From Schizochytrium sp. TIO01 (Eukaryota; Sar; Bigyra; Thraustochytrida; Thraustochytriidae), in assembly GCA_004764695.1 (NCBI GenBank), contig SMSO01000031.1, forward strand, positions 3,953,048 to 4,017,047: a stretch of DNA of 64,000 nt, written 5' to 3'. Below are positions 1 through 64,000 of this stretch, piece by piece. A model generated the notes under the pieces. It had not been told where the DNA came from. It worked only from the letters and a program-made list of their open reading frames with translations, and searched no databases. The position numbers were made by a program, and so were the translations under genes. Numbering within the stretch: position 1 is the first letter of the stretch; the number at the start of each line of letters is the position of its first letter.

Positions 1-1107
1 TTCGCTGTTATATTGCTTTTGTTTACAAATTCAAGTATTCAGGATATCTCTGCTGACTGCTGACGTGAGCCAGAAACTTGGATGTAAATCTTAACGCAAC
101 TCGGATTTATTTTTACAGAGTTTCTCTAGAATTGTTGATTGGATTGAGTGATGCCCTCCATGGAGAAAATTGGTTTAGGAAGATGATGTGTTGTTGTATT
201 TCTGGGGATAATTGTTGTGTTTGAGTTACTCGTTCAAATAGAATGAACGGCCGGAGTAATGTGGACAGCGTCGAAATCCAGAGACATGGTAAGAAATTCC
301 TAGGGCAAGTTCGTTCGAAAGTCTAATATAGTTACTCGTGCGTTGGAATACGGTCTTCCACAGCTTTGCACGGACCCCCGTGAATAAAGGGGCCTTTGTG
401 CCTAATCTATGTCATAATTGGATCAAGAAAACTCAGGTAGTCCGTATCTACAGGTATCTTCCCCCCTAATTCATCAAATACCAAAAATTGCATCTCACTT
501 AAGTACAATGAATACCTTGATTCGAATCTTGATGGCAATTTCATTCATGTACCTATATTGTACAACGTTTCGTAAGCCTAAAGCTATTTATTTACTTATT
601 TATTTATTTATTTTTCTCCAAAAGATAGTAAGATAATAAACTGCATCTATTGAGAAGTATTGTCTCTTGATACCTTTGATGACTTCGTAGCTTTTTTGTG
701 TGTCATTTTGAAACAATTATACAAAAAAAAAAAAAAAGATTAAGAAGGTAAAGAAGAAGGACATGTGAGACATGAAGGATTGAAGTTCGTTTTCTTGATT
801 ATGACAGTGTTTTAGCTAAAACAAAAAATATGAACCAGAGATCTGGCCCCAGCTAAGTTAACTCTTTTTGCGTAGGAAACCAGGTTTTCAGCGTTCCGAA
901 ACGCATTGTTTGAGAAAATATCCGAGAGCCTTTTAGTTTTTACTTATATCTTTTTGCGAACGCACACACATGTTATCCAGGCAGCGATCAATGATTCTAT
1001 TCCCCTTTCATTCGTAGAGATGTGCCAAAGCAACGACAATGAGTTGTTGGCATGTGTTTAAAAAATGTGAAACCGAAATTTGACAGCGAGCTTCTTAGGA
1101 GACGATC
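1..1107. other. left-edge non-coding stretch
   Basis: No supportable gene is seen. It holds a short TTTA-type repeat (about 586-615) and a poly-A run near 722-737. It lies downstream of the minus-strand CCT gene, so its right end probably includes that gene's 3' UTR and terminator, but no specific signal could be fixed. Confidence 0.6.
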
Positions 1108-2871
1108 TTACAGGGTCATTGCCACAAGCTCTCGTAGCATCTGTTCATCCTCTTTGCGCACAAACCTCCCCTTGACACGCAAGCGAGAGTCTGCAAAGTT
1201 CTTGCGTACATCATATTTGACCTTTTTCATCCATACACGGTTTTGACGCTTCTGCAAAAACTTTTCAATTCGGCGGCGGCGAGAATCTGGGGAGTATCCA
1301 CCAATATGACCAGTCTGGTTGATGTTTGCAGGGTCTGGCTTGTACACAAAGGCAGGTGGTTGCTCAATTGGAACAGGGGCTGATGTTTTGTGGTCATTGG
1401 TTGTAGAACGAGGGTGCAGGGGAGGTTGTCCTCCCCTGACACTGTGATGCTGATGTGCTTGATGGGCTTGTTGCTGTTGTTGTTGTGCTTGTGGTTGTTG
1501 AATTGGTGGTTGCTGTCTTGAATGCACCTGGGCTTGCGGCGCAGCATGCTGATATTGTTGATATGTTTGCTGTTGCTGAGGAGTTTGTTGATGCTGCACA
1601 GGTTTGACGGTAGGTTTAGGTTTACTAGGCTTAGCCTGCTGTGGTTTAGACACCTTGGGCTTAGAGTTGCGAGACTTGGACTGTGCACTACCAGGCGAAG
1701 CATCCTCGCTCGAGTCTTGGTGCCGAAGGGGCACCCGGGTTCCGCGGTTCCGCGTGTCGTATTGGCTTTGGTGCGGCTGGTTCGGGAGCGTGGCTATGCC
1801 TCCAGAACGTGTTCGAGCGGACCTTCCGTTGTTTCGCATGGCCCCAAAGGAAGACAGCGAGGAAAGTGAGGAAAGGCGTGGCTCGTTGCCGTCTCCCATC
1901 ATATCGGCGCCATCTAGAGCGTCGAATCCAGGGAAGCCTGCGCTGCCGTAAGAGTTAGGTGCTCTACCAGACCCTGTGTTGGCCAAGATGTCTTCGACAC
2001 ATCCGATAGAGTCTCTGTGCAAAGGGCGGTTAAGCAGGTTCGAGGTAGAAAGGTTAGAGCCAGGACGTGCGAGTAGATTAGACCCGCTGCTTCCCGCAAC
2101 ACCGCCGTGCATCGCACTGCTGCCTACAGAGCCCATACTCCGTGACGGACTGTGAGACATCGGCGAGTATGGAACCTGCGGCGCGCTGGGGTCGTCGAAG
2201 ATGTCCATGCCAAACACCTCCATGAGAGGTGCGCCGAAGGAGATGCTACGATCCCGATTGGAGGCGCCGTTGACAGGAATGGGCTTGACATCTGGTGTGA
2301 TGAGGGGCCCTGGGCGCGAGGAGGAGAGGGAAGAGAGAGAGGAGTTGTTGCGGCGACTGCGTGATGATGGGTCTTGTTTGAAGGGAATGGGAGCCGGCGC
2401 GTGTAGAGCGCCGGGAGCGAAGTCATCAGCATCGTCGTTAAAGGAGAACTCGAACTGGCCTCCACCGTCTTCCTCCTCGCCGAGGAAAGGGTCTCCGTGG
2501 CGATCCGAGGTGACGGAACCCACATCGACGTCACCCACGTTGAGGAAGTCCAAATTGAGGTCGCCATCCTCGCCAAGAAGGTCATCCATGTGCTGGCGTC
2601 CAAGGCGGAGAGTGCCTGAGTCAATCATTTCGCGCAGGACTGAAGGGTCGCCATCCTCAATGCGCTTCATGAGAGGCTGCAGAGAAGGGTCATCACGGAT
2701 GATAAGGTCCTTGAGAGCGCCTTTGGTGTCCTTGTCCAAGTTGCTCTCCTCACACAGTACCGAGGCGCTGCGCAGTCTGTTACTAATGCTGCCGCTGCGA
2801 GGCCGCTTCATCTTGGGCGGCTCCAAGCTGCCCACGCCATAGGCAGGCGGCGTATGAGACAGCAAATTCAT
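1108..2871 (-). CDS. CCT-motif transcriptional regulator
   Basis: This is a 587-residue protein read from the ATG at 2871. The frame stays open for about 58 more codons upstream, but only a TTG could start there. The last ~50 residues form a CCT motif (seen: RRRRIEKFLQKRQNR, followed by KKVKYDVRK, ADSR and VKGRFV), the basic nuclear-targeting and protein/DNA-binding domain known from CONSTANS, TOC1 and related plant and stramenopile regulators. No B-box zinc finger or response-regulator receiver domain is visible, so it is a CCT-only protein. The N-terminus has a KRPR-type basic patch, then acidic stretches (about 95-150) that could act as an activation region. A Gln/His-rich region (about residues 435-495) precedes the CCT. 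A nuclear role in transcription is inferred from the family. The target genes are unknown. Confidence 0.88.
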   Translation of the reverse strand: MNLLSHTPPAYGVGSLEPPKMKRPRSGSISNRLRSASVLCEESNLDKDTKGALKDLIIRDDPSLQPLMKRIEDGDPSVLREMIDSGTLRLGRQHMDDLLGEDGDLNLDFLNVGDVDVGSVTSDRHGDPFLGEEEDGGGQFEFSFNDDADDFAPGALHAPAPIPFKQDPSSRSRRNNSSLSSLSSSRPGPLITPDVKPIPVNGASNRDRSISFGAPLMEVFGMDIFDDPSAPQVPYSPMSHSPSRSMGSVGSSAMHGGVAGSSGSNLLARPGSNLSTSNLLNRPLHRDSIGCVEDILANTGSGRAPNSYGSAGFPGFDALDGADMMGDGNEPRLSSLSSLSSFGAMRNNGRSARTRSGGIATLPNQPHQSQYDTRNRGTRVPLRHQDSSEDASPGSAQSKSRNSKPKVSKPQQAKPSKPKPTVKPVQHQQTPQQQQTYQQYQHAAPQAQVHSRQQPPIQQPQAQQQQQQAHQAHQHHSVRGGQPPLHPRSTTNDHKTSAPVPIEQPPAFVYKPDPANINQTGHIGGYSPDSRRRRIEKFLQKRQNRVWMKKVKYDVRKNFADSRLRVKGRFVRKEDEQMLRELVAMTL

Positions 2872-5800
2872 GGCGCCAGCACGCAGAGACGGAAGGTTCC
2901 ACTCCACGCAGACCAAAGGAAAAGCGAAGGTATCCCACGAAGGCAAGCAGGAGAGACTTGAACTAACGCTTCTATCAGTCTGGGGGTGCGCCACAGCGGG
3001 AGCGAGAGGGGCCAGGCGATCAATCGATGCGCAGCCAACTCGCAATTTATGATTTCTTTCGCATACCTCTTGCCCTCTCTGATCCTTCTTTCTCTCTCAA
3101 TGGAATATGTTAGCAACACTAGGTGCTATCTAGCGGCTGCCTAATAGGTAAATATAATTTTCTTTTTCTTTCTTTCTTTATTCTTTCTGTCTTTGTTTCT
3201 TTCTTATGTATTGTCACTATTCTATTTTTTCCTTCTTTATGGGTAGTAGCATTAGTGTCTCCTTCTCAGTGATGTGTAGAAGGCCTTTACGTGTCGAATT
3301 CCGTACACCTATGTTTTATGCTAGACTATGTCCTAGTCACTGTGCTTCTTTAGGCTGACTCCGCGGCTCCGAGCGAAAGAGAGAGGGAAAAAAGATGGAG
3401 AGGGCGGAGAAAAATCAAGAAAAAGCTGAGAGGAAGAAACTCAGAGAGAGAAAGCGCCCTCAGTGAGGAGAGGGGGGAAAAATGGGAATCAGAGTGACCA
3501 TCCAGAGGCAGTGGAGACTGAGGCAGAGGGAGCAAAGTGAAGGGGAATGGCAAGAGGCAGTGATCTGTGAGGGCGGCTGACTCAACATAGCAAAGACTTC
3601 TCCCTCTCCCACACTCGCCTAAGAAAAAAGAGAGAATCATGAGGAGTAGTACTAGGATGATAAGGGTACTGTACAGGAATAGGCACCAACTAAGTACTGA
3701 AGGCCGCATTTTCATCATTTTCTTTCTGCATTATCAATTTTTATTTTCGTTCATTTTTGTTAATAAAATTAATTAAAAAATAAAAAACTAATAAATAAAC
3801 GATAAAAATTCACATTTTCAAATAAAATTCTAAAAGCATGGTAATGCTGAGAGACTTCGCATTCAACACAACACAAGAATAAGGTGAAACGGAGGTTATT
3901 AGTAGTCCGAAGCACGGCCTTCGAAAGTCAGACGTCTGTCATAAGCAAGCTATAAATGATACATTCAGATTGGGCTTGAGATTTGAGGAATGCAGAAGGG
4001 CTTAAACAGAGATTTGCAACTTAGGTAGGTAGGTAGGTATCATTGTACTTGGATAAAAACTCAAGTTAAAACATCTCAGACTGAGAAATTTTCGCTAATA
4101 GTTACTTATACGCACCGGAGGTGGTGGTCCGTGCAAGGCTCACTCTCAAAATGCACTCCTCTCCAAAGGGGAAACCACATCGATCTTGAACAGACAGACA
4201 CCCAGTATTCAACAAAATATCGACCCTATGGAGGTCCAGCTAATTCTCGAAATGGTCAAAGAATCGCCCAATCGCTTAAATAGAGATATATCACTAGTAA
4301 ATAATGGTTGTCTTTTTTTGTTGTTCTGCATAACTCTGCAAAGTGGAGTGGAGTGCCCTCGCTAGCTAGTTATTATGCAGTTCTATTCGAGTTGCCCTTA
4401 AGCCTGGTGTGTGCATGTACTAGGTAGGGTAGGCGCATGCTACAGAAAAGCTAGGTCCCTACACTAGAGGGCCTAGTCTGGCTAGAGGAGAAAATGAAAA
4501 AGAACGAAGGGAAGAAAGAAAAAAGAAGAACGTGGCGCGGAGTGAATAGAAGATCCCCGAGCGCAGACTAGGAGACGGCCAGAGCTAACTTGGAGGAGAG
4601 CTAGCTCGTTAGCTATACGCCATGATTCACAACGATCTTTTTGAGGGTAGGAAGGCGGAGGCCAAGGTCTTATCGAAGCGGGCGGTGGCAGAGACACTTC
4701 TCTTGTGACGAACTTGAACAGAACCGGAGAAAAACCCTCTAAAGCACTTCAAGTTGTAGGCTATTTCTTGACCTCACCATAGTAGTGGTTCTTTTCATTT
4801 CAGAAAAGAAATAACTTGAACATATATGTAAAATAAAAATAAAAATATAATGACTCTCCATAGTAATAGGTAAATAGTAGGTAGAGACAATCCACACAAT
4901 GCAATGTTTGAAAGCCTAACTATTGAGAGGAGTGGATAGAAAAGACAGGGAAAGTAAAGGCTATCTGTTTTCTTTCATTTCTACTATGTGTCAAATTAGT
5001 AGATACCCTACCAACTGCCCACGATCATGTGACAGAGAAACTATAAAAAAACTTGACCATAAAGATTCACCAAACCAAACTCTCAACATTTGATTCCTAG
5101 GGACTTATTAACTAGGGATTGGTTTGAAACCTCAATCCACTTTGGCAGAAAATATTGATCAGTATCAGTTATGGTCTTATGGCTCTGGTTCATTACTATT
5201 CTTTGACTCGGTTTTCAAATATATTCCAAAATACACACATGCCTTGTTTTTTTGATTTATGCTGGTTTTTCGAAGCCGCTGAGAAGAATTTATATTCAGA
5301 ATAAGTACTAAGATTTCACAAGCTCATCTATTGTTGCACGCAAAAAGTGCTACTCAGTGGGGACCTACAAAAATTAAATATGCTTATTTACATCTTCTTT
5401 TCTTTTTGTAAAGTTAGGCCTAGGTGCGTAGGTATTACATTACTGGACCCATTACTAGGGATGGTGCTTTCTACAAGTAGTAGATAGTTGTAGGGAGGTA
5501 CCTGATCTATTAAGGAAAGCTTTTTGAACATGAGACAGAAGACATCCAAGAAAAATGGAGTCGCGCTACGGTGATAAATGTTATTAAGAATCAATACATA
5601 AGCTTTAAAACAAAGCATGATCACAAAGGTACTATGAGAGGCCAACTTCTTACTAAAAGCTTGCCATGGTGCAACGTGAAGCACAGAAAGCTCCAGCTCG
5701 CAGGTGTTCTCCCTTCTCTTGAAAACAACAAAAAATTGATTTGTGAGGACCTATTAGTCTCTGGCTTTTGTGAGTGCGATGTTGCAAGAAAAACTTTAAA

Positions 5801-7428
5801 GCCGGAAATGGGAGAGCAGAGATTGCCATTTAGTTTTAAAAGAGGGGTAGAGTAAAATAACGATGAAGAAAGAGGACAAATAAACTGGCCTTCAACTTAA
5901 TACTGCAGCTCAAATACAGTAATCCACATTTTAAGTTATAACCTGTCAACGCTTTTATTGCATGTCTTCTTTTGTGTCTCGTCAGTTTTGAGGTGCGAAA
6001 GAGCATAATACTTGCAATTTTAGACGTAACGTAGGTGATACTTCAATACGTCAAACTTATTTAAATTCTAGTACGCAGCATCAGAAACATATTTGATCAG
6101 ACTCGACGTAGCACCTACCTATGTAGTAGGTAGATTCAAACAAATCATTTAAGATTTTAATTTAAAGTTCACAATACCTGTAAGCCTAAGTGATTATTTG
6201 TAAGCATGGGAGCTTCCTACCAAATTCATATGCTACTCTGAGTTGCAAATTCCGACAGTGCATCTTAAAGAACAGGCAGTTGAAATTTCTATATCTATTG
6301 AAAGCAAATGGTTATGTGGCAAAAGGCAGGTTCTGGTACTGGGATTTCAACGAGGCCTACTCTTTGATAGGCTAGTCCGATCAAATTTTTGACCTGAGTA
6401 AAGTTTCAAGTCACAGCAATAAATCAGCCCGCATTCTCAGGATCTCGGCAAAAGCGCATGCTTTATACTTTGTTAAGCCGATAGGTTTTATAATAGTTTA
6501 ATCTATTCCAAACTCTACTTCGAGACCCGAATAAGTTTCTCTATATCCTTTAGCAGAGTGCTCATTTCAAAAGATGAAAACCGGCAATGCTGATACTCTA
6601 TTTGAGTGAAAACTGTTTCAATACTGGAAACTAATACAGAATTTGCGTGGTGGACCCTCCCGATGAATGAATACTCTCTCTAAATTGGTCAATCATACCC
6701 TTGATCCATGGCCACTAGAGAAAGCTCAAGCTATTTTGTAAAATTGCTATTGAATTAGATTTTCCCTCTATAAACCCCTCACAGCAATTATAGTTTCTAG
6801 CTCTTGTACTACGGAAATTAAAGTTTTATCAATGATAGAGGCGGACAAAATTCACAAAGTCGCTCAAACTAGGCTTTCCATGGCTCGGACAGCATTGAAG
6901 TTAGTTGGTCCTGAGAGAACAAATATAGACTAAAACTCGAGCTCTCTTTGCCAATGTCATATGCTCAATGATATCTCGTGTAGTACTACCTATTACCTCA
7001 TATCAGCTTAGACAGAGATGATGAGCAATCCTCTTCTTTAGGAATTTATTTTGAAATTTATTATTTCATTTTTAAATAGAATTAATAATAGTAAAGAAGC
7101 AGAAGAAGAAAGAAAGGAGTAGATACGATAGTTTTCTGTTAGTGACCTTCTAGTACCTACTTAGGTACGGTAGACACGCATATTTTCTATTAAATATTTC
7201 GTCTCACTCAAAATCATATACTGACAACCTTCAAATGAAACACGTGCTTTCTTTAAACCTAGGATTGGACTCCTATTATTTTGGTTAGTTATAAGAGTAG
7301 CAGCTACGCACCCAGAGACGCACGAAGAAGCGCCAAACTCGAGCGGGGGAAGTCCAATACGCTGCACAAGAGCTCACGTGCGAAGCGCTGCATTGGTAGG
7401 CGTGAGGAGAGAAAGCCTTCAAGTCAAA
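2872..7428. other. 4.6-kb divergent spacer
   Basis: This spacer lies between the divergently transcribed CCT factor and profilin genes, so it should hold both promoters. It contains a pyrimidine-rich stretch (about 3155-3235), a purine-rich stretch (about 3370-3560), a TAGG repeat (4023-4040) and AT-rich DNA. Short open frames occur, but none resembles a known protein and none was judged real. Confidence 0.55.
3155..3560. repeat. pyrimidine tract followed by purine tract
   Basis: On the plus strand, about 3155-3235 is dominated by CTTT/TTTC, and about 3370-3560 is dominated by GA, GAAA and GGGA runs. The two are low-complexity and partly complementary in composition. They could reflect repeat expansion or promoter-proximal tracts upstream of the minus-strand CCT gene. 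Confidence 0.6.
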
Positions 7429-7902
7429 ATGGGGTCTGCAGCCACATGGCAGCAGTACCTTGAAACCCAGCTTACAGAAACTGGAAATGTGGACGAAGCA
7501 CTCATGGTGGGAAAGCAAGATGCCGCTGTCTGGGCCAATACTCCAGAGTTCTTGCCTCGACAGTATGAGGGCAACGTAACTCAGGATGACGGCACTGAGG
7601 TCAAACAAACTATCAATGAGGCTGTGATTCTTGTTTCTGTAGCACAGACATTACGTAAGCCTGCAGAGGGCCTTCGTGTCAATGGTGTAAAGTACATGCC
7701 AGTCCGTACGTATCCAAATGGTTCCGCTGATGACGGCCTTGCTACCATGTACTTTAAGAAACCAAAGGGTGGCGGCTGCCTCGTTGTGACAAATCAGTCG
7801 CTCATCCTCGGTACCTTTGACGAGGCCAAAGGTCAGTCAGCAGCCGCTTGTAACTTTGCAGTTGAGGCTCTTGGCCGTTATCTCTACGAAGCTGGCTATT
7901 GA
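7429..7902 (+). CDS. profilin
   Basis: This 157-residue protein is an actin-monomer-binding profilin. It would control actin polymerisation in the cytoplasm and bind poly-proline ligands and phosphoinositides. The N-terminus has the profilin poly-Pro-binding pattern (TWQQYLETQL). The middle has KYMPVRTYPN, and the C-terminal half shows the actin-facing pattern KPKGGGCLVVTNQSLILGTF and the final helix CNFAVEALGRYLYEAGY. The length is slightly above the usual 125-140 residues because of an insertion around residues 30-55. The ATG at 7429 was chosen because a GTG-led extension upstream adds nothing profilin-like. The gene is intronless and converges on the carrier gene at 8867. Confidence 0.95.
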   Translation: MGSAATWQQYLETQLTETGNVDEALMVGKQDAAVWANTPEFLPRQYEGNVTQDDGTEVKQTINEAVILVSVAQTLRKPAEGLRVNGVKYMPVRTYPNGSADDGLATMYFKKPKGGGCLVVTNQSLILGTFDEAKGQSAAACNFAVEALGRYLYEAGY

Positions 7903-8866
7903 TCACGACTAAGAAACTTCAGCGATTTCAAACCGAGGTTCCCTATAATTTCGTCCAATCTCGGTTGCTGCTGCTTACTAGTTTTGTCTATGATTATTCC
8001 TGATGCAATGCCATGCCATGAATCTTGATGATATTTTCTGTGTTCGTTCTCACAATTGTTTTCATGTGCATTGCAGAGCCAAGAGCTTCCAGCGTTTCTT
8101 CTTACTCCCTCCAACTCTTTCCATATACTACTCTCCTTTTCTACTCTCTGCTCATTAGTTTGATCATTTAACATTTGGAAAGAGCACACTAGACATGCAT
8201 GGCTGGCTGATTAGTGTGCAAGTCTTTAGAACTAAAAAAAGTTTTGTTTGTTCGTGTGGTTGCTTGATTGATTGCTTTGCTTGCTAGTCCTTTCCTATAT
8301 TTTACTGGCGTCACCAGCTTGTCGTCTTTTGAGACAATCAAACTTTTCAAATAGGCTTACGAGGTATAACATTGTCCCTAGTGCATTAACAAGATAAGAT
8401 ACAAATTGGCCAGAGCAATACTGTAAGGAAAATTTAGACACCCTGTTGATCACGACAGCAACAAAATTTCTAAATTTGAAAATAAAAAAGAATCAAATAC
8501 CTTGATCATGCGAGGTAATTTAATTAGTTGGCATTGCAAAGGGTTCCCTGCAACCCATTTATCTTTTGGTTGATAAACTCGTTCTATTTAGTCAAGGTCA
8601 AGGCAAGAGTGGTAGATTCAAAAGTTAAAGGGAAATGATGTCAAACTTTGCCGTAGTTTCAACGCTCAAAATCGAAAACTTTAAAGAGAATAATTTGCTT
8701 AGATGAGGCAATTCGGCATTCGCCTTGAATAAAGGCAAACTTGCAAAGAGATGGAGAAAATGCGATGCCAACAGAATTTTATGCAAGGTAAACCATTAGC
8801 CAATCCTGGACATCAGAGATTGCAATCAATATTGCTCACATGAAATTGATACTGCAACTGTGGAAC
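7903..8866. other. convergent 3' spacer
   Basis: This 964-base spacer lies between the 3' ends of the profilin gene and the carrier gene. It is AT-rich, and no gene or structured RNA was recognised. It should contain the two 3' UTRs. Confidence 0.6.
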
Positions 8867-9763
8867 TTAAGCAAGTACTTTCGGAGCAGGCGGACGGTAC
8901 AGTCCTAAGGAAACAAAAAAGGAAATGAGCGCACGTGTTGTGAATGCCTGGATCTTCTCCTTGACCATAAGCATAATTGACATGGACAGAACCTGTTGGA
9001 AAAGCTGCGCCGAAAGACCCTTGAAAAGTCCCTGAAAACCTTCAGTCTTAATGATATGAGCCATTGCCTGGAAAAGGTTTTTCTTATCTGGACTATCCTC
9101 AGACTCTGTCTGAGCAATGCAGCGACACATATCCATGGGGTAGGCCGCCGTCACGGCGATGCAACCAGAAAATGTTGCCAAGGAGAATGCCTCAAGTGCA
9201 GTTAGATCACCTGGGCGGTTACGAAGCATCATACGGCGGACTTGATCATAGACCGACATTTGGATTGCTGGTTGAGCAGCGCCTAAAATGTAAGCGTCTA
9301 GAGAGACATAGAAGCAGCTGAGACCTCCTTTCTTATACATTTGCCGCGCTACCTCAAAAGCGCTAACAGAGGACTCCTTAGAGGCCTGAACACGAGACAC
9401 AACAGCCTCCATAGGCATAACGATAGGGAGTTCAAATACTTCAGAAAAGTACCCAACTACTAGATTCGACAAAGTATCTAATCCCTTGCTCGGATCGGCC
9501 ATCATGGATAGCCGAAGCTTGCTGAGAATGGTGTAAAGGTAAAAGTAAAAGAATTTGCCTGTCACAGACTTCGCAAGCTTAGGTCCAATGCCCTTGTATA
9601 AACCAGCAGGACCACCTCCTTCCTCTTGGAGGGTATCCACAGTCTCCTTAAATCCTTTACCCGTTGTAGCCATGCGGGTCTTGATTAGATCGAAAGGATA
9701 AACAAGAACCTTTGAGCAAGCGCTGCCAACGCCTGCATTGGTAGCTTCGATAAATGCCTCCAT
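8867..9763 (-). CDS. mitochondrial-carrier-family protein, peroxisomal adenine nucleotide carrier type
   Basis: This 298-residue SLC25-family carrier starts with ATG and has three ~100-residue repeats. Repeat 1 carries PFDLIKTRM and repeat 3 carries YPMDMCRC, both matching the Px[DE]xx[KR] signature. Repeat 2 has PMEAVVSRVQ, where the final basic residue of the signature is shifted. Two features match peroxisomal ATP/AMP carriers (plant PNC, SLC25A17 group) better than mitochondrial ADP/ATP carriers: the middle segment with NPAIQ-like AQPAIQMSVYDQ, and the C-terminal GLFKGLSAQLFQQVLS followed by LMVKEKI. By family knowledge such proteins import ATP into peroxisomes for fatty-acid activation. 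The substrate here is inferred. The gene is intronless and is divergent from the J-protein gene. Confidence 0.88.
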   Translation of the reverse strand: MEAFIEATNAGVGSACSKVLVYPFDLIKTRMATTGKGFKETVDTLQEEGGGPAGLYKGIGPKLAKSVTGKFFYFYLYTILSKLRLSMMADPSKGLDTLSNLVVGYFSEVFELPIVMPMEAVVSRVQASKESSVSAFEVARQMYKKGGLSCFYVSLDAYILGAAQPAIQMSVYDQVRRMMLRNRPGDLTALEAFSLATFSGCIAVTAAYPMDMCRCIAQTESEDSPDKKNLFQAMAHIIKTEGFQGLFKGLSAQLFQQVLSMSIMLMVKEKIQAFTTRALISFFVSLGLYRPPAPKVLA

Positions 9764-12353
9764 TGTGATGATTTAATCCTGTTCTACCTTGATTGATCTA
9801 TGTACCCAACTTGCAAGATTTGGTTCTCAGCGAAGTATTTTTTCTACAAACCTTGGCAACCTGTGAGGAGACCTATCAAAGTCCAATTGCCGCAGCTCAA
9901 GCGAGGGATAATAGTGCGACAGACGGATGTCTAGCGTTGCGTTCCTTCAGTTTGTTTTTGGAGAGAATGGAATGAGACGAGTCCTACCCTATTCTTAACG
10001 TTGGTGCACCAGCTTTCACAACCCAAGCAAAGCAGAGCGTTGCTTGACCCTATTAGGCCCTCTTGCAACCTTCACTCAATCACCCTGGATAGGATAAGCT
10101 TTATATACAGTTGCAAGCCTTCCTGTGCCACACCCAGCTTACAGAGTTTCCCAAGGCTCTTTCACGAACTGGTTTCACCGCCTGTAGGGAATTCGATTAC
10201 TACTTCTAGTTTTGTTTTTGCTCGCAACACTACCTTGCTATTTTAAATCTGCTTTGATAGGGTATTACCCGAGGTTACTCTCTATGCCAAGAATGAGGAT
10301 AGTAGTGGTCCTGTCAAGACATACCTTTAACCCAGCAAACTGCTTTGTGAGCACGTCGAGGAGCCCGTAATGGACCTTTTGTACATTGTCTTTCCTCCCT
10401 CTGTGTTTCTCATAGGTAGAACCCGCCCCATAGCTTAGCGATACCTCTACAACATTTACTACTAAGCATAGCTTACCTAGCAATACATCTAGTACTAGCT
10501 GCGGTCGGTATGACCTTACATGTCATTTTGTATTCTCTTTCCTTTCCTCCTTTGAAGTACTACCAATCGTACTAGTACCTATGTAGCAGTCAGTGATTTG
10601 CGTCTCTGAATGATATACTTTTCAACTTTTCAACTTTTCAACTTTTTAAATTAAGTAAAACAATTTTAATTTTAAAAGAAATGCCTAATCATTGCAGGTA
10701 CTATGGTACTACGAGGATGATGAGTGCTAGCAAAGTAAGAAGATAGGAGTACCTATTATGTTGTTCAATTCCCAGATACCTTCTACATGTAAGGTGCAAG
10801 CAAGAGCTGTATCCCTCACATACGGCTTAATCACTTAGCTTCATATAATAAAAAAACTGATGCATCACTGGCAATCTCACTGAGTAAAAGGAAGATTTTA
10901 TGCTTATTAGCATCGTCTGACACTTCCTAGTTTTCCAATGCTATTTTGCTCCTTCCCTACTTGAAGCGGCGGACTGGCCTATGAGTGAACTAGTAAAAGG
11001 TACGAACTAGGAAGAAATAGAGATCCATTTTCTACGGAAACGTGAGCCAAGAAGGGCTCTTGGAAAATGATTCAAAGTTATCAATACTTCGATATAAAAT
11101 AACTAAGATATTGTGATGAACCTTTCAATCATAATTATGCTATTATTAATGAAGTAAGCATCAGTTTCGTTAAGATCGAATTAGGAGTTATGTTCCATAG
11201 CAATTGTGATGTATAGAACAAAATTGATAGCAGAGTCCTTCACCAAACTGCTAGCACAACTTAGGCACTTAGGTTTGCAAGATGATAAATTTTACCTGGG
11301 ATTCTTATCGCTCTGCTTAGTAATATACACGTTTCTACCCTTGCTAAGCTGAGTATACAATGATGTATCATTGAGCTGCACTTAAATCTATCTGGCGGGG
11401 AAATTGATACATCTCGATTTGGTCAGATTTTCTAAGCACCTCAATAAGAAGGCTAGCTACATTCTCATAAATGCCGTGCTTGCGTCCTCGGCATCTTGAA
11501 ACAGTTTCTCTTCCCACGTCATGTATTAAGATGCATCATGCATCAACTATCTTTTAGTTTCATATTTGATTTTCACGTGGAGAGAGAATTATCAACCGCG
11601 ATGTTCCCCCGATTTCTTCTGTTTCTCAAACTTTGATTTAACTCAACGCCTTTGTGCTTTCCTGGTTTGGAACGGCTTTGATTTGAAGGATTACAAATAC
11701 ACTACGTACATATTTTTATTCATTTTTATAGCTGACCCACATTTTATGAGCTGACATCACCCAAATAAGCTCGCAACATTTTAATGAAAATTGTAGTGAA
11801 CAGACTCAGTATTGTAATTTTAGGTTATGTGTGTACGTTGGTGCAATTATTATATTAGCATGGACCGGCTGGCACCACAACTAGTAATAGAAAAAAGTTC
11901 TTCACTGTCAATATAATCCATTCCATTCTGTGGCCGCCTGAGGTTATGATGGACAAAATGTCACATAATTCTACACTGACAGTATCTCTAGAGAATTCTG
12001 ACCATACCAGAATACCAATATCCAGAAAATAATTGTTCTATCGTGTTTAAATGTTCATAGTACCTATCGTCAGTCTGATTCGGTGGGAGGTTGTGGAGAG
12101 TTAACAAACAGCTGCTCGTGGGGGGGGGTGGTGCTTAGCTAGATAATCCTCTCTGCCAACACGACACACGACCTTACTCGCTCACCTAATAAACTTGTCA
12201 AAGCTGACCTGGCAAGCCGGAGATTTCACTTGGAGTAAAACCACTCCAGGCAAGAGAGGCTGTGCTTTCAGGAGCCGCGCCTTGACAGTATCTCATTGCC
12301 CTTGCGATTGAAAGGGGTGTGAGGCATCGTAGTAGAGTGTATTGAACATCACA
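9764..12353. other. 2.6-kb divergent spacer
   Basis: This spacer lies between the divergent carrier and J-protein genes. A 9-10-base unit based on CAACTTTT is repeated three times at about 10618-10648. A G run lies at 12121-12128. No gene was recognised. It presumably holds two promoters. Confidence 0.55.
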
Positions 12354-13112
12354 ATGGACGGCGAGGACCTGTATCTTGTGCTCGGAGTAGATCGAGGAGC
12401 AGATAAAAAGACTGTACGGGCTGCTTACTTACGACTTGCAAAGCTCCACCACCCTGATCGTGGAGGCACTGAAAAGAGGTTTCAACAAATTCAAGAAGCC
12501 TATCGAGTTCTGTCAGACGCGGAAGAGCGCGCTGTTTACGATCGTGCAGGTGATCGCTCTTCATGGGTTGCTCAACGCTCAACAGAAGATGACCACTTTG
12601 CAGAGCATTTGCGAAAGCAGCGTGAGTTCGCTAACCAGTTTGCTGATGCCCAGGCTCAGAAGAAACCCTTCTCGAATTATAATATTGATGAATGGGAACG
12701 TGCACATGGTCTTGGAAAATATGCGTCTGACCAGCGCTTTACACCTGAGAATCTGCGAGACTTTTATGTAGCGATGAATATGGCACAGGAAAAGGAGAAC
12801 CGAAAAAAAAATGAGCAAAACATGTCCAAACATCAAGCTTTTTATTATCGCCAACAACAGCGAGACCGTATCGAGAAGATCCGCGAACTTTGGGAAAAGG
12901 AGCATGGGAAACGATCCATGCATACCAGCGCAAGATTGGCAGCTGATCGAAGCTGCGGTTCCTTTTCTAGTTTTCAATCACCAGCTCTAAATACAACGCA
13001 AGAGGCTGGCGGACAACAGCTGCAGCATCGTGGAAGTGCACGAGCTTCAAATTTGACAAATAAATCATCGTTCATGAGAGGATTACAATACTTCTTGAAA
13101 AGAGTTCGCTAA
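12354..13112 (+). CDS. J-domain co-chaperone (DnaJ class C type)
   Basis: This 252-residue protein has an N-terminal J domain (about residues 5-66) with the invariant HPD at residues 33-35 (LHHPDRGG), followed by FQQIQEAYRVLSD. J domains stimulate the ATPase of Hsp70. There is no Gly/Phe region, zinc finger or DnaJ C-terminal domain, so it is class C. The rest is charged and helical (around EKENRKKNEQ) with a Ser/Gln-rich tail. The client and compartment are unknown, and no signal peptide or membrane segment is seen. The ATG at 12354 was chosen because the upstream in-frame codon is TTG. Its TAA stop (13110-13112) overlaps the TAG stop of the opposite-strand PP2C gene. Confidence 0.92.
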   Translation: MDGEDLYLVLGVDRGADKKTVRAAYLRLAKLHHPDRGGTEKRFQQIQEAYRVLSDAEERAVYDRAGDRSSWVAQRSTEDDHFAEHLRKQREFANQFADAQAQKKPFSNYNIDEWERAHGLGKYASDQRFTPENLRDFYVAMNMAQEKENRKKNEQNMSKHQAFYYRQQQRDRIEKIRELWEKEHGKRSMHTSARLAADRSCGSFSSFQSPALNTTQEAGGQQLQHRGSARASNLTNKSSFMRGLQYFLKRVR

Positions 13113-14761
13113 TGAGTCGTTTTACGCCGTGTGTTATTTCCCTCTCTATCCTCGCGGTCATGATGTTTAGAGCGCTTGTTTTGCAATATATGGTCTTGCA
13201 ATACCGGAGCCATCTCTTTTGACCGTCGCAACTCTTTCTCATCGGCATCCATTATAAAATCTTTCAAATCAGATGTTGCTGATCTTTGTACTCCATCTTT
13301 CCCCTGATGTACAGAGAGTTCTTCTTTCCCTGCTTGCTTGCCCTTTTCCGATTCGAACTTCTGTGCATCACCTTTAACCTTTAAAAAACCAGATGAGTTG
13401 CTACTTTGGATCAAGCGATTATTCGTTTGGATAGAAGACATATTATCAGAAAGTCTCTTCTTTTTGGAATCGTTGTTTGTATCTTTACTGAGGCCTAACC
13501 TCCGGAGGTCAATCGCCATGCAAGTCAAGTTGTCATCTGAGCCTCGTTCAAGAGCAAGTTTCGTCAAATGATTTGCACCGCCTTCAGGCCCATACTTGAG
13601 AAGAATCTCCTGTGCTTCCTCGTTTGAGATCATATCCCATACACCATCTGAGGCAATACAAAGCACTGCGGCCTCATCGCCCAGGGGCACCTCGCAAGTT
13701 GCCATTTCCGGGGTACCAGTCACAAAGGGTTTTAAACCAGCATCACCGAGCGCTCTACTCACAGCAAGGCAACCCTGTACACGTGCCAACCCACCACACA
13801 TGATTACCATCCCTCCTTGGTCTCGAATGCGTTCCGCTTCGTCATTGAGGCCAGGTGAATGATCCCTGGTAAGCACTTCAACTCTTTGTCCAGCACGTGC
13901 AAGCACACAGCGAGAGTCACCAACGTTGCCCACCGTTAGACTTAATCCCTTTTCTGGATCGCATTTAACAATTGCAACAGTGGCTGTGGACCCATCCTGC
14001 AAGCTTCTCTCATGCGAGAGCTCGCAAAACACATTGTCTAAACACTCGAATGCAGCTTGCATTGCACGTTCAGGTTTTGACTCAACCTCTGCGTGGTTTG
14101 CTAAAATTTTGAGGAGCTCTGCAGCGCAAAACTCGGCGCACAAGCTACCACCATGACCGTCATACACACCAAAGAGATGCAAATCCTGGTCATTAACACA
14201 GAGCTTGGTCGAAAAACAGTCCTCCATATACTCGCGATTCCCTTGCATTGCAACACAATAAAATTGGCCATGTGGTCCGCATTCAGTGCGCTCTCTTGCT
14301 ACTTCATGGTCTGTGTTTATGGGTTGTTGCCCTAGTTCGCCTTGCTTGCTTCCGTGGGCACTACTATTAATTTCATTACTGTGAGAAGACTCAGCGTTTA
14401 GAGATCTACGATCAAGATGCGCTTGGAGGCTTGTGCGGACTCGTTCCTGTTCTTGGCATTCTGTTTGATTAGATCGTGCTCTATCCTCTTTCTGCTGTGC
14501 ATAGTAGAGTCTTGTAACCTGTGCTGCGGTCATTAAGCCCTGCAGTTGCCGCCACATGTCACGTTCACGCTCATTTACACCATCTGTTTCTGCACGCCCA
14601 ATCACTCCGGCATTATTCAACTCCAGACTCTCTGAAGATATTGGCAGAGCTCTACTTATCCCATGAGCATGAACTTCTGGTGTTGTGTTTGTCGCGGTTT
14701 CTGCGTCTTCACGTGCACCAGGTTTCGCCCTTTGAGGCACACTTTGTTTCTGCCGCCCCAT
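13109..14761 (-). CDS. PP2C-family Ser/Thr protein phosphatase
   Basis: This is a 550-residue PPM/PP2C metal-dependent phosphatase. The catalytic domain spans about residues 163-420. The metal-binding and catalytic motifs are present in order: MEDCF (Glu-Asp at 180-181), YDGHGG (Asp201, Gly202), GNVGDSR (278-284), SDGVWD (371-376) and GSDDN (407-411). It should be active. An N-terminal extension of ~160 residues and a C-terminal Ser/Lys-rich tail of ~125 residues are low-complexity and may carry targeting or regulatory sites. No transmembrane segment is seen. The gene ends tail-to-tail with the J-protein gene, with stop codons overlapping in CTAA, so the 3' UTR of each is antisense to the other. 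It starts with ATG and has no introns. Confidence 0.95.
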   Translation of the reverse strand: MGRQKQSVPQRAKPGAREDAETATNTTPEVHAHGISRALPISSESLELNNAGVIGRAETDGVNERERDMWRQLQGLMTAAQVTRLYYAQQKEDRARSNQTECQEQERVRTSLQAHLDRRSLNAESSHSNEINSSAHGSKQGELGQQPINTDHEVARERTECGPHGQFYCVAMQGNREYMEDCFSTKLCVNDQDLHLFGVYDGHGGSLCAEFCAAELLKILANHAEVESKPERAMQAAFECLDNVFCELSHERSLQDGSTATVAIVKCDPEKGLSLTVGNVGDSRCVLARAGQRVEVLTRDHSPGLNDEAERIRDQGGMVIMCGGLARVQGCLAVSRALGDAGLKPFVTGTPEMATCEVPLGDEAAVLCIASDGVWDMISNEEAQEILLKYGPEGGANHLTKLALERGSDDNLTCMAIDLRRLGLSKDTNNDSKKKRLSDNMSSIQTNNRLIQSSNSSGFLKVKGDAQKFESEKGKQAGKEELSVHQGKDGVQRSATSDLKDFIMDADEKELRRSKEMAPVLQDHILQNKRSKHHDREDREGNNTRRKTTH

Positions 14762-16366
14762 ACCTTCCAGGCACCTTTTGACTTTACGCTGGTGGCTTTT
14801 TATGTCTTGACTCTTAGTACGGTGACCTTGTGTCTTTGACGTGGGCTTTGATAGTGCTCCAACTGCTGTTACTGCTGGCCTTGGCCCTTGACTACAATAT
14901 TGTGGTCTCTGTTATTTCCGCACAGACGTCTCAGACGCTCGTTACAGGTGGCAGCTGTTTGCGATGCCCTCCCTAGCAACGCGATTCTAGATCCTCCAGA
15001 AACAAAGAACCTATGTATTTCTCAAAGAGATCTTTAAAGAGGGCCAACGTCGAGGCGTTTGACCAATCACCGCCGATTCTCTGACACGCCGTCCGGTGTT
15101 ATGCTTTTGATCAGATCATTCTATAGATTCCTGTTCCCGAGCCGGTTTGAATCGAGTAGTAGTACCCATTTAGGGGAAAAGCTTAACTACGACCATGATT
15201 TAGTCATTTATCTATCTATGTATTTATTTAGCAAGCAAGATTTCTTTGAAGACTCGGACATACATGACAAGAGCATTCGATAGCCTAGTACTTCGCCTTT
15301 CATAAACAGGATTGTGTCTAGCCACTTTCAAAGCTCAAATGTAGAACCAGAAAGAGTATATTGGAGTTCAGCAAGCAGGCCCAAGAAGACCCAACAGTAT
15401 ATGGATAGTATTAGACAAGCGAATCAGGTTGACATAGTCATAGTCGCTTACCAACATTTGTACTGCTTCTATTCTTTGAAGCATACAAAGATACTTTATG
15501 AGCTTTCAAATTTTGGCGCCTGGTAAATAAATCACTGCCGCGGTAAGGGTTTCAGCTTGGTCAATACAATACAATACAATACAATACAATACAATACAAT
15601 ACAATACAATACAATACAATACAATACAATACAATACAATACAATACAATACAATATAATTGGGTAGACTAAAATGTTCTTGTTTTCAATAATCCTGCAC
15701 TTTAGAAAGGACCCTCCATTCCTCCCATTTAAATCAACATTTTATTTGCAGGGTCCGTGGTGGTAGCGCAAATATTTGACCAAAATGTTGAGCAGCGTGT
15801 GTGTAGCGATTGATATTCAGGCTAGAGAAGTTATGTTCTCCTTTATAGTACCAACTACTATCCACGTACTCTTTTAATTTTAAAGTTTTAATTGAGAAGA
15901 AGAAGAAGAAGAATGCCTCGTAGTATTGCACAGAGTCATTTTACAGAAAAAACCAACTCCTTCTACTTAAAATTAGTTATACTCCGAATCGGGTAGAAAC
16001 TTGAACTTATGTAAAAAAAATCACTCATTCATTAACTTGTAACATGGTTTGAAAACAGTGATCTAACTTTTACATAGGTAGGTAGCAGGTATATACCTCC
16101 ATTCCTATGTAGTGAAAGAGGCTTTTAAACTTTGAAAATTAAGATAGACAACGGATCATTTTATACAGAAGATAAGTACACACCGTCTTGAAGATTTTGT
16201 TTTGAATATCGCACTCTACCAAGTTCTCCTTGTTAGCTGAGCGGTTGCATCTCCCCCGATTATCAGGCACGAGCACAAACCCACACGCAGAGCCTAGGCA
16301 GTCACCACGGGCTCTACATACGTGCCACAATCCTGTGGCGACGTCAAGGTTGCGGGTAGGAAGAAG
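14762..16366. other. 1.6-kb divergent spacer with pentanucleotide repeat
   Basis: This spacer lies between the divergent PP2C and FAM228-like genes. It contains the ACAAT array described separately and a GAA run at about 15893-15913. No gene was recognised. Confidence 0.6.
15562..15656 (+). repeat. (ACAAT)n pentanucleotide array, about 19 copies
   Basis: The tandem repeat of ACAAT is almost perfect and ends in a single degenerate copy (ATAAT). It is the longest simple repeat in the otherwise repeat-poor first half of the window and lies in a divergent promoter spacer. Confidence 0.98.
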
Positions 16367-17401
16367 ATGCCGTCGAAAATCACAGCTGGCACCAAGAGAT
16401 ACGCAGGACCTAGCTCGAAAGATAACGCAAAGGTCTCTGGATGCAAGGTATACTCGGAGGTACTTTTGGAGAGCATTGTTCGAGACGATGACAAGAATAA
16501 TCTTAGCAGGTTTGAGGGTAAGAGTCAGTTGCCTGGCAACGTAGATAAGAGACGTAACAGCCTTGCACGTCAGAAAAAACAACTTGCAGCGGCGATTGAA
16601 GAGAAGAAAGTTTTGCGGAATCGAGCATATTGGGCAAAGATGGAGCTGGTCCAAGCCCAGTCGGAGAGAGCAGTGAGAGACCGACTCGAGCACCTACGAG
16701 CTAAGAAAGAAGCTCACTTTCAGAAAATGTACCATGAGGTCCTGGATACGAAGGAATATACTCGTCATGTTGACGAAATGCTTGATTTTCATGATCAAAT
16801 GGAGGAACGCAAAAAACAGCAGCGTTATCAAGAATGGCATGATAAAGTTTTTTCTAAGATTCAAGCCAAAATTGCGAACGAGATGTCTTCTCGTGACCCT
16901 GAGGAGTTTCGTCGATTGCTACGTCTTGAATACGAGAAATATTTGCAAGCAACGAACGAACAAGATACAATATTTCTAGATATCGTCATTGAGAGTGCTT
17001 ACAACCCATTCACAGTTAACAATCACACTATACAAGTCGCATTAGGTGAGCTAGATGATCCTACTCAAAGCGTTATCACAAAGTTTCGTAAAGAGCAAAA
17101 TATGATCCCTAGCGCAAATGGACCTCGTTCACGAAGGAATGCAAATCTCGCTTCAAGAGGAGCACTAGAGGTTGGGATGTGGGCATCAGGTAAGATTGAA
17201 AGTACACCCCACGGATACTTTTCGAAGCTCATAGGATCTGCTGGCAAAGACTCGCACCCTGTCCCGGCCAATGCAAAATCGCGGGTTCAACTTGATCACT
17301 TCACATACCCAACTGATCGTGCCGCTGTTGACGCCGAGTTTCCCAAAGGGAAAAGAACGGACTTTTCGCACCTCAAATATCACCCCAGCAACAAAAAGTA
17401 A
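16367..17401 (+). CDS. charged coiled-coil protein, possibly FAM228-like
   Basis: This 344-residue protein starts at the ATG at 16367; the in-frame codon further upstream is GTG. Residues about 50-175 are strongly charged and helical (KKQLAAAIEEKKVLRNRA, then HFQKMYHEVLDTKEYTRHVD). They are followed by a compact segment with DPEEFRRLLRLEYEKYLQA and a Tyr-Asn-Pro-Phe element (about 208-211), then conserved-looking Trp, Pro and Tyr positions. This order resembles the poorly characterised FAM228 family found in flagellated eukaryotes. The match is from memory of the family pattern, so it is tentative. No signal peptide or membrane segment is seen. Its 3' end faces the mannosyltransferase gene 406 bases away. 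Confidence 0.7.
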   Translation: MPSKITAGTKRYAGPSSKDNAKVSGCKVYSEVLLESIVRDDDKNNLSRFEGKSQLPGNVDKRRNSLARQKKQLAAAIEEKKVLRNRAYWAKMELVQAQSERAVRDRLEHLRAKKEAHFQKMYHEVLDTKEYTRHVDEMLDFHDQMEERKKQQRYQEWHDKVFSKIQAKIANEMSSRDPEEFRRLLRLEYEKYLQATNEQDTIFLDIVIESAYNPFTVNNHTIQVALGELDDPTQSVITKFRKEQNMIPSANGPRSRRNANLASRGALEVGMWASGKIESTPHGYFSKLIGSAGKDSHPVPANAKSRVQLDHFTYPTDRAAVDAEFPKGKRTDFSHLKYHPSNKK

Positions 17402-17807
17402 CAAGGTATCAAATTAGATTTTAAAAACAAATGTGATTATTGCCCAAATGGATGCATCATTACCGAAAAGGGTAGAAACATAAATTGTCAGTTCCTGGAC
17501 CATTAAGGTTGTGCCCTGAAAGTTCACTTTTTGGGAACGATATTGGTTTGTTGTTTCCTTTCCCGAATTTATTATATATAACAACCTACACTCCTATAAA
17601 CGATTTTTACCTTAGCCGAAGTAAAATTGATGAAGTGTAGCATTATCTCCATAAGCAACATCATTGTAAGCAATGCACTTCACCTACATAGCCTAGTCAT
17701 ATTGGAAGACTCAATGTTGATCAGATCGGAAGCACAAACCAATCAAACAATTCGGGGGTTAATTCATATTCACCACCTGAACTAATCTAGGATGCTCGAA
17801 TACCTGC
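17402..17807. other. convergent 3' spacer
   Basis: This is a 406-base AT-rich spacer between two convergent genes. No gene was recognised. It presumably contains both 3' UTRs. Confidence 0.6.
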
Positions 17808-19052
17808 TTAAGTTGAATTTTTGGTAAGAAGACCCCACCTTTGCGCAAGCTCACCTTTTCCCTCATTCCATTGAAACTTTGCCAGACGCTCTGTCCAGGC
17901 TGGATCCGTCATTTTCTTGCCAGGAAGGTCTGGGCGCGTAGCAAAATCGCGCAATCGCTTCACTAGCTGTCTTTGCGTCCGATACAAACAATCAGAAGGA
18001 AAGAGCTCGGGATAACTCAACCGGTTTGGACATAAAGGAAGGCAGCCACATGTCGCTGCTTCGAGCATTGCAATTCCATAAAATTCGTGCCTTGCTGTTG
18101 AGACTGCAACGTCCATTTGGCAAAGAAGATCAATGTAGTCTTGGCGGGACTCAACTCTCCCCCATTGCTTAATGTGAACATTTGAAAGCGATTGCACTTT
18201 ACTGCGAGCTTTGTCAGCTGCATCTTGTCCCGAGGCTGTGGTCTCTCCTAGAATATAGACCTCAATGACATGGTGATCATCGAGCTGAGAAAATTCCTCC
18301 AAGGTCGAGATCCACTCTTCACAGCCTTTGTCATGCTCGAAGCGATGAGGCCATACTACACGAAGAGGTTCTCGACGAACGTCCATCGAACTAAGAATAG
18401 CGCGACATTGTAGTTTGACAGTGATAGGCACGCCAAGAACTTTGGCTTTACTTCGCAACATAGAGATGTCGATAGCAGGAGGGCGGTTTTTTGATGGGAT
18501 CTTATTTAAAAAGCTTGGAATCAGCTTGAAAAATGACTCCATGTTATATGTAGAATTAAAAACAATTTCGTCTACACAAAGACAGCTCACAATTTGATTC
18601 CAGCCCAGGTTAAAAGCAGATTGGCCTATGCTCTGCTTGGCATTGCTTGACTGTCTTGGATACTCAAGCTGGTTTTCGTGAAAGTACAAAATTTTCTTAG
18701 CCTTTGTTAGATCGGGACGCAATCCAAGTAGCTCTGAAACATTCATCATCGCAGAGAAGATTATCGTCTCTACTTTTTCCCCATCATCTTTAGTTATTTC
18801 ATGAGCGAAATAAGATGCACTCACAAGCATACGCCAGTGCCATTTTGCAGTTCCTGGCCAACCGACAACTTTACAAGTTGTTGGTGCCTGCTTTAGAGTC
18901 TCGCATAGCTGAGCATGCGATCCACTAAGAAAGGGCTCCACGATGATAGTTGATGAGTTCAGCTTTTCCATCTCGAGTCCTTCTTTCTCCTGCGAACAAC
19001 GATTTGTGAATGGTGGCTCTTCTTCAAGGACAGCCTTATCAACCTTGTCCAT
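17808..19052 (-). CDS. GTDC1/QTMAN-like glycosyltransferase (tRNA-queuosine mannosyltransferase family)
   Basis: This 414-residue GT4-type glycosyltransferase starts at the ATG at 19052; a GTG lies further upstream. The N-terminal half has the GTDC1 hallmarks: IIVEPFLSGSHAQ (36-48), KWHWRMLVSASYF (70-82), LRPDLTKAKKILYFHENQLEYP (111-132) and NQIVSCLCVDEIVFNSTYNMESF (152-174). The C-terminal half has the donor-binding fold: VVWPHRFEHDKG, WGRV, then HEFYGIAMLEAATCGCLPL (322-340), where two Glu residues (323, 331) form the EX7E motif. In vertebrates this family (GTDC1, renamed QTMAN) adds mannose from GDP-mannose to queuosine in the tRNA-Asp anticodon. The same role here is inferred from these motifs. 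No membrane anchor or signal peptide is evident, which fits a cytosolic tRNA-modifying enzyme and argues against ER enzymes such as ALG11. Confidence 0.88.
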   Translation of the reverse strand: MDKVDKAVLEEEPPFTNRCSQEKEGLEMEKLNSSTIIVEPFLSGSHAQLCETLKQAPTTCKVVGWPGTAKWHWRMLVSASYFAHEITKDDGEKVETIIFSAMMNVSELLGLRPDLTKAKKILYFHENQLEYPRQSSNAKQSIGQSAFNLGWNQIVSCLCVDEIVFNSTYNMESFFKLIPSFLNKIPSKNRPPAIDISMLRSKAKVLGVPITVKLQCRAILSSMDVRREPLRVVWPHRFEHDKGCEEWISTLEEFSQLDDHHVIEVYILGETTASGQDAADKARSKVQSLSNVHIKQWGRVESRQDYIDLLCQMDVAVSTARHEFYGIAMLEAATCGCLPLCPNRLSYPELFPSDCLYRTQRQLVKRLRDFATRPDLPGKKMTDPAWTERLAKFQWNEGKGELAQRWGLLTKNST

Positions 19053-21761
19053 GATTTGTGGTATATTGAAGCAGCACAGCCGAGCGGTTTTTGTAAACAC
19101 TTGGCTGGGCTCAACAACTGTGTTTGGTTGCCGCTGATCTTAATATAATCACTACCTAGACATACTACCTAGTAGTACCTTTTTAGAAGTACAAAGTTGG
19201 GATTCTAAACTTTTGAAGTCTCTGTTTTGCATTCTCTTTTTAAAAAAGATCATTTTCCAATATTTTCAATCTTATTAGCCATAAGAACTATGAGTTCGAT
19301 GTTTCACGTTATTGGGTGTCATAGTATTGGTTTTAAAGTTAGAAACATGTATGAGTCCGTACAATTTTCAAATTCAGATATTTTTCCTTTAAATATAGTG
19401 AAATTTTGTAGCTGTTTAAGTTGCCGCATTTCATGTCAAGCCCAGATTGTGGAATTGCGATAGTTTGGAAGACTTGAATAGATGATACCAAATTCCAAAG
19501 ACTTAGAATTTAATTAAGAAAGGAGAGAGGAATTAAAGGGAACAAAAGAGCGTGGATATATAGTCTCTACTATGTTCTCTTCATGAGATGATCCTGCAAA
19601 CACTTCAGCCGCGTGTTGGAGTGAAGTAGTCTAGAACTTCTACTTGGGAGAGGTTCAACTCACAAGATATTGTTGCTAGTGATTCAGGCAATACATAACG
19701 GAAGACAAAGACTATGAATTAAATGCTTATTGACTAATCCTTTCTAATCTTTAATTGTCTAACTGCAGTAGTGATTTTTGCAGAAAATGTTTTTGAGCAG
19801 AATAGGAGAAGGTGCCTCCTTCACTCTTGGGAAGTGTGGAAGTCATTGGGTGGCAGTTCAGGCGAAGGCACAGATCAAGCGAATATATACATGCTAGTGC
19901 AAGACAAACAATGCGGAAATGAGTATATAAACTGAATTGGTACTCGTACACTAGTAAACACCCATAATGAATAGTGTCAAAGGATAAAATTGATATTGGG
20001 GCAGAAACTTACAGCGTTGACAGTGCATCTTCAATGAACAAGAATGTATGCCAGTGCAGTATTTATGCATTTTCTTTTTCTTCCTTTTTGTGTTGTAATG
20101 ATTTTGAGAAAAACACCATGTGAAAGAATGAAACAACAAGAAGAAGAAGTTCTCGAATTGCTCACTATTTCAACCATTCCAGGGAGGAGATATGATGCAG
20201 GTTTATGTTGCATAAAAATTAGTGAGATGTAACGTCTCAGCTGGTCTCGAGAATCAGTATTTTAAATAGAAACTTCACTCAGATTCTCAAGTTTACGGAG
20301 TTGATATTACCATAGTAACTAGCCTATTGTTAGACCAACCACAATTGTAAGAGTTAATAAAAGAAAGTTGGAGAGCGTATCTTAGGTGTAGCAGGCATCT
20401 ACATACATGGTCACTCGTATTTTTTTGCGCCCTTGACATGAATCGATAGGTGGCTTATCACCTATCCAGTTGCAAAAAATATTCTGAAAGAAATTGACAC
20501 AGCACATAGGTAATATTATTGACGCCATGCTTCCTCCTGCTGGGTTGTTTACTTAATTGTTTTCGTAGCCTCTCAAATCTTTCAGATATTTTCCTAATAC
20601 GAAGCTATATGCTAAGGTTTGAAGTTTTCTTATTTTGTTTGTCGGTAGTAAGCTCGTACTTCAATTCTAAGAGGATATATACTAGTTATCAACAGTTATA
20701 AAAAAGATAAATAAGCAATTAACTACTTCGTTATTTTTCAAGTTGTAAACAATTTATGGTAGTAGGTACCTGGTGGTCTTAAAGGGAATAAAGAAAATGC
20801 TGCATCCAACGGCTCTAAATAAAATGTTATGCCATGTTGAGGGGATACCACTTTCGTCGCATGAGGCCTTGTGAAGTATAAATATGAGGCCTTCTAACAG
20901 ATAGGAAACACAGAGATAAATCTTCACCAGTATTGCGAGTGCCCTTTACAAGTTGCCGAAGTTAGCTTTCCTTTTTTCAAGTAGTATCAGGCCGGGCCGC
21001 ACCTTTTCATTCTTTTTACTTTGTTCTATGTAAGTATTTGAAAAGCTACCTACTGAATAGTAATATGGAGGAAACGATTCTCAACCAGTGATCGTACCCT
21101 TGTGTATCAAGAGAACGCGATCTAGATCCTACACAAAAAGACTTTGTCTCCGTTGTTGTGTATTGTGCTCGAAGCTTTGTTTCTCCTTCTTCACTGCCAT
21201 TTTTTTTTTTTAAATTGTAAAAAAGGAATTAGCACGTTTCATTATTAGTCCTTGAGTACACATAATTAGAGTAGGGAGACAAGCAATTTCGACCATCATA
21301 AGACCTACATTTGTTCCCAAGGAGCGCAGGGGCAGAGTAGTGCAAGGCGAAACAGCGCAGGTGACCAATCTAGAGCGTTCGGACGTGGCTACGGTCTGTG
21401 GCTTGCTTGGAGCTAGCTTGGGGCTATCTTGCAAAGGCTATACACGACAAGACAACAAGCTAAGTTTCCTCTCTGTACTGTAGACCTCGCCCAAAGTAAA
21501 AGGCAGCAAGCTCAGAAAACTACTCAACACCGTCGAGCGAAATTTTAGCGGTACTTTTTGGAGACAAATTATTCATCGTGGACTTATCTTCCGGCTACAA
21601 CGCGAGGCTGGGAAGGCAGTCTGCTCTTCTTTGGAGAGCGTTAATTTAGTTGATCAGCGATATAGAGTAGAAGAAAAATACAGCAACTAACGCAGCAGAT
21701 TACGCTTCAGGCGAGGTGAGAGCTAAGTAGAGTTTGTGGATCTATCCATCCACCGAGCGAA
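19053..21761. other. 2.7-kb divergent spacer
   Basis: This spacer lies between the divergent mannosyltransferase and FHA/CNB genes. It is AT-rich in the middle, and 21240-21720 is more mixed in composition. Short open frames are present, but none resembles a known protein. Confidence 0.55.
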
Positions 21762-24700
21762 ATGTCCACATCGTCAGAAAATGCCAGTGGTGAAGGCCTT
21801 GTGCCTGGATGTGAAATTTGTACTCGTGATGATTTAATCGATCGACAATTTCACTATAAACCAACAATGTTCTTTGAGAATACCACAATTTTGCCCTGGC
21901 AAACGTCACAAAACATCCGGTAGAGGAGCTCGATGGCCTCTTGAGAGTGGTGTGATTGGTAGTCAGCAATCTGCAAAGATATGCCTTCGAGGTGACGAAA
22001 TCTCACCAGAGCATGCTGCAATTACTTGGGATGGGGACTCAGACACATTTTATTTAGAGTCGCTCCACGAAAGGGAGTCATATTTGCTCCTGAGTTGCGC
22101 TAGAGCATGTCGCGAGGCAATTAAACTCAAAGATGGTGATGCTTTTTTACTTTCTTATTGTAATGGACAATCATCAACCCGGCTTAATGACCTCTACTCA
22201 AGAGCAACATCATTTACGAGGCTGAGCACTAAAACTGATTTAAACTCTTCGAATAAATCAGCATCAGCAGAACAACTTCCTGGAAAGGCGCCTACCTCAA
22301 GTGGTGTGGACCCCGCTCACTATATTCGTATTCGCGTGCGTATAGTACAAAGCAATAAACAGGGAGATCACCGTGCACCACTCGTTCGGAAGCTTTCTAA
22401 ACGAAGAACGTATACAATGCTGCGTGCAGGGGATAGCCCCTCCCTTCCAAGTCTGACTATGCAAAAAGCTGGTGATCTCCACCTTGAGGAGCTTTTGCAA
22501 GGCTTTCAGCAGGCCGCACAAGCTTATCAGCCGGATTCTGCAGGTTCTTTGCTTACAAATGAGCAGGCAGATATTGTAAAGAAGGAACATAAGGGTCACC
22601 ATGTCGCATTCGCCAAACATATTGAAGGTGAAGTTACGGAAACAACAAAGGACCTTGCTCAAGATATGTCAAGGCTTCAGCGTAATCTTTTTGGTGGCTC
22701 TAGTGTTATCGAAGACGAGGCACTTCTAGATGCTGTTTGGTGTGATACAGATATAACATCAGAGCAAATGCGACTTGCTGAAGCTGCCACTAGTCGGGTC
22801 GGTGTACAAATAAATCTGGACCTGAGCAAGATTCTGAAGAGAAGGAATCAAATACCTTTGAGGATCTCCTTTCTTCCGGTGCTGCTCAAGCTCAGCACGA
22901 ACTTGATTCTTTATTTAATTGTCGTATTGAGCTTGAAATCGAAAATGGTCCAGAGGGATACAAAGGCCAAAAGTTTTCTTTTGGAGTTCATGATATTTCG
23001 ATGGGCTCACATCGAATGAATGATGTTCATATTGATGGATTAGCAAACTTTCATGCTCGTATAGAACGGGACAAAGACAACCAGTATTGGCTGAGGGATC
23101 TCGCAGGTGGACGCACCCTATCTACACTACTGGTGCTTCGAAATGAACGGAAAGTTCCGATTTTACCTGATGATATTTTTCGGTTTGGGACACACCAGGA
23201 AATCACAGCTCGGACGACTACTGAAAGTATGGGGGCAGCTAATGAGATTTGGGACGCTATTGCGGTATGTGTTTCTAAAACCAGGAAATCTCTAAGATAT
23301 CGTCAGTTGGATGATGATAGTGGTGAACCATCTATTCCTGCCTTCTTCGTAATGACGTCAAGCGTTGAAGACATTGTTATTGGCCGAAAGGTGTTAGAGT
23401 GCGACATAGCTGTTAAAGACTACGAGATGCCTCCTTTTGCAGCTACAATCTCAGCCTACGAACGCAATTTCTATGTAAGTGCAATGCCGGAGAGTCGAAA
23501 GAAAGGCGTTTTCATTGAGCTGAGTCGCCGTGAAAATGATCCACATGGATTCAATGGTAAAGCCAAGAATCCTCTAGGTAGACTTCATCCTCTTAACAAA
23601 GGAGACACGTTTAAAATTGGTCGCTCGCAGCTCACAGTGGCTGCCAAAAAGGTTGAACACTCTGACGCTATAAATCGAAGACATAGTGAGACATTTAAGG
23701 CATTGAGACGTGTTAACTTATTCAAAGGACTTCTCGATGACGAGCTTCGGCAATTGGCATCAGCTGTTTGTATAATCAAATTCAAAGAGGGGGATGTAAT
23801 TATTCGGCAAGGAAGCAAAGTTACTGGAATGTTTGTCGTAGCAGAGGGTTTAGCTCATGTCTTTCATGAGAACTCGCCAGACAAAATACTAAACAAAGTT
23901 TCAGTCGATAACGTACTCGGTGAAATGGCTCTCTTTGCAAATGCACCTGCTACGGCATCTGTGCGCGCCTCAGGAGATATGACGTGTCTCTATATTGACT
24001 TTTATCTGGCAAAGGCAGTTATCCACCCGTCTAACTTTGAGGTAATTAAAACATTAGTGGATCATCGACGTACCCAAGCCCATGTCCACGATCTGCAAAA
24101 TGTTCCAGAACTGCAGGATCTTGATAACTCTAAGCTTCTTATGCTATCAAGACGTTTGTTTCGAGTAGTTATTAATAGCCCTTCTCAGCTCTTTAATATC
24201 GGAGATGAACATGAATGCATGTACATTGTAAGCGTCGGAAAACTTTACATATCAACCTCCCCCGAATCTAACCGGCGTCAGCGCTCGTTTAAACCGCTGT
24301 CACGACGGAACTCATATGTCCCAGTTCCGGGTGGAGGACACATCTTTGAAAAAATGTTACAAAACGCACTTAATGAACCAAGAAAACCATTTAAATCTCC
24401 TTATTCTGTGGCAACAAATGAGGAGGTTGTTCTGTTTGGTTTACATCGTGATGATTATGTCAGTGTTATGAAAATGGACGAAGCCAAAATTAGGGAGGAG
24501 TTGGAGACATCTCGGGTTAAAATCAATGATCTCTTGCCAGAGCATTTTGCTTCGGACCGTATACTTTCTGCCAGACACCTAATAACCCCAATTTCATCTC
24601 CACAAACACGAACAGCTCCAGTTGACATAACGGCGCAATCTAAAGGCTCCGTGACAGACACCGGCTCTGTGCTCTCAAATCGCCCAAGCACTGACTCTTT

Positions 24701-25529
24701 TAAATTTTCCCCCATTCAAAAGAGTACAAAGTCGAAATCAGTGGCAGCTTCTCTTCGAATTTCTCCAGATGATCTAGTCACTATGGGGGGCTCTGAGCGT
24801 CTTCGGCTTGGTCGTCGAAACTTATCAACATCCAAGAGCCAAAGTGTCGATGAGGGCTCTGAAGGCGATACTCTTGCATACCTTGAACGGCTCGTCTCTG
24901 GGAACACTATTTCAAGCGAACCTGACTCTTTACATTCGAATGCAACAATGGACATAGATAATGATGATGGTGACACCATTTCATTAGCTTCGACTGAAAC
25001 AGCGGAAATGTCCGATCTTGAAAGTGCAGAAATTTTGACGGATGATGAGACCTTCGATATGGAGCTTTTTTCAAAACGAACAGAGCTCGAAACTCGGCTA
25101 CATGGCATGTCTCTGGGACAAATTGAGAATGAGCTTGCTAATGAGCCGTTCTATTTAATTCTAAAGTGTATTGCAGGACCTCAAAAGCGACAGCTGTTCA
25201 TTCTCACATCCTCTGTGACTATCATCGGTCGGTGGACATCTACGAGTCGTGATGAGGAGTTGTCCGACCCGCTCCCTGGTCGGCGCGTAATTTCTCTCAA
25301 TGACCGTACTGTGAGTCGAGTGAACTCTATTGTCCAGTACCGAAATGGAGATTTCTTCTTGCATGATGTAGAAAGTAAGTATGGTACTCATATTAAACTC
25401 AAGGCAAATGAGGACCTTAAACTTGAAATCGGGGATATTATCTCTTGTTCTCAACATGAGTTTAAGATATATGCACGAGCGAGGGTGAACTTGTCGGCAC
25501 AAAAGTCTGCATGTTGTTCGATATCATAG
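21762..25529 (+). CDS. multi-FHA, double cyclic-nucleotide-binding-like signalling protein (frame interrupted)
   Basis: In order, the product shows FHA-like module 1 (about nt 21930-22170), FHA-like 2 (22920-23215), FHA-like 3 (23350-23640), a CNB domain (23720-24060), a second degenerate CNB-like region (24110-24470), a Ser-rich linker and FHA 4 (25150-25480). FHA 4 is the most canonical (IIGR, VSRVNS, SKYGTH, GDII). Modules 1 and 2 have GS in place of GR and lack the Ser-Arg of the phosphothreonine pocket. CNB 1 has GEMALFANAPATASV, in which the phosphate-contacting Arg of the usual PRAA position is Ala. The reading frame changes twice. The ATG at 21762 opens one frame, which must move by +1 before about 21925 (a short intron or an indel). 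It returns to the original frame near 22794-22830, where no convincing intron exists. FHA domains bind phosphothreonine and CNB domains bind cAMP/cGMP; a scaffold or sensor role is inferred. Confidence 0.75.
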
Positions 25530-25828
25530 CAAAAGAAATGGGAGACAAACAAGTGCATGATGACAATAATTAATTGAAAGTCAAGAAAGTTATGCTTATT
25601 CATTTTGCTCAATTCACCTACGACTATATAATTAGATCAATACTCACGGCTTTCCTGCAAGTCGGGTTCTTTCTCTAGACACGACGACAAAAGAGTCAAG
25701 CTTAGAAATATATTCTATATTACAAGACTGCAAACTTAAATAAAAGTCGCACAATCCGAAATAAAAATTTCTTTGATACCAAAATCATTTTCAGGTATAA
25801 GATAGTCAGCGGGCAGGTTTAGGTGGAG

Positions 25829-27643
25829 TTATGCGCTCTGAAATACTGCTTCGGCGATTGCATCACACGACGTAAGAACATCGATTGAAACTTCTTGTAC
25901 AAAACCTTCATAGAGAATATCAACAATACTTTCAACAATCTGATACTGCGACATCCCTGTTCCTTGAAGTGATGCTTCTATAATCTGTCGATGACGAATG
26001 TGGCGCGATTTGCCTTTCTCTATACTTTCCAAAAATGCCACTTCATCTATTGAGGAACTAGGGGTTTGAACCCGAGATATACTGGTCATGATGAAAGGCT
26101 GCTGACCCTGAGCCGTGCCATTTGAAGCAGAATAATGAGGTGCTTGAAACTCTGCTTCTAAAGTTGGCATAATATCTTCTGTTGAATGGCGATGGATTGT
26201 TTGGCCAGTGCGTACTTGTTCAGAATTTAAGATTGAAGGCGAGGTATCCTGGAATACCTTTTCCCATTTCTTGCGAATTGCATCTTCACGAGCCATTAGC
26301 ATCTGTAGCTCGGATTGAACGGCAGCAGCTTCCGCTTCATCATGTATTTTCAATTGCGATTTCTTTGGTTGTTTAGCGCCTCGTTGCGATCCTGCCGTAG
26401 CGTTAGATTGTATTTGTTCTTTCGAAGCAGCTCGATTTTTATTTTCGGACCTAACAAGACTACGCACCAGTTTCTCCAAGTGTTCTCGCTCCGATGCCAT
26501 GGCCTTAGCAACGATCATGTCCAGTTGGGCTACTTGATTTCGCATATGTTCTTTGCTAGCTGCCCCATACTTAGAACCAGTTCGTGATACTCGCTCCTGG
26601 CGAGCAACTCCTTGTGGTAAATCAGGGCGAATGCTTGTTGGTTGATCCGTTAAGATTTGGATTTGTCCTGAGGCCTCCTTGACCAATTTTGCATCTGGAG
26701 AGGTTCCCACCGATACAAGCTTCCTAGCGTTGCGCTTAGGAATACGCCCTTTCTCATTGGAACGGAGAGCTTGAGTCGGCTGCGTTGGCGAACCCAATCG
26801 AATCTGTGTTGGTTTTCTTACTTTTGATCCAGAAGGAAGAGCTCGATGAGATCTTGTTTTTGCTCCTGCTGCTATAGAATGAGGTCTTGCTCGCCAATGT
26901 CCTGGTTTAGATTTCTTTCGCCTTTGTTCAGCAGGCGAGTTTAGTTTTTTCTTTGGGACGGGGGGCGGCTCTCCAAAAACTCCTTTCGTATTAATCGTGA
27001 CATCCTCATTCCACTCTGGGCGAGGTTGGATTGATTGAATTCGATTTCGTAGTTTCTTCTCATTCGAAGCTTTCTGTTTGTCAATCACAAACTGTCGTCG
27101 TAGCTCATTTGTTCGTAAATTTTCATCAAAGAGCCCATTCTTACCGCTATGATTCGGTCTTGCATCAAAATTTTGTCGTTGTGCTACATTCCGAGATTTT
27201 TTCAACTCTAACTTCTGCTGCTCATATAGCTGCTTCTGCTTTTGAAGAGAATCTTTTCTCTCTGGTGCTACTGTCTCTGTAGCATTGTTATCAATGTGGC
27301 CCAGAACTACAGGTTCTGGATTGTGCAAGAGGATTACACCATGACTCTCGCGGCTGGTTGGTCTATGTGGATCTCCTTCTTGGCTTACTTTCCCATTTAG
27401 TTTCTCAGGGTCACGGCGCATTTCAGAGGTTTGCAAACTTCGAAATACTCGAGACCGTTGTTGAGCACTTGCCAGACGCTGCTGTAGCCTCATGGAGGCA
27501 GGAAATCGTGACCCTATGCGAGATTGGCCACTCTCATGATGTGTGGAGTTCTCCCTATCGTCCAAGCCAAAGCCAAGTTGTGGACCAAATGAAAGTCCAA
27601 GCTCCATAGTTGCTGAACCTGTTCTTTGCGAATCCGCTCGCAT
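25829..27643 (-). CDS. basic, largely disordered protein of unknown function
   Basis: This 604-residue protein starts with ATG and has no introns. I do not recognise the family. It is rich in Lys, Arg, Gln and Ser, with helical charged segments around residues 135-150 (QKQKQLYEQQKLELKKSR), 375-400 (VAQLDMIVAKAMASEREHLE) and 440-470 (ELQMLMAREDAIRKKWEKVF). A Pro-rich PPPVPKKK motif lies near residue 228. The C-terminal ~80 residues look folded (IDEVAFLESIEKG, then YQIVESIVDILYEGFVQEVS). There is no signal peptide or membrane segment. The coiled-coil plus folded tail resembles centrosomal or ciliary scaffold proteins in general style, but I cannot assign one. It converges on the FHA/CNB gene with a 299-base gap. 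Confidence 0.8.
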   Translation of the reverse strand: MRADSQRTGSATMELGLSFGPQLGFGLDDRENSTHHESGQSRIGSRFPASMRLQQRLASAQQRSRVFRSLQTSEMRRDPEKLNGKVSQEGDPHRPTSRESHGVILLHNPEPVVLGHIDNNATETVAPERKDSLQKQKQLYEQQKLELKKSRNVAQRQNFDARPNHSGKNGLFDENLRTNELRRQFVIDKQKASNEKKLRNRIQSIQPRPEWNEDVTINTKGVFGEPPPVPKKKLNSPAEQRRKKSKPGHWRARPHSIAAGAKTRSHRALPSGSKVRKPTQIRLGSPTQPTQALRSNEKGRIPKRNARKLVSVGTSPDAKLVKEASGQIQILTDQPTSIRPDLPQGVARQERVSRTGSKYGAASKEHMRNQVAQLDMIVAKAMASEREHLEKLVRSLVRSENKNRAASKEQIQSNATAGSQRGAKQPKKSQLKIHDEAEAAAVQSELQMLMAREDAIRKKWEKVFQDTSPSILNSEQVRTGQTIHRHSTEDIMPTLEAEFQAPHYSASNGTAQGQQPFIMTSISRVQTPSSSIDEVAFLESIEKGKSRHIRHRQIIEASLQGTGMSQYQIVESIVDILYEGFVQEVSIDVLTSCDAIAEAVFQSA

Positions 27644-29464
27644 TTATTTTATGCACGTGTGGCCCTTTCGTTTGGAATGACGAAGAGAGATATGTGGGCA
27701 TACAAGAATGTCGATCATGCATTGACTATCCTGATTTCGAGTTTTTTTGTGGTAGTCTTTCCACGCTCTAGTGAGGCAGATTCACTCAGAACTTCGTCAC
27801 CACAGAGGAGATACGCAAAGAAGCAGTGCAGAGGGATGTCTGTGCCTGTTTTGGTATTAGTAGGAGTCTAATTGCCAGACAGACGGAAACCGTCGCAAAA
27901 CGATCCCACCAATCCCGCAAGTGACGAGGTATAGGCGGCTAACTAACTAATATGCTCGCTCAAACTCGTACTCGCTTGGTCATGCTATTTTCTCGTGGAT
28001 TAGCTCCGAACTTATGAGCGAAGATGGCAGAGTAATGAAGGATGCAGGAAGAGAGATATGCCTTTCCAAGACAAAGCCCAAAGATGCCATGATAGAAAAA
28101 ATAAAATGGGTAATATTACATTTCATCTAAATATAAAATAGGTAAAATACTCTAAGCGATAGTATGTAGGAGGGGGTGCAGTGAGTGGTCTCGTATAACA
28201 GCCTTTTTCAGCTACTGCACCAGAACTATCGCAGGAGGTGTTAACATGGCGGGTTGGTTGAGATTCAAAAGCTGCGTGAACACGGATGCCATCAACATTC
28301 TTCTCTTTTACTATAATCTATTGTTAGACAGAAGGTGAACCTAAAGTAACAGCCGAATTGATTGGCGACAACCGTTAAATACTTTTTGATTCAAGAAAGA
28401 ACTTTCTGCTCTGTCCCTTCCTGTCCCTTACTGTCGTCCTTATACGTTTCCCTTTTTTCTCAATTTGCGAGAAGAACTCGCTGTCCAACGGCTATTTATT
28501 CATGCGTGTTAAGCGGATAAAACGTCAATGGGAAAGTACTTTAATCGAGCCTAAATGAAACAATGTTTTCAGGTCCATTAGCTACGGTGCATGGCGCCAC
28601 GAGCTTAAAGTTGCCTTGTTTCCAACTCGTAAAGGCGCCACGTGCGCAGAGGTGGATCAATTTACGTGAAGGTTAGTAAGAAGTAGCAATCAGGATTGTA
28701 TAGCTCGAAATCATTTTTGCGGGGCCTCAATCGACAAAAATTTAACAGCCGCCTCAACATTATTAGATAGAATTTACTCTTTCGTTTAGTATATATAGAA
28801 CAATGCTATATATATTACACTGCAGCTTTGGGAAGCGAATATCCTTGACCAGGCAGGTACAAGTTCATGGTCACATTCTAGACAAAAAAATATATATACC
28901 TATTACTTGATTGATGCTATGGAAGTCAAGAAAGGAATAACTTCGTATCGGCAGCTAACGTTACTTGACCCATAGTAACACCTTTAAATAAATAAGCTTA
29001 GGGAAAATACCGAAAGCGAGGTGTTTAACTAATTCGTGAGCGATGCTACTTTGAGGGCATACCGGATAACTAAGTAGTACCCAGGCATCCGCTCAATACA
29101 GCTTATTGATTAAAAAAAATCAATTACACATTAGCAGATAAGCGGACGGGAGCAACAATCATACCTTGGACCTTCAGCTTGCCGAGGGTTGCCGTGGCAA
29201 AGGCGCCAACGTTTGAAGTATATAGAAAACTTTTCACTCAAGGGGTTGAGAGATAAGGTTTCCATGCATACGACTTCATCCACTGGAGGTTGGACCAAGG
29301 AGAAGCCGCTACTTTCAAAAATCGTTGACAGGCTTTAGTTGATGCAAAAGAATCACCCGCGTTAATTCCCGGTTTGCTTGATTCTGCTCAAGTCTATTTT
29401 CTTTGATTCACACCATTTTGCTAAAACAGCAAAAGCAAAGACTTAGGTGGCTTTGGCATAAAGG
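27644..29464. other. 1.8-kb divergent spacer
   Basis: This spacer lies between the divergent disordered-protein gene and the channel gene and should carry both promoters. It has a TATATA-rich patch at about 28793-28815. No gene was recognised. Confidence 0.55.
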
Positions 29465-32400
29465 ATGTCATGGACGCCTACCCAAAAGTCAAAACGAAGA
29501 GAACGGCATTTGTCAAGCTTTGCAAACCTTGACGATACATCAAACTGGGAAGGGTCACCACTTGCTTCTCTTATTAGTCCTCAGGGCAAAGGCTTTCCCA
29601 GGGACCCAAATGAGTCAGTCAGACTACGAGACAGTATTTTCTCTAGGAAAAACAGCAATCCAGGTGGCCGAACTAGTTTCGGATGGCGTCGAAAAGCTCC
29701 TGCAGATAAAATAGATGTTCAAGATTCTGTACTGTCAGATGATGACGCCCTGGACGACATTAGCATGCAGATGGGACGAACGGAAAACGATGCACTAATT
29801 CGAATGCCCTTGCAAATCCAAATTCGAAATTATCTTGCAACAAGTACATTAGGTGTTGCCATTGATGTTCTCAGTAGTGCTCTCTCGGTAATTGCGTGCT
29901 TATTATATGTTTGGTCCACCTATGAGCCAACCTTGGAAGTAACCTTTTTGTATGCAGAGTCTGGCATTTGTTTGTTCTTTTTATTTGAGTACATCCTTCG
30001 TTTCTATGTGACTAGAAACCGGATATTGTACATGATTAGTTGGCTTTCCATCATTGACATTCTGACAATTACACCTGTGATAGTGGATATTGTTTTGCAC
30101 ATTTCGTCGACGGCACAAGGTAGTATCTCGGTTTTACGACTCGTGCGGATCTTACGAGTCCTCCGGATTGTGCGTATGCTCCGTATCCACAGAATGTTTA
30201 CCTATTTTACCACAGAGGTTATGCGAGAAACTGCAAGATTTATTCTCAACATGCTCTCAATTACTTTTATCACCGCGGCATGTATTCATGCTTTTGAAAA
30301 TAGTGTCCGTGAACGGTTATATGTAGAAGATCTGACTTTTCATGACTCATATTACTTTACAATTGTCACTGTGTCAACGGTTGGCTTCGGAGATATAAAG
30401 CCTTACGCCGGAGCTTCGCGTGTTTTTATTACAGTTGTGATTATCATATCACTTGTCTACATTCCCATGTCTACAAATACGCTGATCCGATTGTTATCAG
30501 AGGACTCGATGTACAGAATTCGAAAATACAGGCCACGTATGGCCAAACACGTTTTAGTTCTTGGAGATACACATGCTGATGGAGCACTAAAGTTTCTTCA
30601 AGAATTCTTCCATCCAGATCATGGTGGTCAAGTTGAAGTACATGTTGTATTTTTGATGGAGAGCCTTCCTTCTGTAGAGCTCAAGACTGTGATTGAATCG
30701 CAGCGCTATGAAGGATCTGTAACTTACCTTCAGGGCTCAGCCCACTCAGTTGAAGACCTAGATCGTGCACATGCCTGGGATGCAGTTGCCTGTTTTATTT
30801 TGGCAAGAAAATTTACGATAGATGAGCGCGAGGTTGATCGCTCAACCATGATGATTGCTCTAGCAATTAAACAATATCATCAAGAAGTGCTTGGCTCAGA
30901 AATTCAGCTTTGCTTACAACTCATTCGTCCTGAGAGTCAAAGGCAATATATGATAGCCTTCAAGCAAAAACCTGTAGCTCAAGAAAACAATCGGCAGCCT
31001 TCTTTAAGAAACCTATTACGGAAAGACCAACCCTCCGCGTGTTTTAAGCCAAAAGAATTTACAGATCCATATGGAAATCTGCGTTCGGTAGGTCCTTCAA
31101 AAATACAAACTAAGCAGACCGCACCGCGCGCATCTGTTAACAGACAGGATGTTGTGCTTTGCACAAACCTGATAAAAATGCAGCTCATGGCTAAACATTG
31201 TTTATGTCCAGGGATCGCCACGTTCGTGTCAAACTTAGTCATTTCTCTTGATGACGATCTAGTTGACAGACAAGGTGGGGCGTTGCCACCTTGGCAAAAA
31301 GAATACAATGCAGGCTGCGATTTTGAACTTTACCGTACGAAGCTGACCAGTGCATTCAGCAACCTGTATTTTGAGGACCTAGCTTTGGCAGTTTATATGG
31401 AAACTAGGACGCTTATTATTGGACTTGAAATTAGTGCAGCTGTTCAAAGCGATGATGGTTCAATCGACGTTGTATCGAGATTATTGCTCAATCCTGTTGG
31501 CTTTGTCATCCCCAAAAGTAATGACTGTTCAGTACATGCAGTTGTGCTCGCTGAGGATCGAGTAAGCGCGAATCTAGACTCATGGAAATCACGAAGCGCG
31601 GAGCCTGCAAACCGAGTCGTTGGAGTTGTTGGATCCGCATTCTATAATTTTGGAGCTAGCGCAAGCCCATATGACAGTGTAAAGAGCAACAAGAGCTCCA
31701 ATAGTTTTAAAACCAATCAAGCACAGTACAGGGCTAGTTCTATTGCAGAGCTTGTGGAGCGTTACAATCCTTCCAATCAACGTCCAGGGAATTTATTCAA
31801 GAGCGAGAAATCAAATTATTCAGAGACATTCTCGTCAAATAGGTCTGCCCGGAAAATTGAGAACAGTAAATATAAGAGGCATGAAAAAAGTTTTGCAAAA
31901 GCTTCTGCGAGTTTGAGGGCTGCTAAGATTCACACTCATCTGAGTATGGAAAAACCAGATGTGAAAGGTCATATTGTTTTTATTGGGTCCACGGCAGATT
32001 TTTCTGCCTTCATGGCGATCTTGCGAGATCAAGGTGGGTCTCACCGTGACAAAGAAGTTGTTATTCTTGGGAAGACTCCACCGACAGTACAAACATGGAT
32101 TTCGCTTCCTGAGGAAGGTCGGAATGTTTTCCTAGTCGAGGGTTCACCATTAGATACACATGACCTTAAACGAGCTGGTGTAGACTATGCTAGCTGTGCA
32201 GTAGTTTGCACAACTCAGGGGCAAATGAAACAGGCTGGCCAGGCGTTATTTTCATCAAACCCCCATGACGACTCTGAGGCGTTGGCGGTCGCAGATGCTG
32301 ATGCTATTTTTGCTCATCAAGGGATTCTTCGCTTGAATCCGGAAATTGAAATCATTACGGAAGTGGTTAACACCGAGAATGTAATTTTTCTTGAGACCAA

Positions 32401-33613
32401 GTCTCGACTTCTTCACAAAGTCGAACAGCATTTTTCTTTTCATGCTGATCATGTGCCCAAAAGAGAAGAATCCAAGCTGCAAAAACAGTTCACGCAAATC
32501 AATCCGATAAGATTGCATTCTCAGCTAACTCAGCAATTTAAACCCATGAGGAAGCCGACAATACAAGCTCAGCCAGATCCAATATTAACAACAAAGTGGC
32601 AGTCTAGACAAGTAGAGCAATCCGAACCTCAATCTCAATTACAAAACACAGCTGAACAACAAGATTTACAGAAAGATGACGTCGAGGCCGAAAACGAAAG
32701 CATTGACATTAGCACAAATGATCGGCATACCAAAGGACTCCTTGCTTCTGGTACTATTTTTACAATGTCTCTTTTGGATGCACTCTTAGCGCAGTCGTTT
32801 TATAACCCCAGAATACTGAGTACAATCGAAAGACTCATTGCTGGAGAACCCAAGGCGGATCGGTTGAACCAAACCTGGAGAGATATATTTGGTGATGCAG
32901 AGTCTAGCCTATTGCATCTTGTTCCAGTTCCAGAGGATTTTATCGAAGACCTTTATGGCAATGTTTTCCGCTACTTTTGTCTTGAAAAGGGAATGCTTCC
33001 AGTCGGCATCGCTCGTGGCGTTGCAGCAAAGCGTGCTGGTATTAGCAACCTCGGTAATCGGCATCGATACGTTTTGACTAACCCTGAGGCCGATACAGTT
33101 TTGCACAGACACGACAAGGTTTACGTACTTTCTTTGGTGGAACCTGAGCAGCCAAAACTAGGAAACGGCATGTTTGATTTAATCAGTGTGCTCAAACAGG
33201 GCGGGGGACAGCCAAATCAGAAAGATAGGATCATGGACATGAAATCACTTGCTTCAGATATGTTAGAGGAGGGAAACGAAGATGATGATGAAGAAGAACA
33301 CAAAGAAGAGAGTGAGTTTGATCCAGAGGTCGTTGCTAGCGAAGACTCAGCTATACCATTCATGCCAAATAGCAGCAACAATGTTGCAAAAACGCTGGCC
33401 TTTGGTGTGAAGATAGGAGTGAACAATGTCTCGAACGATGTTTCCAGGCTTGGAGAAACAACTTCTCCAGCTGAATTCTATAATTTGCGACTTGAGGAGT
33501 TTGGTGCACGTGAAAGTAGCGTCACAAATGCTGAAGGAATCGCGACTATTGAGCCGGAGATCCGCCAGTCTGAAAACCTGGATGCAATGAAAAAGTTAAG
33601 CTTTCTAGACTAA
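29465..33613 (+). CDS. voltage-gated potassium channel with tandem RCK domains (BK/Slo-like)
   Basis: This 1382-residue plasma-membrane-type channel starts with ATG. After a disordered N-terminus come S1 (about 131-152), S2 (160-182), S3 (190-212) and S4 (221-243) with Arg at every third position (225, 228, 231, 234, 237, 240, 243). S5 (256-277), a pore helix, the filter TVGFGD (305-310) and S6 (319-341) follow. RCK1 begins at about 362 (HVLVLGDTHADGALKFLQEF). It is followed by a BK-type alpha-subunit segment (CLCPGIATFVSNLVISLDDD, with WQKEY and YFEDLALAVYMETRTLIIGLE further on). RCK2 begins at about 834 (GHIVFIGSTADFS). RCK domains gate the pore in response to Ca2+, Na+, Mg2+ or pH. The filter is GFG, not the GYG of animal BK. 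I see no clear poly-Asp calcium bowl in RCK2; an acidic run near 1258-1275 lies after it. There is no obvious S0 helix. Confidence 0.94.
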   Translation: MSWTPTQKSKRRERHLSSFANLDDTSNWEGSPLASLISPQGKGFPRDPNESVRLRDSIFSRKNSNPGGRTSFGWRRKAPADKIDVQDSVLSDDDALDDISMQMGRTENDALIRMPLQIQIRNYLATSTLGVAIDVLSSALSVIACLLYVWSTYEPTLEVTFLYAESGICLFFLFEYILRFYVTRNRILYMISWLSIIDILTITPVIVDIVLHISSTAQGSISVLRLVRILRVLRIVRMLRIHRMFTYFTTEVMRETARFILNMLSITFITAACIHAFENSVRERLYVEDLTFHDSYYFTIVTVSTVGFGDIKPYAGASRVFITVVIIISLVYIPMSTNTLIRLLSEDSMYRIRKYRPRMAKHVLVLGDTHADGALKFLQEFFHPDHGGQVEVHVVFLMESLPSVELKTVIESQRYEGSVTYLQGSAHSVEDLDRAHAWDAVACFILARKFTIDEREVDRSTMMIALAIKQYHQEVLGSEIQLCLQLIRPESQRQYMIAFKQKPVAQENNRQPSLRNLLRKDQPSACFKPKEFTDPYGNLRSVGPSKIQTKQTAPRASVNRQDVVLCTNLIKMQLMAKHCLCPGIATFVSNLVISLDDDLVDRQGGALPPWQKEYNAGCDFELYRTKLTSAFSNLYFEDLALAVYMETRTLIIGLEISAAVQSDDGSIDVVSRLLLNPVGFVIPKSNDCSVHAVVLAEDRVSANLDSWKSRSAEPANRVVGVVGSAFYNFGASASPYDSVKSNKSSNSFKTNQAQYRASSIAELVERYNPSNQRPGNLFKSEKSNYSETFSSNRSARKIENSKYKRHEKSFAKASASLRAAKIHTHLSMEKPDVKGHIVFIGSTADFSAFMAILRDQGGSHRDKEVVILGKTPPTVQTWISLPEEGRNVFLVEGSPLDTHDLKRAGVDYASCAVVCTTQGQMKQAGQALFSSNPHDDSEALAVADADAIFAHQGILRLNPEIEIITEVVNTENVIFLETKSRLLHKVEQHFSFHADHVPKREESKLQKQFTQINPIRLHSQLTQQFKPMRKPTIQAQPDPILTTKWQSRQVEQSEPQSQLQNTAEQQDLQKDDVEAENESIDISTNDRHTKGLLASGTIFTMSLLDALLAQSFYNPRILSTIERLIAGEPKADRLNQTWRDIFGDAESSLLHLVPVPEDFIEDLYGNVFRYFCLEKGMLPVGIARGVAAKRAGISNLGNRHRYVLTNPEADTVLHRHDKVYVLSLVEPEQPKLGNGMFDLISVLKQGGGQPNQKDRIMDMKSLASDMLEEGNEDDDEEEHKEESEFDPEVVASEDSAIPFMPNSSNNVAKTLAFGVKIGVNNVSNDVSRLGETTSPAEFYNLRLEEFGARESSVTNAEGIATIEPEIRQSENLDAMKKLSFLD

Positions 33614-34304
33614 ATTTGAGCAGTTGTAATAAATTGCCAACCTGTAGAGAAAGAAATGTATTTGATGCCAATGTTGTTAGTTTGTAACATCTATCGCAAA
33701 TTTGTCTTAAAAAATTGTCCTTTGAACCAACATTTCAATTAATGCCAGAAATCTTGTAGAATAACGAAATGAATTTAAAGGAATATATTTTACAGATTGA
33801 ACACATCTCCAGAAATGACAAATAAGGTATGTGTGCAGCTTGCCTTCAAGTTTGCGGAAATCAAGATACTGATTCATCTTGACCAGTTATCGAGGAGCTT
33901 TTGAAGACTGGTCGCATGCTGCATCTGGATAAATTAGCTTTCGTGCGTTGTTGTGTTTCATTTCCCTTCATTTCTTCCATGTCCTCCATGTCCTTCATTT
34001 TCCCATTTTCTGTTCGTACTGTTTGATTCGGGTACTTAAACCGATGGTCGCGATAGACGTATACTTGGTATCCAGGTAGGTAGGACCTTCTGCAGCAAAC
34101 CAAAAATTAGAAAGTGACTTTTTGATGCATCATCTCATCATGTCTCAGCGTGATGGCTGTCTGACTCTCCGAATAGTGTGCCTTTTGCAGCCTTCGTCGG
34201 GATAGCTTAGCACTTCAATGAAGAGGACAGAACGACAACGCCGAGCTGCGCTGTGCACCCAGTGAGGCCTAGGAAGAGAGAGAGCTGAGTCAGCTCCATT
34301 AGTC

Positions 34305-34360
34305 GGTGGGTGGGTAGGTAGGTAGGTAGGTAGGTAGGTAGGCAGGTAGGTAGGTAGGTA
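34305..34360 (+). repeat. (TAGG)n tetranucleotide array
   Basis: This is a tandem GGTA/GGTG repeat with one CAGG variant. It is one of several TAGG-type tracts in the spacers of this window. Confidence 0.97.
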
Positions 34361-34759
34361 CTAGGTACACCATTAGGAACAGAACATTTAATTTTCGAGA
34401 ACAAAGTAATGAAGCCTCAAAGTATAAAAAGTTTTCCAAAGCGATTTATTTCCCTCTAGCTAAACATACCTATTTGGTGTTTTACCTGCCATCTTAGAAG
34501 ACATTTGCAGAGTGAAACGAAAGCTGAGCAGAGCGCCTGAAGACGTTTCCAAGATGCCCCTATGCGAAGCAGTTGCATCAGCAAATCCCATGGAACTTGC
34601 AAACACTCTGCTTCCCTGTAGAGATCTAATACCGAGCTTCAAACTCGAGAACTTTTGCTGGGCTCTGCTCGTCGAACTAGATCATCGTCCATCTGGTGGC
34701 CCGGTATGGTTCCCCTTCTTTGGTTAGCATGTCTGCTGTCTTCTTGGTCGCCTTGAAGT

Positions 34760-34792
34760 AGATTGGCAGCAGATTGGCAGCAGATTGGCAGC
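34760..34792 (+). repeat. three perfect copies of an 11-bp unit
   Basis: The unit AGATTGGCAGC occurs three times head to tail without mismatch. It lies in non-coding DNA upstream of the C2-REEP gene. Confidence 0.97.
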
Positions 34793-35016
34793 ACCCCAGC
34801 CTTTCGGTTCCCGGTGCAATGCGAAGTCGTGCTTGCTCAGCTCCCGAGAAGCGAACGACGCCGATCTTTGAGCGAGGAGCCTTTCCTTCAACCCTGAGCT
34901 CGCTCCAGGGAAGATCACTAAGCCCGCTTCACGTTGATTCTGTATTATTCGAAGATGGAGGCAAACTCAGAGCCGGGAATGAATGGTCTTCATCCCAAAG
35001 GCCTCTTCGTAGCATT

Positions 35017-35048
35017 TGTCTGTCCGTCTGTCTGTCTGTGCAGACAGA
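35017..35048 (+). repeat. (CTGT)n tract closed by a hairpin
   Basis: Five CTGT-type units run into TG and then CAGACAGA, so TCTGTCTG can pair with CAGACAGA across a two-base gap. The tract is also complementary to the CAGA array at 35773-35806. Confidence 0.9.
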
Positions 35049-35478
35049 TGTGAAGATCGTGGCACGTGCAAGTCGTGCATTGGACGGCTTCGCGAGCAGG
35101 CTACGAAGCATGTCTCTCTCTCTGCTCTGCTCAGGATCTAACAATTCACAGAGATCACGAGGTCGGCCCTAGAAGCTCGTGCGATCTCAGGAATACGTCG
35201 GCCCTCAGCAAACTTGAAGCTGCGGAGCGATTGATTGCCGCCGTCGGCAAAGGCGCACACCGTCGCACACCCTTGGGAACTCGGCTCTGAATATCTCAAG
35301 ACGCAGCGGCATTGGAGCTGCAAGTGCTGCTTCGCTGCTTTGCTCTTGCGAGAAGGAGGACAACGCCATTCTCGTTGTGGCAGTGCCGCTGTTTGTTGCC
35401 CGTGCCGCCACGGACCCAGCGCACCGCCGCTCGAAGAGCAAAATGCCTGAGCGAATGGATAGATGGGTACGTAGGCGC

Positions 35479-35500
35479 CACTCACTCACTCACTCACTCA
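35479..35500 (+). repeat. (CTCA)n tract
   Basis: This tandem CACT/CTCA repeat is 22 bases long and perfect. Confidence 0.95.
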
Positions 35501-35772
35501 CGCACTCTATTGCCACTCGAAATCAAGATTTCGAGTCCACAAACCCAGGAGAATAGAGTCGCCGAAAGGGAGGAAGGGAGAGGCGGCGGCGGTAGGCACA
35601 TTGTATTCTGCCTCTTGGTTCAGACTCTTTGCTCAGATTCTCTGGGATGGAGATATGGGATCCACTGCCTAGCTAACCTGCAGTTCTTTCTGCATTGCGA
35701 GCCTCAAGTACAACTTGACAGTTGGTGGCAAGCAAGCTGGGAACTGGCTACCTGGCCACCTAGCTAGCTGCC

Positions 35773-35805
<33 letters not shown>

Positions 35806-35806
35806 T
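35773..35806 (+). repeat. (CAGA)n tetranucleotide array
   Basis: This perfect ACAG/CAGA array has about eight copies. It is the reverse complement of the CTGT tract about 730 bases upstream. Confidence 0.97.
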
Positions 35807-36016
35807 AAAAGCCCACCAGCGGAGGTGCGTATGTCGTTCGAGATCGCCGACGCTGGTGCTCTTGAGGTTCTTTCGTTTGGAGGCACGCCTACAGAATGAA
35901 TGAGCGTATAGAGTAGGTGGGCGGTAACAGTGCCTAGTGCCTTCCTAGGCTACGAAGAAAGAAGACGAGAGACTCACTCACTCAGTCTGAGTGATTGATT
36001 CATTGATTTGCAGGAA

Positions 36017-36070
36017 CGAAAGAAAGAGAGAAAGAGAGAAAGAAAGAAAGAGAGAAAGAAAGAAAGAAAG
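36017..36070 (+). repeat. GAAA/GAGA purine repeat
   Basis: This tract mixes GAAA and GAGA units and lies about 120 bases upstream of the first coding exon of the C2-REEP gene, probably in its 5' UTR or core promoter. Confidence 0.9.
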
Positions 36071-36187
36071 CCTAAGAGGTTCGCTGCGGCACGCGCGGAA
36101 CAGGTGCGGCAGAACCTCAAGACAGAAGAAGGGAAGAGGCGCAGCAGCAGAGGCAGGGAGGCAGGAGGGCCGCTCAGGCACGCGAAA

Positions 36188-38628
36188 ATGGTGTCCCCGT
36201 CGGCCTGCGCGACACTGCGAGTGACAGGTGAGTACTGCAGGGTTAGAGCTTCGGTTGAATGAGGTGCCGAGAGAACGATGAAATGGACACAGATTCAGTC
36301 ATTTCGTTTCGAACGATGAGAGAGAAGAGAGAGCTAGCTTCCTTTCGGCTTGCAAACTCAAGTTGCTCGATCTGTTTGTTGCCTTGCTTCAAGCAGAGCT
36401 TGCTTGATTTCGGGTAGATTTCATGATGTTCTTGATTTCTATTTAGCAGCCTGAGGGCCGAGCAGGACGATCAGCCTTTTCAGCTTATTCGTAGGAAAGG
36501 CTTGTGTTTTTTGTGTGTCTTGAAAAAAAATGAAAAATGGTGTCTTGATTTTCGAGTTGTTAAACCTTGAACACGAGAAGCATCATTTTAGGTCTTTGGA
36601 GTGAGTATGGTTCTACGAGTATGCGCGTGGTGCAGCGTGTGCGGGAAGAATGGCGTGGAAGCAAGCACACTCTTCTCTTTCTGACTAGCAGACTCAGGAC
36701 AACCTAATGTGTGTGCATTCGTGTGCGGAATAGTGATTAAGCATTTGGTAGTGTCGAGTTGGGGTGAAATTGGCATGCACATGCACGAATGAGAGCATAG
36801 AAAAACTGACAAAGTACGGTACGTGCTGATGTGTTTTGTTATCGTGACTGGTCTTCCCTCGCTCCCAAATGGAGTTGGTTTCTTGTGTACTCGTGGCGCA
36901 CTACGACATTGGTATCTGATGGCTACATCGATGCCGTGAATTCACTCACCTGTGAAATGTTTAGCGAAACGAGCGGAAAACCTCAAGAATTTGCAGACAA
37001 TAATCGATCAAGATCCCTTTGTGAGACTAACAATTCTTCCGTGGGGGGATTCGGAGGAAACCAAGGCTGCTAGTGGTACTGATCCAGAATGGAAGGCCAA
37101 ACACCGACCAGTAATCGAACTTCCATACCCGGGACGGCCTGTTCCACCTGAAAAGGCAGAGCTCCTAGTAGAAGTCTACGACGCAGAGGTAACTCGAGCA
37201 GACCGTATTATTGGCAGTGCCACCGTTGACCTTGCGGACGAATTGCGTAAATCTGCTCTCGAAGAGCCACACGAGATTTCTTTGGAGCTCTCAGACCCCA
37301 AAGGGAAAAGCGCCGGCACCGTATATCTTGACTTCGAAGTCATCATGCGCGGTACATTTGATGTCACGGTTAACTCGGGTCACAACCTAAAAAATATCCA
37401 TACTGTTATGGATCAGAACCCATACGTACGTATTACCTTCCTACCTGTTGCTGAAGGCGCAGAAAAACAGGTGTTCTCCACCAAGTCGGCCAGTGGCGCT
37501 AATCCGGTTTGGACCAAGAAGAATGTCCTTACATTTGAGTACGATGGAGAGGAAAAGCCTCGTCTTCTTGTTGAGGTCTTCGATGACGAGCTCTTTCAGA
37601 AGGATCGCCTTGTTGGCACGGCCGCGGTTGATCTTATCAAACGCGTCCTCAATAACGGCCCGGGTTCACGCGAGGTGAAAAAGGAGCTCATAGTTGAGCT
37701 TGTCGATGAGGAGTTTGTTTCTGCAGGTAGGCTTGACCTAACCGTACACTTTGTTAACGAGGCCTGGGATGACTCCAAGCCAATTCTCCGCGCTCTCTCG
37801 TCCAAGGAGCTCCATGTTGCGGATCTCAACGCTATGAGTGGGTCTGAAATTTGGGATGAGCTACGCCGTGTTTTTTTTCAAATTGAGAGCGAAGTAAGTT
37901 GCACGTTTTCATGTAAGAGTATAAGAAAGAGGAAGAGAGTCGAAGAGAATTCTGGAAATGGTACATTGCTTAAGCTTTATGCATTCACAACATGTATTTT
38001 CCGTTTCTTATTTGCAATGCGAATTTCGAAGGTTTGATGAAATAAACGCTTTTACTAACAGTCATTCGGGCAAAAATTTCTCTGTAGCTGGAAAACTCTG
38101 CGCCAGGATTCTTGAACGAGTTTGTAAGGCCCGGTCTCTCTTTAAGTGGGCTCTTTGCAATCATGTGGCTCTTTCTGGGCATGGCTGGCATGTATATCTT
38201 CATCAAACACGGTGCCAAGCTCTTGAGCCTTTGCGTAGGTGTACTTTATCCTTGCTATGCTTCTTTCAAAGCTATCGAAACCGAAGGCAAGGACGATGAC
38301 ACCCAGTGGCTTACTTACTGGATGATTTTTGGGACAAGTATGATTCTCGAAGAGACGGCCCTTAAAGGTCCCAGCAATGCTTCAACCTGGTCTTTTTTTT
38401 ATTTGCAAGATGGCCTTTCTTATTTGGCTCGCCTCACCAAAGTATCAAGGCGCTGCGTTTTTATACAAGCGGTTCGTTGCCCCTCTTTTGCGGAAATATG
38501 AAAGCCACATTGATAAGCGTATCAAGTCAGCTAGGCGCGCTGTAAAGGAGATCGACGAGCGCGTGCGTCTTGAACCTTCCGCTGTGCACAGCGATGATAG
38601 TGACGCAAGCGATGACGAAGACCATTGA
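36188..38628 (+). CDS. C2-C2-REEP/HVA22 membrane protein (three exons, one frame break)
   Basis: Exons: 36188-36227, 36965-37893 and 38088-38628. Exon 1 (ATG, ending TLRVT plus one base) joins exon 2 to give ATLRVTAKRAENLKNLQTII. This aligns residue for residue with the start of the second C2 domain (GTFDVTVNSGHNLKNIHTVM), which supports the splice. C2A spans about residues 10-138 and C2B about 143-275. The putative Ca2+-loop acidic residues are only partly kept (DQDPF and YDAEV in C2A, DQNPY and FDDE in C2B). Exon 3 encodes a hydrophobic segment (LFAIMWLFLGMAGMYIFI) and then the TB2/DP1/HVA22 signature (VLYPCYASFKAIETEG, WLTYWMIFG, and after the break FLIWLASPKYQGAAFLY and FVAPLL). REEP/HVA22 proteins shape tubular ER, and C2 domains bind membranes. 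An ER-shaping or contact-site role is inferred. The frame shifts by one at an eight-T run (38393-38400), where one T fewer restores the family pattern. Confidence 0.85.
36228..36964 (+). other. first intron of the C2-C2-REEP gene
   Basis: This 737-base intron has a GTGAGT donor and a TTTAG acceptor and interrupts a codon after its first base. The spliced product restores the missing first strand of C2A, which matches C2B. Confidence 0.82.
37894..38087 (+). other. second intron of the C2-C2-REEP gene
   Basis: This 194-base phase-0 intron has a GTAAGT donor and a TTTCTCTGTAG acceptor. It separates the C2 part from the REEP part. Without it the frame runs into a non-REEP sequence and stops. Confidence 0.88.
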
Positions 38629-39302
38629 TTTCTTACAATGGTTTCATCGATTTGTGTCTTGTAAGTCTTGTGTTGTGATGCTTCCGTCAAATTGAACATG
38701 AATTCCACCACTTGCTGTACAACCATCTATACACTTCTGTTTCTCAGGGAGAAAGAGCAGCATGGACACATGTTTTTAACGCACTCTTCATGTCAGCTTT
38801 GGTAAACAACTCGCGAAAAAACAACACTGGGAAGCAGCTCTCCTTCGCTATTATATTAGGGGAATTAAAAAAAGAAAATACCTTTATGTTTGTCTTCTTT
38901 AATTTGTTCTTCGGCGCTGTAACGCGATTATCTCATTCATTCGTGGAGATCCCTAGCAGTCAAGGCTTATAGTCTCACTTTTGAGACACATGAAAGTACA
39001 TACTAGTACCCACTATTCATAGGTAATAGTTACAAAATTTCAGAAAAACGTGCTTGGCCAGTTGAATACACCACCGTTATGATTTTTTGCTTACAAGTAT
39101 ACTTTTTCAAGTACCTACTATGAGACAATATTTTTTTAAAATAAATCCTGCAGTGCAAGTCTATCTCACGCGCTCTTGTGGACGAATGCAAAATCCTGTT
39201 CCCTGGATGCTTTCTCTGTTTTGTCATTAATGCTTAAAAAGCCCACAGGCAGGGTTTAGGTAAAAATCGAATAGTTATATTTTTTGTTGCCACAAGCTTG
39301 TC
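38629..39302. other. spacer between co-directional genes
   Basis: This 674-base AT-rich spacer contains the 3' UTR of the C2-REEP gene and the promoter of the PH-domain gene. No gene was recognised. Confidence 0.55.
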
Positions 39303-40442
39303 ATGCAGCGCAAACTCAAGCCCGCGTTGAGCAGCGCGGAAGATGACGAGGACGAATATGGCACTACGCGAAGCAAGCAAGTGGATAATAGCTTACCCCG
39401 GAACTGGCTAAGTGCTACAGGAGTTTACTTGCCTGCAGGGGTATCGTTCTCAGAGCAATCTCTATCGAACCTGCGCACTTCGAGCTATATGTCAAGCGAT
39501 CAAGAAATGGGCGAAGACGACAGTTATCTCGGGGCAGGCGCACCTCAGGGCTTCAATGGCAAGATTGAGGGATGGGTGCAAGCATCTGTGGGGAGCTGTG
39601 GACACCATTGTCTCAAGGATCGCCAGGAAGACATCCTGGAGAGATTGCCAGTTGCAGATGAGTCGTGGAAACTTTGCTTAGCTCAGCTTGACGCGCTCAA
39701 TCTCAACTTGTATGAAGAAAATCAAAACTTGTGGCTTCGCTGTGATGTATATGATGCTGGCAGATCTGTGACTAGCGCACAACCCGAAGTACTGACATTC
39801 ACTTTTACAGATGGCCTTGGACGCAGGAAACGAGTGTTTCTTAAACTCAGATCTGAAAAGTCTTGTTACCTCTGGATCGAGGCCCTCTATCAAGCACGGG
39901 CTTGCAGACGCACGTGGACTTTAACACCTTACCCAAATCTGGAAATGGGTCTTTGCTGTTGTGCATTTGGTAACAATATCCTTTCACATATATTTTGGTT
40001 TGTGGTATGCAACTTTACTAATGTAATGTTCGACCTAAGCGATTTACTGTGGACTCTCTTTTTCGATATTGCGAAAGAGCCCAATGACGAACCCCGCAGA
40101 CGCTTGCAAATCGAGATCTCGTTTATTAATAATGGTGTTCTGCTGATTGCTTCATTCTGCATGCTAGCTGTACTTTATAGCTCACAACGACCTATGCATG
40201 TTGTGCTACGCCGAACTCGAATTCTTTGTTTTGCTCTAGCATTGGCTTTCCTTGGTGAAATTATTGTGAGTTTAGTGAGCCTTGGTGAGCATGATGAATT
40301 CTCACGGGCCATGCAGAAGCGACTACTCTCAGTGGTAGATGTAATGCTTTTTGTCACTTGGCTCAACGGGGCATATTTATGTACTCGTGGTCTTGCTATA
40401 TTAAAACAAGACATTACTGATATGTCTTTGTGCCATGTCTAG
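39303..40442 (+). CDS. PH-domain protein with four predicted membrane helices
   Basis: This 379-residue protein starts with ATG and has no introns. After an acidic disordered N-terminus, residues about 85-198 look like a pleckstrin-homology domain: a GKIEGWVQASVG start, SWKLCLAQLDALNLNLYEEN in the middle, and the C-terminal helix with the invariant Trp (CYLWIEALYQA). Hydrophobic segments at about 226-254, 277-293, 306-327 and 341-360 suggest four membrane spans. PH domains commonly bind phosphoinositides, so this could be an integral membrane protein that also reads lipid identity. No specific family was recognised. The basic lipid-contact residues of the PH domain are not obvious, so lipid binding is unproven. 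It converges on the RING-CH gene. Confidence 0.8.
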   Translation: MQRKLKPALSSAEDDEDEYGTTRSKQVDNSLPRNWLSATGVYLPAGVSFSEQSLSNLRTSSYMSSDQEMGEDDSYLGAGAPQGFNGKIEGWVQASVGSCGHHCLKDRQEDILERLPVADESWKLCLAQLDALNLNLYEENQNLWLRCDVYDAGRSVTSAQPEVLTFTFTDGLGRRKRVFLKLRSEKSCYLWIEALYQARACRRTWTLTPYPNLEMGLCCCAFGNNILSHIFWFVVCNFTNVMFDLSDLLWTLFFDIAKEPNDEPRRRLQIEISFINNGVLLIASFCMLAVLYSSQRPMHVVLRRTRILCFALALAFLGEIIVSLVSLGEHDEFSRAMQKRLLSVVDVMLFVTWLNGAYLCTRGLAILKQDITDMSLCHV

Positions 40443-40822
40443 CTTGTAAACCTTACTTTGCATAAAATCGCAACTCAGAGCACACCTAACACCTGATAGA
40501 ACTATTATTCCAAAAAATAGTAGATTTATGTGGAATGGAGCTGAACTGAGGTCGTTCTTAAAGAGTTTTTTTGTATTAATATTTGAGAAAGACTTATCAT
40601 TTAATTAATACGAGTCACACATTGAACTGCAACATAGATGATGTAGAACCTGCTACATCAAGACAGGCGCAAAAAAAGAGGGGTAAAAGGAGGAGTATAT
40701 ACTATGTGTGATAGAAAGTAAAAAAGAATATTAAAAATGTTGGCGCATCTCATGCCAAATTTAATCTTTCAAGAATCGAACATTCCGGTACAACAAGCTT
40801 GAGTAGATTAGTCGGGATGAGG
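40443..40822. other. convergent 3' spacer
   Basis: This is a 380-base AT-rich spacer between the convergent PH-domain and RING-CH genes. It presumably contains both 3' UTRs. Confidence 0.6.
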
Positions 40823-42238
40823 TTAAACAGAAATAGCTTGAACTCGAGGAATAGAGGTAGTCCGGTGCCAACGAATGAACAGGCGTCGTAGAGCAATCAT
40901 GATGGCGGGAATTGTGACGATCGTAACAAAGACTAGAGTAGATTCCATGGTCTGCTCAGGATGGCTCGAACGCATGACAGGGAGTGCAATGAGAAGGGAA
41001 AATAACATGCAAGCAGCTGCAATCAAAAGAGCGAAGCCTTCGCAAATATGTGACAATGTGGACAGAGTGCATAAGGATTTGAGGTCTAGTTTGAGACGAT
41101 GCTGGAGAGATACTGAGTACCGAGTATGGCAAATTTCGCATTCCAAATTATCCCCTGCTGCGCGGTTGCCAGGGCGATTAAGGATCCATTTCTCTAAACA
41201 TTCAACATGGACCTTGGAGATGGAGCCTGTACATGCACACGGGGCAATGAGGGGATTTTGTTTTGTGCATTCGTCATCACCACATATACGACATTCGTCA
41301 TAGCTTGCCGAGCTCGCTCCTCCAAGAGAATTCGTACGCTCTGGACGAATGCTGAGAATAGTACTTTCATCAGTACTTGCATTCCCATGATGGGACAGCG
41401 TCGAAGGTACCAAAGATGGCACAGTTGCGAAAGAACATGCATCTCCTTCACCATGCGCACTTGTCAAAAGTGGTTGTTTACACTCGTCCAAAGTTTCTCC
41501 CGAAAGGGAGAAGTCAGGCTCACCTGAGGATACTGGTGTTGTGTCTTTGTATGAGAGAGTGGGCGTTCGTTCTAATTCATCACTATTCACCTCTTCAAAG
41601 TCATCATCATCTTCTTCATCGTTGTTCTGATGAAACCGACTATATATGTCAGTATCACAATCCATATTGCGGGAATATCGGAAATCATTAGCAAGCCCAC
41701 TCCCGCGACGACATTCATGTGGACCCCAAATAGCCCCCGCAGCAGCTGGTGCCGAGGATGACAGTGCCACTCGAGCTGTTGCACCTGTGGCAGACCTCGA
41801 TTGGCAAGAATATGTGTTGTCCTCGTACAAGGCTTGAGCAATCTGCTCACCTGAAGCGCGGACCCCTTTTTTCGCAGGGGGTTCGTCAATCGTTGTTTGC
41901 ATGGCACTCGGGTTATGATGAGCTTTGAAATTGGAATTTTCAGAGTCTATGATAGTTTTTCTCGTAGCTCTATCTGGATCTCTGTCTTCTCGAGAGATTA
42001 CATATTCAACTGCTTTCGAAGAGACATCTCCAGAATTGGGACTGAAATTACCATCGATGCTCTGATTGGAAGTGGCTATTTCAAGACTTTGGCCAAGTGC
42101 TACCTCGCCTGCATTGCCATCAATGTCGGCACCATTATCTTCAGCAATTTCACCCTGAGTCATTTCAGTAGATTCGTTCTCGCGGAAGAGCTCCACCTCG
42201 TTACGTTTGGCTTCGTTGAGAGGAGTTATCTGCGCCAT
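40823..42238 (-). CDS. membrane-bound RING-CH (MARCH-type) E3 ubiquitin ligase
   Basis: This 471-residue protein starts with ATG. A RING-CH finger of C4HC3 type lies at about 316-370: Cys316, Cys319 (CRICGDD), Cys334, Cys336 (CACTGSIS), His344, Cys347 (HVECLEKW), Cys367, Cys370 (CEICHTRY). Two hydrophobic helices follow (about 401-421 and 431-452), the usual MARCH topology in which finger and tail face the cytosol. Such ligases ubiquitinate membrane proteins and steer their trafficking or ER degradation. The long N-terminal region (1-310) is Ser/Thr/Asp/Glu-rich and disordered, with an acidic run near 207-216. Substrates are unknown. No introns are seen. Confidence 0.94.
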   Translation of the reverse strand: MAQITPLNEAKRNEVELFRENESTEMTQGEIAEDNGADIDGNAGEVALGQSLEIATSNQSIDGNFSPNSGDVSSKAVEYVISREDRDPDRATRKTIIDSENSNFKAHHNPSAMQTTIDEPPAKKGVRASGEQIAQALYEDNTYSCQSRSATGATARVALSSSAPAAAGAIWGPHECRRGSGLANDFRYSRNMDCDTDIYSRFHQNNDEEDDDDFEEVNSDELERTPTLSYKDTTPVSSGEPDFSLSGETLDECKQPLLTSAHGEGDACSFATVPSLVPSTLSHHGNASTDESTILSIRPERTNSLGGASSASYDECRICGDDECTKQNPLIAPCACTGSISKVHVECLEKWILNRPGNRAAGDNLECEICHTRYSVSLQHRLKLDLKSLCTLSTLSHICEGFALLIAAACMLFSLLIALPVMRSSHPEQTMESTLVFVTIVTIPAIMIALRRLFIRWHRTTSIPRVQAISV

Positions 42239-43739
42239 ACTCGGCTACAACCCACACAAATTACAACGCGACCTTTATTTTTACAATAAGTACAACAGGG
42301 CTAATCACAGTGGATTTTGATCGTAGCCAAAGACTGCAGCTTCGGATTTCTTGCTCTCAACTCAGTACGACGGAATTGCCTTTGATACTGGAGCCGTTTG
42401 ACGGCTTTAATCAATAGATACAATCGGCAATAGTGCAAAGGAGATGGCAATACGACAGCAACTGCTATCGTGATTCCGGGCCACCTTGAATTTCTATATA
42501 TCCTCAGCAGACGTGAGATCACCCCCGGTTGGATGCGCAACGGCGTGCTCCGGCACGCCAAAGTGGAGAATATTGAGCGCAGAAAACCTCAAACAACTTT
42601 TAAGGGAAGAAACGATGTGGCAGCGAGAAAAAGGGACTTGCGCAGCTCGGAGGCCGTCGCAAGCAGCTGTCGCCAGTCTCAGCAAATGCGTGGAGAAGAG
42701 ATTGCCCCAGGCAGGCCTCTGCTACCGTAAGAAACCTCGCCGCGCACCGTCACGCACGAGCAGCTTCGGGGGTCGGTGTCCGGACTGCCGCCCGTCCGGA
42801 CTTCAACAAGTGGAACCGGGTAGAACATATGGAACGTTTCATTATAGAACATCTGGATTCAACAAGGAACATTATGGGAACTTTTGAATAACGATACATG
42901 TTGGTTCTGTGGTGGTTCCTCTGTGCAATGGAAAGAAGGGGTGGAGAAACTCGACTTGGAGTGAAATTGCGCGGCTTGCAGATTTGCGAAACCTGTAGAG
43001 TAGAAAATCTCAACGTGCAGCATCCTTGTTCACTGTGAGGTTCTGGCTACGGGTGGTGCCATCTTGATGGCGATTGCCTTGCCTGAGTGTACTCAAGATG
43101 TCAGGGTGACTCTGACTGGACAAGGAATTGCGGGAGCTTGCTGCCCCGTGAACACCGGCAGGATTTTAAACCACTCTTGCATTAGAATAACTCTAGTGCT
43201 ACGAAGTAATCATCTAAGGCATCCTATTTCATATATAGGTAAAAGTCTAATGGCAACTAGAACTCAAAATGAAGAAAGAGGCCATCTCCTGCAGAACTTG
43301 ATCTTTGGGGTCTGCGCATCAGCTTGACTCGCGAGCACAGCTTGTACGGTGAGTTTGCATGGCGCGAGTCTTGAGCGGAGGATTTGCTCATAAGCAGCAT
43401 CTAGCTAGTGCTGATGAAGTAGGAGTTCGTTTTGTGGTTGCTGCTCAGATCAGGGACCTCAGGGACTGCACACAAGGTGAAGCGCACGAAGGAGTCGTTG
43501 CTGCAGGTTTGAGGCCCTTGAAGCGTAGTGAGCGACTTTACTCTCAAGGTGCAGTCAAGCAGGTATGATCTATTAATGTAAAGGAAAAACTGTCGGCAAA
43601 CTCAAAACTCGCAAGCTAACCAAGTTTGATTTGACGATATAAAACAGAAAAACATATCGATTCGCCAGAATAAGCAGGGAAGCTAGTACCAGGCGAAGCT
43701 TTCTTCGAAAACAACATCAAGTAGGGCCACACAAGAAAT
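42239..43739. other. 1.5-kb divergent spacer
   Basis: This spacer lies between the divergent RING-CH and DHRS12-like genes. It contains a pair of GTCCGGAC palindromes (42778-42801) and short open frames on both strands, none with an ATG plus recognisable homology. It should hold two promoters. Confidence 0.55.
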
Positions 43740-44747
43740 ATGTTAGGCCGATTTACTGCGTTTTACAATTATGGTCGCAAGCACTTCAATCAGAAGGGTC
43801 TTGCGGACTCAGAGAGACCCAACTTGAGCTCAGATCTGTCGGGCCGCGTGTATGTTGTGACAGGGAGTAACAGTGGCATCGGCAAGGAGGTAGCAGACCA
43901 TCTATTCAAGAGAGGAGCGCGAGTATACATGGTGTGTCGTAGTCAAGAGCGTGCTGAAGATGCACGGAAAGAAATCTGTGCATCACACGAATCTCGCTCT
44001 CCGGATGACATCCGTCTTGTGATAGCTGACATGTCCTTGAATAAGGGTGTCTCTCAAGCAGCATCTGAGGTGGCCAAACAAGAGCAGAAAGTGGATGGTC
44101 TTGTTTGCAACGCTGGTGCTCTGCTTGATAAGAAAGTTATGACTGACGAGGGCGTGGAGCTAACCTTTGCATGCCATTTTCTCTATGGCACGTACTTCTT
44201 AAGTAAATACATGCTGCCTCTTTTGGAGAAATCGGATGATCCTCGAATCATCGTGACAACAAGCGGGGGTATGTACAATGCGAAGCTTCATAACTTTAAG
44301 GAGCTTCTTCATGGTCCGGAAAAGAAATTTGACGGCAACCTTGCATATGCCAAGGCCAAGCGAGCACAGGTTTCGTTGGTAGAAGAGTGGGCCAAGACGT
44401 TAGGCAAAGTTAAGATTGCTGCAGTTCATCCAGGTTGGACTGCTACCCCAGGTGTTGAGAAAGCATACGGTCCTTTCATACGCTGGATGCTATCGCCTAT
44501 GCGAACGCCCTGGGAAGGCGCCGAAGGAATTGCGTACCTAGTAAGTACAGAAGGTAAGAACATCGAGTCTGGCCAGCTTTACTTAGACACATTGCCGCAA
44601 CCTAGACACCTGCACAAGTCCACCGAAACACCTCCTGAAGTCATGGAGCAATTCATGAAAGATCTGATGGCATACAAGCCGAAGGATGATGTCACCTCTT
44701 CGTCACCAAAGGCAGCTTCTCAGGGCGAGCAGGTGGCGTCGCAGTGA
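43740..44747 (+). CDS. short-chain dehydrogenase/reductase, DHRS12-like
   Basis: This is a 335-residue SDR with a complete Rossmann fold: TGSNSGIG (41-48) for NAD(P) binding, NAG (124-126), catalytic Ser175 in TTSGGMYN, and the YxxxK pair Tyr203-Lys207 (YAKAK). The N-terminal ~30 residues, the VCRSQERAEDAR segment and the HPGWTATPGV motif (230-239) match the DHRS12 group more than classical SDRs. It should reduce a carbonyl or oxidise an alcohol with NAD(P)(H). The substrate is unknown, as it is for DHRS12 proteins generally. A short hydrophobic/aromatic N-terminus could mediate membrane or lipid-droplet association, but this is uncertain. The gene is intronless. Confidence 0.92.
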   Translation: MLGRFTAFYNYGRKHFNQKGLADSERPNLSSDLSGRVYVVTGSNSGIGKEVADHLFKRGARVYMVCRSQERAEDARKEICASHESRSPDDIRLVIADMSLNKGVSQAASEVAKQEQKVDGLVCNAGALLDKKVMTDEGVELTFACHFLYGTYFLSKYMLPLLEKSDDPRIIVTTSGGMYNAKLHNFKELLHGPEKKFDGNLAYAKAKRAQVSLVEEWAKTLGKVKIAAVHPGWTATPGVEKAYGPFIRWMLSPMRTPWEGAEGIAYLVSTEGKNIESGQLYLDTLPQPRHLHKSTETPPEVMEQFMKDLMAYKPKDDVTSSSPKAASQGEQVASQ

Positions 44748-46854
44748 GTTAAACTACATTATGATTGAAAAACAAAACTGGTGGCGGGTTTCAGTTTCAA
44801 ATGACTTTGGTGCAAAATGTTGTATAACAATAGCCCCAAAGTTTCAAGTCTTAACTTCAAGCTCGAAATGTTTGTGGTAGTATATTATTAGTCCTAAATT
44901 TTAAGTCTTACTTCAAGCGCAGAATCTTTATGGTAGCGTAATAGTCCCAAATTTTAACGTTTCAAGTTCAAGGTAGGTGCTTGAAGCTTCCATTCTTTGA
45001 CTTGTTTTTCCTATATTTGTGGATTGTCCCCTGAGTTAAACTTAGGTGTAACCGCAGTTGTTTGCATATTTTGCATGTCTCAAAAACTTGCATTTAGTTA
45101 GTGTTCTTTCGTGCCAACCGGTTTGTTCTATTTACGCTTCAGTTGAAGCGGAAGATTGGGAGGTAGAGGGGGCGTATGTATTGTCGTTATTTAATATTGT
45201 AGCACTAGGACATATAAATCAACTCGTTCACATGTAAACTGAGAGGTTCTCTCGGCCAGGTATTGTTGTGACGTTGATCTTGTTCAGCAAACAAATAAAA
45301 CTACATGAGTGACGAAACCAGTGCTAACGTTGTCGGAAGTGTGCGATACAATGATGAAGTAGATTTTGAATTTAATGTGGGGTTCCCAGCTAAAACTTTC
45401 TTCCTGGAAGACTAGCTAGCTCTCTGCAATCCCTTATAAGTTTTTGCAAAGAATACGTCATATCGATTTTCCTTCTGGAATTTAACTTTAATACAAGAAA
45501 ACTTTTTTCTTATGCTAAGATCCGTTCATGGGTCCTTGCAAACCACTAATTTTTTATTTTTTGTTTTTCAAAAATCAGCATGAAACGTGGTCAAACAGCA
45601 GTAGCGGACCTCGTTCAACTAGCGGTTCTTTTGGCCAACGTCTTTGTTGCACCCGTACGTATTCCATGGTGCTTGCACGGAAGAAGCAATCTCAAAATAA
45701 CGCGATTTAGTTTTTTTCTTCGTTAGAATAACTAAAGCGACGTTACAAGCTTCTCATCACCGAAATTACTCAACCAAATGAATTCACCTTAAAAGTGTTG
45801 CAATGAATGCAAAATTAGCCTTCTTACCTTTCAAACGAATATACTATGCAACAACCACGAGTGTCCTCACAAAATGCGGATGTCTTTTAATTTTAATTTC
45901 AATAGATAAATAGAAGATCTTGAAGAATAGTAAGTAATAAATTATAGGGTGAATATTTTTTAGGATTACAATTTTAAAAATAGTACTGGTAATTGAAGCA
46001 CGTGTGCTGCGTGCACGTGATAGTTTCTGCGCCTCCATGCATGTCGTTTTCCTGCCCCGCTCAGCCGTGGGCCTAAAATAGTACAAGCACCTACTTACCC
46101 ACCTACCTACCACTATGATGGTGAAATTAAAATAAAGGAAGGAATGTGCAAGGAAAGCACAAAGACGGTTGCACTTGTGACCGCTGCGCAACGCATTTAC
46201 ATGTGCCTTAAGATGATGTCAACCCGAAGGTTTTGAGGCTGTTTCCTAGCGAGGTATGGCCTATAATCTGCTGTGAAGAAATTAGGTTTACAATTATGTC
46301 GAGCTAGACGTGCTGGGTGTTGCGGAGACTTCGAGGTAGAGTTTGGCGCGGATGTGCTGGTCATATTGCGCGTGCTTCTTAGCCTGTGGAAAATATTTGC
46401 AGTAAATGTAACTTAACGGCGCTCACTGTTCGTTTGTGGTGGCAAGTGACCGTTCGGCTGCTGATACTGTAAAAACTGATGCTGGAATACTACAAATGCG
46501 CCGTTTGACTTGGCGGAAACGAGCGAGTGGATAAATCTTTACGTTCTTCCTTGCATCGCACGCGTCGGTATAGGTAGCATCAGATTTGGCGAGTCGAGGT
46601 ATTATCGTATAGCAGCAAGGGTGATCCAATTTAGTTTGTATTTCGGAATGCACGCAAATTACAAGACAGCGCATGGATGACCAGGAGCATGCTTCTGTAA
46701 TGGAGACATTCCGAGTTAACATTTGAGTCTTGGCTTGAACGAACTCGAAGCTTTAACGATGCACTTTGCCTTGTTTTCTTCAGTAGGAAAGCTCCTCGCG
46801 TTCTCAAGATTTCTTCTCCAGCAGGAGCCTCTTCCTTTCAGGAGAAGTCTTCGA

Positions 46855-46872
46855 TATATATATATATATATA
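46855..46872. repeat. (TA)n tract
   Basis: This is a short alternating TA run in the spacer. Confidence 0.9.
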
Positions 46873-47267
46873 CATATAAATTACAAAAAATAGAAAAAGC
46901 TAAAGATCAGTTGCGATCACAATTACCCTAAATTCTCTTGTTTAGAAACCACAGGTTCTCCTCTTCCTCGGAACCCAAGCTTGCTCCCCCAAAGGCCACG
47001 CAAGCTGCGGCTTCAAGGCTTGCACCGTCCACATCCTACGCGCTGGAGGTTCCAAGCCTCCCGGTCCCCGCGCTCGTGCTCGATCTCACGCAGTGCTGGC
47101 AAGGCAGGCTTCTTTCTTTCTGTTCGCGCTGTCCATTCTCTCCGTATCTCCGTTCTGACACCTGCAGTAAGTAGCTGTCAGGCGAGCCCTACTAGACACG
47201 CCACAATCTGCATAATTTTACACAAAGTTCTCCATCTCATTCTTCTCTTATCATGTATGATGTTTTC

Positions 47268-47269
47268 TC

Positions 47270-47336
<67 letters not shown>

Positions 47337-47337
47337 A
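47268..47337 (+). repeat. (CTTT)n tetranucleotide array
   Basis: This near-perfect CTTT array is about 70 bases long. Confidence 0.98.
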
Positions 47338-47449
47338 AGTTACTAAAGTTAGAAATGTGAATAAACGTAGAGCCTAGCTACGTTATTCACCAGCGAGAGC
47401 GTACAAGTTATCCCTTTCCTTTCATCTGCTCTCTAAGTATCAAACTGAC

Positions 47450-47497
47450 CAAACAAACAAACAAACAAACAAACAAACAAACAAACAAACAAACAAA
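47450..47497 (+). repeat. (CAAA)n tetranucleotide array
   Basis: This perfect CAAA array is 48 bases long. It is the reverse complement of the GTTT array at 47977-48077. Confidence 0.98.
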
Positions 47498-47868
47498 TGA
47501 AGAAAAGCTGATCAAAAAGAGAGAGGCAAGAGAGAGCGAATGCCTCTGCGAGAAGAAAGATTTGGTCCAAGATCCACTCAAGCGAAGCCAGCCTTCGAGT
47601 TTCCCAGACCCAAGAGGCCGCCTCATCCGGAGCGGCACTCAGGCCACCGGCACTTCGCCTGCGGATGGCCTTGCCTTTGCGCCCTTGTGTAGCTCCCTCA
47701 GATCGCGCGCGCGAGAGAGAGTCTCTGCGGCCTTTCCAACGGGCTCCGAAGACCTCCATCAGAGCTCCTCTGTGCCGGTTCAAACGAATACCTACGTCCT
47801 CGAAGAGCGCCGATCTACCGTTTCACCTATGTGAGCTCCTACCAGCGCACTGTGAGCCGATAGTTACT

Positions 47869-48077
47869 TTGTTTGTTTATAATTGTTTGTTTATAATTGT
47901 TTGTTTGCAATTGTTTGTTTGTTTAGTTTCATTTCATATGATTGTTTGTTCGTTCGTATTGGTTTAGTTTCTCTTCGTTTGTTTGTTTGTTTGTTTGTTT
48001 GTTTGTTTGTTTGTTTGTTTGTTTGTTTGTTTGTTTGTTTGTTTGTTTGTTTGTTTGTTTGTTTGTTTGTTTGTTTG
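47869..48077 (+). repeat. (GTTT)n array, interrupted then perfect
   Basis: An interrupted GTTT region (47869-47976) is followed by about 25 perfect copies (47977-48077). With the upstream CAAA array it forms a potential inverted repeat with arms of about 48 bases and a spacer of about 480 bases. Confidence 0.97.
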
Positions 48078-48384
48078 CTCATAAAGAGCGCTTTTCGTTT
48101 CATACGTGATAGTTCTGCACCGAAAGGAGAGGAGACAGAGGAACCCCACCATTTTTGACTGCCTAATTTCTCGAGAACTGCGAATGGCCTTAAAGCACAG
48201 CCGAAAGAAAGCCGTGCCTCTCTCCAGTCCGGCGGCCTGAGGGGGGCGAGGCGCTCCTGCCTGCCTACACCGCTGATTGCAGGCGCTCAAAACCCCGGTT
48301 CTTGCGAGCACAGATGCCGCTTTCCCGCGGTTTCCGCAAAGATCATCGCCGCAGCTTTTCTCTCGAGGTAGAAATAACGCTCCT

Positions 48385-48385
48385 G

Positions 48386-48413
<28 letters not shown>
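48385..48413 (+). repeat. (CT)n dinucleotide tract
   Basis: This is a perfect CT run about 600 bases upstream of the UBE2S-like start codon. Confidence 0.95.
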
Positions 48414-48416
<3 letters not shown>

Positions 48417-48801
48417 TGCGCCAGAGCCTACAGTTAACACTAGCGGGCCATAGGCTCGTGTATAAGTAAGGCACGCTGTGCTACTAGTCAGGCGGCTACC
48501 AGAAACTAGTAGTAGCTAAATTTGAATTTGAGTTTGAGTTTGAATTTGAATGTTTTGAATGTTTTGAATGCTATTACTATTTTCTAATATAGAAGCGGTG
48601 TTGCCGCAGGAGTGTGGCAAGGTAAAACGGTAAGAGTTGCTTCCGAGACCGCTCTTCAAACAAGCCTTGAAAGGGACTAGCTTGGCGCTAGTACTTCCTA
48701 CTGCTAGTTGTAAACACTTCTTTTAACTGTCTGTATACATAATGGTGGATTATGTTTTTTGTATATTATACAGATAGTATGTGATAGTATATTTACTGGG
48801 A

Positions 48802-48823
48802 AAGAGAGAGAGAGAGAGAGAGA
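48802..48823 (+). repeat. (GA)n dinucleotide tract
   Basis: This perfect GA run lies about 160 bases upstream of the UBE2S-like start codon, probably in the promoter or 5' UTR. Confidence 0.95.
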
Positions 48824-48980
48824 AGGAAAGAAGCAATCACTCAATCGATCGAGGACTCAGTCACTCAATCGCTGCGCTTGATCTCGCGACCTCGTGTGTC
48901 TCTTCTTGGCGGATTCCAGAGGGGTTTGTGGACGATCGAGGGAAGATAAGAGCAGCGGGAAGCGGCGGCGCCGCCAGTCC

Positions 48981-50665
48981 ATGGTCAAGCGGAAGATGAG
49001 CGTAAGTTTGAGCAACTCCGCTGGAGAGGAACCCAGCGAGGCGATGGAAAACAACATTGATTGTTCAACAAAGGTGTAGTGTTATAGGTATACATACTAT
49101 GGACATTAGGAGCCAATGAAGGCACATAGCGGGAACAGTAAGAAAGAGAATGGTGTAACTGACGGCGACTGAAGCGCTTTGGCGAGGTGGCCTGCGAGGG
49201 TGTGGAGCTCAATGCAGGACCTTGGGTACTTGTGATGAGAACAAGACACGGGATCTTCAGACCAATGCACAGAGAAAAACCTAGGATATAATTGTTCCCA
49301 GCCGATGAAGAACTTCGTGGAGGGGGACGTACAAACCAGCAGTGACAAGCATACTTGTTACCTGTTCGAAGGGATGCATAAAATGTGCAATGTTTAAAAC
49401 GAAAGTACTGGGTTTTATCTTTCTTAAACAAAGGGGCAAACGAATGTAGATGAATACATATGTTGAAATATGCGCGTCCTCGTGGGAATAAGGATCTGAT
49501 ATGTTGTCAGCAACAAGAGCCAATGTAGAATTTCGCAAATATTTTTAGGTTTGGCAAAATCTCTATTTTGCGGAATTGCAACTGCACATTGGCACTTCAT
49601 TTTGAGGAGGAGAGTTCGAACTTTCACTCAATTCTCTTGCTTAGTGTTGCGCAATATAGTTTCATATTAAGAACCCAATTACCATCATGTCTATCTGGAT
49701 TTTTTACGTCATACTGAAACCAAAGGTTTTTCTGTGTCATAAGACATCTATGCTTAGCATCTCGGCTGGAACTTAATTGACTCCATGTGTTTCAACACCC
49801 GCACGTTCAGTACACTGTCTGATTTGTCGGCATATTCTCCCGGAGGTACCCCCCCCTATTCATCGTAATACCGTGTCCTTTTTCTCGTGGTTGTCTGGTT
49901 TCCTGTATTTTCTTTCTCATTACGAGCAGTAAAGGTTTTGTTTAAAATTGAGCATCACACCTTGCGCGAGCAACACTGTCGACAGCGTTTGATGGAAACC
50001 CCTTATTCTATTTATTAATACGTACACAGCAATTATCGCACGAAAACCTTGCACCCCAGGTGCTTCAGCGGATTGCACGGGAGCTCCGCAAATTGGCCAT
50101 TTCTCCATTGGATGGGATCAATGTGATTGTCAACGAGGAAGATTTGACAGATATTCAGGCAGAGATTGCTGGCCCGGCAGAGACTCCCTACCATGGAGGA
50201 GTTTTTAAGTGCAAACTTGTGCTTAGCAATGACTTTCCCAACACACCGCCACGTGGCTTCTTCTTGACCAAAATATTCCACCCTAACGTGTCTGCTAATG
50301 GCGACATTTGTGTAAACACTCTCAAACGTGACTGGGATCCAAGCCTCGGCATGTCGCACATTCTGCAGGTCATCCGTTGCCTTTTGATTATTCCATTCCC
50401 TGAGTCCGCGTTGAATGAGGATGCTAGCAAGCTCTTTTTGGAGAGCTATGATGATTACTTTAAGCGTGCACGCCTCATGACGAGTATTCACGCCATGCGT
50501 AAGTGCTCGGCCGCTGGGAGCTCACGCGAGATTGCCATTGAGACCAAGGAGAAGGAGAACGCGGGTGGTGCTGATGGTTGCGAAGGGCAGCGCCAAGGTG
50601 TTGCGCCCAAGCCCAAAATGACAAAGAAGAAGTCTGAACGGAAGAAAAATCTCAAGCGCCTTTGA
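48981..50665 (+). CDS. UBE2S: UBE2S-like ubiquitin-conjugating enzyme E2 (two exons)
   Basis: Exons: 48981-49001 (MVKRKMS) and 50030-50665, giving 218 residues. Exon 2 alone has no usable ATG at its start; its first residues [15 protein letters not shown] continue the known UBE2S N-terminus, so the tiny first exon is the best fit. UBE2S-specific features are NEEDLTDIQ, the HPN triad (about 91-93), the active-site Cys101 in [12 protein letters not shown], and [10 protein letters not shown] Lys-rich C-terminal tail ends in LKRL. In animals UBE2S extends Lys11-linked ubiquitin chains on substrates of the anaphase-promoting complex, and its C-terminal Leu-Arg-Arg-Leu end docks on APC/C. The LKRL end suggests the same docking here, which is inferred. 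Confidence 0.88.
49002..50029 (+). other. first intron of the UBE2S-like gene
   Basis: This 1028-base phase-0 intron has a GTAAGT donor and an ACACAG acceptor. No nested gene was recognised in it. Confidence 0.75.
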
Positions 50666-52579
50666 ATATGTTCTCTTGGTGACCAGAGTATCTTTCTTTT
50701 CTTGTTTTTCCTCATCCGTGAATTATACGCCCGCTCTGAATGTGTTTGTTGAATCAAGAAAGCGCTTCTTCCCACTGCTAACAATATGTAGTGGGCCAGC
50801 GAGCACAAAAACTGGCTAATCTGCTAGCTTTGGAGTAGTCTATGATATTTGGTGAGCAGAATGCATGCCTTTTCTGCAGAACGTGTTTGGTTTGTTTCTT
50901 TTAGCGCTTACGGCTGCGTCTGCCTATTGCTGCTTCTACCTGCTTCCCTCGATGAGGTTGGACATCTTTTAATCATGCCCTGTTTACTCTTCTCTTTACT
51001 TAATTGAGCGAATTGTAATGATCTGATCTTTTCTACTTTGTTTTCATGCGCAGTTAACAGAATGCCTCACATTCTTCTTTTCTTTTCCAAGGTGCAAGGA
51101 GTTATCGTGGTTGTCCTGCATCTACTACCTTCTCATCCATCTATCGCAAAATATGCGACTAATTCTTCGAAGCTAAATTCCGGGCTCTGAAATTTTCCTG
51201 GTCCACTCTCACAATCAAAATGTCTTACTCTTACATCTTCATTAGTTGCATGCTGCGATAATAAACCAGGCGTTGCAGCCTTGCAAGTTGTTATAACGAA
51301 TTAAGTATTTTGAAGAGTGTGCTTTAAAGTCAAAGGGGTCTGTGGTATCTTGTTTCCCATCACGATATTGCTAGGAGCCAATTTCGCGAGTGATATTAAT
51401 GTTTACAGATGCTTTCCTTTGTTAGAATAGTGCTTCTTGTACCAATTTGAGTTGCCATTGTTTTTTCGTTTGCTTCGTATTTAGCTGTATCACTCGTCTG
51501 TACATCAGGTCTATAAGGTCACGGTTACCAGAGTTAGCATATAAACAATGAACAGTGATAAATAGCTTATAAAACCTGTTGCGCAGAAAATGTTTGTATT
51601 TATGTATTACTGGTGTTTTGGCAGAGTTCGCATTTTCTTGCTTCTTCTGTATGCATGTCTGAAACCACTTCTGAAGGGCATCTGTGTTGACAACGAGAAA
51701 GAAAGTAGTTTTTTTTTCCAGTCTTAGAATATATCTATTGTTTTTTCATTCCTTTTCAAAAAGTTCTATTAACTTACCGTGCTGTCATTCATTCTTAAGA
51801 CACTGCAACTCTAGAATAGTTATAAAGATGTTCTTAACAAATACACCTTTCATCATATATTAGCTGCTAAATGATCAGCTGAGCACATGGAACTCGCTCA
51901 TTTGAAGCAGCAAGGGAATCTAATAGAATCGCTATGATGCAAATTAACAGAATCAAAAGTTCAAGCCTCTCTGTGAAGCATATTGTGTTCAAAGTTTGGA
52001 GTGTACGTGATCTCAGCGCCTATGTCTAACGCATGGCAGCTTTCTCAGTTGAACAGTGGAAAAAGAAGAAATGTGCTTGGCCTGTTTCTGGCAAATCAAG
52101 GCCTACGAGGCTACTTATTAGCCAAATTGACATGGGACAGGGGTGCGATGAAAAGGATGTTGAAAAGATGTAAAGAAAAGTATAATGTATTTATCAAAAG
52201 AGAATAAAGTCAGGATAATGACTGAGCTTTCTAATAAGCTCTCATTACCAGCTCTCGAAGAAAATCAGGTGTTGAGACAGCATGTGATCCATACAACCGC
52301 TTCTTGTTGAGTGATTATGTAAGATAAATTCAACTTGCAAGTAGTATGAATGCACGAGTGTCTACAGCTGACAAAGAATCAACAGAGAGCGCAATACAGA
52401 GTGATGTGAGAGAGAGGGTACTAATTTTCATGAGGTACATGTGTGTGTGAGAGTGATGTGTGTTTAGCAAATCAAATATCATCGCATCATATAGACAAGC
52501 ACCGTAAAGAAACAGAACAGATAGAGGACAATACGGTTGGTGCGTCATTTTTGCGGGTGAGATGATTGATTTGGTGAGC
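50666..52579. other. 1.9-kb convergent spacer
   Basis: This T-rich spacer lies between the 3' ends of the UBE2S-like and RGS genes. Several pyrimidine-rich stretches are present. No gene was recognised. It is much longer than the other convergent spacers in this window. Confidence 0.55.
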
Positions 52580-53395
52580 TTAAGCCTGGGGCTTTTCTTC
52601 ATCGCTGGCATTGCCGTTGATGTTGTTGTTGCTAATATTATTTGCAACCTCGACAAGACGTTCCAAGACGCGAGGGTCAGATTTAAATCCGAATGGGGAT
52701 TCAGAGATCGCGGCACTGACAAACCGGGGCACGGTATCAGTATTGAGAGTGTGCTTTGCTTGTGCTTTAGCAGAGCTAAGAGTGTTTGCAATAAGCTCGC
52801 GATCATCCTTAGCGAGAGCATCCTCAAGGTTATTCGCCAAGGTGGGGCAAAGGCAGACCCAGTCGGGAGCATCGTTCTTGACATAGCGAGAGTTAATGTC
52901 GTTTGCTGCGTTCATCCATTCATTTTTGCATGTGATATCATTTTCGAGTTGCTGCACAGCACGCAGGCAACGTAAGTTTTCACCACAAAGATGTGCTTCG
53001 CAGAACTCGGTGAGGGCCTGAGTAAGGACCTCATCCTGAAGCAAGTCATTAATAGTAAAGCGAGCAGCCGCAATAGATTTAAGAACCTCTTCCTTCTCCA
53101 AGGTTTGAGTTTTGCTGTCCTTGGCTGGGTCACTGGAGGAACGGGTGCGGTTGATGGCAGACCAGGAGCGCAGACGGCGACGGCGGGCCGGGGCTGTTGC
53201 CTCCTCCTGAAGGGAGGACTCCCTTCGGAACGTGAGCAAGTTAATAATGTCCTTAGTGACACTCATGGTCCTCTGACGGTATGAAAAAGTTGTGTAGCTG
53301 CTACGCGAGGAGGTTGTGGAGACAGGGGAGAGAATGGGCTCGTCATCCAAGACGGGCTCCGTGCTGATGAGGTGCTCCATGCTGTCGGTCGTCAT
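52580..53395 (-). CDS. RGS-domain protein
   Basis: This 271-residue protein starts with ATG. Residues about 115-233 fit an RGS domain: INDLLQDEVLTQALTEFCEA, then the hallmark ENLRCL and a LEND segment, with the remaining helices following. RGS domains bind active G-alpha subunits and speed GTP hydrolysis, ending heterotrimeric G-protein signalling. The N-terminal 110 residues are Ser/Arg-rich and disordered, with RRRRLR near 71-76 that could bind membranes or act as a nuclear signal. No transmembrane segment is present, unlike plant RGS1. The GAP-critical Asn positions were not checked by alignment, so activity is inferred. The C-terminus is acidic and Asn-rich. Confidence 0.85.
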   Translation of the reverse strand: MTTDSMEHLISTEPVLDDEPILSPVSTTSSRSSYTTFSYRQRTMSVTKDIINLLTFRRESSLQEEATAPARRRRLRSWSAINRTRSSSDPAKDSKTQTLEKEEVLKSIAAARFTINDLLQDEVLTQALTEFCEAHLCGENLRCLRAVQQLENDITCKNEWMNAANDINSRYVKNDAPDWVCLCPTLANNLEDALAKDDRELIANTLSSAKAQAKHTLNTDTVPRFVSAAISESPFGFKSDPRVLERLVEVANNISNNNINGNASDEEKPQA

Positions 53396-55139
53396 TGTTA
53401 TATGAAAGTAAAGTTGCGTTTCTGCTTTGCTTTGCTCGAGAAGGACTCCGTCTCTTCAGTGAACAAAGGACAGAGCTGCCTCACCACGAGAGTTGCTTCT
53501 GATTCCTGAGAGGCTAGACACCTAGCTGCCTATCTCTTTGCTTCACGATCGCTTTCTTTACTCTTTGTTTCTTTCTTTCGGCTGTCGTCGGTGATGCCGG
53601 AGTTGCGATTGGGGTTTGCTTTTGCATCCTTTCGCATCGCTCATTTCATTCTCTTTCTCTTTTCAATTTCTTTTTTAAGCGTTTTCAATCGCTTCTTTTT
53701 ATGTCAGATCTTAATCAAGCATCTATATAGTTCTATAAAGCATGATATTCTTTTCTCCGTCTTTTCTTCCTTTCCTTTCAGCTTGCTCTCATCCCTTTTA
53801 AAGCTTTCCTCTCATTCGTGACAACTTCCTTCTGGGTCTTCTCATCATCCTCTCCTAGTCATTGGCTAAGTATATTGCTACCCGTCGAATGCTAAACTAT
53901 AGTTCGCTTCAGCAAATTAACATTTATATTTTGTATTTTTGTTTTAAAAAAAATGGCCAAAATAGTATTCAGAACATTATTCATAACAAAAGTAATCACT
54001 GATCTGAAAGTTTCTTTTTGAGAATTACAATTGTAATGTGATAGCACCCCCGAGCTGAATGAGACGGCCTTCTTATGTTGCTTTTACCATCATGGTCCAT
54101 TATTTGAAAGAAACAAGGAACAACAGTACGCATATATATACTTCTGTTAGTCGACATAGTATTGCCAGTTCCCCTGATCCTCTGGAAAATGTATTTTAGT
54201 GGAGAAAGTAGTTAAAGTAGTTATAGTAGTGGAAATAGTGCTTACTTACTTCTATGTCCTCCTTTTAAAAAAGAGCGTCCTTCTTCTTCCTTTGTTTTCA
54301 GCGCAGCTCACCATCCCAACTGCGCTTCTTTCAGTATTCGCATTATTTATCCCTTTAATTAAAAAAGAAAAGAAAAAGCAATTTCCTGTGGATTGCTTCA
54401 CTGTTTAATTAAAAGCTTTTTATTAAATAATAATAGATTAATAGATATGTGGTAGATTTTCAAGAAATCTACGAAAAGCATTCGATTATTCGCTCAAAAT
54501 CAATGTTTTGAGGCACGTAGGCTCTGTCCTTTCGAAGAGGCCTCGTAGAGGGTGAAAGGTAATGAAGGGAACGAAGAAAGCCAAATTTTTAAAGGGGCGA
54601 ATTATTCGATACTGAGAAGAATCGATCGAACTAGAAAATTAGGAAGAAGTGAAAGTGCAAACAAAGAAGGCTCGGTGCGTAACGTCCACTTAGTGAGAAT
54701 TCCAACTCTGCTAACCTACCTACTAACCGCCTATCACCGATGGGAAGTAAGTAAGAAGGAACATTATACAGGCATTAGTGAAGTAATGATGCTGGAAAGT
54801 ATCAATTTGAATGCTTATTACCAGCCTCTTCAATTTAAAACAAATTACTGAAATATAAATAATAACAGCCTCAAGTTTTCAGTTTATCATTTTAATTTTT
54901 TATTGTTATTTTAAAATCAAGCAAACAGTACTAGAGAGACGGAGAGAGAGAAGAAGGAAGGGACTCGAGAACCAAATTGCCTTTGTTCATCATTGATGTT
55001 TCCATCGCGCACTGTCGAGGAAGAGTCTGCTCTTCCTGCTGCTACTTGCAGGGGAAAGAAAGCCTTCTCAAGTCCACGAGCCTTTGCCTCATCTCTCTTC
55101 CCCAAACTGCTCCTAAATCTAGAAAGTTGAGCAATCAAA

Positions 55140-55168
55140 GAGAAGAAGAGAAGAGAAGAGAAGAAGAA
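55140..55168 (+). repeat. GAAGA/AAGAG purine repeat
   Basis: This is a short tandem AAGAG/GAA tract. Its complement type, CTTCT, recurs at about 55806-55832. Confidence 0.85.
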
Positions 55169-58011
55169 TGCACCTCCAGCCACACTTTTTGGATTCTGTC
55201 TGTCTGTCCGTATGATTGATTCTATTCGCCATTCTGATTCTCTTCACTTTAGAAAAGGAAAGAAGAAAAGAGTTATAGTTTTATACATGAACAAACAGAT
55301 AAACAAGAATAGACAACAGATCATTTTAAAATACTGTACCTACCACTATCTCCAGCTCGAGAGAACTTCTGTGCTCAATCAATCAATGAGAGAGAAGGAG
55401 AGAGAATCAATCGGGCGTCGCCGAGGTGTCTTCCATTCCTCAGCTCAGCTCAGCTTTCTCTCCTTTTAATCAAAGAAAGCCCGCTAGCACTTCTTACTTG
55501 CTAGCTATCTCACGCAGCTCAGCTCTTTCTTTACTCCTTCAAAAAAAAAGAAAAAGAAAAAAAAAAGTAACCAAAATAGAAAATACAGAATCAGGTTGCT
55601 AATGGTTCTAAAGCGCAAAGCAGGTGCACGTACCTGTTTACCTTTTTACCTCTTTCCAAAAAGTGATTTCTTTCAAGTAAGTGCTTCTTTGATAATTTTT
55701 TGTTCGAGGTTTCGTCGTCTTTTCAGTCTCTAGAAGACCGCGCTGCCTCCTCCTCCCCGACTCCGCTCAGCTTTCTTTCAGCTGACGGCCACGCTCTCGC
55801 GCAGAGCTTCTCTTCTCTTCTCTTCTCTTCTTGATCTCAAGTCAGCCCAAGCCGCTCTGCTAGGACCGTCAAGCAGGCCGGCCTGAGAGCCTCTTCGCAG
55901 CCTGGAATTGGCGATGGCGGAGACGAACCTTATCAACGATAATGCCAATGCTGCAAACAAGATCTCGCAAAACTTTCTCTTTCTCTTTCTCTTTCTTCTT
56001 TTATCATTCACTTTCTTCCTTTATCTTTTAATCTATCGTTTTTACTTATTTTTATTTTTAATTGTAAAGGGGGGGAAGAGAAGAGGGCATACCCCAGTAG
56101 TGTAAGTTAATAGTAGTAGAAAGAAAACATCCTATCCACTAGTTTCTTTCACATTTTCTTCTCTTATACGTACCTAGTATGCTTGTAGGTACTTTTTAAC
56201 AGGAGGGAGTAGAAGAAGCTATAAAATACTAGGGACCTAGGGACCACGCAATGCCGAAGCCGAAGTAAAATGTATGCCTTATCGCATCACATATGCCCTT
56301 CTGGATTGGTTGATTTGCTCTTGATTTTAGGGCATTCTTTGCAAGGTTTGCTACATTGGGTACATAGATACTACCTACTCTCGCGGCAGGCAATAACACC
56401 CCACTGTTTCCATATACAAAGCTTTACACATCAATTCTTCGCATTTGATCGGTGTTCTCTATGGCATTCAGCGTTCTTTCGGAGAAGAGGAACGCCCTCC
56501 GAGCCAACTCACCGATAGTCATAATTCTTGCCTTGCAACCTGCAAACTAAATATCAAAGGAGGTTATTATGAAGCAAGCAAGCAAGCAAGCTCCCGCCGT
56601 GATGGTATGAAGCGATCATGTGGCGATGGTGGGATGACTCTTGCCAGCTTTGAAGCATTCTAAGCTTGCCCGGTCCTCATATTGCTTCAACTAACTGGCC
56701 TAAGAGTACTTTTCATGTTCTCCTCAACACTGCTTTTCCCCTTCTCATGAGTTTATTGCAATAGTTTGATTGATTGATTGTTTAGGTACCTACCTACCTA
56801 CTTACCTTCCTGCCTAGTAAGTAGAGACAGACATGTAGAGTGAAAGCGAAACGCGCTTCAGCATCAGTGCATTTCATTTCCATCTCAATGGATTTTACCG
56901 CCATCCCATTTCGCCTACTTTGCCCGTCATTACATCTCATGCATGAAGCTTTCAAATTACTTTTCATCTTCTTTTCTAATTTTAAAACAAACCCTTCCTA
57001 CAGTCTGCTAGTGCTTACGGCTAAGTAAGGCATCCTTTTTCTCTTTTAAATTAAGTTTTAAAGCTCTGGAGGAAACCTAAGTAAGATGTAGGTAGGTCCC
57101 GCTGGTTCAGGCTGCTTCGCAGTCCAATTACTTTTCTTCAGATAAAACTTTTTCCGGCGAGAACCAACGGTGCCGAATGCGACGATCGGCAAGATCTTTT
57201 ACTATGGAGTTGATTATCTACTCCTTTTTTGTTTTTGTTTTTTTTAATTTGTTTTTTTAATTTGAAAAAGGCTTTTACCATCAAAAGATCGGGAACCAAG
57301 CCCAGAATCGACCAAAAGCATACGCCACCACGAAACTAAAAAGCCGCCGTCCCTCCCTGCTTGGCACTATGTATCTGGGCTGCTGTCTGTCCTGACTGCC
57401 ATCCGATCGATTCCACGATCTGCTCAACGAGAAAGGAAGGAGCTAAGTCAGTTTGAAAGTCAGTTTGGGCTCATTGGGTAAACGCAAAAGAAAGAGGGAA
57501 ATTGAAAAAAAAACAAATATTGCTCTTTCCTCGTCTGTCTGGGCGTAGCTGCGCTAAGGATACTCTAGTGCCAGGAACGGGTGTGATCTTTTGCCTGTCC
57601 TTTCATTTTCACCTTTGCAGGAAGTAAGTTTGACTTGACAAGTAAATCTGTGCTAGGCGGGCAACTAACTGGGTGCTAGGAGGGATGGTAGTTGGTCTAG
57701 CGTTCACTCAGCTCAGCCTGGATTTACTGTGTATGGGTAGTATACTGGTTCCTTGTTTTCAGATGTCATTTATCTCTTTATATCATGATAGGTGAATGTG
57801 GTAGCAAGTTTTGCTTTGACTTTTAAAACATGATTTTTTCGAGGAGTCATAGTCAACAGCAATTGGTGCAAACGTTAGTTAATGAATCCCTATCTCATCG
57901 CCTCTTGTCAACACGTGGTCCTCTATATGTACTGCCGACTACTTTTCAAAATAAAAATGTTATGTTGCTCTAAAACTAAAACCTCCTTTTAAAATTAAAA
58001 ACCCTTTTAAT

Positions 58012-58061
58012 TAAACTAAACTAAACTAAACTAAACTAAACTAAACTAAACTAATCTAAAA
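58012..58061 (+). repeat. (CTAAA)n pentanucleotide array
   Basis: About nine tandem copies of CTAAA, with one TCTAAA variant at the end. Confidence 0.95.
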
Positions 58062-58962
58062 CAAAACTACCGCACACTGATTTGCCAAGATGCTCCCCTA
58101 AAAAGGTCTCCGAGCTGATCTCGTTCAATGCAAGCTTCGCCAAATAGCAGCGACTGACTGAGTCAAAAGTTATCGTGCTCACTCGCGCATCTGCCATCAC
58201 AGCCTCCTTCGCGCGTGCAGGTGAACGAGCGCTTCGCGCCGCGTTTTCCTCCCCTACGTTCTGAATTACTCTAAAACAAATAAATAAGCAAAGCAAAGCA
58301 AAGCAAACCACAGACAGATTGGCGTCTGTCTATCGAGGCCAGGCAAGCACGCAGATACACGAATTAAAATCCACATATCCGTCCATCCCTCCATCCATTC
58401 ATCCCTCCATCCATCAATTGAAGGAATCCACTCCAGCTTAGATGGACACGAAAAGGGTCAGTTTGCCTCGACTTGGCTTATGACTCGAGCAAGCTCTTCT
58501 CAAAGAGCCGCTCTCACTCGACACTCACTCTTGATTGATGATATCTGCTGCTACGATCGAGGGCAGGCAGTTAGTTGTTCACTCGCAGCAAAGAACTGCG
58601 GCGCTGCCTTCGCTCGCTCAGGACGGAGTTCTCGCCGGTTCGCACTGTAGGTCTCGGGAACAGGCCTAGTTCCGGCCGGCGCAGAGGCAGAAAAGGCTCT
58701 CTCTCTGCGCAGCGCAGGCCGCTTCTATCGCAGCGTCAGCAGGGCTTCCTTGGTTTCCTTCCTTCCTTTCCTCGTTCTTGAAGGCAGTCCCTCGCTCGTT
58801 GGGTTGTTCTGTTGCCATAAATTAGTAAGGCGAGGAAGCCTGGCTTCTTCTTATCAGTCAATCAGTCAATGAGGCATTCATTTCTTCACAGTCTGGTCCA
58901 CGAGTTCGAGGGCAAATCACTCGACTCCGTGACCTATCTGCAAGAGCAAAAGACCTACACGT

Positions 58963-58986
58963 GAAGAAGAAGAAGAAGAAGAAGAA
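58963..58986 (+). repeat. (GAA)n trinucleotide tract
   Basis: Eight tandem GAA copies in non-coding DNA. Confidence 0.95.
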
Positions 58987-60588
58987 ACGACTTTGGCAGA
59001 GACTGTCCTTGGTACTGGCCAGCCCGTCGATACCCTCCCTCTTCGAAGGTTTGTGAAGAAACCACATTCATTTCTCATGTGTTATGTTTTTATCATTTCA
59101 CAAAAAAAAAATTCCTGATTTTACTGACCACAGTGAATTAGAGGCCACGGTTCCCTGCGACAGAGCGCAGTTTGAGAAGAAGCAGCAGAAGAAGACCCCG
59201 ACGTCATCACCTGCAAAGGCCGCTGTCTTGAAATCCAGCCGAAGATTCATGCCGATGGAGCGTACCTGTGCAGGTTTCTGCAACTTCGAATCAGTGAAGC
59301 GGCGCTACTTAGCCAGCCAGCCAGATAGCCAGCCAGCTATGCCTGCCTACCAGTAGCACTACTCCCACGCATCGTCCATTTCTCTCATGCTTCGCGCATT
59401 TCAAACGAGTTGACCGCAAGACACTACAGTGGTTTCATGAGGGATGAGGGAGGGAGTTTCCCAAGTCGGTGCACAACACAGCACCGGTAAGGCAAGGGCG
59501 CGAAGCACGTTTGTTTATTGATTGGGTCTGGGAGTAGAGAGCTGTTCCTCCTCGGGAAGAGCTGTTCCTCTGGAAGAAGCTCGCTTTGGCGCGGTTTGAG
59601 GAGCTTTCAGGATATCAAGAACGGGAACCTCGAAGAACCTGAGGAATCGGTGACGAGAAGTCGAACGACGAGGAGGAAAAACTTTACGTGCTATCTTGTA
59701 CCTAGCGCTCACTTACTAAGCTTCCTAACCAACTATGGGTGGAAATGGATAAAATAGTTTTTAAAGTAAAAGAGTAAATAAATCGAATTCGGAAAAACAG
59801 TTGCGCGTCATTCAATCGGTGGTCAATGTATTTATATATATTTGTTTGTTTATTTACAGTTCACTCGCTCACCCGTTCTCCAGAAATCTTGGATGTGATT
59901 GGCGACTATTTATTCTTTGGTTCTTCTATCCCATCCCCTTATTCTGGTTCATGAAGAAACAAATACCGTACAACACACAGATTCAGACATGCTCCTGCTC
60001 CCTCAGAAAGAATCTCTGGTCTTATTTTTTTTGTTTCTTTTTAAAAAGTAAAAAACATTTTTTTTTTAAAAATAAACTCAATAGTCATACGGATGATATT
60101 CCTTATACTTCCCTTTTTCTTTTCTTTTTATTCTTTTATTCTTTTATTCTTTTTTCATTTTTTAAAATTGAAATAAAAGCCCATGAAATAAAAACAGGAA
60201 AACTATCTGAGGAAGAGAACAAACAATCTCTCAGGATGCCAACTGAGCTACGATGATGGCACCGAGAGAGCAGGCGCTTGTCTCCCTCCCTCCCTCTTCC
60301 AGCACCTCGGCCAAGGTCCGCCTCGTCTGCTCCTCCCGCATGCCTCTCGCTTGCTCTCTCGCACCAGCGCCTGCGCCATCGGACATTCCCTCTTCCTCTC
60401 TCCATCGCTCGCTCATTCGGTCCTCAAGTCGGTCGGTCGCTCATTGGCCATAGTACACACCCACCTACAGAGCACTTCTCTCCGTGGTTAGGCACGCACG
60501 GCTAGTGGGTGCCTAGCTGCACCTAGGCAGGCAGATCATGTGCCTGTCACTTCGGACTTTGATTCCTGCGACCGACTGAGTGAGATTG

Positions 60589-60593
<5 letters not shown>

Positions 60594-60627
<34 letters not shown>
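60594..60627 (+). repeat. (ATTG)n tetranucleotide array
   Basis: About eight tandem TGAT/ATTG units within a GC-richer island. Confidence 0.95.
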
Positions 60628-60628
<1 letters not shown>

Positions 60629-63600
60629 GGTTTCGATTGTTCGGCTGAAGCCATCGATTTGAGTCGATCGATGGATCGATGGATGACGGCAGAGTGGAGT
60701 CGAACAGAGCCGAGAGTATCTCCGCACGTCTCGAAGACTCGTCACCGCGTGGCGCATCTGCGAATGTTGGTTTGCTTTGCGGTGCCAGAGAAGGGAGATG
60801 ACAGTCAGGCTGTGCACAGAAGCGAGGGATGGCGAAAGCGGGCGCTCAGTGCTCGGGCTCGATGCAGAAGGGAGAACAAAGGCGGCCTGTGCAGAGCTCA
60901 TGAGAAATGCACACGCATTTGCATGGCAAGCAAACTAAGCCTCATCCATCCTTGAAAGTCTCCAGGAAACGAGGTGCCTTTCCTGTGGAGGACGGAGCCA
61001 AGTCGTCCATTTGAGGATTGATTACACGGCGCGTAAGGGCTGTTGGACTCGGGATTCTTTGACCTGTGATTGGCTGGCTGACTACTGAGAAGGTGATCGA
61101 TCCCTCCAATTCAATGCCGGAGACAGGATACTGAGATGGAGTTTCGCATATAAAGTTGATTTTAACCTGAACCGCAGGCGTCCAATTCTCGCTCTTGCAC
61201 TTGTACTCATATCAGCAATCAGCAGCCAGAGAGGGTTTTGAAAGAAATGAGCATAACCTTTGACAAGAAACGCTAATAATGCGGTGATCTGTTGGAATGC
61301 ACATCGTCGAAGCTAACACCTCAAGGGACTCCTACTGGGTACTAGTCGTAGCTCTTCATTTCCTGAAAATTAAATTGCTATTGTTTCATAATTTATAACT
61401 TAGGTTTTGTTTTAAAACAATAATCATAACAAAATAACAAATTAAAATTTTGAGAAATAAAGTAGAAAGAGACTACTCTTGCATTTGCACTTTCGCCTTC
61501 TTTCTCTTAGGGCTATGTCAGTGCTAGGATGTTTCTACTGCGGTTGCATTTTCGGCAGAGCTGTGCCATACGTCTGTCGATTTTGATTCTTCGCGTGTGT
61601 GAGTGAGTGTGTCGACAATCTGATCCTATTTTTATTTTAATGCTTTCGGTACTATATTTGAAAGGAAAGGAGAAAGGAGGTTTTAAAGTCAGCGCAAAGT
61701 GATCCAGCCCACCACAATCCTAACTTACTGATTTACTAAATATGACTCAAAGGAAGGAAGGATGGAAGAAGTAAATTTATATAAAAAAGTTTGAGACTTC
61801 GCTTGCTCCTCTTATTGTTGTTGTAGCCTCGACGGACGGGGAGGGAGACAGGAGCTCTGGTTATTGTATAAAATGAGAAAGAGAGAATGAACCTTAAGAA
61901 ACGAAGCGGAGAAACAGAACTTGAAGAGAAATGGAAACTCGGCTTCGTGTGACGAACCAGTGACGATGGCCTGCGCTTGCATGCGTAGTACCTTGGTAGA
62001 GGGCTGCCACGAGCGATGACAGAAATTAAGTCGCTGCGAGTCGATTCATGGCAGCCATTGCGTTTCCAGTTTCCATTTGAAGAATGCTGTGGCGAGAAGA
62101 GTGACTCCAGCAATGGAAGACGACTCAAGTGTTGGAGGATTGAAGGGCAAGTGGAAAAGTTTCGCTGCCCTGGCGAATGGAGGTGGAGAGGACTGCAATA
62201 AAAGTATAAAAGTACAAGTAGTAGGTAGAAATGAACTGGTTGTGGTGGTGGTAGACCTGCAAATTCTGCGATGAACTCTCTTACAGAATTGGCTTGAGCA
62301 AGAGAAAGAAGGAAAGTTGCCACGTCGAAGAATTCAAGCTTCTGAGAATGTGGATACCGCTGTAGTAGCTGCTAAATATGCTATGTAGTATCTTATTCTC
62401 AACTGAACATTGATTCATTTATTGTGGAGGAGCAGGTCGCAAAGAAATAGCGCTGCGTAATCGCTCTTCGCGGTATTATAATAGCTCAGCGCTTGATGTG
62501 CTCCTTCAGGGTGATTTTTGTACTCATCGAAATTATGTTACGCAGTCGCACTCGCATGAAGTTTGTGAGGTCGCGTTCATTAGACTACTTTCAAGCTTGC
62601 AGCCTCTCTAGATGCTTTGATTAAAAATTGATTGGAATTGTCATCCAGATGATTTTCATAACATACTGAATAGCATGCATCGCTCTATCTGTTGGATGGT
62701 CAAACTTCGCACGCCAATTTCTTGTCTTCGCGGGCGCTACGCAACTCAGTAAATCAAATAATACTTGGAGCATTAGCCAATCAATATTCGTATGAGTCGA
62801 TCTGGTCGTGTACATAAGCTAATCTCAGCAATTTAAAAGCCAACAGCATCGGACCAACTGGCTCATATAGATTACCCTCGTGAAAACTACACTTTGCTCC
62901 GAAGTGCTGGAATTATTCACATGCACCACAACATCTCACTTAACAGTCTTCTCTTCATCATGAAAACAATTTTCCCAGCTCCTGCTCTCTGCCCATCGAT
63001 CTAAAGCTCTCCAGATTTGCCCCCATTTCACTCGCAAAGATCATCACTCTTGCAGGACAGGCCCCAATTTTAATAAAGAGATCTGTGTGGCGCTGTCCCC
63101 TGCCTAACCTAAGAGGTCTGTGTGTCAGTCTGTCAACACAGGCTTGTTTCTCCAGCCAGGCAGCATACTGGCTCGCTAGCTACTGCCCAGCCAGCCATGC
63201 AAACCAGCTGAGCAAGCAGCAGGCAGCTAGCAAGCTAGCTGGCCTGTGCGGAGCCTCGTCCACAACCAGCGAGACAGACAGACAGCCAGCCAGCCATCCT
63301 AGAATGAGATGAGCGAACGTATGTATCTATGTACGTACCTAGGAGGACCCAAATGGCCGCCGGTCGAGGTGGTTTCCCTCCCCAGCCTCGCACCAAGTCT
63401 GCCGGTTTCGCTCCCGGATATCTCTACCCGAGTACTCTGGAGCCTCCTTTCTTTTGCTGCTTGCTTATCACTAACCATGTTGCGAGGAGGTGATGGATTG
63501 GTTTGATTGATGGGGAAAACTTGAGAAGAAAGGAAGAGAAAGTCCTTTTTCCTTTTTTTCTTTCTTTTGGAGAAGTACCTAGGAGGTAGTTGGTACGCTG

Positions 63601-64000
63601 CCTTCACTTGTTCTTGGTAAAACGGAGTAGTTAGTACATTTGACAGAAACACGAGAAGATATCCGCCTGCAGCTGCTGCCTTTGCCTTTGCACTACTACC
63701 TATTGGCTTCCAGGCTACTTTAGCTAAGCTGAAGCTTGGTCATCCTATCAAGTCTAACTCCAATGCTTGCAATGACGAGGAGATAGAAGTGCGTGCTTTT
63801 AATCTTCGCGAGTAAAACCCTGCTGACAAGTTTAACTGATACGAACTTAGCGCCACAGTCTATTCCACATTAATGGTAGTATCGGAATTGATAGCTCTAC
63901 TATCGATCGAGCGTCTTGATACGCTATTGTGAGAGCAAGTAATAACCTGGTCAGTGCTAGATAGGTGGCTTACTCTTGGGTTCGGAGGATGTCCCAGTGC

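Follow-up and report, generated by a model that had tools for sequence, protein, structure and literature searches.

A single plus-strand gene in the window (the whole stretch of 64,000 nucleotides analysed, positions 3953048–4017047 of contig 30) is tentatively read as encoding an ER-membrane protein, in which a REEP hairpin anchor is combined with a calcium-independent pair of C2 domains for a tethering function similar to that of MCTPs. We assign this reading a rough probability of 0.47. The domain search of the protein spliced from three exons revealed two C2 domains followed by a REEP domain (PF03134), all encoded on the same strand, which bears out the arrangement proposed in the first-pass annotation. 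The ER location, the topology and the tethering are what we infer for the gene product from the protein families involved.

The three exons are separated by GT-AG introns, whose splice sites were read directly in the sequence. Exon 1 (36188..36227) contains the start codon and the first strand of the first C2 domain, C2-1 (MVSPSACATLRVT); the ATG at 36188 is the only one in its open frame. Intron 1 (36228..36964) has a length of 737 nt and the boundaries 36227/GTGAGT...TTTAG/36965. Exon 2 (36965..37893) covers the remainder of C2-1, the whole of C2-2, a linker, and the greater part of an amphipathic helix, and exons 1 and 2 together encode 323 residues after splicing. The much shorter intron 2 (37894..38087, 194 nt; 37893/GTAAGT...TACTAAC...TCTGTAG/38088) includes the sequence TACTAAC, which we take to be branch-site-like. 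Exon 3 (38088..38628) encodes the REEP hairpin domain, a C-terminal amphipathic helix, and an acidic tail, and it includes a change of frame. The start codon at 36188 and the stop codon at 38626–38628 had been assigned correctly before. Exon 3 had also been described as one open frame, which did not hold: the two halves of PF03134 are located in different frames, a break that had gone unreported. As written, the spliced frame stops at 460 residues and does not read the second PF03134 half, which lies in another frame. The predicted structures (mean pLDDT 37.3 and 52.3) were of too poor quality to be used for fold comparison, and a PDB search with the first frame of exon 3 yielded no match.

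Both C2 domains exceeded the Pfam cut-off for PF00168 (22 bits). The part of C2-1 encoded by exon 2 (36967..37257, plus strand) reached 35.4 bits on its own in the scan of the genome (approximately 64 Mb), and the whole domain including exon 1 reached 41.4 bits when scanned singly (E 1.7e-10, residues 9–111). Since this match starts in exon 1 and spans the exon 1/2 junction, it ties the two exons together. C2-2 (37351..37650, plus strand) scored 50.4 bits scanned singly (E 2.8e-13) and 50.2 bits in the genome scan. The two domains share 39% identity over 132 aligned positions (BLASTP, 1e-27) and carry net charges of −8 (C2-1) and −4 (C2-2).

In the proposed mechanism, the C-terminal REEP5/Yop1-type hairpin and the flanking amphipathic helix would insert into the ER and, judging from the family, the anchor would probably favor curved ER. 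The tandem C2 pair is expected to face the cytosol, where it may bind a second surface, either a membrane or a partner protein, and this binding would need no calcium. C2 domains positioned on tubular ER could in this way hold the ER against another membrane as in MCTPs, with REEP as the anchor. The tether reading is weakened by the net charges of the C2 domains, because an acidic pair does not favor calcium-free binding to anionic membranes. The strongest alternative, although itself unlikely, is that the C2 pair acts at the ER as a scaffold for binding proteins, such as the giant multi-C2 proteins of this genome, with no second membrane being bridged. It agrees with the acidity of the domains and their shortage of calcium ligands, and among the other C2 sequences of the genome, those matching this protein best lie in multi-C2 ORFs (contigs 6 and 5), one of them with an IQ motif. 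However, lipid binding cannot be judged by net charge alone, and the partner would be purely hypothetical.

The REEP domain of the proposed tether was detected in two pieces. The first half of PF03134 (38250..38360, plus strand, model positions 1–37) lies in the frame of 38088 and scored 44.7 bits in the genome scan; the second half (38392..38487, plus strand, model positions 46–77) lies in the frame of 38344 and scored 32 bits, or 32.6 bits in another scan. Both are above the Pfam cut-off of 27.2 bits. The frame shifts by one step somewhere within 38361..38400. Read across the break with a four-letter code, the domain gave a full match to the 77 model positions with 78.0 bits, and three other placements of the break, all covering the 77 positions, gave 76.8, 81.1, and 82.5 bits. 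Across 117 positions, the REEP part shares 43% identity with the ordinary REEP protein of this genome, labeled REEP5-type here by analogy with the human sequence, and across 100 positions it shares 39% identity with a second REEP gene (locus L031). Hairpin 1 is well defined, as is the end of hairpin 2, and the first half of hairpin 2 remains under the hydropathy cut used; the stretch of hairpin 2 is unusually hydrophilic when read in the first frame, which speaks against the proposed reading. The second hairpin is divergent and partly resembles the paralogue in locus L031. The membrane part is preceded by an amphipathic helix with a hydrophobic moment of 0.58 (residues 309–326; 37849..37893, plus strand, with the last three residues in exon 3) and followed by another with a hydrophobic moment of 0.62 (38515..38568, plus strand, KRIKSARRAVKEIDERVR). 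A C-terminal amphipathic helix has a role in Yop1.

No convincing intron separates the two PF03134 halves. For exon 3, 139 GT/GC-AG combinations of at least 21 nt (donors 38200–38479, acceptors no further than 38559) would lead to the proper C-terminus. Two of these, of 37 and 52 nt, were chosen for retaining most of the REEP domain and were scored; as ordinary short introns, they gave 65.6 and 64.6 bits versus 76.8–82.5 bits for the domain read across. A tiny intron defined by a 7-nt motif, which is present at this break and at one break in locus L033, was also rejected as a general rule: 8 of the 31 copies counted on both strands of 174 kb are read through, that is, they are located inside same-strand ORFs of at least 350 residues. 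Coding statistics gave no position for the frame change. A run of eight T as the sole cause was dropped because its placement has the lowest score among those read across (76.8 vs. 78.0, 81.1, and 82.5 bits).

A small assembly error is, as a first guess, the most likely origin of the interruption. The second frame of exon 3 remains open and REEP-like down to the acidic C-terminus, which is unlike old decay. Frame changes were surveyed in 174 kb, comprising the window plus eleven 10-kb loci that were picked for their REEP or C2 genes and are thus a non-random sample, and the scan returned three same-strand pairs of coding-like ORFs overlapping in different frames. At L038:5540-5710, inspection by eye indicated that two multi-C2 ORFs are connected through a one-step forward change where a C2 domain ends; the 10 GT-AG joins of at least 30 nt at this site, also judged by eye, have poor donors and would remove the end of the C2 domain. 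This comparable change renders an assembly error somewhat likelier than a lesion peculiar to the C2-C2-REEP gene. The pairs at about 22.8 kb of the window and in locus L035 shift in the direction opposite to the break in exon 3. The former consists of long coding-like ORFs (21838–23016 and 22794–25526) on the same strand that overlap by 223 nt in different frames, due to either an intron or a frame error. On the minus strand of locus L033 (4590–7135), neighboring ORFs of different frames each contain a REEP-type domain (29.5 and 55.5 bits). Two forward changes were recognized there by eye, the locus being absent from the list of the scan; GT-AG joins of at least 30 nt are available at both breaks (10 and 9), so that each break may be a frame change or an ordinary intron. 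No Pfam match was obtained for the ORF preceding the first break. The change in L038 and both candidate changes in L033 have the same direction as that in exon 3.

Next in plausibility, and likewise unlikely, is a recently broken gene, in which the frame change is real and a protein of at most 460 residues lacking the second REEP half is made. The frame interruption is truly present in the assembly, and a second copy was not detected in the genome, the next best REEP match being 54% identical over one stretch. Yet no further lesion was seen and the frames on either side are open and REEP-like, and the comparable change in the multi-C2 gene of L038 in the same assembly hints at a technical cause.

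The assignment of all three exons to one gene, as claimed earlier, is supported at the level of the gene model by consensus splice sites, ordered domains, and features crossing the junctions. One gene is favored because the splice phases of exons 2 and 3 match, the open frame of exon 3 starts no earlier than the acceptor, with no ATG upstream of the first membrane segment, and the amphipathic helix extends over the junction of exons 2 and 3. Two adjacent genes, one for a soluble protein with both C2 domains and the other for a REEP protein, are improbable: reading of exon 2 could continue into the short intron 2 up to a stop at 38035–38037, but the consensus splice sites with their matching phase and the lack of an early start codon in exon 3 contradict such a division.

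The first-pass annotation had suggested that the single protein might be regulated by calcium, which the C2 sequences do not support. Five places in loops 1 and 3, which we take to be the aspartate ligand positions of C2 domains, were compared. C2-2, aligned to PKC alpha, has H, N, D, E, and R at these places, and C2-1, via its alignment to C2-2, has Q, D, D, E, and R. Aspartate is thus present at two of the five places in C2-1 and at one of the five in C2-2, with one further glutamate in each. With most ligand aspartates missing and both domains net acidic, neither C2-1 nor C2-2 looks calcium-binding, and docking driven by calcium appears unlikely from the sequence. A Ca2+-regulated ER contact-site protein is accordingly quite improbable, although the C2 fold is present and a role as calcium sensors is described as possible for MCTP C2 domains (PMC5449185).

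Least credible is a genuine frame change that is read through by recoding, via a +1 slip or the removal of a very small piece of mRNA, which would give two products, a form of 460 residues whose hairpin is broken and the full C2-C2-REEP protein, and could be part of a wider habit of the genome, including the change in L038 and the two candidates in L033.

The combination of C2 and REEP domains appears to be confined to the studied gene among the REEP genes found. A profile scan of the genome located PF03134 at 11 places, which correspond to nine genes by count; the window and L033 hold two places each, and L031 is split by an ordinary-looking intron. PF00168 was found at no fewer than 86 places (at least 86 C2 places). 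Comparing the listed places by eye, C2 and REEP occur together in one of the nine REEP genes, that studied here; the others had no listed C2 match within 10 kb, the nearest being about 39 kb away. A probable MCTP is encoded on contig 33 (3174413–3176371), with three C2 places in one frame of 756 residues. Its PF08372 scores (25.6 and 23 bits in two scans) are below the cut-off of 28.1 bits, and the aspartates are kept in the two C2 domains inspected by eye. Huge multi-C2 ORFs are present at L037:3619-9999 and L038:2617-10000 (2127, 1017, and 1477 residues within the limits of the loci); one of them contains an IQ motif, and the C2 domains of these ORFs are the best C2 matches to the studied protein. 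A frame of 784 residues on contig 35 (L039:3654-6005, minus strand of the locus) comprises C2-type sequence followed by a caspase domain (Peptidase_C14), and this C2-metacaspase ORF points to several different fusion partners of C2 domains in this genome.

Fused relatives were not found in scans of bacterial/archaeal and viral contigs, which says little. The viral-contig matches L028–L030 were taken as chance because they are only 18 residues long and no REEP-like ORF covers the match at L028 (ORFs of at least 80 residues considered). An SMP profile search of the genome gave no match, a result that does not imply absence. The reticulon profile (PF02453) was above its cut-off at four places, on contigs 35, 30, 30, and 31 (loci L043, L044, and L045 and one more). 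Reticulons were most likely lost from stramenopiles according to PMC9804665; if the genome is that of a stramenopile, the four places fit poorly with the loss as reported there. The 5S rRNA was detected at 47 scattered places on many contigs, several of them near contig ends (47 of the 2196 candidates were scored).

Provided that the protein is made, a layout with C2 domains on a curvature-loving ER anchor would have evolved a second time, from REEP. The interchangeability of hairpin anchors in contact-site proteins and docking by C2 domains without the usual calcium ligands would then become testable.

The closest known systems are the MCTPs. Plant MCTPs are ER-PM tethers that insert into the ER via their C-terminal region and dock on the plasma membrane via their C2 domains (PMC6680132). 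MCTPs are further described as combining C2 domains with a reticulon-type C-terminal domain that shapes the ER, and the C-terminal domain of MCTP2 is reported to restore ER structure in yeast devoid of reticulons and Yop1 (PMC6063926). The idea of the fusion is not wholly new, since MCTPs already combine C2 domains with an ER-shaping domain; the "new kind" of protein announced in the first-pass annotation was overstated in this respect, whereas the REEP anchor does set it apart. Among the open-licence literature matches listed, titles and abstract openings describe no fusion of REEP/HVA22 and C2 domains.

The studied protein shares with MCTPs, as described in the work cited, N-terminal C2 domains and a C-terminal hairpin of the curvature type, predicted here to be ER-inserted. 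In contrast to MCTPs, it has two C2 domains instead of three or four, its anchor is PF03134 without a PF08372 match, and its calcium ligands are mostly missing. The genome encodes a separate, more canonical probable MCTP. REEP5, Yop1, and HVA22 resemble it in the full PF03134 match obtained when reading across the break, the C-terminal amphipathic helix, and the identity to the REEP5-type protein (43%), but differ from it in that, in the studied gene, the REEP domain is preceded by about 320 residues comprising the C2 domains and a linker, the frame is interrupted, and the second hairpin is divergent. Extended synaptotagmins and tricalbins also unite an ER anchor with C2 domains; however, the studied protein has no SMP match, and its C2 domains are located before rather than after the membrane part. 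The gene looks like an independent, REEP-based version of the MCTP layout, and its product is classed as a REEP-domain protein carrying a C2 pair, which probably works like an MCTP without being one.
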